From Akkermansia muciniphila (GTDB taxonomy: Bacteria; Verrucomicrobiota; Verrucomicrobiia; Opitutales; Opitutaceae), in NCBI GenBank assembly GCA_945898185.1, contig CAMDHP010000012.1:1-37061 (forward strand): DNA of 37,061 bases, in the 5' to 3' direction. This document shows, one piece after another, positions 1 through 37,061 of the stretch. The position numbers and the translations under genes are program-made. The stretch's first letter is position 1. Each line of letters begins with the position of its first letter. The notes beneath the pieces were generated by a model. The model was not told where the DNA came from. It was given only the letters and a program-made list of their open reading frames with translations, and searched no databases.

Positions 1-1311
1 CTCGCCGACGAGGCCTCGCACGGCGCCGACGACTGGTCGAATCTCGACCCTTATGCGGACGACCTGCCGACCTTCTTCGACGCGATCAAGACCCACCTGC
101 GCAAGAACCAGAACGCGCCCGGCATGTCCGTCGCGCTTAACTACCTTGCCAAACGTTGGGAGCAACCCGAGCCCGACCTCATCGGCGCGATCAAAGAGTG
201 TGGGTTTGACATCCCCGAGACCGAGGACGCCGCGCCGGTTTTCCTCGAATACGAGGGCGACCTTTACTGGGTGAATCGTAATAATCGCGGTCTTTACTTT
301 CTGAATACACGGGAGAAACCGCGCCCCAAGTTCCGCGTGGTGGCGGGCAAGCCGCTTGGCACCGATGATCCCGTGCATGCTGCGCTGGCCGAGGAGCACG
401 CGGCCGATCTGGCCGAGAAAGCGAAACGCGCTGCCGAACAGGCGGAGCGCGAAGCCGAGGCCACAGCCCGCCGCGCCGAACGCGAGGCGCAACGCCTCGC
501 CACCGAGGCTGCGCGTCGCGAACAGCAGGTGGCGGCGCAGGCCGCGCGTGACGCGGCCCGCGAGGCTGCCCGTGCGGCGGCGGCGGCGAAGGCGGCCAAC
601 GCGCCTGCCGGCATAGAGCCCGCTGGGACGGCGGCGCCGGCCACAGGCGACGGCGGATTTACCCCGTCGGCCGAATCAGCCGAAGTCTCGGCGACGGACC
701 AGGCGGCCTTGCCGCAAGGCGAGGCGCTACTCGATGCGATCCGGCCCCAGATGAGGCGCAACCGCAATGGCCCGGGCTACTCGGGCTCGACCACCTACCT
801 GGCCAAAGCCTTTAAGCAGACGGAGGCGGCGTTTGATGCGGCGTTTGCCGCGCTTGATCTCGTGCCGCAGGCGGCGGGAGAGAAGCCGCGACTCGTGATC
901 ATCGGCCTTTATGTGTATTGGGTAACCAAGGACGGGCGCGGGGTGACATGGATAAATGGTCGTCAGGCTTCGGCCAAGGAGTTGGGCGCGACAGGTGCCG
1001 CGACACCGGAAATTCCTGCAACGGCTCCGATCAACGACGCACCAGCCGCTCCGGAAGACACGGGCGGGGGGGCGATCTTCAAAGCGGTGCCCCGGATGCT
1101 GCCGCCAGTCGTCGCGGCTGATGCCGCGGTTCCTGATGTGCCTGAGTCTGAAACCGTCGCGGCTAAAGCTGCGAAGGGCGGGAAGAAACCCGTGAAGGCT
1201 GTTCGCTCGCGCAAGCCGAAGGCGGCGGACGAAGCCCCTGAGCCGGTGAAGCCGCGCGCGAAGAAACGCGTGACCCTGTCCACGGCTGCCGGCAGGCCGG
1301 CGAAAGTCTGA
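1..1311 (+). CDS. Unrecognised protein with duplicated ~80-residue domain (5' partial)
   Basis: The reading frame is open from base 1, so the gene starts outside the window; the ATG at 124 lies inside the first domain copy and is not the start. Two related segments are visible, at 73-315 and 727-966. Shared positions include DAI, R.N.N.PG, YLAK and YWV....RG. Between them lies a long Ala/Glu/Arg-rich stretch (about 370-600) that should form a charged helix or coiled coil, and the C-terminus is Lys/Arg/Pro/Ala-rich like a nucleic-acid-binding tail. I do not recognise the family. A DNA- or RNA-associated role is only an inference from the basic tail; the helical stretch superficially resembles TolA but carries no membrane anchor here. 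Confidence 0.8.
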   Translation, partial: LADEASHGADDWSNLDPYADDLPTFFDAIKTHLRKNQNAPGMSVALNYLAKRWEQPEPDLIGAIKECGFDIPETEDAAPVFLEYEGDLYWVNRNNRGLYFLNTREKPRPKFRVVAGKPLGTDDPVHAALAEEHAADLAEKAKRAAEQAEREAEATARRAEREAQRLATEAARREQQVAAQAARDAAREAARAAAAAKAANAPAGIEPAGTAAPATGDGGFTPSAESAEVSATDQAALPQGEALLDAIRPQMRRNRNGPGYSGSTTYLAKAFKQTEAAFDAAFAALDLVPQAAGEKPRLVIIGLYVYWVTKDGRGVTWINGRQASAKELGATGAATPEIPATAPINDAPAAPEDTGGGAIFKAVPRMLPPVVAADAAVPDVPESETVAAKAAKGGKKPVKAVRSRKPKAADEAPEPVKPRAKKRVTLSTAAGRPAKV

Positions 1312-1345
1312 GCGGGCTCATCTTTTATTCAGGGCCGTCTGGGAG

Positions 1346-1360
1346 CCGGAAGGCTTCCGG
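1346..1360. repeat. Interrupted 7-bp palindrome
   Basis: CCGGAAG and CTTCCGG flank a single G, about 35 bases after the stop of the first gene. The one-base centre argues against a stable RNA hairpin with full pairing, and no T-run follows, so an operator-like site or chance are as likely as a terminator. Confidence 0.3.
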
Positions 1361-1491
1361 AAACGGTCTGCATTGGGCTTCGTAGTGCGATGGCTCCAAT
1401 GAGGATGGAATGACGCTGAATGTTGAATGGAGTATTCGTTGTAGAGCAGAGACTCAAAACCTAAGGTTGTGTTTGAAGTCTTGGGCGGTAA

Positions 1492-1518
1492 CCCAAAGTC
1501 ACATGAGTGGACTTTGGG
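1492..1518 (+). promoter_or_regulatory. Hairpin enclosing the yraN start codon
   Basis: CCCAAAGTC (1492-1500) and GACTTTGGG (1510-1518) are perfect 9-bp complements with a 9-base loop that contains the proposed ATG (1503-1505). TTGGG at 1481-1485 can pair instead with CCCAA at 1492-1496, giving a mutually exclusive upstream hairpin. No Shine-Dalgarno motif is present. A translational switch is conceivable, but a 9-bp stem is expected by chance a few times in a window of this size. Confidence 0.3.
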
Positions 1519-2021
1519 CAAAGGTGCGCGCGATCTTTTTCGGTCCGGAAAAACCCAAGCGCAGGACGGTAAACGCCCGCACCGGCGAGGCTGGCGAGTC
1601 TGCTGCGGCAGCGCATCTGGCCGGGATCGGACTCAAGGTGCTGGCACGAAACTGGCGCAACCCCGACGACACCCGCGAGGAGCTTGATCTGGTCTGCATG
1701 GACGGCGACGTGCTTGTTTTTGTGGAGGTCAAGTCGCGCAAGTCAGGCGCGCTCGTTGGCGGCTACCAGGCGGTGAACAAACGCAAAAAGGAAGTCCTTC
1801 TCCGGGTCTGCCGCGCCTACCTTGGCCGGCTGCGGCCGCCGGCGCGGCACTACCGCTTCGATATCGTGGAAGTGGCGCACAGCGCGCTGCCGGCGGCGGT
1901 GCAACGCGCGGAGGCGGCGCAGTTGCCAGAGCATTTGTGCTCGGTGCGGGACGGCCTTGAAGTGCTGCATTTCGCGAATGTCCCGCTGTTCCCGGAGCGG
2001 GCGATACATAGGCACCGCTGA
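1503..2021 (+). CDS. yraN: YraN/UPF0102-family nuclease-like protein
   Basis: This 172-aa protein has the YraN signature: a GEAGE.AA..L...G segment near residue 29, N50 followed by E59-E60-L-D62, then FVEVK (73-77) with a conserved basic SRK. That E/D...EVK arrangement is the restriction-endonuclease-like fold of UPF0102, whose exact role in most bacteria is not established. The frame stays open upstream to about 1410; the ATG at 1503 was chosen because family homology begins just after it and the upstream residues do not look YraN-like. The start sits in a hairpin loop. It ends 78 bases before zwf on the same strand. Confidence 0.85.
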   Translation: MSGLWAKVRAIFFGPEKPKRRTVNARTGEAGESAAAAHLAGIGLKVLARNWRNPDDTREELDLVCMDGDVLVFVEVKSRKSGALVGGYQAVNKRKKEVLLRVCRAYLGRLRPPARHYRFDIVEVAHSALPAAVQRAEAAQLPEHLCSVRDGLEVLHFANVPLFPERAIHRHR

Positions 2022-2099
2022 TCGGTTTCATGCTAGTAGTTAACCGCATTAAACTTGCTTGGGCCGTGCGGCAGGCCAACGGTTTTTGCTCTCAAAGCT

Positions 2100-3638
2100 A
2101 TGTCCGACGCTCCTCGCCATCCCTTCCTCCAAGGCCTCAGCAAGCACCGCGGCACTCCGCCCACGGTCATCGTGATTTTTGGTGCTTCCGGCGACCTCAC
2201 CGCGCGCAAACTTATCCCGGCCATCTTCAATCTGGCCTTCGATAATCTTTTGCCGGCGGACTTCTTCCTAGTCGGCTACGGTCGCAAGGCGATCCCCGAC
2301 GAGGAGTTTCGGGGCATTGCGTCCAGCGCTATCAAGGAGTTTTCCCGCCGCGAGCTGAACTCCGACGTCTGGAACCACGTCGCATCCAACACCAGCTATG
2401 TCGCCGGCGGTTACGACGAGCCTGAGGCGTTTCAGCGTCTCGCCGCGCACATAGACGGCTTGGAAAAGAAGCTCGGGCGGGATGTGCAGACGCTTTTCTA
2501 CGTCTCGACCCCTCCCTCCGTCTTTGCTCCCATCCTGCGCAATCTCGGTGCCAGTGGACTCGCCGCGCGCCATCTCGGGAACAGCCTCCACACGAAAGTC
2601 ATCATCGAAAAACCCTTTGGTAAGGATTTTGATTCGGCGGTGGCCTTGAACGGCGTCATCCGCGAGGTGCTTCAGGAGCATCAGGTGTATCGGATTGACC
2701 ACTACCTCGGCAAGGAGACGGTGCAGGATCTTCTGGTGCAGCGCTTCTCCAACTCGATCTTTGAGCCGCTCTGGAACCGCAACTACATTGACCACGTGCA
2801 GATCACCGTCTCCGAGGAAGTCGGTGTCGGCACGCGCGGCGGCTACTACGAACAAAGCGGCGCGCTCCGGGACATGATCCAGAATCACACCATGCAGCTC
2901 GTCGCTCTGACCGCGATGGAGCCTCCCGGGTCGCTCGACGCCGAAGCGGTGCGCAACGAGAAGCTAAAAGTTCTCAAGGCCATCCAACCCCTCGACCTCT
3001 CCCTTGGCGGCGACGTGGTGCGCGCCCAATACGCCTCGGGTATGATCAGCGGCAAGGGCGCCAAAGGCTACCTGGAGGAAGAGGGCATCGCCGCCCAATC
3101 CGCGACCGAAACCTTCGCCGCGATCCGCCTCTCGATCAACAACTGGCGCTGGCAAGGAGTGCCCTTTTACCTCCGCTCCGGCAAACGCATGGCGCGCCGT
3201 GTCACTGAGATCGCGGTGCAGTTCAAGCGCCCGCCCGGCACGCTCTTCGCCGAGGGGGGCCGCTTCGACCTCGCGCCGAACACGCTCTCGTTTCAGATCC
3301 AGCCCGACGAAGGACTTTCGCTCATTCTCAACGGCAAAGTTCCCGGCCTTGAGACCCGCACCCAGCCGGTGAAGATGAACTTTCGCTACAGTGCGACCTA
3401 CGGATCCAACACGCCCGAAGCTTACGAGCGCCTCGTGCTCGACGCGATGATCGGCGACGGCACGCTGTTCATCCGTGGCGACGAGGCCGAGACCTCGTGG
3501 CAACTTTATACCCCCGTGCTCAAGGCCTGGGCGGCGGCGGGCCGTGAAGGCATGGATAGTTATCCGGCGGGTTCTTGGGGGCCACCCGGTGCCGAGGCCT
3601 TGATGGCAAAGGCTGGCCACGTCTGGCGGCAGCCCTAA
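2100..3638 (+). CDS. zwf: Glucose-6-phosphate 1-dehydrogenase
   Basis: The cytosolic enzyme oxidises glucose 6-phosphate to 6-phosphogluconolactone with NAD(P)+, the first step of the oxidative pentose phosphate and Entner-Doudoroff routes. At 512 aa it has full family length. Visible are the dinucleotide-binding GASGDLTARK (28-37), the substrate-binding RIDHYLGKE (198-206, with K205) and DMIQNHTMQ with H263 at the position of the catalytic base. The ATG at 2100 was preferred over the upstream in-frame start at 2055 because the protein then begins shortly before the Rossmann fold, as is usual. It heads a co-directional set with an opcA-like gene and pgl. Confidence 0.97.
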   Translation: MSDAPRHPFLQGLSKHRGTPPTVIVIFGASGDLTARKLIPAIFNLAFDNLLPADFFLVGYGRKAIPDEEFRGIASSAIKEFSRRELNSDVWNHVASNTSYVAGGYDEPEAFQRLAAHIDGLEKKLGRDVQTLFYVSTPPSVFAPILRNLGASGLAARHLGNSLHTKVIIEKPFGKDFDSAVALNGVIREVLQEHQVYRIDHYLGKETVQDLLVQRFSNSIFEPLWNRNYIDHVQITVSEEVGVGTRGGYYEQSGALRDMIQNHTMQLVALTAMEPPGSLDAEAVRNEKLKVLKAIQPLDLSLGGDVVRAQYASGMISGKGAKGYLEEEGIAAQSATETFAAIRLSINNWRWQGVPFYLRSGKRMARRVTEIAVQFKRPPGTLFAEGGRFDLAPNTLSFQIQPDEGLSLILNGKVPGLETRTQPVKMNFRYSATYGSNTPEAYERLVLDAMIGDGTLFIRGDEAETSWQLYTPVLKAWAAAGREGMDSYPAGSWGPPGAEALMAKAGHVWRQP

Positions 3639-3711
3639 GGCGTCTCGGACGCCGCCTAGACCCTGAAACTGAAAAGAAATCCTGAATTAAAAAAATCCTA
3701 AACCCGAGAGC

Positions 3712-3833
3712 CTGAATCCTAAAATGCCGGTGCGGCGGCCTGGAAAAAGCGACCGAGTCTTGGCTCGCTCGCGGGTCATTTCGCTAGGTTCGATTTCGGT
3801 TTAGAATTCAGCCGCCGAAGATTTAGGATTCAG
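3712..3833. repeat. Long-range inverted repeat between zwf and opcA-like gene
   Basis: CTGAATCCTAAA at 3712-3723 and TTTAGGATTCAG at 3822-3833 are perfect 12-base complements about 98 bases apart. The pairing continues outward (GAG/CTC) past one bulged C. Related short units (ATCCTGAATT, ATCCTAAAC, TTTAGAATTCAG) recur inside 3680-3820. This suggests an intergenic repeat element or an RNA processing/attenuation structure. The element is clearly AT-richer than its neighbours. Confidence 0.5.
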
Positions 3834-3844
3834 CTCTCACTTTT

Positions 3845-4834
3845 ATGCCTGAAATTTTCAACGCCCTACCTGGGCAGGAAGTGCCGGTCGGCGGCATTTC
3901 CAAGGCGCTTGCCTGTATGTGGGCGGGCGGCGATGAGCCTGCATCCGGCAAACCGAATGCGGGTGAGTCCGCCAAGGCCATGCAGGTGAATTTCGTGCTT
4001 CACCTTGGCTACTTCACGACCGCTGAGGATGCGGCGCTACAGTTTCAAACTGCGGTTGAGTTTTCCCGCCGCTACCCCTGCCGCGTGGTGGTCCTTTGCC
4101 CGATGCGGAAGGAAGAAGGCGGGCAGGAGTTTCGCGCCAAGATTTACGGGGAATGCACGCCTGGAAAAACGAAGGGCGACATGCGTTGCTGCGAGTTCGT
4201 GATGTTGAGCTATCCGATTGCGAGCCGGCGCTATTTGGAAAACCAAGTGTCGGTCTGCCTCTCGACTGACATCCCGCTCTACTACTGGGCGCACAACTTT
4301 TCATCGAGCGTGCGTCTCAACGATTATCAATACCTCCTCAACCGCTCGAAGCGCGTGCTCTTTGACAGCGCGCTCGCGCCGGCGGGCATGGCCGACTCCG
4401 TCTGGCCGAAGCCCGAAATGTTGCGTGATCTTGCCTATGCACGTTTGCTGCCGGTCCGGCAGGCGATCGGGCAGTTTTTGAGCGGCTTCGCCCCGGCAGC
4501 GATAGTCGGCGGGCTGGCCAGCGTGACGTTGCGGCACGGCACGGCGCATAGCGCCGAGGCGCGGGGTTTGGCCTCTTGGGTGCGCGCCCGGCTGAATGAT
4601 TGCGGAGCGCTTGCAGAGCTGCCGGTCGAGGTAACGGCGGCGGCAGCGCTGCCTGCGCATGATATTGAGCTCAGTTTCTGCTACACGAACGGACAGCACT
4701 TCTCTTGGCGCGGCGACACGGCCAAGGGCTGCGCGCTCTTAAAGGCATCGATCGGTGGAGCGAACTCGGAGCTTTCGATTGCGTTTAATCTTCTGGGGCC
4801 GACGGCGGCGCTGGCAGAAGCGATGTTCTTCTGA
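3845..4834 (+). CDS. OpcA-like glucose-6-phosphate dehydrogenase assembly protein
   Basis: This 329-aa soluble protein resembles the OpcA family, first known from cyanobacteria and actinobacteria as an effector or assembly factor of glucose-6-phosphate dehydrogenase. Family-like stretches are RVVVLCP, RAKIYGEC, a Cys pair in the MRCCEFV region, and DIPLYYWAHN, followed by a segment on returning to a defined residue (KRVLFDSA). Its place between zwf and pgl supports a role in Zwf assembly or redox control. The ATG at 3845 lies just after the inverted repeat at 3712-3833 and has no Shine-Dalgarno motif. Whether it truly activates the neighbouring Zwf cannot be read from sequence. Confidence 0.8.
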   Translation: MPEIFNALPGQEVPVGGISKALACMWAGGDEPASGKPNAGESAKAMQVNFVLHLGYFTTAEDAALQFQTAVEFSRRYPCRVVVLCPMRKEEGGQEFRAKIYGECTPGKTKGDMRCCEFVMLSYPIASRRYLENQVSVCLSTDIPLYYWAHNFSSSVRLNDYQYLLNRSKRVLFDSALAPAGMADSVWPKPEMLRDLAYARLLPVRQAIGQFLSGFAPAAIVGGLASVTLRHGTAHSAEARGLASWVRARLNDCGALAELPVEVTAAAALPAHDIELSFCYTNGQHFSWRGDTAKGCALLKASIGGANSELSIAFNLLGPTAALAEAMFF

Positions 4835-4883
4835 AATCCCGGATATCAAGCGGACACTTCCAAACGAAAAAGATCCCGAACTC

Positions 4884-5615
4884 ATGCGTGAAATCTCCTC
4901 GGATTACGGACGTGTCGTTGTCGGCACCAAAGACGAATTGTTTGCGCAAGCGGTCGCGCTGACCGAGGCGCAGCGACTGCTGTCGCGGCCCGGGCGTGTT
5001 CTTTGGGCGCTCACTGGCGGCAGCACACCGGCGGCGTTTTACCAGTGGTGCGTGACGACGCGCGCGCTGCCGGAGGCGCTGGTGCGGGAGACGCATTTCA
5101 CGGTGAGCGATGAGCGCCACGTGTTGCTCGATAGTGCCGAGAGTAATTTTGGCAACGCCGAGCGCGCCTTGTTCGCTCCGCTGGCGGTGGAGGACGAGCG
5201 GCGACATCCGTGGATGGTCGCCTGGCCGGTCGCCGAGGCGGCGGAGGCGTATCGTAAAACGATGCTTATCCTCGCCGGGCCGGGCCGCGGCTACGACGTG
5301 TGTTTCCTCGGGATGGGCGACGATTGCCACACGGCCTCCCTCTTCCCTGGCACGCCCTTGCTGCATGATGATGGCGGCCTGCTTTTCGGCGGCCAGGAAG
5401 TGCCCGGTAAAGGCTGGCGGCTCACGATTACGCCGACGGGCTTGCTAGCCTGCGGGCTCGTGGTGGTGATGGCGTTGGGTGCTGGTAAAGCTGACGCGCT
5501 GCATCGCGTCATGCGCGGCCCATCGGATCCGCTCATTGTGCCCTCGCAGATTTTGAAAACCTGTGCTGGGCGCGTGGTTTGGCTGGTGGACGAAGCGGCG
5601 GCGGCCCGGCTGTGA
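4884..5615 (+). CDS. pgl: 6-phosphogluconolactonase
   Basis: The enzyme hydrolyses 6-phosphogluconolactone, the product of Zwf. The 243-aa protein is of DevB/Pgl/NagB-fold type: LTGGSTP near residue 43, the SDER motif near 74, LGMGDDCHTASLFPG in the middle and VWLVDEAAA at the end. The usual active-site segment reads GMGxDGHTAS; here Cys replaces the Gly before His. The ATG at 4884 was chosen over one at 4755 that would overlap the opcA-like gene by 80 bases and add unrelated residues. It is the last gene of the zwf set, and the REP-like repeat lies just downstream. Confidence 0.93.
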   Translation: MREISSDYGRVVVGTKDELFAQAVALTEAQRLLSRPGRVLWALTGGSTPAAFYQWCVTTRALPEALVRETHFTVSDERHVLLDSAESNFGNAERALFAPLAVEDERRHPWMVAWPVAEAAEAYRKTMLILAGPGRGYDVCFLGMGDDCHTASLFPGTPLLHDDGGLLFGGQEVPGKGWRLTITPTGLLACGLVVVMALGAGKADALHRVMRGPSDPLIVPSQILKTCAGRVVWLVDEAAAARL

Positions 5616-5653
5616 GCTCGTTTACGGGGTTCAGCGGAGCGTGGTGGGTTCGG

Positions 5654-5719
5654 TGTGGGAGCGTGCTTGCACGCCATGGCTCGTAACTTCGAATCGCGTG
5701 CAAGCCCGCTGCTACACGA
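5654..5719. repeat. REP-like inverted repeat between convergent genes
   Basis: The left arm TGTGGGAGCGTGCTTGCACGC (from 5654) and the right arm ending at 5719 are imperfect inverted copies: GCTTGCACGC pairs exactly with GCGTGCAAGC, and the outer parts match with a few differences. The element fills the gap between pgl (plus) and the minus-strand gene ending at 5721. Such palindromes often act as bidirectional transcript ends and occur many times per genome, but only one copy is in this window. Confidence 0.6.
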
Positions 5720-5720
5720 A

Positions 5721-7847
5721 CTACTCTGAATCCGGTTTCGCGGCTTTGGTGGCGGACCGGGCGGTAGCTTCGGGCGCGTTGGTCGCGGCGGCCGCGGACG
5801 CGAGCTCGTCGAGCAAGGCGCCGCTGACGCGGGCTATGCCGGTGCGGGCAAGGCTGCTGGCGGGGTAGAGGCCCTGAGCGGCGAGATATTGGGTGAGGGC
5901 GGCGGCCTGGTTGCCGGACTCCTCCTGGCGCTTGGCGGAGTCAACCCGGCCGACGAAGGCGGCGACACGTGGGGCCAGGTCGGCGCGGCGCTGGTTGACG
6001 CTCACGTCATTGGGCGTGAGGGCGGAGGCGGCGTCGAGCGCCTCCCAAGCGGCGAAGGCGTTGTTTTGCGCAACCAGTTCCTTGGCCTGGGCGAGGTAGA
6101 TCTCGACGCGTGAAATGCGCTCGATGATCTCCTTTAATTGCGGACCGCGAACAGCGTCGGAAAGGAGGGCGATGGCGAGTTCGCTGCGTTGGTCGTAGAT
6201 GCGGCGGAGATCGCCCCGTTTGAAGGCGTCGTCGAAGAGCACGGCGGCTTGCGAGCCGAGATCCACCTGCTGGGCCATGTTCTCGGTATAGGTTTTGAGT
6301 GCGGGGTTGAGCGGCCAGAGACCGGCGGCGCGTTGCACACCCTCTTGGGCGCGGGCGTAGTCGCCGGTGGCGGCGGCTTGTTGGGCTCCGTAGAGTGAAA
6401 GGGTGCTCATGCGCTGAGCGGCGCGGAGGGCGGAGGTGACCTCGCTGGTGCGGAAATCCTTCGCGGTGAGACCGATCTCGGCGACGAGTTTATCCACGGC
6501 GTCGTAGTCTTTCAGGTCGGCGAGTTTGCGGGCCTCGTCCACCTGTTTGTAGAGGTTGAGCAGGACCTGTTTTTTCTCGCGTTCGAACTGGGCGACGGGC
6601 GGGAGAAATTCGCCGATGAAGAAGGTTTCCTGGAGGCGTTCGAGCGCGCCGACGAGCTGGCCATCGGCGTAGCTGGCGCGAACGCCCTGCATGGAGGCTT
6701 CGGTCTCGTTCATGGCCTCGCGAGAGAGGAATTCGAGGGACTCGACCGTGATGGCCATGTCGCTGGAAGGGAGGAAGGAGGCGACCTCTTTTTTTCCGAC
6801 CTCGAGGGTTTGGGCAGAGCCCTTGAAGATGTAGCGGTAAAAGCTGGCGGCGATGAGGCAGTGCTGGAAGCGGCGCTGGAGAAACAGGTTTACGATGGCG
6901 GTCTGGAACTGGAGCTTGGCCTGCACGCCGGTGAGCATGGCGCTCGCCTCGGCGGCCTTGAGCTTGGCTTCGGTCTCGGCCAGCTCGCGGGCGCGGAAGA
7001 ATTGAGAAACGGGGCCGGCGGTGGGCGAGCCTCCGATCTCGGTGGTGGCGGAGGGGCGGTTGTTGATTTGTGGGTTCTGGTTTGCGCGATTATTGCCGGT
7101 GGAATTCCCGGTGGTGGTGTTGCTCGGGCTGGTGGCCGCGACGGTGCCGGGCATAAAACTGGCGCCGTTGGAGACGGCGTTGGAGGCGGAAGACGCACCC
7201 TCCTTGGCGATGAGATCGCCCGTGTAGGCCACGGCGGACTGTTGCTGGCGGCGGATGCGCCCGAGTTCTGACTGGGTGACGCCGATGGCCTCCTTCTCGT
7301 CGCGAATGCGCCAGGCGTTAAAAACCTGGTTGGCGATGGCCAGGCTGGCCCCGCCGTCGGACTCGTATTCGCTGGCCCGATACAGGAGTTGCCAGGCCTT
7401 GCGGGTGTTGTCGGCGGCGGCCTCGCCGCCGCGGGTGGAGAGCAGACTGAACACCTCGTTGACGATGGCGCGGTAAACATCCTGATCGATGGACTCGGGC
7501 TGGCCGAGGTAGCGCTCGAAGCGGGCGCGGAAGACGCGGAACTGGCCGATGTTGTAGGTGTGGCCCTTCCAGGAAACGGTGCCGTCCTCGGGGTTGAAGG
7601 CATCGCTATCGGTGTCGAAGGCCTTGTTAATGATGGAGAGGAGCGTGTTGCTCTCGATGTTGCCGGTGCCGAGGACGTTGAGGGCGGATTCGGCGGCGGA
7701 GCGGGTGGCGGAACCGGAGGCGGTCGAGGAGGCGGATTTGGCAGCGGCCTTAGCGGGTGCGGCGGCGGGTGCGGCTTCGTCAGTGCCTTGGGCGAACGAC
7801 GCGAAAGTAAAAAGGGAGAGCAGGGCCAGAAAACGAAGGGAGCGCAT
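5721..7847 (-). CDS. Large exported alpha-helical (TPR-like) protein
   Basis: The 708-aa protein begins with a typical Sec signal peptide (basic MRSLR, hydrophobic core, cleavage likely near FAQG at about residue 20). An Ala/Ser-rich spacer follows, then helical segments with the Ala/Leu/Tyr spacing of tetratricopeptide-like repeats, most evident in the C-terminal third (for example the WEALDAA and LTQYLAAQGLYPAS regions). Around residues 230-280 lies an Asn/Thr/Ser-rich low-complexity linker. No catalytic motif is seen. It is the last gene of a three-gene operon with an ABCG-type transporter and a lipoprotein, 22 bases after the lipoprotein gene, so a periplasmic or envelope scaffold role is plausible but unproven. 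Confidence 0.85.
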   Translation of the reverse strand: MRSLRFLALLSLFTFASFAQGTDEAAPAAAPAKAAAKSASSTASGSATRSAAESALNVLGTGNIESNTLLSIINKAFDTDSDAFNPEDGTVSWKGHTYNIGQFRVFRARFERYLGQPESIDQDVYRAIVNEVFSLLSTRGGEAAADNTRKAWQLLYRASEYESDGGASLAIANQVFNAWRIRDEKEAIGVTQSELGRIRRQQQSAVAYTGDLIAKEGASSASNAVSNGASFMPGTVAATSPSNTTTGNSTGNNRANQNPQINNRPSATTEIGGSPTAGPVSQFFRARELAETEAKLKAAEASAMLTGVQAKLQFQTAIVNLFLQRRFQHCLIAASFYRYIFKGSAQTLEVGKKEVASFLPSSDMAITVESLEFLSREAMNETEASMQGVRASYADGQLVGALERLQETFFIGEFLPPVAQFEREKKQVLLNLYKQVDEARKLADLKDYDAVDKLVAEIGLTAKDFRTSEVTSALRAAQRMSTLSLYGAQQAAATGDYARAQEGVQRAAGLWPLNPALKTYTENMAQQVDLGSQAAVLFDDAFKRGDLRRIYDQRSELAIALLSDAVRGPQLKEIIERISRVEIYLAQAKELVAQNNAFAAWEALDAASALTPNDVSVNQRRADLAPRVAAFVGRVDSAKRQEESGNQAAALTQYLAAQGLYPASSLARTGIARVSGALLDELASAAAATNAPEATARSATKAAKPDSE

Positions 7848-7869
7848 GGGGCGGGGGAGGGGCGGGGAC

Positions 7870-8241
7870 TCAGAGTTTGCGCAAGGCGTTGACGTAGAGG
7901 AGGCCGCCGCGACGGACGGTCAGTTCAAGGCGGTAGCGCTGGGCGACCATCAGATTTGCGCCGAGGGAGTCGGCGATGAAGACAGGCAGGCGGGCGGGCT
8001 CGGTGCCGAGCGGGCGGACGGCGATGAGGCGGCCGGTCCCCTCGCGCCACTCGAGCTGGGCGTCGATCTCGGCGTCGAGGGTATAGCGGTTGCCCTGAAG
8101 GTTGTCCGGGGCGTTCTGGTAAGCGGCGACGGGAAACGGCTCGCCGGTCTGGCGGGCGCAGCCGGCGGCGAAAAGCGCAAGGCTGAGGGAGAGGCAGTAA
8201 ACAAGCGGCCGCAGTGCGGCGTGAAAGGGGTAACGGCGCAT
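7870..8241 (-). CDS. Small lipoprotein of unknown function
   Basis: This 123-aa protein has a lipoprotein signal ending in LFAAGC, with C28 as the lipidation site. The mature part is about 95 residues and rich in beta-type sequence (RYTLDAEID, LEWREGTGRLIAVRP, RYRLELTVRRGGLLYVNAL), which could form a small beta-barrel. I do not recognise a family. It lies 20 bases after the ABC transporter gene and 22 bases before the large exported protein, so all three are probably co-transcribed and act in the envelope. Confidence 0.85.
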   Translation of the reverse strand: MRRYPFHAALRPLVYCLSLSLALFAAGCARQTGEPFPVAAYQNAPDNLQGNRYTLDAEIDAQLEWREGTGRLIAVRPLGTEPARLPVFIADSLGANLMVAQRYRLELTVRRGGLLYVNALRKL

Positions 8242-8261
8242 AAGAGTGCTGAGTCAGACGC

Positions 8262-9947
8262 TCACGGCCAGCGCTGAGTTGCACAACCCCAAAAGACCAG
8301 CGCGGCGCCGAGCGCGGCGTGGACGCCCAGGACGGCGAGGGCGGAGGGAGCGCCTGCGAGCCAGCCCGGGTCGAGCAGCAGCACGGCGTCGTAAAAGCGC
8401 GAATCCTGCAGGTCGCGCATTGCGGTGAGGTAGCCGGACCAGCCCCAGTAGGTGGAGATGAAAGGGCGCACGCTCCACACCAACGCAGCGGGCAGCGCCA
8501 GCACCACGCCGGAGAGCGGGAGTTGAAAGCCGACAAGGTAGATGGATAACAACGACGCGCGGTCGGGCGATGTGAGTAGCGCGGAGAGCCCAAGGCAGAC
8601 GATGCTCATGGACGCGCCGACGGCGGCGAGCACGGCGAGCTGGGGCAGCCATGCGCCGGGGAATGCGCAGAGGAGTTTTACGAACACCGTCATCCAGACG
8701 CCTTGCACCGCGCCGAGGCCGGCGACGAAAAGGAGTTTGGCGGTCGCGTAGGCGGCGGGGCGCAGGCCGGCCATGCGCTCCTTCTCGAACAAGGCGCGTT
8801 CACCGGCGATCTCGCGGGCGCCGTTGTTGCTGCCCATCAGGCAGAGCAGGATGACTTGAAACAAAATCAACCCGGAGACGAGGGTGGCGGTGTTGGCGGC
8901 GTCGCGGCGGAACTCGGCGCGGGCCTGCAAGGTTTCTAGGATGCCGCCGTTTTGCTCAAGGCCTAGGCCCCGGAGTTGCGGCAGGCCTCCAAGGGCGAAG
9001 ATGACGACGAGGCACGGGAAACCGAAGGTGATAGCGGCGGTGAGCAGCAAGGTCGCACGGTCGCGCCCGAAGAGGCGGCCACGTCGCATCAGCAACGTGA
9101 GCAGTTGGCTAAAAAATCCCGGCCGTGCGGCCTGGGCCGGCGAGTGGCGGGGCGGGGCGGCGGGCTCGTCGAAGGCAATCTCCGCCACGGCAAGGGCGGG
9201 TGCGACAGGTGCGCGCCGCTCGCGCCAGAGAGTTACCGGGTGCTCGGCAAGGCGGTCGTAGAGAAAGAGCGCGTCCTGGATGCCGAAGTGGGCGAGCAGG
9301 GCGGGGAGTGAGCCCTGGAAAACAACCGAGCCCTCGTAGACCACGGTGACGGTGTCGAACTGGTCCAGTTTCGCGAGGTTGTGGATCACGCACAGCACGG
9401 TGCGGTGTTGCTCGGCGACGAGGCGGCGCAACACGGCTAGGATCTGGTCCTCGGAGCGGGGATCGAGGCCGCTGGTGACTTCGTCGCAGAGCAGACAGGC
9501 GGGCTCGGCGGCGAGTTCGAGGGCGAGACCGAGGCGGCGGAGTTGACCGCCGGAGAGTTTTTCCACCGCGGTGTCGGCGCGCTCGGTCAGGCCGACAAGG
9601 CCGAGCAAGGTGGCGAGACGACCCTTGTCATGGGTCTTCCGATACAGACGGAGGGCGGCGTCGAGCGACTCGGCGACGGTGAGTTTGCCGTGGGCGATGC
9701 TGAATTGCGGGGCAAAGGCCACTTCGCGCAGGAGATCCTCGGGCTTGGCGATGCGGTGGCCGCGCAGGAGGATATCGCCGCGCGCGGGCAGGATGCCGAG
9801 CAGGCCCTTGAGCAGCGTGGTTTTCCCGCAGCCGGACGGGCCGATGAGGGCGTGGAGCTGGCCGGCGGCGAAATCGGCGTCGGCGGTGTTTACAAGGGCG
9901 GGGGCTCCGTTGCGGGGGAGGACATCGAGCTGACGGCAGGCGAGCAT
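8262..9947 (-). CDS. ABCG-type ABC transporter, fused ATPase and ABC-2 permease
   Basis: The 561-aa protein has an N-terminal ATPase: Walker A GPSGCGKT (36-43), signature LSGGQ (131-135), Walker B CLLCDE (151-156) and switch H189. A linker (about 240-300) leads to a C-terminal ABC-2 membrane domain with about six hydrophobic helices (for example the LLLTAAITFGFPCLVVIFAL region and the final LALPAALVWSV stretch). This ATPase-then-membrane order is that of ABCG half-transporters, which act as dimers, usually as exporters. The frame is open far upstream into trpA's antisense; the ATG at 9947 was chosen because the ATPase fold starts there. Substrate unknown. Confidence 0.88.
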   Translation of the reverse strand: MLACRQLDVLPRNGAPALVNTADADFAAGQLHALIGPSGCGKTTLLKGLLGILPARGDILLRGHRIAKPEDLLREVAFAPQFSIAHGKLTVAESLDAALRLYRKTHDKGRLATLLGLVGLTERADTAVEKLSGGQLRRLGLALELAAEPACLLCDEVTSGLDPRSEDQILAVLRRLVAEQHRTVLCVIHNLAKLDQFDTVTVVYEGSVVFQGSLPALLAHFGIQDALFLYDRLAEHPVTLWRERRAPVAPALAVAEIAFDEPAAPPRHSPAQAARPGFFSQLLTLLMRRGRLFGRDRATLLLTAAITFGFPCLVVIFALGGLPQLRGLGLEQNGGILETLQARAEFRRDAANTATLVSGLILFQVILLCLMGSNNGAREIAGERALFEKERMAGLRPAAYATAKLLFVAGLGAVQGVWMTVFVKLLCAFPGAWLPQLAVLAAVGASMSIVCLGLSALLTSPDRASLLSIYLVGFQLPLSGVVLALPAALVWSVRPFISTYWGWSGYLTAMRDLQDSRFYDAVLLLDPGWLAGAPSALAVLGVHAALGAALVFWGCATQRWP

Positions 9948-10046
9948 GGGTAGCTCTCTAACACGATAAAAACAGCACGCAGTCGAGCATCCCTCGAAAA
10001 AAGCCTTTGCGCGCGGCGATGGATTTTGCGCCGATGCGGCTCTGCC

Positions 10047-10853
10047 ATGGACCGCATCACCCAATCCTTTGCCCGTGCCCGCTCGCAAAATCGCGCCGCC
10101 TTCGTCGCCTATCTTTGCGCCGGCGACCCCGATTTCGCAACTTCGCTGGAGGCTTGCCGAGCCCTGCTCCGCAACGGCGTGGACATCCTTGAACTGGGGG
10201 TTCCCTTTTCGGATCCGCTGGCCGACGGCCTCACCAACCAACTCGCCGCCCAGCGCGCGCTCGACGGGGGCATGACGATGGCCCAAGTCAACGAACTCGC
10301 GGTGGCGCTGCGAGCGGAGTTTCCCGAGGTGCCGCTGGTTTACTACACCTACTACAATCTGGTTTTCTCGAACGGCATCGAGGCCTACGTATCGGCAGCC
10401 AAGGCGGCGGGAGTGGACGCGTTGCTCACTTTGGACCTGCCGCCCGAGGAATCGGTGGACGTGTCGCAGGCCTGTGCCCGCCATGGACTAAAGACGGTTT
10501 TTATCGTCGCACCGACCACGCCGCCGGACCGTTTGCCGATGATCGCCGCGGCGGCGACCGGGTTTATCTACTACGTGTCACGCGAAGGAGTAACCGGGGT
10601 GCGTGACGCGGTGGCTGGTGGCATCCCCGAGGCGGTCTCTGCGATCAAGACGCATACGGCGCTCCCTGTGGTGGTGGGCTTCGGTATTGGCACGAAGGCG
10701 CACGTGAGCGAAGTCGCAAAGCACGCGGATGGTGTGGTGGTGGGCAGTGCGCTCGTGAATGTGATCCGGGACCACTTGCCGAGGCGGGCCGAGATCGCGG
10801 GTGCGATGGCGGTGAAAGTCGCGGATCTGGTCGCGGGCACGGCCCGTGCCTGA
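10047..10853 (+). CDS. trpA: Tryptophan synthase alpha chain
   Basis: TrpA cleaves indole-3-glycerol phosphate to indole and glyceraldehyde 3-phosphate; indole is then channelled to TrpB. The 268-aa protein shows the two catalytic acids in canonical numbering, E49 in DILELGVPFSDP and D60 in DPLADG. The phosphate-binding region is also present (GFGIGTKAHV, then DGVVVGSALV). The ATG at 10047 gives the usual family N-terminus (MDRITQSF); an ATG 21 bases upstream would only add seven unrelated residues. No other trp gene is in the window, so it stands alone, divergent from the ABCG operon with about 100 bases between starts. Confidence 0.96.
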   Translation: MDRITQSFARARSQNRAAFVAYLCAGDPDFATSLEACRALLRNGVDILELGVPFSDPLADGLTNQLAAQRALDGGMTMAQVNELAVALRAEFPEVPLVYYTYYNLVFSNGIEAYVSAAKAAGVDALLTLDLPPEESVDVSQACARHGLKTVFIVAPTTPPDRLPMIAAAATGFIYYVSREGVTGVRDAVAGGIPEAVSAIKTHTALPVVVGFGIGTKAHVSEVAKHADGVVVGSALVNVIRDHLPRRAEIAGAMAVKVADLVAGTARA

Positions 10854-11028
10854 TCGCCTGATTTTCGGGCGTAACCGGGCGCGGTCATCAATTAGACCCC
10901 AACGCCTTCCGCTTCTGCCCCGCTACTATTAAATGCAACCTGCATGACCCGGTGGAGTTTTTGTTTTACATTGGAATGAGCGACCCATTCGCTGCGCCGC
11001 GTCTCTAATCAAAATCGACCTAACACCT
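10854..11028. other. Intergenic region upstream of the respiratory operon
   Basis: Together with the small ORF that follows, this forms a 415-base gap between trpA and actA. It holds a 5-bp palindrome (ATGCA/TGCAT, 10933-10945) and a T-rich stretch around 10958-10970. I could not assign a convincing sigma-70 promoter, although the promoter of the long act-cco operon is expected here. Confidence 0.4.
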
Positions 11029-11226
11029 GTGAGCCAACCACACACGCGAAAGAACTTCATCGCCAAAGTGCTGGGCGCCTTTGCCGCTACGGGCATCATC
11101 GCCCCCCGATTGCTTGCGGGCTCATCGGCCCCTTCGGCTCGGTCAGATTCGTCCACCGCCGATAAGGCCCCGTTCTCCGTAAAGACGGATTCCCGTTCGG
11201 TCGCACGCTCCGAGGGCTTGGTTTAA
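11029..11226 (+). CDS. Small protein with Tat-like leader
   Basis: A 65-aa ORF starts at GTG 11029. Its N-terminus reads like a twin-arginine leader with one Arg replaced by Lys (TRKNFIAKVLG, then a hydrophobic run to APRLLA), followed by a short Ser/Ala/Asp-rich tail and no folded domain. Small Tat-leader-only proteins of this kind are annotated near metabolic genes in related bacteria. It lies 42 bases before actA on the same strand and could be the first gene of the operon. There is no Shine-Dalgarno motif. Codon use resembles the neighbours; confidence is moderate. Confidence 0.45.
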   Translation: MSQPHTRKNFIAKVLGAFAATGIIAPRLLAGSSAPSARSDSSTADKAPFSVKTDSRSVARSEGLV

Positions 11227-11268
11227 CTCGGCGCCTCCTAAACCGCCACCCGATCCACCTCTTTCGTC

Positions 11269-11925
11269 ATGTCCAAGCTTTTCCCCAAGTCGGTTAACAA
11301 ACTGCCGCTTCAAATCCTGATCTTCATCGGACTCACCGCCAGTATCGTGGCGGCCGGCATCACCTATTACGCGACTCCGAAGTATTCGCGCGTAGGCTAC
11401 GCCCCGGTGCAGCCCGTGCCCTTCAACCACGCACTCCACGCCGGCCATCTGGGCATGGATTGCCGCTACTGCCACAGCAACGTCGAAAAGTCCGGCCACT
11501 CCAATGTGCCGACCGCACAGACGTGCATGAACTGCCATAATCAGATCAAGACCGACAGCCCTTTGCTCGCGCCCGTGCGTGAAAGCTATGCTTCGGGAAA
11601 TCCAGTTCCTTGGGTAAAAATACACAAGGCGCCAGACTACGTCTACTTTAACCATTCCGTCCACGTCGCGCGCGGCGTTTCATGCGTCGAATGTCACGGC
11701 AAGATCAACGAGATGGAAGTCGTTCACCACGCCAAGCCTCTCTCCATGGGATGGTGTTTGGAGTGTCATCGCGAACCCGAGAAGTTCGTTCGCGACCCCA
11801 AGCTCGTCACCAATCTTGACTGGAAGCATCCCGGCGGCACGGCCGCTCAAATCGAAGAGGGCAAGAAATTTGTCCACGATTGGAACATTCAACCTCCCCA
11901 AAGTTGCTCCGGTTGCCACCGCTGA
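11269..11925 (+). CDS. actA: Alternative complex III pentahaem cytochrome c subunit ActA
   Basis: ActA is the multihaem periplasmic cytochrome of alternative complex III, passing electrons from the quinol-oxidising core to the mono-haem subunit or oxidase. The 218-aa protein has one N-terminal membrane anchor (about residues 15-37) and five CxxCH haem-binding motifs: CRYCH, CMNCH, CVECH, CLECH and CSGCH. This matches the pentahaem form of the family. It is the first certain gene of a co-directional operon, 31 bases before actB. The ATG at 11269 places the anchor directly after a short basic N-terminus. Confidence 0.95.
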   Translation: MSKLFPKSVNKLPLQILIFIGLTASIVAAGITYYATPKYSRVGYAPVQPVPFNHALHAGHLGMDCRYCHSNVEKSGHSNVPTAQTCMNCHNQIKTDSPLLAPVRESYASGNPVPWVKIHKAPDYVYFNHSVHVARGVSCVECHGKINEMEVVHHAKPLSMGWCLECHREPEKFVRDPKLVTNLDWKHPGGTAAQIEEGKKFVHDWNIQPPQSCSGCHR

Positions 11926-11956
11926 GCCCCGCACCTTCTGATCGCCCTCATCGCCG

Positions 11957-14900
11957 ATGAAACGCAAATTTGACCACTCCGCGCCTGCTAACTCCGAGTC
12001 CCTCGCGACCGGTCCTCGCTACTGGCGCAGTCTCGACGACCTCGCCGCCACGCCTGCCGTGCAAGCCCAGCTCGACCGCGAGTTTCCCGAGGGTGCCGAT
12101 AACTTGAATGGCGTGGATCGCCGCAAGTTTTTCAAGCTCATGGCCGCCTCCTTCGCCCTCGGTGGCGTGGGTCTGGCCGCCGGTTGCCGCCGTCCCGAGG
12201 CGCACATCCTCGCATACGGAAAATCGGTTGAAAACATCGTCCCAGGCCTTCCGCTTTACTACGCGTCCGCGATGCCGATCCGGCGCAATGCCATCCCCGT
12301 GCTGGCCGAGACCCATCAGGGCCGCCCGACCAAACTCGAGGGTAACCCGACCTTTGCTCCCTACGGTGGCGCTACAAACGCACTCGTCCAGGCCTCTGTC
12401 CTCGATCTCTACGATGTGGATCGTTCGACGACCCACACGCTCAAGGGTGCCGCCGCCACAGCCGCCCAGATCAACGACCTGCTCGCCGCTATCGGCACGG
12501 CTGCGAAAGCCGAAAACGGAGCCGGTCTGGTTTTCCTCGCCGAGTCATCTGGCTCGCCCACCCGCGCTCGTCTTGTCTCCAAGCTAAAGCGTGACCTGCC
12601 GAAGGCTATCTGGGCCGAGTATGAGCCCGTCGCCGAAGAGCCGCCCGCCGCCGCCGCGGAAGCCGTTTTCGGTCGCTCCGACGTCAAACCCCTCTATCGC
12701 TTCGCCAAGGCCAAGCGAGTTCTCTCACTCGACGCCGATTTCTTCGCCGCCGAGGCCGGTGCACTCGGCTACGCCCGCGATTTCGCCAAGGGCCGCAAAG
12801 CCCTTAATAAGGACGCCGAGTTAAACCGCCTCTACTCGGTCGAGAGCACTTTTACTATCACCGGCTCCATGGCGGATCACCGCCTCCGCCTCGCGAGCAG
12901 CCACCTGCTGGCCTTCGCCGCCGCTCTCGCCGGTCGTATCACAGGCAAGGCTACCTTCGCCCAGCTCGAGCAGGGTTTGATCTTTAAGGACCAGGAAAAG
13001 TGGCTCGCCGCCTGCGCCGCCGATCTCGTTGCGCACAAAGGTCACGCGCTCGTCGTTGCGGGTGCCCACCTGCCAGCCGAAGTTCATGCGCTCGTTTACG
13101 CGCTCAACATCGCCCTCGACGCAGTGGGTAACACCATCGATTTCGTCGCCGTGCCGTCTCCGGCCACGACGGGCATTACCGACGTCGCCAAATTGCTCGA
13201 TGCCGGTTCGGTCAAGTCTCTCGTTATCCTTGGTGGCAACCCTGCTTACAACGCCCCGGCCGATCTCAATTTTGCCGCCGCGATCAAGAAGGCCGGCCAA
13301 GTCGTGCGCCTCGGTTACCATGTTGACGAGACGTCTGCGGCCGCTCCCTCCGGAGCCCACCTCGCCGCCGCCCACTACCTCGAATCATGGGGCGATGCCC
13401 GCACCGCCGATGGCACCATCGTGCCAGTGCAGCCGATGATTCTCCCGCTCTTCAACGGCGTCACCGAGCTGGAAGTTATCGCCCGTATCCTTGGTGAGGC
13501 CAAAACCGACGGCTACTCGCTCGTTTTTGAAACCATCACCGCCCTCAATGCCCTCGGCGGCGTGGTCGGAGAGAAAGGTTTCCGCCAGTTCTTGCATGAT
13601 GGTCTGCTCGCCGGCTCCGCCTACGCGGTGACCAACGTTACGTTATCCGCCACCGGCCTTGGCCGACTACTGGCCCTCGCGCCTTCGACGCCCGCCGTTG
13701 ATGAAAACAGTCTGGAAGTCCGGTTCACTTTCGACGCGAAGGTGGACGACGGTCGCTTCGCCAATAATGGATGGCTTCAGGAGTGCCCGGAGCCCATGAC
13801 CAAGCTGGCTTGGGACAACGCCTTCCTCGTTTCGCCCCGTCTCGGTAAGAAGCTCGGCATCGAACCCGGCGGCTCGATGATCCAGGTCGCCCGGAAGGAG
13901 ACCGCGAACTTCTCTCGCGGCAAAGAGAAGGCTTTTATTGGCGAACTCGTAATCGGTGGTCGCAAGATTCGCGGCCCCATTCACATCCAGCCCGGCATGT
14001 CGAACTACACCGTCGCCGTGGCCCTCGGTTACGGTCGCACCGTGACCGGCCGGGTCGGCACGGATGTCGGCGTCAACGCTTACGCCCTTCGCGGCACCGA
14101 TGGCCTCGCCGTCGCAACGGGGGCCCAGCTCACCGTCGTCCCCGGTGAATTTGCCGAACTCGCCAACACCCAGGAACACTGGTCAATGGAAGGCCGCGAC
14201 ATCGTGCGCGAGGCCAACCTCGAAGAGTTTAAAAACAACCCGGGTTTCGCCGCCACCATGGGCATGGAGGCGCACACGCCTGCTGTTTACGGCGACTACA
14301 CTCCGGAGCAGTTCGCTAAGCTGACCAACGCTGAGCGCGCCGAGCTCTCATCAAAGCGCGCCCAGACGACGCCGCGCGGTGGCTCGTTGATGGAGAGTCC
14401 CGACTTCTCCGGTCCCAATGCGCACCTCGATGGCGTGCACCAGTGGGGCATGTCCATTGACCTGAATACGTGCATCGGTTGCAGCGCGTGCGTCATCGCC
14501 TGTCAGGCCGAGAACAACATCCCCATCGTCGGCAAGGACCAGGTTCTCCGCGGACGCGAGATGCACTGGATTCGCCTCGATCGCTACTACTCCGATGGCA
14601 ACATCGAGGCCGGCGCTTTCGGCGGCCCCGGCAACGCCCAGCTCCCCGAGGACCCGCAGGTCTCGATGCAGGCCGTCGCTTGCATGCATTGCGAACTCGC
14701 ACCCTGCGAGACCGTGTGCCCCGTGAACGCCACCGTCCACGATCAGGAAGGCCTCAACACGATGGCCTACAATCGGTGTATCGGCACCCGCTACTGCGCG
14801 AACAACTGTCCCTACAAGGTTCGTCGTTTCAATTTCTTCGATTATAACAAGCGTTCGCTCGACGAGCTCTACATGGGGCCGCTTGGTAAGTCCGGCATGC

Positions 14901-15427
14901 CCGAACTGGTCAAGATGGTGAAAAACCCCGATGTGACCGTGCGGATGCGCGGCGTGATGGAGAAGTGCACCTACTGCGTGCAGCGTATCCAGCAGGCCAA
15001 GATCAAGCAAAAGGTTGCCGCCGGCGCTTCCGCCAATGTCGAGATCCCCGACGGTTCCTTCAAGGTCGCCTGCCAACAGGTTTGCCCGGTCGAGGCCATC
15101 GAGTTTGGAAACATCAAGGACGTGAACAGCCGCGTCTCGCAGGCCAAGGCCCGCGAGCAGGATTATCAACTCCTCGGTTACCTGAATATCCGCCCCCGGA
15201 CCACCTTCCTCGGCAAGCTCCGCAACCCGAATCCGGCCATGCCCGACTACGCCAAATTGCCGCTCAGCCGTCAGGAATACGAAAAGAAGAATTATCCCGC
15301 CGGCATGGAACACGGGGGCGGCCACGATGCTCCCCACGGCGAAGGTCGCGCGCCCAAGCACGATTCTCACGGTGAGGCAAAACCTCATGCCCTCCTTGGT
15401 AAAAACTTCTTCGGAGGTAACTCCTAA
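11957..15427 (+). CDS. actB: Alternative complex III iron-sulfur subunit ActB
   Basis: ActB joins a molybdopterin-oxidoreductase-like domain, known from the family to carry no molybdenum cofactor, to a ferredoxin-like domain that relays electrons. At 1156 aa it has family length. A Tat motif with RR at 55-56 (DRRKFFK, then a hydrophobic stretch and AAGC) directs export. The C-terminal domain has Cys sets starting at C839 ([11 protein letters not shown]), C909 (CMHCELAPC), C941 ([11 protein letters not shown]), C1004 (CTYC) and C1039 (CQQVCP), enough for four clusters. The end is His/Gly-rich. Its stop overlaps the actC start by one base. Confidence 0.95.
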
Positions 15428-15429
15428 TG
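15413..15429 (+). promoter_or_regulatory. Ribosome binding site of actC within a mini-hairpin
   Basis: GGAGG at 15413-15417 lies 9 bases before the actC ATG. GGAG (15413-15416) can pair with CTCC at 15421-15424 around a four-base loop. The site lies in the last codons of actB, and a ribosome finishing actB would melt it, which fits translational coupling at the one-base overlap. Confidence 0.5.
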
Positions 15430-16872
15430 GCTCATTCCGCACACACTGAACACGCCGCCCCGGCGATCCTCGCCGAGGTCAACCCGGCGCCCCTTCCGCG
15501 CGCGATTCTCGTTGAGAACAATCGCAGCTTTAATTGGGTCACCGAGAAGATCTGCGGCATCATTGAAGGCCCCACCCCCCGCTGGTGGTGGATATCTTTC
15601 GCTGTCTCCTGCTTCATCGCCAGCTTCACCGTCCTCGGCATCGTTTACCTCGTTTCGACGGGCGTCGGCGTCTGGGGTCACGCGAATCCGGTGAACTGGG
15701 CCTGGGATATCGTAAACTTCGTGTTCTGGATCGGTATCGGCCACGCCGGCACCTTGATCTCTGCGATCTTGTGTCTGCTTCGCCAAAAGTGGCGCACATC
15801 CATTAATCGCGCCGCCGAGGCCATGACGATTTTCGCCGTGGTTTGCGCCGGTATCTTCCCGGTTTTCCACGTTGGCCGTGTCTGGTTCGCGGTCTGGCCC
15901 GGCTACCTTTTCCCGGTGCCCAACGCCAACGCCATCTGGCCGAATTTCCGTTCGCCGCTGGAGTGGGACGTGTTTGCCGTCTCGACCTACGGAACCGTCT
16001 CCGTGCTTTTCTGGTATATCGGCCTCATCCCCGATTTGGCCGTGCTGCGCGACCGTTTCCTTAAAACCGGCAACAAGGTGAAGTCCGCCCTCTACGGCTT
16101 CTTTGCCATGGGCTGGCGCGGCAGTAACCGCCACTGGAGCAACTACGAGATGGCCTACCTCATCTTGGCCGGTATTTCGACTCCCCTCGTGTTATCGGTG
16201 CACACCATCGTTTCGTTCGACTTCGCCGTCTCGCTCATCCCCGGCTGGCACACCACGATCTTTCCCCCCTACTTCGTGGCGGGCGCGATCTTCTCGGGCT
16301 TCGGCATGGTGCTTACGCTCATGCTACCGCTGCGCGCCATCTTCCGTTTGGAGGATCTCATCACGCAGTATCACATAGACTGCATGTGTAAGATCATCTT
16401 GGCCACCGGCACCATCGTCGGCTACGCCTACGGCATCGAGTTCTTCATCGCCTGGTATGGCTCTAATCCCTACGAGGGCTTCGCTTTCATCAACCGTGCC
16501 TTCGGTCACTACGCTTGGGCTTACTGGATCATGATCACCTGTAACGTCATCACGCCCCAGTTCTTCTGGTTCAAGAAGGTGCGCCAGAACATCGTCCTCG
16601 TGTGGATCCTTTCGATCTTTGTGAACGTCGGAATGTGGTTCGAGCGTTTCGTGATCATCGTCACCTCGCTGGCTCGTGATTATTTGCCCAGCTCGTGGGG
16701 TTACTACAGCCCCTCCGCAGTCGAGATTTTCACATTCTTCGGCACTTTCGGCGTCTTCGGCGTCTTGTTCCTCCTCTTCATCCGCTTCCTCCCCATCATG
16801 CCGATGGCCGAGCTCAAAGCCGTCATGCCCCAGGCCGATCCACATGCCGGCCATGGCGATTCCAAACACTAA
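15427..16872 (+). CDS. actC: Alternative complex III membrane subunit ActC (NrfD-like)
   Basis: ActC is the larger quinol-interacting NrfD/PsrC-like integral membrane subunit of the complex. The 481-aa protein has about ten hydrophobic helices, beginning after a soluble N-terminal ~50 residues with the [20 protein letters not shown] segment. A family-typical [19 protein letters not shown] helix follows, where the His lies in a membrane segment implicated in the quinol site of NrfD proteins. A His/Asp-rich tail ends the protein. Start and GGAGG spacing (9 bases) agree. The next gene, actD, starts 24 bases later. Confidence 0.95.
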
Positions 16873-16896
16873 GCCACCCTTTAAAAAACCACACCC

Positions 16897-17430
16897 ATGG
16901 CTGACTCCATTTACGGCTTGATGGCCCGCTTCGACTCCGCATCGGAAATTTTCCACGCGGCCAAGAAAGTGCGCGACGCCGGTTTTAAAAACTGGGACTG
17001 CATCACTCCTTTCCCCATCCATGGATTGGACGGGGCGATGGGTGTTCGTCGTTCGCACGTTCCCAAGTTCTCCCTCGTCGGCGGCCTCGCCGGCTTCACC
17101 ACTGGGATGTCCATGATCTGGTTTACCGGCGCGTTCGACTACCCGTTGATCGTCGGCGGCAAGCCCTACTTCAGCCCGCTTTTCGCGTTCCCGATTGCTT
17201 ACGAGCTCACCATTCTGTTTACCGCGTTCGCGACCATCGCGGGCATGTTCATCCTTAACTGGCTTCCCCAGCACTATCACCCGGTGTTGAAATCAGACCA
17301 AATCACCCGTGGCTTGGACGACACGTTCTACGTCGTTATCGAGGCTCGCGATCCCAAGTTCGATCTCATCCGCGCCAAGGCCCTTCTCACCCAGTCCGGC
17401 GCCAAGGAAATCTCCGAACTGGAGGCCTAA
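16897..17430 (+). CDS. actD: Alternative complex III subunit ActD (DUF3341)
   Basis: ActD is a small membrane subunit of the complex with a cytoplasmic domain and two transmembrane helices. The 177-aa sequence shows the DUF3341 pattern: an N-terminal domain beginning YGLMARFDSASEIFHAAKKV, the segment WDCITPFPIHGLDGAMGVRRS, then two hydrophobic helices (about residues 60-80 and 95-125) separated by a short loop ending in GGKPYFSP. The remainder is soluble. It lies between actC and actE in the conserved order; actE starts four bases after its stop, with the actE ribosome site inside the last codons of actD. Confidence 0.94.
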   Translation: MADSIYGLMARFDSASEIFHAAKKVRDAGFKNWDCITPFPIHGLDGAMGVRRSHVPKFSLVGGLAGFTTGMSMIWFTGAFDYPLIVGGKPYFSPLFAFPIAYELTILFTAFATIAGMFILNWLPQHYHPVLKSDQITRGLDDTFYVVIEARDPKFDLIRAKALLTQSGAKEISELEA

Positions 17431-17434
17431 GACC

Positions 17435-18082
17435 ATGCGCTACGCCTATCTCGTTCTCTTCTTTTTCCTCGTCACCGCGATCTCGGTGTTGGGCTTCCGT
17501 GGTTCAACGACCACCCGCCCTCCGCTCGAGATTTTCCCGGACATGGATCATCAGGCAAAATACAAGCCCCAGGCCGAGTCCGCGTTCTTCGCGGATAAAC
17601 GCACCGACCGCCCTTCTCCGGCGGGTTCGGTTGCGTTTGGGCGCACTGCGATCCAATCGGACGGCAACTTTCTCGCCGCCGACGATCATATGTATCGCGG
17701 CACGCAGGCAGACGGCACCTACGCCCGCGGTTTCCCGTCCTCGATCACCGTCGACGGCAAACTTCTCGAGCGCGGCCAGCTCAAATACACCATCTACTGC
17801 GCGCCTTGCCACGGTGCGATCGGCGATGGCAACGGCATCACCAAGCAGTATGGCATGGGCGCTACGCCGACTTATCACGATGAGCGGCTCCGCAATATTC
17901 CCGAGGGCGACATTTACCACACTATCACCGCCGGGAAAAACAACATGCTGTCCTACGCTGATAAACTCGAGCCTGCCGATCGCTGGGCCGTCGTCGCCTA
18001 CGTGCGCGCCCTCCAGCGCGCGCAGACCGGCACCGTCGCCGACGTTCCCTCCTCCCATAAATCCGAGCTTGGTCTGAAATGA
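17435..18082 (+). CDS. actE: Alternative complex III mono-haem cytochrome c subunit ActE
   Basis: ActE is the mono-haem cytochrome subunit. The 215-aa protein starts with a signal or lipoprotein-like hydrophobic segment (LVLFFFLVTAISVL). The family stretch PLEIFPDMDHQ.K..PQ comes next, and then one haem site CAPCH (C122, C125, H126) with a likely Met ligand in NNMLSY. The frame is open upstream to 17309, but the ATG at 17435 is 9 bases after GGAGG (17421-17425) and begins the signal segment, which decides the start. Its stop overlaps actF by four bases (ATGA). Confidence 0.95.
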   Translation: MRYAYLVLFFFLVTAISVLGFRGSTTTRPPLEIFPDMDHQAKYKPQAESAFFADKRTDRPSPAGSVAFGRTAIQSDGNFLAADDHMYRGTQADGTYARGFPSSITVDGKLLERGQLKYTIYCAPCHGAIGDGNGITKQYGMGATPTYHDERLRNIPEGDIYHTITAGKNNMLSYADKLEPADRWAVVAYVRALQRAQTGTVADVPSSHKSELGLK

Positions 18083-19371
18083 GCACCCGCGCCGCCACTA
18101 TCTCCCCCTCCGCCGTCAGCGCCTCCGCGCCCGTCTCTTCTTTGAGCGGAGCCGCCACCAAGGCGCTGACCCTCGGCGTTATCGGCCTCGTCGCCACCGC
18201 TGCCGGCCTAGCCGTTTCGAGCGGCAAGGCCGTCGCCTTTTCTTATCTTACGGGTATCGTCTTCTGGATCGGCATCGCCCTCGGTGCGCTGTTCCTCGTG
18301 ATGATCCACCACGTCTTCGATGCCGGCTGGTCCACGTTGTTGCGCCGCCAATTCGAAAACTGGCTCGCCTGCCTTCCTTGGCTCGCGTTGCTCTTCGTGC
18401 CCTTGATCGCCTCCGCGTTTTTCGCCCCCGGCATGATCTGGAAGTGGACCAACCCCTCTTACGATCTCGCCCAGGTCGGCGGTCACGGCACGGTCGCCCA
18501 AGACGTCCTCTGGGTAAAAAAATCCGGCCTTCTTAGCACGACGTCGCTGGTGATCGCGAGCATCGTCGGCTTCGCCGGCTGGAGCCTCCTCGCCAACCGT
18601 TTCCGGGCCCATTCCTTCGCTCAGGATACCGACGGCAATATCTCCCATACCCACGCCAGCCGGTTCTGGACCGCGGTTGGGCTGCCCTTCACCGCCCTGT
18701 CGATGACGCTCTGTATCATTCTCTGGGTCAAGGCCCTCGACTACCACTGGTATTCCACCATGTATGGTGTCTGGTTTTTCGCCGGGTGCGTGCGTGGCGC
18801 CCTCTCCGTGGGAATGATCATCACAGTCTGGCTCTGGAATCGCGGCGACTACAAGGGCATCCTGAACAACAATCACATGCACTCGCATGGTATGCTGATG
18901 TTCGCCTTCACCGTTTTCTGGGCCTACATCACGTTTTCCCAGTATTTTCTGATCTACATGGCGAACATACCCGAAGAAACCTTCTGGTACAGCCTTCGCG
19001 AGATCAATAACAACGGCCACTTCAACACCTGGGGCTACGTTGGTTTCTTCCTCCTTTTCGGCCACTTCTTCGCCCCCTTCCTGACCCTCATCCATTACCC
19101 GGTGAAGCTCTCGAAGATTTGGATGCCGCGCATCGCCGCGTTTATCGCCTTCGTCTTCCTCGTGGACGTCACTTACAACGTGATGCCCTCGCTCAAGAAG
19201 ATCACCGGTGATGCCTATCCCTTCACCAGCATCAACCTGCTCTGGATCGCCACTTCTGTGGTCGGTGTCGGCGGCGTTTGCGTGTGGGCCTATTTGAACA
19301 GTTTCTCCAAGACCAAACTCATCCCGATCCGCGATCCGCGTATCGGGGAATCCCTCACCCACCATGAGTGA
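18079..19371 (+). CDS. actF: Alternative complex III membrane subunit ActF (NrfD-like)
   Basis: ActF is the second NrfD-like integral membrane subunit, paired with ActC. The 430-aa protein has about ten transmembrane helices after a short Ser/Ala-rich N-terminus. Family features include LFLVMIHHVFDAGWSTLLRR near the start, NNHMHSHGMLMFAFTVFWAY, and FSQYFLIYMANIPEET in the second half. The reading frame overlaps actE by four bases and the next gene by eight, indicating tight coupling. It completes the six core act genes in their usual A-F order. Confidence 0.95.
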   Translation: MSTRAATISPSAVSASAPVSSLSGAATKALTLGVIGLVATAAGLAVSSGKAVAFSYLTGIVFWIGIALGALFLVMIHHVFDAGWSTLLRRQFENWLACLPWLALLFVPLIASAFFAPGMIWKWTNPSYDLAQVGGHGTVAQDVLWVKKSGLLSTTSLVIASIVGFAGWSLLANRFRAHSFAQDTDGNISHTHASRFWTAVGLPFTALSMTLCIILWVKALDYHWYSTMYGVWFFAGCVRGALSVGMIITVWLWNRGDYKGILNNNHMHSHGMLMFAFTVFWAYITFSQYFLIYMANIPEETFWYSLREINNNGHFNTWGYVGFFLLFGHFFAPFLTLIHYPVKLSKIWMPRIAAFIAFVFLVDVTYNVMPSLKKITGDAYPFTSINLLWIATSVVGVGGVCVWAYLNSFSKTKLIPIRDPRIGESLTHHE

Positions 19372-19672
19372 CGCCCAAGCTCCCGCTGGTGTTTCCAGCT
19401 TCACCGCCACCTTGCTTGCCGTTATCGGCGGCTTTGCGATCTTCCTGTTGATCCTGCTGGTCGCCTACCTGCCGAAGAAGCCCGAGCCTCTTGCCGATGG
19501 TGCGCGAACCCCCGCTCAACGCAAAGTCGCGCTGGCCGAGCTTCAGGCCAAAGAACTCAACGCTACCACCACTTTCGGTTGGGTTGATCAAACCAAGGGG
19601 CAGGTTCGCCTGCCTATTTCGGACGCCGTTCAGCTCACGATCATTGAGCTCAACGCCGCCGCCAAGCGCTGA
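19364..19672 (+). CDS. Small membrane protein between actF and ccoS
   Basis: The 102-aa protein has one hydrophobic helix (about residues 15-36) and an outward domain with the segment FGWVDQTKGQVRLPISDAVQ. A similar W.D..KG.VR.PI..A pattern is recalled in small proteins next to cytochrome oxidase and copper-handling genes, so an accessory or assembly role in the respiratory complex is likely. It overlaps actF by eight bases and ends ten bases before ccoS. No metal-binding Cys or His cluster is seen. It could be a seventh structural subunit of alternative complex III or a link to the oxidase. Confidence 0.8.
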   Translation: MSDAQAPAGVSSFTATLLAVIGGFAIFLLILLVAYLPKKPEPLADGARTPAQRKVALAELQAKELNATTTFGWVDQTKGQVRLPISDAVQLTIIELNAAAKR

Positions 19673-19682
19673 CAGGTGACGA

Positions 19683-19901
19683 ATGTCTGACTGGTTTTTC
19701 TATCTAATCGCATTTCCCATCGCCGCGCTTTTTGTCGCCAGCGCGATCTACGGGTTGCAGTGGGCCTCCAAGACTGGGCAGCTCCGTGATCTTGAGGAAG
19801 GGGCCAAGGTGATCTTCGACGACGAGGAGCCGGTCGGCCGTCCTACAGACCAAGTCCTTCGCCAGCCCAAGGCCGGTGTAACCGCTCCCACCGAACGCTA
19901 G
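19683..19901 (+). CDS. ccoS: cbb3-type oxidase assembly protein CcoS
   Basis: CcoS is a short membrane protein needed for cofactor insertion into the catalytic subunit of cbb3 oxidase. The 72-aa sequence has the family outline: one N-terminal helix (residues 5-25), then WASKTGQLRDLEEGAKVIFDDE, corresponding to the conserved K.GQ..DLE....I..DD. The sequence AGGTGA lies just before the ATG. It sits directly upstream of ccoN, whereas ccoS usually accompanies ccoGHI. Those genes are not in this window. Confidence 0.88.
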   Translation: MSDWFFYLIAFPIAALFVASAIYGLQWASKTGQLRDLEEGAKVIFDDEEPVGRPTDQVLRQPKAGVTAPTER

Positions 19902-19923
19902 GTCCGCTCCCTTTTCAACTCTC

Positions 19924-21432
19924 ATGGCCTCCGCTTCCCAACTGGCATCTTCGCTCAACCCTTCCGCTTCGCCTGAACTGGTGAAGCGCGCGGAACTGAG
20001 CGAGATTGACGCTTCCACCAAGCTTCCGGCGCTTTTCTTTTTCGGTTCCGCCATCCTCTGGCTGCTCGCCGGCACCGTGTTTGCCTTGCTCGCCGCGTTC
20101 AAGATGCACAACCCGGCCCTCCTCGGCGACTACGAGTGGCTCACCTTCGGCCGCGTGCGCACCGCTCACTTGAACGCCGTCATCTACGGCTGGTCGGTCA
20201 ACGCCTCCTTCGGTGTCGCCTTCTGGCTGATGGCCCGCCTCTCCCGCGCCGAACTGCGCCACTCCGGTATGTTGCTCATCGCCGCCGCATTTTGGAATAT
20301 CGGGGTGACGCTCGGGATTTATGGCATCCTCACCGGTGACTCGACTTCAATTGAGTGGCTGGAGTTCCCGTCCTACGCGACGCCCCTTTTGTTCTTCGCC
20401 TATGCACTGGTCGGCGCTTGGACGGTCATCACTTTCCGCTTCGGTCGCTCGAAACACATCTACGTTTCGCAGTGGTATATCCTCGCCGCGCTTTTCTGGT
20501 TCCCGTGGCTCTACTCGGTCGCGCAGATCATGCTCATTTTCTCGCCCGCGCGCGGCACGGTGCAGTCCCTCGTCAACTGGTGGTTCGCGCACAATGTCCT
20601 CGGGCTCTGGTTCACGCCCATCGGCCTCGGCGCGGTCTATTACTTCCTGCCTAAGGTTCTCGGCAAACCCATCCATAGCTATTACCTTTCGGTGCTGGGG
20701 TTCTGGTCGCTGGCCATTTTCTACAACTGGGCGGGCGTTCACCATCTGATCGGCGGCCCGGTGCCCGTCTGGGTGCAGACGGCTGGTATCACCGCGTCTT
20801 TCATGATGGTCATCCCTGTGATCGTCACGGCGGTGAATCATCATCTTACCATGGTCGGCAACTCGTCGGCCTTAAAGTATAGTCCGACCCTGCGTTTTAC
20901 CGTGTTTGGCGCAGTCGCCTACACCTTTACTTCTCTGCAGGGTTCCTCGATGTCCATCCGCAGCTGGTCGGAGCTAACTCACTTCACCCACTACACGATC
21001 GGACACTCCCACGCGGGCATGTATGCCTTTTTCACCATGGTGATGTTCGGCTCCATCTACTACATCCTGCCCCGTATTCTGCTTAAAGAGTGGCCTTCCG
21101 CGAAACTCATCAGTCTGCACTTTTGGGCCTGCGCGCTCGGAATTATTTTTATGGTGTTGGTCCTCTCCTTCGCGGGCGTGAAGCAGGGTATTGATATGAA
21201 CTCCTTGCCTATCGGCGCCGATGGTAAGCCCGGTGCGCCTGCGCCTTTCCTTGAAATCGTCAAGAATACCATTCCCTGGCTCAAGTTGCGAAGCTACTCG
21301 GGCATCCTTCTCACCATTGGCCATCTGGCCTTCGCGGTGAACTTCGTTTGGATGCTGCTCAAGCCGCGTCCGGCCGGTGCCACCGCACCCACGCTCTTCC
21401 GTAACGGGCCCGAACTGGAGGTCTCTCGATGA
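19924..21432 (+). CDS. ccoN: cbb3-type cytochrome c oxidase catalytic subunit I
   Basis: CcoN is the haem-copper core that reduces oxygen to water and pumps protons. The 502-aa protein has about twelve helices and the C-family signatures: H82 in RTAHLNAVIYG (low-spin haem), H223 in WWFAHNVLGLWF and H273-H274 in GVHHLIGGPVPVW (copper site), and H361/H363 in TIGHSHAGMYAF (haem ligands). The typical FLPK segment follows at 241-244. It follows ccoS by 22 bases and overlaps ccoO by four bases. No Shine-Dalgarno motif precedes the ATG. Confidence 0.96.
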   Translation: MASASQLASSLNPSASPELVKRAELSEIDASTKLPALFFFGSAILWLLAGTVFALLAAFKMHNPALLGDYEWLTFGRVRTAHLNAVIYGWSVNASFGVAFWLMARLSRAELRHSGMLLIAAAFWNIGVTLGIYGILTGDSTSIEWLEFPSYATPLLFFAYALVGAWTVITFRFGRSKHIYVSQWYILAALFWFPWLYSVAQIMLIFSPARGTVQSLVNWWFAHNVLGLWFTPIGLGAVYYFLPKVLGKPIHSYYLSVLGFWSLAIFYNWAGVHHLIGGPVPVWVQTAGITASFMMVIPVIVTAVNHHLTMVGNSSALKYSPTLRFTVFGAVAYTFTSLQGSSMSIRSWSELTHFTHYTIGHSHAGMYAFFTMVMFGSIYYILPRILLKEWPSAKLISLHFWACALGIIFMVLVLSFAGVKQGIDMNSLPIGADGKPGAPAPFLEIVKNTIPWLKLRSYSGILLTIGHLAFAVNFVWMLLKPRPAGATAPTLFRNGPELEVSR

Positions 21433-22106
21433 ATCGCGCTCCGCTCATATTCCTCGGCATTTTCTTCGCCATAGCCTTCTCTTGGACGGGCATCATCCTG
21501 ACCAACCAGATTAGCTACGGCAGCCTCACGCGTTACGTGAATCCCGACGACGGCAAAGCCTACCCGCAGGCCTCCCCCGGTGAGGCTGCCCGCGGAAAGC
21601 TCGTTTACCAGGACCTCGGTTGTGTTTACTGCCACTCTCAGCAGGTGAGGCAGCCGGGTTTCGGCATTGATATCGAGCGCGGCTGGGGCGATCGCGGCAG
21701 CGTCGCCCGCGACTATGTTGGCGAGCAGCGGGTATTCCTCGGTTCCATGCGAACCGGCCCCGATCTCCGCAACGTGGGTGCCCGCTTCGCCGGCCAAGGT
21801 GGCCGCGAATGGCATATCAAACACTTCTACGATCCGACCATTACTTCGGTCGATTCCATCATGCCGCCCCACCGCTTTCTCTACGAGACGCGTAAAATCG
21901 TCGGCGATCCGTCGCTCAAAGCGGTGCAATCTCTCCTGCCCGAAAAATACCAGCCCGCGCCCGGCCACGAGATCGTGTTGAAGCAGCGCGGCGAGGACCT
22001 TATTGCTTACATGCTTTCGTTGAAAGACCCCGAGCTTTATCCCGAAGAGGCCGCGCGTGTTTACGTGCCCAAAGCCTCGCCCGCAAAGAAGGAGGCGGCC
22101 AAATGA
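21429..22106 (+). CDS. ccoO: cbb3-type oxidase mono-haem subunit II
   Basis: CcoO passes electrons to CcoN. The 225-aa protein has an N-terminal anchor (about residues 5-25) and the haem motif CVYCHSQQVRQPG (C65, C68, H69), a strong CcoO signature. A candidate Met ligand lies in SIMPPHRFL. GGAGG at 21417-21421, seven bases before the ATG, sets the start inside the end of ccoN. The stop overlaps ccoP by four bases. Confidence 0.95.
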   Translation: MNRAPLIFLGIFFAIAFSWTGIILTNQISYGSLTRYVNPDDGKAYPQASPGEAARGKLVYQDLGCVYCHSQQVRQPGFGIDIERGWGDRGSVARDYVGEQRVFLGSMRTGPDLRNVGARFAGQGGREWHIKHFYDPTITSVDSIMPPHRFLYETRKIVGDPSLKAVQSLLPEKYQPAPGHEIVLKQRGEDLIAYMLSLKDPELYPEEAARVYVPKASPAKKEAAK

Positions 22107-22798
22107 GCACGTCACCTTCCGCACCCGGCCCGGAAAGCAAGGGCCACATCGAGCAGGCCGGTGCCTCGGACGAGAGCATCCAGCGGGTCCACGCCATTTT
22201 GATCCGCGAGAAAGAGGAGCCGAAAGAGGGCTTCACGCCGATGCCCCTTTTTCTACTCGGATTCATTTCGGCGATGATCTTTTTGGGCGCGGTTTATTTC
22301 GTGCACTACCGCGGTGATTTCGACCCGCTGGTTTACGATTACCGCTTTGACGCCGCCGCCGCTAAGGCCGCCGCCTCCGCGCCGAAAGAGCTCACGCCCG
22401 AGCAGATTATCGGCAAAGGCCGGATCCTCTATAACACCTGCGCTTCCTGCCACACCCCCAGCGGCATGGGCGTGGCCGGCGCATTTCCTCCGCTTGCGGC
22501 TTCCGAGTGGGTCACTGGCTCCGAGGAGCGCCTGATTCGCCTCTTAATTCACGGGCTGGCGGGACCGATTGTGGTGAAGGGCCTTCCCTACAACGGCAAC
22601 ATGCCCGCCTTCGGCCCGGGCGGCGGCTACAACTGGAACGATGCCAAGATTGCCCAGGTTCTGACCTTTATCCGCCAAGAGTGGGGTAATACCGCCCCTC
22701 CGATCACGCCCGAGAAGGTCGCTGAGATTCGCAAGGCAGAGTCCGCCCGTGCCAAGCCCTGGAGCGAGGCCGAGCTGCAGCCCTTCGAGGAACCTTAA
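22103..22798 (+). CDS. ccoP: CcoP-like cytochrome c subunit with a single haem site
   Basis: This is the third structural gene of the oxidase. The 231-aa protein has a soluble N-terminus, one membrane helix (about residues 47-67) and one haem motif, CASCH (C113, C116, H117), with Met ligand candidates near GNMPAFG. Proteobacterial CcoP is around 300 aa with two haems; here the second cytochrome domain is missing. ActA or ActE of the linked complex III might supply electrons instead. GGAGG at 22091-22095 lies seven bases before the ATG. Confidence 0.9.
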   Translation: MSTSPSAPGPESKGHIEQAGASDESIQRVHAILIREKEEPKEGFTPMPLFLLGFISAMIFLGAVYFVHYRGDFDPLVYDYRFDAAAAKAAASAPKELTPEQIIGKGRILYNTCASCHTPSGMGVAGAFPPLAASEWVTGSEERLIRLLIHGLAGPIVVKGLPYNGNMPAFGPGGGYNWNDAKIAQVLTFIRQEWGNTAPPITPEKVAEIRKAESARAKPWSEAELQPFEEP

Positions 22799-22812
22799 GT
22801 CGTGACGCAAGC

Positions 22813-22902
22813 ATGATCTTGCCGAGTTTTACTCCTCTGGTTTTACTGCTCCTTGCCCTCGCGGTTTACTCCGTCGCGATGGGAGTCGACCTTGCCGCTT
22901 GA
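22813..22902 (+). CDS. Putative 29-aa one-helix membrane peptide
   Basis: ATG 22813 opens a 30-codon frame ending in TGA at 22900-22902, starting 14 bases after the ccoP stop. The product, MILPSFTPLVLLLLALAVYS followed by VAMGVDLAA, is almost entirely one hydrophobic helix. Small single-helix subunits (CcoQ, CcoM) are known from cbb3 oxidases, so this could be one; sequence similarity to those was not recognised. It has no ribosome binding motif, and a frame this short could arise by chance. Confidence 0.4.
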   Translation: MILPSFTPLVLLLLALAVYSVAMGVDLAA

Positions 22903-22923
22903 TTATTTCACGCTCCGGTTTTC

Positions 22924-23397
22924 ATGAAAGTTCGAATTCTCATTCTCGCCCTCTTTGCAGTCCTCCTTGCCGGTTGCGTGCAGACCTCGCAGCGCGCCCC
23001 CTCCACCCGCTCGCCTAAAGCGGTGAAGGTCCGGAAATTCACCGAACTGACCGGCACTCGCTGGACTTTGAGCGTGCTGGATGGCCAGGCCATTGTGCCC
23101 TCCTCGACGGGCTGGGCGACGCCGGGAATTGATTTCGCGGACGACGGCCAGAGCGCAAGTGGATTTAGCGGCGTGAACCGTTTCGGCGGACGCTACATCC
23201 AAGACGGCGCCGCGCTGACTTTCGGTCCTCTGGCAATGACCCGCCGCGCAGGCCCACCGGATTTGATGGAGACCGAGCGCCGTTTCACGCGGGTGCTGAG
23301 CGGAGCCACCGGTTGGCGGCAGCGCGGTGCAGACATTGAACTGATCGCCGCTAAACAAGTCGGCGCGGTGCTCACGCCGTTGGCCGTAAAAAAGTAA
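22924..23397 (+). CDS. META-domain lipoprotein
   Basis: The 157-aa protein has a lipoprotein signal with LLAGC (C18). Its META/HslJ-type domain includes LTGTRWTLSVLDG at the start, GFSGVNRFGGRY in the middle and MTRRAGPPDLMETERRF later. In META domains the last segment normally has a Cys in the MAC region; here it is absent. Members sit in the outer membrane and are linked to heat or antibiotic stress in a few bacteria; function here is unknown. It is 21 bases after the small peptide ORF and ends the plus-strand stretch, convergent with the NUDIX gene. Confidence 0.85.
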   Translation: MKVRILILALFAVLLAGCVQTSQRAPSTRSPKAVKVRKFTELTGTRWTLSVLDGQAIVPSSTGWATPGIDFADDGQSASGFSGVNRFGGRYIQDGAALTFGPLAMTRRAGPPDLMETERRFTRVLSGATGWRQRGADIELIAAKQVGAVLTPLAVKK

Positions 23398-23443
23398 AGC
23401 CGGCCGCAGCCCGAGTCGAAGCGCAGGTCTGTGACCAAGTGGG

Positions 23444-24010
23444 TCAACCGGCCACCGCTCTGGCGGAGGTCTTGCGCACCAAGCGTGCCATTGATTCCTC
23501 GGAGTTGAGACGGGCGACGTCGGCGAGGGCCACCCAGGCGAGTTCTTTCGACTCGTGCTCCGCCCTCACCAGCGACTCTGCCGGATCGGCCTCGACCATG
23601 AAGCGCAGATCATAGTGCCAGTGTGCCGCATCGTTTTTCCGCGCGGGAATCCAGTGCCGGTCGAGGTCGAAAATCTCCGCGTTCATGGCGTGCAGTTTTG
23701 TGAGGCCGCTCTCCTCGGCGCCTTCGCGTAAAGCGACCGCGAGCAGATCGCCATCGCCGTCTGCGTGGCCGCCGAGTTGCAGCCATTTTTCCAGTTTGAG
23801 ATGGTGTGTGAGCAGGGTCCGCGTGCGGGTCGCGTCCACGACCCACGCCGAACCAGTGAAGTGCCCCGCGGAGCAGGTGCGCAAAAGACAATCCGGCTCC
23901 GCCGCGACAAAACGGAGTGCATCGGCAACCATCGCTGCTTCGTGCGCATCGAGCGCGCGGGCCGCGTGGCGATTGAGGAGATCGATGAGGGCTTGGTGAG
24001 TTTTGATCAT
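23444..24010 (-). CDS. NUDIX hydrolase
   Basis: The 188-aa protein has the Nudix box at residues 81-103, ending in REGAEESGL with the metal-binding Glu residues (E96, E99, E100). The canonical first Glu of the motif (GX5E) is a Gly here (G87). Upstream sequence includes GHFTGSAWVVD and LTHHLKLEKWLQLGGHADGD, typical of a NUDIX subfamily whose substrates are unknown. The ATG at 24010 lies four bases past the oppF-like stop, so the gene is the last in the transporter operon. The frame reads on upstream through oppF-like antisense, but that part is not real. Confidence 0.88.
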   Translation of the reverse strand: MIKTHQALIDLLNRHAARALDAHEAAMVADALRFVAAEPDCLLRTCSAGHFTGSAWVVDATRTRTLLTHHLKLEKWLQLGGHADGDGDLLAVALREGAEESGLTKLHAMNAEIFDLDRHWIPARKNDAAHWHYDLRFMVEADPAESLVRAEHESKELAWVALADVARLNSEESMARLVRKTSARAVAG

Positions 24011-24014
24011 CGGA

Positions 24015-24998
24015 TCAAAGATCGTAGTGGCACGCGACCTCGTGGGTGGGGCGGGCGGGGTCTGGTGGGCGCAGGGCCGGCTTCTCGACGCGGCAACGGT
24101 CGGTGGCGTGGACGCATCGCGGGTGAAAGGGGCAGCCGCTTGGCGGGTTGATGGGGGAGGGGACGTCGCCTTTGAGCACAATGCGCGTCGAGCGGCGGCG
24201 CGGCTCTGGCTCCGGTATCGCCGAAATAAGGGCGCGGGTGTAGGGGTGGGCGGCGCGACGGTAGAGGGTGGATGCATCGGCCGTCTCCACGATGTGGCCG
24301 AGATACATGACCGCTATGCGGTCGGAGACGTGTTTCACCACCGCGAGGTCGTGAGCGATGAAGAGGTAGGCGAGCCCGAGCTCGCGTTGCAGATCGAGCA
24401 AAAGATTCAGAACCTGGCCCTGAATGGAGACGTCGAGAGCAGAGACGGGTTCGTCGCAGATGATGAGTTTTGGGTTGAGCGCGAGGGCGCGGGCGATGCC
24501 GATGCGCTGGCGTTGACCGCCGGAGAACTCGAAGGGGAACCGGTCGGAGGCGGAGGCGGGCAGACCGACACGGTCGAGCAGGGCGGCGACGCGCGCGGGG
24601 CGATCGGTGGCGGTGCCGATGCGATGGATGATAAAAGGCTCGGCGAGGAGCTCGCCGACGGAGTGGCGGGCGTTGAGCGATTCGCCGGGGTCTTGGAAAA
24701 CCATCTGAATCTCGCGGCGGAGGGGTTTCAGCTGGCGCTGGGAAAGCGGGGCGAGGTCAGTGCCGTTGAAAAGGATCTGGCCCGTAGTCGGGCGGTGGAG
24801 ACGAACGAGGGATTTACCCAAAGTGGATTTGCCGCAGCCGGATTCACCCACAAGGCCGAGCGTCTCGCCGGAACGCAGCGTGAGCGAGACGCCGTCCACC
24901 GCGCGGCACCAGGCGCGGGCCTTTAACCAGACGCCGCCGCGCACGGGAAAGTGCATGCGCAGATTGCGGACATCGAGGAGAGGAGCGGAGGTGGACAT
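24015..24998 (-). CDS. Peptide ABC transporter ATPase (OppF/DppF type)
   Basis: The 327-aa protein is a peptide-importer ATPase with Walker A GESGCGKS (51-58), the Q-loop in MVFQDP, signature FSGGQRQRIGIARAL and Walker B LIICDEPVSALD. The C-terminal CPFHPRC......C cysteine segment is typical of the Opp/Dpp ATPases, where it binds an iron-sulfur cluster in some members. It lies six bases after the OppD-like gene and pairs with it, giving the two nucleotide-binding subunits of the importer. Confidence 0.94.
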   Translation of the reverse strand: MSTSAPLLDVRNLRMHFPVRGGVWLKARAWCRAVDGVSLTLRSGETLGLVGESGCGKSTLGKSLVRLHRPTTGQILFNGTDLAPLSQRQLKPLRREIQMVFQDPGESLNARHSVGELLAEPFIIHRIGTATDRPARVAALLDRVGLPASASDRFPFEFSGGQRQRIGIARALALNPKLIICDEPVSALDVSIQGQVLNLLLDLQRELGLAYLFIAHDLAVVKHVSDRIAVMYLGHIVETADASTLYRRAAHPYTRALISAIPEPEPRRRSTRIVLKGDVPSPINPPSGCPFHPRCVHATDRCRVEKPALRPPDPARPTHEVACHYDL

Positions 24999-25004
24999 GG
25001 CGAC

Positions 25005-25994
25005 TTATGTTAACTTGTGATGCCAGCAGGCGACGGTGTGGCCGGCGGAAAGTGTTTCAAGTGGCGGTTGCATCGCGCAGGCGTTTGTCGCCAAGGGGCA
25101 GCGGTTGGCGAAGCGGCAGCCGGTGGGCATTTCGGCGAGGGTGGGGACGAGGCCCGGTATGGTGGCGAGGCGGGATTTGCGCTCGGCCTCAAGACGCGGA
25201 ATGGCGGAGAGCAGGCCGCGGGTGTAGGGGTGCGCCGGGCGGGCGAAAATTTTTTCTACGGGCCCTTGTTCGGCGATGCGGCCGGAATACATGACGACAA
25301 CCTCGTCACACATCTCGGCGATGACACCGAGGTCGTGGGTGATGAGCAGAATCGCCATGCCAAGCTCGCGTTGGAGGGAGCGAAGGAGGTCGAGGATTTG
25401 GGCCTGGATGGTGACGTCGAGCGCGGTGGTGGGCTCGTCGGCGATGAGCAGGGCGGGATTGCAGGCGAGGGCCATCGCGATGACCACGCGTTGCCTCATG
25501 CCGCCGGAGAGTTGATGCGGGTATTCTTGGGCGCGGATCTCGGGGGAAGGGATGCCCACCTTGGCGAGCATCTCGACCGCGAGGCGTGCGGCTTCGGCTT
25601 TGTCGCGGGTGCGATGAAGAAGAAAAACCTCGGAGAGCTGGCGGCCGATACGGTGGACGGGGTTGAGCGCCGTCATTGGCTCCTGAAAAACCATGCCGAT
25701 CCGACCGCCCCGGATGCGGAGCAAGTCGGCGGGCGTGGCGGCGGCGAGGTCGGCGCCCTCGAAGCGGATTTCGCCGCCTACGATGCGCCCGGAGGGCTGG
25801 GGGAGGAGACGTAGAATCGAGAGGGCGGTGACGCTTTTGCCGCAGCCGGATTCGCCGACGAGTCCGAGGGTGCGGCCGCGCGGGATGGAGAAGCTGATGC
25901 CATCCACGGCGCGGAGCAGGCCGGCGTCGGTGTCGAAGGCGACGGCGAGGTCGCGGACTTCGAGGAGCGGGTCGGCGTTTGCCTTAGGTGTCAT
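25005..25994 (-). CDS. Peptide ABC transporter ATPase (OppD/DppD type)
   Basis: The 329-aa protein has Walker A GESGCGKS near residue 53, signature [15 protein letters not shown] and Walker [13 protein letters not shown]. The C-terminal [14 protein letters not shown] region is of the Opp type. It is the first ATPase of the importer, downstream of the solute-binding protein gene (124 bases between). That gap is AT-richer and may hold an additional promoter or processing site, but no clear motif was found. E. coli YejF fuses both ATPases; here they are separate genes. Confidence 0.94.
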
Positions 25995-26118
25995 GAAGGA
26001 GGAGCCGAGGGTTTAGCCGCAAAAAGTCTCAGAAGGCGCAAAAATAAAGGCAGGGCACGGAAGGAGACAGGTGAGTCGGATCATGGGGGCGATTTTTGCG
26101 GCCAATCATGGCGGGGGC

Positions 26119-28167
26119 TCATTCCTTGGGTTTCCACTGATCGTAGGTGCGGACGGAAGGGGGGAAGGATTTGGATTCGGCGCGGCGGGCGGCGAGGGTT
26201 TCGGGCTTTTGGGACTCGTCGAGCCAGTGGACGTTTTGCTCGAGGGCGTCGGAGGAGAAACGGACGTTGAAGTTATCGGGAAAATGCAGCCAACGCCAGG
26301 TGGCGACGCGGTAGAAGGGCATCGCAAACCCCGGGGAGAAGGAGGCGTCGTCGTAGAGAATTTCTTCCATCCGGCGGGCCATCACGCGCATGGCGTCGAG
26401 ATTATCCGACTGGTCGTAGCGGGAAACGAGGGCGTCGAGCTCGGGGATGGCGAGGCTCTGAAGGTTGTTGGTCTGGACCTTGAGCTGGCGGGCGGGGTTG
26501 GGGGATGCGCCGTCCGAGAGGTAGGGTTGATCGTAGGCGTTGGACGAGTGGTAGCATTCCCAGTAGCGAGGGAAGAGCTCCACGCCGACGTTGAAGGCGG
26601 TGAAGGTGATGTCGTGATTTTTTTCCTGCACCTTTTTCCAAGCGGCGGAGGAGTCGAGAATCTCGATCTGGAAATCGAGACCGGCTTTGCGTGCCTCCTG
26701 TTGAAGAATGGTAAGCACGGGGGCGAGTGACTCGTAGCCGGTGGTGAGCGTGACCGAGAGCCTCTGGCCGCTGGCGTTGACGAGGATGCCGTCGGGGCCG
26801 CGTTTGGTGAAGCCGGCCTTTGCGAAGTGCTCGGCTGCGAGGGCGAGATCGAAGGGGCGGGCGCGGAGGGTCGGGTGGCTCATGTCACCAAAGCCGTCCG
26901 AAGGGGTATTGAGGCGGGTGTAGTCGCCGCGAAAATACTGGGTAACGACGAGCTGCCAGTTGGAGGCGTATTGGATGCCGAGGCGGATCTCGCGGTCTGA
27001 GATCAGGGGGCGGGCGGTGTTCATCCACAGGCCGAAGTTGGGGCGGGGGACATCGTTGTAGAAAGTGGACTTGGCGATGAGGCCGCGGGTGACGAGAGGG
27101 GCATCATCGGGCAGGCGCTCGTAGTTGTATTCGGCGAGATTCATGCCGAAAGCGTCGAGGTCGCCGGCGAGGAAGGTTTCCCATGCGGTCGTGGTTTCGC
27201 GAATGACGCGGAGGCGAATCTGGGCGGGGTTGAAGCGATAGCGGAACTGGGTTTTATCGTTGGCCCACCAAGTGGGCAGGCGATCAAGGGTGATGTGGTT
27301 GCGGTTGGTGGTGGTGCGTTTCATCTCGGCGTCGGTAAGCACGTAAGCGCCGGTGGTGGGCACGAAACGCCAGTTGTAGCGGGTGACGTAATCCTCGCCG
27401 ACCTCGCGGTAGAAATGGCGGGGAGTGGGTCCAAGGCCGAGCACGCGACTGAGCAAGTCGGGCCGGGCATCCTTGAGGGTGATGGCGAAGGTGAGATCAT
27501 CGTAACGGGTAACGCGGGTGTAGTTCTCGCCGATACCGTAGAAGTTGTTCTGCCATGGGGCCTGGATGTAGGTGCTCTGGTTGAACCAGAACATGAAGAG
27601 CACGTCGTCGGCGGTGACGGCGGGGCCATCGCTCCAGCGGGCGGCGGGGTCGATGCGGACGTAAACGGTTTTGGCGGGTAGATCCACGGCCCACTGGGTG
27701 GCGACACCGGGGAAGTAACGATGCGGGCCGGCGATGTCGGGGTGGAGTTGACCGAAGTTGAGCGCGAAATCGTCCTGGAGGTAACCGCGGAAGCCGCTGT
27801 TGGCGTCGGGGCCGACGATGCGGAGGGTGCGCGGAAAATCCTGGATGCGACCCTGCCAAGTGCCGCCGCGTTTGCGGTCGGGGGAGCCGAGCTCGGGGAG
27901 CGGGCCGCCGTCGGTCCAGGCAAGGTTGGCGGGGAGATCGGCGGGGGTTTTGAAGACGAAGAAATCCGGGTGAGCCTTGTAGTAGGCGGCGACCTCGGCG
28001 GTGTTGTCGGGCGCGGTGGAAGATGCGTTGGCGGCGGGGGCGGAGGAGGTGGAGTCAGGCTCTGCGGGCTTGGAGCAAGCGGCGAGGAAGAGCGACGCGG
28101 CGACGAGCGCGGGCGGGGCGGAAAGACGGACTTTTTTAAGCACAAAACACATGAAAGGGGAGGGCAT
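26119..28167 (-). CDS. Peptide transporter solute-binding lipoprotein (family 5)
   Basis: The 682-aa protein delivers substrate to the permeases. A lipoprotein signal ends in LAAC (C31 from this start). The mature protein follows the family-5 SBP outline: ATQWAVDLPAKTVYVRIDPAARWSDG near the start of the domain, VTADDVLF, TFAITLKD and the later FGLWMN. It is longer than typical DppA or OppA, similar to YejA-type proteins. Starts at 28167 or at the in-frame ATG 28152 are both possible; the frame opens to 28251 but that would overlap the permease gene. Confidence 0.9.
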   Translation of the reverse strand: MPSPFMCFVLKKVRLSAPPALVAASLFLAACSKPAEPDSTSSAPAANASSTAPDNTAEVAAYYKAHPDFFVFKTPADLPANLAWTDGGPLPELGSPDRKRGGTWQGRIQDFPRTLRIVGPDANSGFRGYLQDDFALNFGQLHPDIAGPHRYFPGVATQWAVDLPAKTVYVRIDPAARWSDGPAVTADDVLFMFWFNQSTYIQAPWQNNFYGIGENYTRVTRYDDLTFAITLKDARPDLLSRVLGLGPTPRHFYREVGEDYVTRYNWRFVPTTGAYVLTDAEMKRTTTNRNHITLDRLPTWWANDKTQFRYRFNPAQIRLRVIRETTTAWETFLAGDLDAFGMNLAEYNYERLPDDAPLVTRGLIAKSTFYNDVPRPNFGLWMNTARPLISDREIRLGIQYASNWQLVVTQYFRGDYTRLNTPSDGFGDMSHPTLRARPFDLALAAEHFAKAGFTKRGPDGILVNASGQRLSVTLTTGYESLAPVLTILQQEARKAGLDFQIEILDSSAAWKKVQEKNHDITFTAFNVGVELFPRYWECYHSSNAYDQPYLSDGASPNPARQLKVQTNNLQSLAIPELDALVSRYDQSDNLDAMRVMARRMEEILYDDASFSPGFAMPFYRVATWRWLHFPDNFNVRFSSDALEQNVHWLDESQKPETLAARRAESKSFPPSVRTYDQWKPKE

Positions 28168-28219
28168 CGGCTTTAGGATATGGAAAATGGGATTTGGGAT
28201 TTCCGCGCGAGGGGAGATA

Positions 28220-29317
28220 TCAGCGATACAGGGTGAATTTTTTGGGGTCAAAGGCCTCGCGCACGGCCTCGCCGACGAAGGTGACGAGGATGAGCACGAG
28301 GGTCATGGCGGAGAAGGCCGAGAGCACGATCCACGGCGCGAGCGTGAGGTTTTTTGTGCCTTGGCTGAGCAGCTCGCCCCAACTTGGAGTGGGAACGGGA
28401 AGCCCGAAACCGAGAAAATCGAGCGCGGTGAGCGAACCGATGGCGCCGGCCACGGTAAACGGCACGAAAGTTACGAGGGTGGCGGCGGTGTTGGGCAGGA
28501 TGTGGTGCAGGATGATGCGGGTATCGCTCGCGCCGAGCACGCGGGCGGCGGCGGTGTAGTCGCGGGCTTTTTCCTTATACGTCTCGGTGCGCATGTAGTA
28601 AGTCATGCCCATCCAGCCAAAGGCGACGTTGATGGCGACGAGCCAGCCGAGGCTTGGTTTGATCAGCGATGCCACGATGATGACGATGTAGAGAAACGGG
28701 ATGTTGGACCAAATCTCGATGACGCGCTGCACAAGGATATCGAACGTGCCGCCATAGTAGCCCATCGCGCAGCCAAGAATGATGCCGAGGCCGTAAACGC
28801 CCGCGACAAACCAGACGGAGAAGATCAGGGCGTTGCGGAAGCCGTAAACGAGGCGGCCGAGGATGTCGCGGTTTTGGGTATCGGTGCCGAGAAAATGACG
28901 TTGGGCGAAGTCGGGGGCGCGCGGTTTAAAAAACTGGTTGGTGTAGCAGTTCTCCACCGGGTCGTAAGGCACGGGCGGCAGCAGGACAAAGTCGCCGCGG
29001 GCACGGGCGACGGCGGCGGAAGCGAGAGTGGCGGCGTCGGCGTTGGCGGGCGGATGGAGACTCGCACGGAGGTCGCGGTAGTTGGTTTCCCATTCGTATT
29101 CCTGGCCGAAGGTTTTGCCTGGCAGCATCGCGCCGTAGGTAGGGAAAAACCACGCGCCATCATGCCGGACTGCGAGCGCGCGATGGCTAATGAAAAGTTC
29201 GGCGAAGCAGGCGAAGAGCACGAGCGCGACGAGCAACAAAAACGACCAGTAGCCGCGGCGGAGCGAGCGGAAGCGCCGGAGCTTTTTGCGGGTGATCGGA
29301 TTGAGTCTGAAGGCCAT
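28220..29317 (-). CDS. Peptide transporter permease, YejE/OppC type
   Basis: The 365-aa protein has an N-terminal helix and then a large extracytoplasmic segment of about 150 residues, containing FFKPRAPDFAQRHFLGTDTQ, as in YejE. Five further helices follow, with the permease coupling motif (EKARDYTAAARVLGASD...ILPN). The end is rich in charged residues. The ATG at 29317 was chosen for the basic-then-hydrophobic N-terminus (MAFRLNPITRKKLRRF); an upstream ATG would overlap the YejB-like gene. It lies 22 bases after that gene. Confidence 0.93.
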   Translation of the reverse strand: MAFRLNPITRKKLRRFRSLRRGYWSFLLLVALVLFACFAELFISHRALAVRHDGAWFFPTYGAMLPGKTFGQEYEWETNYRDLRASLHPPANADAATLASAAVARARGDFVLLPPVPYDPVENCYTNQFFKPRAPDFAQRHFLGTDTQNRDILGRLVYGFRNALIFSVWFVAGVYGLGIILGCAMGYYGGTFDILVQRVIEIWSNIPFLYIVIIVASLIKPSLGWLVAINVAFGWMGMTYYMRTETYKEKARDYTAAARVLGASDTRIILHHILPNTAATLVTFVPFTVAGAIGSLTALDFLGFGLPVPTPSWGELLSQGTKNLTLAPWIVLSAFSAMTLVLILVTFVGEAVREAFDPKKFTLYR

Positions 29318-29339
29318 GACAACGGTGCGGCGGAGGTGG

Positions 29340-30362
29340 TCAGTTGAAACGGATACGCGGATCAAGCAGTGCGACCAGGATGTCGGAGAGAATGTTGCCG
29401 ATGAGAAGCAGGGCGGAGGAGATAAGCAGGATGCCGAGCACGATGGGATAGTCGCGATCAACGAGGGATTTGTAGCCCAGCAAGCCCATGCCATCTAGGT
29501 CGAAGACCACCTCGACGAGGAAGGAACCGGTGAGCACGAGGCCGATATTTTGCCCGAAAGTGGTGGCGAGGGGAATGAGGGAGCTGCGCAGGGCGTGGCG
29601 GAAGACGGCGGCGCGGAATGGGACGCCCTTAGCGACGGCGGTGCGCATGTAGTCGGCGGCGAGGTTGTCCATTAGGTGGTTTTTCATGAGCAAGGTGGTG
29701 AACGCGAAACCGCCGACCATGTAAGCGGTGAGGGGCAGGGCGGTGTGGCGGGCGAGGTCGAGGGCCTGGGCGGCGAAGCCGAGGTCGGCGAAGTTGGCGC
29801 TCACAAAACCGCCGAGCGGAAACCATTCGAGCCGTGCGGCGAATACGAAGATCAGCAGGCTGCCGAGGACGTAGCCAGGCACGGCGTAGCCTGCGAAGAC
29901 GACGACCGACGTTAGGTTATCCATCGGAGTGCGATGGCGGACGGCCTTGACGATGCCGAGCGGCAGGCAAATCGCGTAAGTGAGGATCGTGGTGAGCAGG
30001 CCGTAGTAGATAGAAATCGGGAGCTTGGAGGCGATGATAGTCCAGACTGGTTGATGGTAGATGTAGGAGTTGCCCAGATCGCCGCGGGCTACTTTTCCGA
30101 TCCAGGAAGCGTAAGCGGAATACCATGGTTCATCGAAACCGTAGAAACGCTTGAGCTGGTTGAGTTGCTCGGCTGAAAGGGAGGTGTTCGAGCCAGCCGA
30201 GGCGTGTGAACGACCGCCGGACTGATCGACCATGCGGGCCTCGGCGAGGGCGCGCTCGATGGGGCCGCCTGGGACGAGACGGGTGAGGAAAAAGACGATC
30301 AACGTGATCCCCAGTAAAGTGGGGGGAATCAGGAGAAGGCGTCGTAGAAAATAGTCCCGCAT
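29340..30362 (-). CDS. Peptide transporter permease, YejB/OppB type
   Basis: The 340-aa protein opens the importer operon. It has an N-terminal helix (LRRLLLIPPTLLGITLIVFF), an external segment and five more helices, with the EAA-like motif in DYMRTAVAKGVPFRAAVFRHALRSSLIPL. The outline fits YejB and OppB. The ATG at 30362 was chosen because the sequence before it is not membrane-protein-like. The gene is divergent from murI, with 215 bases between starts that should hold both promoters. Confidence 0.93.
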   Translation of the reverse strand: MRDYFLRRLLLIPPTLLGITLIVFFLTRLVPGGPIERALAEARMVDQSGGRSHASAGSNTSLSAEQLNQLKRFYGFDEPWYSAYASWIGKVARGDLGNSYIYHQPVWTIIASKLPISIYYGLLTTILTYAICLPLGIVKAVRHRTPMDNLTSVVVFAGYAVPGYVLGSLLIFVFAARLEWFPLGGFVSANFADLGFAAQALDLARHTALPLTAYMVGGFAFTTLLMKNHLMDNLAADYMRTAVAKGVPFRAAVFRHALRSSLIPLATTFGQNIGLVLTGSFLVEVVFDLDGMGLLGYKSLVDRDYPIVLGILLISSALLLIGNILSDILVALLDPRIRFN

Positions 30363-30577
30363 GAGGAAGTGGGCAGCCGAAGTTGCCGGAGAGTGTGCGT
30401 AGGGTGAGCAGTAGGGGACAACGGGAAACGTGCGGAGTGCCAGAAACGTCCAGCGCGGCCGCGCCGGAGCCGGAGCGCTGGGGCCGCGAGAAATCTCCGG
30501 CTCGCGCCGACCGGTAAAGGGCTGGCTGATGCGGACCGGCTTGCCTTGGGTGGGCCACACTCTACGCCCTCCCTGCG

Positions 30578-31441
30578 ATGATCGGTGTTTTTGATTCCGG
30601 GTTTGGCGGCCTCACGGTGCTCTCCGCGTTGCTGCGTGAGCTGCCCGGCTACGACTACCTGTATCTGGCTGATAGCGCGCGTGCGCCTTACGGTGCGCGC
30701 AGCGCAGAGGTGGTGAACGAATTCACGCTCGAGGCGGTGGAGTGGCTTTTTGAACAGGGTTGCCCACTCGTCGTTCTTGCCTGCAACACGGCTTCGGCAC
30801 GGGCGCTGCGCAACATCCAACGGTTGCATCTTTCGAAGCGCTGGTCCGATCGGCGGGTGCTGGGCGTGGTGAGACCGTCGGTCGAGGCTTTGGCGGGTTT
30901 GCCGGTCGGCATGGTGGCAATTCCGGACCAGACCGCGCCGTCGGATGCAGAAGGGTTGGTGGCGGTGCTGGGCACGGAGGCGACGATCGCGTCGGATTCG
31001 TATGGGATCGAGCTGCGCAAACTCGCCCCGCGTCTCCGACTCGTGCAGCAGGCGTGTCCGCTTTGGGTTCCGTTAGTCGAGGCAGGCGAGCTCGACGGAC
31101 CCGGCACGGAATACTTTTTGCGCAAGGCGCTCGCGCCGCTGCTGCCGCCTCACGAAGCACCGCGCCGGGTGCTTCTGGGCTGCACGCACTATCCACTGTT
31201 GTTGCCAGCGCTCCGGCGGATCTTGCCGGCGGAGACGGAGATACTGGATCAGGGCGGTCTGGTCGCGGAGCGGTTGGCCGACTGGATGCGACGCCATCCC
31301 GAACAGGAAAAAATACTCACGCGCGGCGGCGGGCGGAGATTTGCCACCACGGATGATCCGGCGTGGTTCGCGGAACGAGGTGAGCGATTGCTCGGCACGC
31401 CGATCCGATCGGAAAGGGTGAAGTTGAACCGGGCACGCTGA
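30578..31441 (+). CDS. murI: Glutamate racemase
   Basis: MurI converts L- to D-glutamate for peptidoglycan. The 287-aa protein shows GVFDSGFGGLTVL at the start (D6, S7), the catalytic Cys residues C69 in ACNTAS and C202 in LGCTHYPLL, and PYGARS near 38-43. All residues of the two-base mechanism are present. It stands alone on the plus strand between two minus-strand groups. The upstream bases are pyrimidine-rich with no Shine-Dalgarno motif. Confidence 0.95.
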   Translation: MIGVFDSGFGGLTVLSALLRELPGYDYLYLADSARAPYGARSAEVVNEFTLEAVEWLFEQGCPLVVLACNTASARALRNIQRLHLSKRWSDRRVLGVVRPSVEALAGLPVGMVAIPDQTAPSDAEGLVAVLGTEATIASDSYGIELRKLAPRLRLVQQACPLWVPLVEAGELDGPGTEYFLRKALAPLLPPHEAPRRVLLGCTHYPLLLPALRRILPAETEILDQGGLVAERLADWMRRHPEQEKILTRGGGRRFATTDDPAWFAERGERLLGTPIRSERVKLNRAR

Positions 31442-31778
31442 CGCCGGTGTTGCCGCTAAAAAATCAACGACGGTCGTCGCGGGACCTCGTTACCGTTAAA
31501 CGCTCGTAAAATGAGTTGAGAGATCGAGACCGGTATCGCCGAGAATCGAGGCCGGTATATCGCGGCTCTATAGGACAGTTATGTTATTGCCGAGATGCCA
31601 GGTGAGGTCGTGCGCGGGCTCGCATTCCGACAGGCCAGATCGCCGCTACTCGCCACGGCGCTTAGGGGCAAGCTTGCCAATGCGCAAAAATCAAATCGGT
31701 GGCGCAATAGCGGTGTGTCGCCTATTGGCCCTTTATCTTGAAAGGCAGCCCGACGACCCGGCGACCGGATAGGTCTTT
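31442..31778. other. Intergenic region downstream of murI
   Basis: No convincing gene is seen in these 337 bases. A direct repeat occurs at 31523-31537 and 31545-31563: ATCGAGACCGGTATCG and ATCGAGGCCGGTATATCG, 22 bases apart, about two helical turns. No clear terminator was found for either flanking gene. Confidence 0.5.
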
Positions 31779-32681
31779 TCAGCCTCCCGTGCCTTTGCGG
31801 GCTGGGAAGGTGAGTTCGGCGATACCGCTCTTGTCGAGGGCGCCGCATCCGAGGGCGACGAGGCGATCGTATTGGGCCTTGGTGGCGGCGGCGAGCGGGA
31901 GGCTCAGGCCTTTTTCCACGCCGAGGGCGAGGGCGATGCCGCTGTCTTTGGCGGCGTGGGCAGCGCTAAAATAGCATGAGTGATCGCGGTTGATCATGTC
32001 CTCGCCATCGGTAGCTACGACGCGGGAGTTGGCGCCAGTCTGCGAGAAAACCTCGAGAAGCATCTTGGGGTCGAGGCCAAGGGTGGCACCGAGACCGAGA
32101 CCCTCGGCGAGGCCGGCGGTGTTGATGTTCATGACCATGTTTACGAGTGCCTTGACCTGACCGGCGGTGCCAGCGGGGCCGATGTAGCGGAGGAGCTTCC
32201 CTTGGTCGCTGAGCTCGGTGAGCACGGGCTTAAGCCGCTCAAAGACGGCCTGATCGCCACCGCACATGAGATAGAGAGTGCCGGCGAGGGCTTGCGGGAT
32301 GCTGGAAGCCATGCAGGCCTCAAGCGAGTGGGCACCGACTTTTTGCGCGGCGGCCTCGATCTCGACATGGACGGCCGGGCTGATGGTGGCGCAGTTGATA
32401 AAAGTCTTGCCGGCGGCCTTCACGAGCAGGCTGTCGCCGGTGGCGGCGAAGACGCCGCGTTGGGAAGCATCGTCGGTGACGACGGTGAAGATCACGTCGG
32501 CAGCGGCTGTGACGGCGGCGAGCTCGGTGCAGACGCTTGCGCCGATCTCGGCAGCGAGTTCCTTTGCGGAGGGGGCGTGGCGGTCATAAACGGCGGTTAC
32601 GGCGTAGCCCTGTTCTTTGAGGCGGCGGGCCATGTTGGCGCCCATGCGGCCGACGCCGACGAATGCGATGGTGGATTTCAT
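31779..32681 (-). CDS. NAD(P)-dependent beta-hydroxyacid dehydrogenase-like protein
   Basis: The 300-aa protein belongs to the 3-hydroxyisobutyrate/6-phosphogluconate dehydrogenase-like family: GVGRMGANMARRL (9-21) for the dinucleotide, D33 at the end of the second strand (more usual with NAD), TISP near 99-102, and the catalytic K177 in GQVKALVNM. The substrate loop, normally close to PVSGG, reads ACMASSIPQALAGTL, so the acid it oxidises is likely unusual. It is the most downstream gene of the minus-strand group with the TIM-barrel protein and the fused oxygenase. Confidence 0.9.
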   Translation of the reverse strand: MKSTIAFVGVGRMGANMARRLKEQGYAVTAVYDRHAPSAKELAAEIGASVCTELAAVTAAADVIFTVVTDDASQRGVFAATGDSLLVKAAGKTFINCATISPAVHVEIEAAAQKVGAHSLEACMASSIPQALAGTLYLMCGGDQAVFERLKPVLTELSDQGKLLRYIGPAGTAGQVKALVNMVMNINTAGLAEGLGLGATLGLDPKMLLEVFSQTGANSRVVATDGEDMINRDHSCYFSAAHAAKDSGIALALGVEKGLSLPLAAATKAQYDRLVALGCGALDKSGIAELTFPARKGTGG

Positions 32682-32699
32682 TTTAGGAAGGAGGAGCAA

Positions 32700-32830
32700 G
32701 AAGTTGGGAGCGAAAGGTCAGGAACTAGGAGTTAGGAGGCGGAAGTTGGCAGTTGAGAGACGCGAGACGAAGGATGGGTATCGGTGCGCAAAGAAGTTGG
32801 ATTCCAGCTTCTAACTCCTCGCTCCTTGCC
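32700..32830. repeat. Purine-rich intergenic imperfect inverted repeat
   Basis: The left part contains GGGAGCG... and AGGAGTTAGGAGG; the right end CTTCTAACTCCTCGCTCC (32808-32825) is an inverted relative. The reverse complement of the right end matches bases 35094-35111, inside the fused oxygenase gene, at 17 of 18 positions. Confidence 0.5.
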
Positions 32831-32832
32831 TT

Positions 32833-33687
32833 TTAGGCTTTCGCCTTGGCGGTGAGGGCTTCTTTCCAGGATTTCTCGATGAGGGGGCGAAGGACCTGGG
32901 CGTCTTCCCAGCTGTTGGGGAGCTGGGCGAAGTTGTAGCCGCCGCGGACGGGGCCCATCTCGGGGCAGACGTAGTAGTCGCCGCTGGCCGTCTTGGCGGA
33001 GAGCGCCATTTCGAGGGTTTTATCGAGAAAAGGGAGCCACTGGGTGAGCTCGACGGAGAGTTTGCCCGAGCCGTCGGTAACGGGAATCTGGCAGTGGTGT
33101 CCGTTAAAGGGGCGAAAGTGGAAATGGCGGGAGTGCTGGACGAGCTTGGGGGCGACGAGCAGGCGCTCCCAGTAAGGCGGGGCGAGATGCTTGACGACGG
33201 AAAGGTGGGAAAAATCCCAGGTCACGGGGAGAAGTTTACCGGTGGCCTTTTGGAAGCCGGCGGCGATGGCGTAGGCCTTTTCGGGAGTTTCGGTGCAGGT
33301 ATCGCGGTGGATCTCAATGTCGCAGGGACAACCAAGTTTTTCGCCGAGCTCGACGATGCGTATGGCGAGGGCGGTGGCTTTCTCGACCGGGGTGTTGTGG
33401 TCGGCGAGCTGGACGTTGATTCGTTTTGCGCCGCCGTCGCGATTTTCGCTGATAAGGCGGAGGAAGTCGGCGGCTTTGCCCGACGCGATGTAGCCAACCG
33501 AGCAGAGGCCGTGTTTCTCGGCGAGTTTGCCAAGTTTGGGATTCATCGCGGTCCCGATGCCGTCGAAGCCGGCGGCTTTTGCGGCGGCGAGTTTTTTATC
33601 TACGGACCAGTCGGCTTCGGCGGAAGGGTAGTCACACATGGACCATAGGGCGGCGATTTGAAAGAGGTGGGGAGGAGCGGTGGGCAT
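32833..33687 (-). CDS. Sugar phosphate isomerase/epimerase-family TIM-barrel protein
   Basis: The 284-aa protein has the xylose-isomerase-like barrel of IolE and related enzymes. Likely metal ligands are E125 (CDIEIH), D158 (TWDFSH), H188 or H190 (RHFHFRPFNGHH) and E243 (VCPEMGP). Such enzymes act as dehydratases, isomerases or epimerases on sugars and inositols. The ATG at 33687 gives the barrel's first strand soon after the start; an ATG at 33714 is an alternative. It lies 151 bases before the dehydrogenase-like gene, and the two may act in the same pathway. Confidence 0.87.
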   Translation of the reverse strand: MPTAPPHLFQIAALWSMCDYPSAEADWSVDKKLAAAKAAGFDGIGTAMNPKLGKLAEKHGLCSVGYIASGKAADFLRLISENRDGGAKRINVQLADHNTPVEKATALAIRIVELGEKLGCPCDIEIHRDTCTETPEKAYAIAAGFQKATGKLLPVTWDFSHLSVVKHLAPPYWERLLVAPKLVQHSRHFHFRPFNGHHCQIPVTDGSGKLSVELTQWLPFLDKTLEMALSAKTASGDYYVCPEMGPVRGGYNFAQLPNSWEDAQVLRPLIEKSWKEALTAKAKA

Positions 33688-33888
33688 GGAGAAGAAAGAA
33701 GGCGGAAGGTTCATTAGCCTTAAGGCAAAAACACTAAATATCAGAGGACGAGCGGAAGGGACTTACGTAAAATGGTTTCGGGACTACACGTTTTTAACAG
33801 GGGAAGCCGAGTTGAGGCTGAAGTGCTGGCCGGGGTATTCGTCTCGTTCTATTTCGTGAGTTTCGTGCGCGAAGATTTGGCCGATTAA

Positions 33889-36183
33889 TCAGAACTCGTC
33901 GTAGGCGATTTGGTTGGCGGGGACGCCGAGGTCGGTGAGGACCTTGACGCAGGCCTTGATCATCATGGGCGGGCCGCAGAGGTAGTATTCAACCGCCTTG
34001 GGGTTGGTGTGGGCGCGTAAGTGTTTTTCCAATACGACGTCGTGGATGAAGCCGGTGTGGCCGGTCCAGGCGTCCTCGGGCAGGGGCGAGCTGAGGGCGA
34101 GGTGGAAGGCGAAGTTCGGGTGCGCGTCGGCAAGGGTTTGAAAGTAGTCGGCGTAGAAGATCTCCTGTTTGGAGCGCGCGCCATACCAGAAGGACACGCG
34201 GCGGGCGGTGTGCTCGGTTTCGAAAAGTTGCGACAGGTGGGCGCGGAGCGGGGCCATGCCCGCTCCTCCGCCGATGTAAACCATCTCGCGCTGGGTGGGC
34301 TTGGGGTGGAAGTCGCCGAAGGGGCCGATGGCGCTGACAGTATCGCCCGGCTTCAGGCTGAAGATGTAAGCGGAGCCGACACCGGGCGCGCAGGCTTGGC
34401 CGGGAGGCGGGGTGGCGATGCGAACGTTGAAGCGAAGGACACGCTCGGTCTGCTGGTTGCTGGCGAGGGAGTAGTTGTTGCGGCGGCCGGGCTCGGGGTT
34501 TTTAGCGACGAGATCGAAGACGTGCTGGGTGCGCCAGACCGATGCAAAGGGCTCCGGGATGTCGAATCCGGCGAAGCGGAGCTCGGCGTAGGCGGGGATG
34601 TCGAGCTGGAGGTAGTCGCCGGGGGTGAAGGTGATCTGCTCGGCGGAGTCGACGGGTTCGAGGACGAGCTCTTTGATGAAAGTGGCGACGTTGCGGTTCG
34701 AGACGACGCGAAGTTTGTAGGTTTTTTGGGGGCGGGCGCCGACGCCGCCGGCCTGGATGACGTTGAGGTGGAGGCGGCCGCCGCGCTCCTCAATGGGGAA
34801 GGTGGCGAGGCCGCGGCAAATGGGGGCGCGGGCGGGTGAGCCATCGGCGAGGTTGAACCGGCCGTTGTGCTTGGGGCATTCGATGATTTTGCCCTTCACG
34901 AGGCCGTTGGCGAGGTGGGTGTTGCCGTGGGTGCAGATGCCGTCGGTGGCGTATAGTTTGCCCTCGGCGTCGCGGTAGAGGGCGTAGGTCTTTTTGCCGT
35001 AGTCGAAGCGAATGACGTCGGCGGGACCGAGATCGGCGGCGGCGCAGACCTCGATCCAGCCGCGGGCGTCGGGAAGCGGGGGGCGAGGAGCGGGGAGCGA
35101 GGAGCTAGAAGAGGAAACCCGAGTGCGGGGGGCGGGGAGCACGCGTTTGACGTGGAAAGCGGGGTCTTTGACCTGGCGCAGGACGGAGGGGATGATCTCG
35201 CGCCACGCGGCGAGGAGACTCGGGTAGGGGGTGGGGCAGTCGTCCTTCACGGCGGCGTGGAGCTTGGGCAGGGCGTGGTAGGGCACGAGCGGGAACATGT
35301 GGTGTTCCACGTGGTAGTTCATATTCCAATACAGAAAGCGGTGGACGAAGTTCATGTAAACCGTCCGGCAGTTAAGGCGGTGATCGAGGACGTTTTCGGC
35401 GAGGCCGGTGTGTTGGGTGAGGCCATAAACGACCATGAGCCAGGAGCCGAAGACATTGGCCAGACCGACGAAGAGCAGCGGGAGGATACTCTGGGTTACG
35501 ATGGCAGTGGCGATGACGCCGGCGTAGATTGCGAAGGAGAGGCGGGCCTTGCGGTAGATTTTTTTGAATTCGGTTTCAGGGATGAAAGTCTTCTCGTCGT
35601 TAGACATGCGGCCGAGGGAGTGGCGGAAGAGTTTACCGAAGTAGACGGGATATACGCCGATGTTGAAAAAGCCCAGAATGATGGCTTTGACGTCCGGCGG
35701 GCGGGGGACGGCGATCTCGGGGTCGCGGCCAACAATGATGGTATCGGAGTGGTGGCGGGTGTGGGACCAACGCCAGAGGGTGGACTCGCGCATGACCATG
35801 AACGAGGCGATTTCGTAGAGGGCGTTGTTCAGCCAGTCGGTTTTAAAGGCGGTGCCGTGGCTGGACTCGTGCCAACGGGAGTCGGAGGTGGAGCCGTAGA
35901 GCACGGCGTAGAAAGCGTAGGGCAGGATGGCCCACCACGAGCTCCAGAGGGCGTAAGTGGCGTATGCGGAGCCGAGGAGGAGTGCGAACCAAATAAAGGT
36001 ATCGCGAAGGGCGGGGCCGTCGCGGCGCTCGAGAAGACTGCGCATGGTGGCGCGGGGCACGGGGCATTGATACCACTCGGCCTCGGCGAGGCCGCGCTCG
36101 ATGGCGCGGGTGGCACTTTCGCCGGTGAGGGAGTAATCGAGCTTGGTGGGGACAGGCAGGACGGCGGTGGCTTGTTCAGACAT
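33889..36183 (-). CDS. Three-part fusion: membrane desaturase/hydroxylase, Rieske ferredoxin, NqrF-like reductase
   Basis: The 764-aa protein has three parts. Residues 1-345 form a membrane di-iron desaturase/hydroxylase with His boxes HESSH (105-109), HTRHH (141-145) and HVEHH (291-295), plus H258. A Ser/Pro-rich linker (350-373) leads to a Rieske domain (375-475) with CTH (C417, H419) and CPKH (C436, H439). Residues 487-764 are an FAD/NAD(H) reductase like the C-terminus of NqrF: NNYSLAS (569-575), IATPPP, SFWYGARS and CGPPMM (736-741). Electrons could thus run NADH to FAD to Rieske to di-iron centre in one chain. MocD, MocE and MocF carry such parts separately. The substrate is unknown (a methylated sugar or inositol, or a lipid). 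Confidence 0.92.
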   Translation of the reverse strand: MSEQATAVLPVPTKLDYSLTGESATRAIERGLAEAEWYQCPVPRATMRSLLERRDGPALRDTFIWFALLLGSAYATYALWSSWWAILPYAFYAVLYGSTSDSRWHESSHGTAFKTDWLNNALYEIASFMVMRESTLWRWSHTRHHSDTIIVGRDPEIAVPRPPDVKAIILGFFNIGVYPVYFGKLFRHSLGRMSNDEKTFIPETEFKKIYRKARLSFAIYAGVIATAIVTQSILPLLFVGLANVFGSWLMVVYGLTQHTGLAENVLDHRLNCRTVYMNFVHRFLYWNMNYHVEHHMFPLVPYHALPKLHAAVKDDCPTPYPSLLAAWREIIPSVLRQVKDPAFHVKRVLPAPRTRVSSSSSSLPAPRPPLPDARGWIEVCAAADLGPADVIRFDYGKKTYALYRDAEGKLYATDGICTHGNTHLANGLVKGKIIECPKHNGRFNLADGSPARAPICRGLATFPIEERGGRLHLNVIQAGGVGARPQKTYKLRVVSNRNVATFIKELVLEPVDSAEQITFTPGDYLQLDIPAYAELRFAGFDIPEPFASVWRTQHVFDLVAKNPEPGRRNNYSLASNQQTERVLRFNVRIATPPPGQACAPGVGSAYIFSLKPGDTVSAIGPFGDFHPKPTQREMVYIGGGAGMAPLRAHLSQLFETEHTARRVSFWYGARSKQEIFYADYFQTLADAHPNFAFHLALSSPLPEDAWTGHTGFIHDVVLEKHLRAHTNPKAVEYYLCGPPMMIKACVKVLTDLGVPANQIAYDEF
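35094..35111 (+). repeat. Linker-coding segment matching the intergenic repeat
   Basis: GGAGCGAGGAGCTAGAAG here matches GGAGCGAGGAGTTAGAAG (minus strand of 32808-32825) with one difference. In the oxygenase gene it encodes the Ser-run of the linker, residues 358-363. Confidence 0.55.
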
Positions 36184-36215
36184 GATTTAAGAAGTTTTGC
36201 GGGGGAAGATTAAGT

Positions 36216-36771
36216 TTAAGAAACGGTGGTGAAAGCGTAGGCGGTCGTGTGGCGGAGGGTTTGACTGGGACGGAGGATGATATCGCCGAGGGAGGGGGTG
36301 GCAGGGCTGGCGGGGTCGCCTTGGCATTCCAAGCAGAGGGCGGAATGGGGGCCTTAGGGGACGCCAGATTTACCGGGGAGGGATTTATCAAGGGCGGAAG
36401 CGGTGTAGAGTTGCAGGCAGGCTCTGTTGTAGTGACGGAAAGGATACGTCAGGAGGCGGGGTCGGTGAGGCAGGCGGCTTTGCGAAGCCAGGCGGCGTGC
36501 GGGAGAAAGTAGAGGCCGCTGTGCTGTTTGTGGAGCTGAGGGATAGCTCAGCTGAGGCGTCGGGCGTGGGCCGGTCGGTGGATGGCCCGGAATCTATGAC
36601 GAAGGTGTTTTCGGTGGTGATCGTGTAGGTGACGAAAACGGTGACGTTTCCGCCGTATTTGAGCGCCTCTAGCGTGAGGCCGCCGGTGCCGGCGAGGGTC
36701 CATGCATAGACGGAAAGGCCATCCGGAAGACGACCGCAGAGAGTAGAGGTGGTGACGGATGCGGGGGGCAT
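36216..36771 (-). pseudogene. Decayed aldose 1-epimerase (galactose mutarotase) gene
   Basis: The start at 36771 gives a mutarotase-like N-terminus (CGRLPDGLSVYAWTLAGTGG, ending YGG near 36648). A jump past roughly 100 missing residues leads to VTYTITTENTFVIDSGPSTD, then the frame changes. The C-terminal half is readable in other frames: LTDPAS, TGA (36449-36451), RILSVTTTEP, a one-base frameshift near 36415-36421, CLQLYTASALDKS, TAA (36354-36356), then HSALCLECQGDPASPATP to the final stop at 36216-36218. Intact mutarotases have about 340 residues. A deletion, two frame changes and two stops show that the gene is dead. It lies 32 bases upstream of the oxygenase gene on the same strand. Confidence 0.82.
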
Positions 36772-36796
36772 AAGGAGGACTGTATCGCAGGGTGAT

Positions 36797-36825
36797 CTTA
36801 TACGTCTTACGCGGTGGATTGTCTT
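36797..36825 (-). promoter_or_regulatory. Possible sigma-70-like promoter before the pseudogene
   Basis: Read on the minus strand, AAGACA (36820-36825) and TATAAG (36797-36802) are spaced by 17 bases, 25 bases before the pseudogene ATG. It may now drive the oxygenase gene. The -35 match is weak. Confidence 0.3.
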
Positions 36826-37061
36826 TTCGCGGTTAGTGCAATAGTGATCGTCTTTTGTCCAAAAGGTTAGATCCCGGGTGCAGTTTTGGGATGAATGGGA
36901 AGCGGGAGCCTGATGCGCGGCTGGATTAAAAAGGTGGGCGTAGAAATAAGCGCTTGCTGGCAATTTAGGCCGTCGGAGAGGGTGGGGGATCACGGCCCGT
37001 ATTCTGCGCCTATGCGTGGGGAGAAGTCTTGTTGTGGGCGCGCATGGAGTTCTTATATTTT
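36826..37061. other. Right-edge region without an assignable gene
   Basis: No supported gene is visible. An ATG at 37012 opens a plus-strand frame that runs off the window after 16 codons, too short to judge. Confidence 0.4.

Follow-up and report, generated by a model that had tools for sequence, protein, structure and literature searches.

A repeat protein of the Opitutaceae that joins a DUF4177-like domain to two or three predicted winged-helix units

The stretch of DNA analysed here, a window of 37,061 nucleotides, opens inside a gene. On the + strand, frame 1 reads without interruption from the first base to a stop codon at 1309-1311 and holds 436 codons without a start, so that positions 1-1311 are the 3' part of a gene that the contig edge truncates. 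A search with the N-terminal domain of relatives located the beginning of this gene on a different contig of the genome (G000:C132:3112-3236; L175, L176), where 41 residues of the domain are followed by the contig end. The upstream part that was missing from the first reading of the sequence is thus recovered in part, and the assembly break falls within the gene, leaving two pieces on contigs C12 (the window) and C132. On visual inspection, C132 carries, upstream of this start, a gene similar to the one upstream of the orthologue in IMCC26134, and comparison with this orthologue suggests that about 90 codons are unread between the two pieces. Full-length proteins of 19 relatives range from 471 to 738 amino acids. 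The next gene is yraN (UPF0102, E 1.8e-19; 1410-2021), followed at 2055-5615 by genes that seem to resemble those of glucose-6-phosphate dehydrogenase, OpcA, and 6-phosphogluconolactonase. Further along, the region 11269-19371 is presumably an alternative complex III or respiratory cluster that includes multihaem and iron-sulfur subunits.

The protein piece encoded by the window begins with the end of an acidic linker (1-66), whose mean net charge in 65 relatives is -14.2. Two units of about 84 residues follow in frame 1, D1 at 67-318 and D2 at 721-969, with borders placed by an HMM built here from the family; the sequence-only reading had placed two diverged copies at 73-315 and 727-966. The two units are true repeats: they are 30% identical across 82 aligned columns (BLASTP E 7e-14), and none of 2000 shuffles reached their local score of 113, the shuffled scores averaging 23.5 (sd 4.3) with a maximum of 53, so that a chance repeat is ruled out. 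The N.N.PG turn and the YLAK and YWV motifs singled out earlier occur in both copies. Between the units, the stretch at about 355-588 has the composition expected of the Ala/Glu/Arg helix first proposed there (31 A, 12 E, and 11 R in 78 residues), and the model of the IMCC26134 orthologue has a single long helix at the equivalent place (residues 254-330, pLDDT 90-98 over most of it). After D2, the linker contains an IF[KR]AVP motif that, with the residues next to it (1075-1104), is kept in 13 of 78 rows; this linker is predicted to be disordered and the motif could be a partner-binding peptide. The chain ends in a Lys/Arg/Pro-rich tail (1138-1308), predicted to be disordered from the pLDDT of the orthologue, and the segment after D2 carries a net charge of +7 over 113 residues, as the description of a Lys/Pro-rich end had implied.

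A third unit, D3, which most relatives carry before the tail, is missing from the window. Profile searches with the units found relatives that are mostly three-unit proteins, their layout being N-domain, acidic linker, D1, linker, D2, linker, usually D3, and tail; D1 and D3 are themselves related (profile comparison probability 99.7). Three units were present in 16 of the 21 proteins of a first set and two in the other five. A larger set of 129 stretches encoding a relative was reduced to the best 80; among these 80 loci, 72 open reading frames were uncut (65 with three units, seven with two) and eight were cut by a contig end. Likewise, 28 of 30 gene-bearing genomes drawn from the phylum gave three matches, and two gave two (G010 and the window's own genome, G000). 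Two units are therefore rejected as the usual state, and the term "duplicated", accurate for the window, does not describe most relatives, in which the unit is usually triplicated. In a tree of D1 plus D2 built from the window together with 74 of the 80 loci (75 rows in all; six loci with a truncated 3' end were omitted), the window groups with L054 and L055, all two-unit proteins, with support of 100/99. The two-unit label needs five changes on this tree, at least four of them by well-supported branches. If every change were a loss, a direction suggested by the three-unit majority, D3 would have disappeared on four or five occasions.

The gene was found throughout this work in the window's own GTDB family, the Opitutaceae. 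A protein search over 38 genomes, 25 of them from this family, returned it in 24, every one a member of the family. In a draw of 387 genomes across the phylum, the units were detected in 30 of 37 genomes of the family and in none of the 350 others, and in a draw of 177 genomes from the order they were detected in 14 genomes of the family. The order draw also gave a single match beyond the family (G469; E 6.4e-4, 43 columns, internal stop), which was attributed to chance. Record titles of the best 80 of 129 loci mostly read Opitutaceae, Opitutae, Opitutus, or plain Verrucomicrobia. Neither the phage nor the plasmid collection gave a match to D1 alone at E <= 0.1 by tblastn, and an origin from such elements was set aside; with PHROGs, no match was obtained at E <= 0.1 for three units queried, and the full protein had one weak match, in a linker (E 0.011). 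Similarly, PADLOC runs on two proteins gave no hit at E <= 0.01, and a known defence gene was rejected. The protein is so far unnamed in the family libraries searched and restricted to the Opitutaceae in the draws made. A literature search, with subscription journals mostly outside its reach, returned nothing joining Opitutaceae to a winged helix, or DUF4177 to a winged helix or to Opitutus terrae.

Gene neighbourhoods were counted within 4 kb at the best 80 of 129 loci, of which 62 extended for 3 kb on the upstream side and 58 on the downstream side. Upstream neighbours were a BD-FAE-like hydrolase gene on the same strand (31/80) and an RluB-like gene on the other strand (26/80); genes for a molybdopterin oxidoreductase (16/80) and a TonB-dependent receptor (15/80) also occurred within 4 kb, and an ACT-domain gene lay downstream on the other strand at 12 loci. 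The yraN, zwf, and pgl genes of the window were each found at none of the 80 loci within this distance. Neighbours differ between clades and none is constant, so operon logic was abandoned as a guide; it names no pathway.

The fold of the unit was addressed by structure prediction. The AlphaFold2 model of D1 from the window (64-339), run together with 83 other units, has a pLDDT of 90.8 and a pTM of 0.80, and comprises helix 2-9, strand 21-24, helices 25-31 and 36-45, and strands 61-63, 66-72, and 78-84. This is the order H1-S1-H2-H3-S2-wing-S3. The same elements are predicted in D1 (155-235) and D2 (373-454) of the near-identical IMCC26134 orthologue; the outcome that would have told against the sequence-only reading, different predicted folds for the two segments, was thus looked for and not seen. 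The whole-chain model of this orthologue (588 aa, 36 rows, mean pLDDT 72.4, pTM 0.31) further predicts a beta-alpha-beta-beta N-domain (4-56), while the tail and part of the linker before D2 fall under pLDDT 50. The order of elements, predicted with high confidence, is that of a winged helix.

Searches with the models were less telling. Foldseek found nothing significant for the unit in the PDB (best E 0.064, a PUR repeat), its top rows being PUR repeats and Ragulator/longin-like chains, with no winged helices among them; the full model (best E 0.14) and a search against viral models (best E 0.067) gave no more. A slower structure aligner that re-scores the Foldseek list ranked RctB first for the unit (Z 5.6, rmsd 3.9, 81 aligned), then UFL1/DDRGK1 (Z 5.3, rmsd 2.8, 61 aligned), with many MarR, Z-alpha, and ScpB chains in lower rows together with PAS and CorC-type chains. 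With the full model, the first rows were long helices; D1 matched RctB (Z 5.2, rmsd 3.5, 77 aligned) and MarR-type chains, and D2 matched Z-alpha with Z-RNA (Z 5.0, rmsd 2.7, 63 aligned), SlyA, and ScpB. We take the RctB, UFL1/DDRGK1, MarR, Z-alpha, SlyA, and ScpB matches to be winged helices, and since the tool itself calls Z values of 5-6 common, these values would indicate a fold class at most.

Searches at the level of sequence placed the units in no known family. PDB sequences gave a best E of 0.081, and neither Pfam nor NCBIfam yielded a convincing match; 19 Pfam families were touched by any of the 84 units at E <= 1, with GntR, ArsR, and MarR absent from them. One isolated weak name, DUF3606 (6/84 units, best E 0.00052), was dismissed. 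In single profile-profile comparisons, GntR (P 0.0014 over 48 columns, unit positions 3-50, hhalign probability 17.3%) and ArsR (P 0.0017 over 46 columns, unit positions 23-76, 15.6%) were aligned, and MarR (P 0.36, 0.2%) and ScpB (P 0.39, 0.1-0.2%) gave nothing. These comparisons show a weak, in-register similarity of the helix-turn-helix core to two of the four winged-helix families compared, which is not enough to place the units in any of them. Compared with other members of the superfamily (GntR, ArsR, MarR, and others), with which they share the predicted order of elements and these weakly aligned cores, the units have no family match and an H3 poor in basic residues, and two or three copies of them follow a DUF4177-like domain in one protein.

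Among the profiles compared, IF2_N (PF04760) gave the strongest result, with P 2.1e-4 over 26 columns spanning H2-turn-H3 and a real score of 23.6 that exceeded the maximum of 200 column shuffles (18.8; GntR 21.0, ArsR 20.9). Weak IF2_N matches were also obtained for 9 of the 84 units at E <= 1, and the IF-2 of G010 (L185, L194) likewise carries two IF2_N copies in one 896-residue frame. These similarities raise the idea of a translation or ribosome-associated factor whose core would be distantly related to IF2_N and which would act on ribosomes or RNA, and the best structure rows of the N-domain, which include ribosomal protein eS24 (slower aligner, Z 5.5, rmsd 2.8, 55 aligned) and an archaeal RNA ligase (Foldseek E 0.46), are consistent with it. 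However, the hhalign probability is only 45.7%, over one helix-turn-helix; the best IF2_N match has an E of 0.017, one match scored 14.1 bits against a cut-off of 25.3, and the unit, with its 84 residues and a wing, is three times as long. Such a factor is accordingly regarded as improbable.

Conservation and charge set the units apart from one another. G47, W69, and N81 are kept in at least 97% of D1, D2, and D3 sequences, and R13, N15, G20, S22, and L28 in at least 96% of D1 and D2. Mean net charge is -3.6 for D1 (n=80), +3.0 for D2 (n=77), and +0.7 for D3 (n=69). Basic residues that are conserved map to the end of H1, the loop that follows, H2, and the wing, mainly in D2, where Lys or Arg occupies positions 9, 13, 14, 16, 17, 30, 33, 57, and 75 in 80-100% of 77 sequences. 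In classical winged helices, helix 3 reads DNA and is basic. The basic recognition helix of DNA-reading regulators was found in none of D1, D2, and D3: along H3 (36-45), the top share of Lys or Arg at any position is 47% in D1 (n=80), 22% in D2 (n=77), and 2% in D3 (n=68), every D1 and D2 has an acidic residue at position 36, and position 38 is acidic in 100, 77, and 73% of D1, D2, and D3, respectively. An H3 with so few basic residues makes classical operator reading unlikely. The sequence-only reading had suggested a small DNA- or RNA-binding fold, of which the fold is upheld as a predicted winged helix, while binding is a conjecture against which this H3 and a net acidic D1 count. A sequence-specific transcription regulator with several winged helices, which the order of elements and the GntR and ArsR cores in register would suit, is thus very improbable, the more so as no ligand-binding or dimer domain was recognised and no constant neighbour gene is there to be regulated.

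D1 is the most constrained unit: at 80% identity, 80 D1 sequences collapse into 14 groups, against 46 groups for 77 D2 and 42 for 68 D3, the last of these units being dispensable. Mean column identity reaches 76% in D1 (21 rows) and 81% in the N-domain, the latter figure coming from a different set of 35 rows. Winged helices often bind protein, and those of UFL1/DDRGK1 and ScpB have protein-binding roles. That the most constrained unit is acidic, that H3 holds few basic residues, and that UFL1/DDRGK1 (Z 5.3) and ScpB (Z 4.1, rmsd 3.7, 65 aligned) are among the structure matches would all fit a pure protein scaffold, in which the winged helices bind proteins only and the basic tail is incidental. 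Both proteins nonetheless differ from the present one in architecture, the ScpB profile comparison was null, and the Z values are too low for a claim of kinship. The nine basic positions kept in D2 and a tail averaging 29% Lys plus Arg in 65 relatives also argue against a scaffold of this kind, which we consider a real but rather unlikely alternative.

The N-domain itself begins with M-x-x-W-E-Y-K in 35 of 35 aligned rows and resembles DUF4177 (PF13783) in sequence. At E <= 0.1, the DUF4177 profile hits 28 proteins out of 36, a set that includes the window piece, which lacks the domain; the best match (E 3.5e-5) may lie near the Pfam cut-off of 25 bits, against which one protein scored 21.7 with its first 246 residues and 20.1 as a whole. 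PDB sequences gave a best E of 1.9. Kinship between the units and the N-domain was rejected (profile comparison P 0.32, probability 0.2). DUF4177, as in YjzH of B. subtilis, is here fused to winged helices. A search of the phylum draw with the N-domain recovered the 30 genomes in which the units had been detected; beyond the family it gave two small separate open reading frames of 95 and 79 residues (L177, L178), possible kin of the fused domain in other families of the phylum. YjzH, a small DUF4177 protein, figures in the RNA-binding proteome of B. subtilis (PMC12456014), and this listing may serve as a lead.

The unlike charge and constraint of the units suggest a tether. We tentatively favour, at somewhat less than an even chance, a tethering protein of the Opitutaceae made of a DUF4177-like N-domain, an acidic linker, two or three winged-helix units, and a basic tail, in which D2 and the tail would hold nucleic acid, while D1 and the N-domain, which are under the strongest constraint, would bind fixed protein partners. 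The grip on nucleic acid would come from the R-x-N-x-x-G-P-G-x-S loop and the wing together with the end of H1, whose basic residues are conserved; as the recognition helix would take no part, little sequence specificity would be expected. Flexible or helical linkers could let one molecule bridge nucleic acid and partners, and D3 might add grip and be open to loss. Repeat homology, the winged-helix order, the aligner rows, the GntR and ArsR cores, the basic positions of D2, the constraint on D1, and the YjzH listing were counted in favour of a tether; the acidic start of H3, the acidic D1, the Foldseek null, the low Z values and hhalign probabilities, and neighbours that name no pathway were counted against it. 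A more specific proposal appears doubtful: a modular chaperone of nucleic acid confined to this lineage, or a factor associated with the nucleoid or the ribosome, in which a new winged-helix family would have been triplicated and fused to DUF4177, gripping by the loop after H1 and the wing in place of H3, with the first unit now binding partners.

Known folds are brought together here in a new, family-restricted combination. A conserved protein of the family is thereby given a predicted fold, a full architecture, and a range, and the orphan DUF4177 is tied to winged helices; the significance is otherwise modest. That 30 of the 37 Opitutaceae genomes sampled carry the gene points to a role worth experiment. 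Among the records, two (L062 and L063) are titled Akkermansia muciniphila and have their gene inside the tree group of the window, so that these bins may be mislabelled, and two different copies of the gene (L067 and L068) occur in one metagenome-assembled genome (CANIWJ01; G002, 7% contamination), perhaps from mixed strains.
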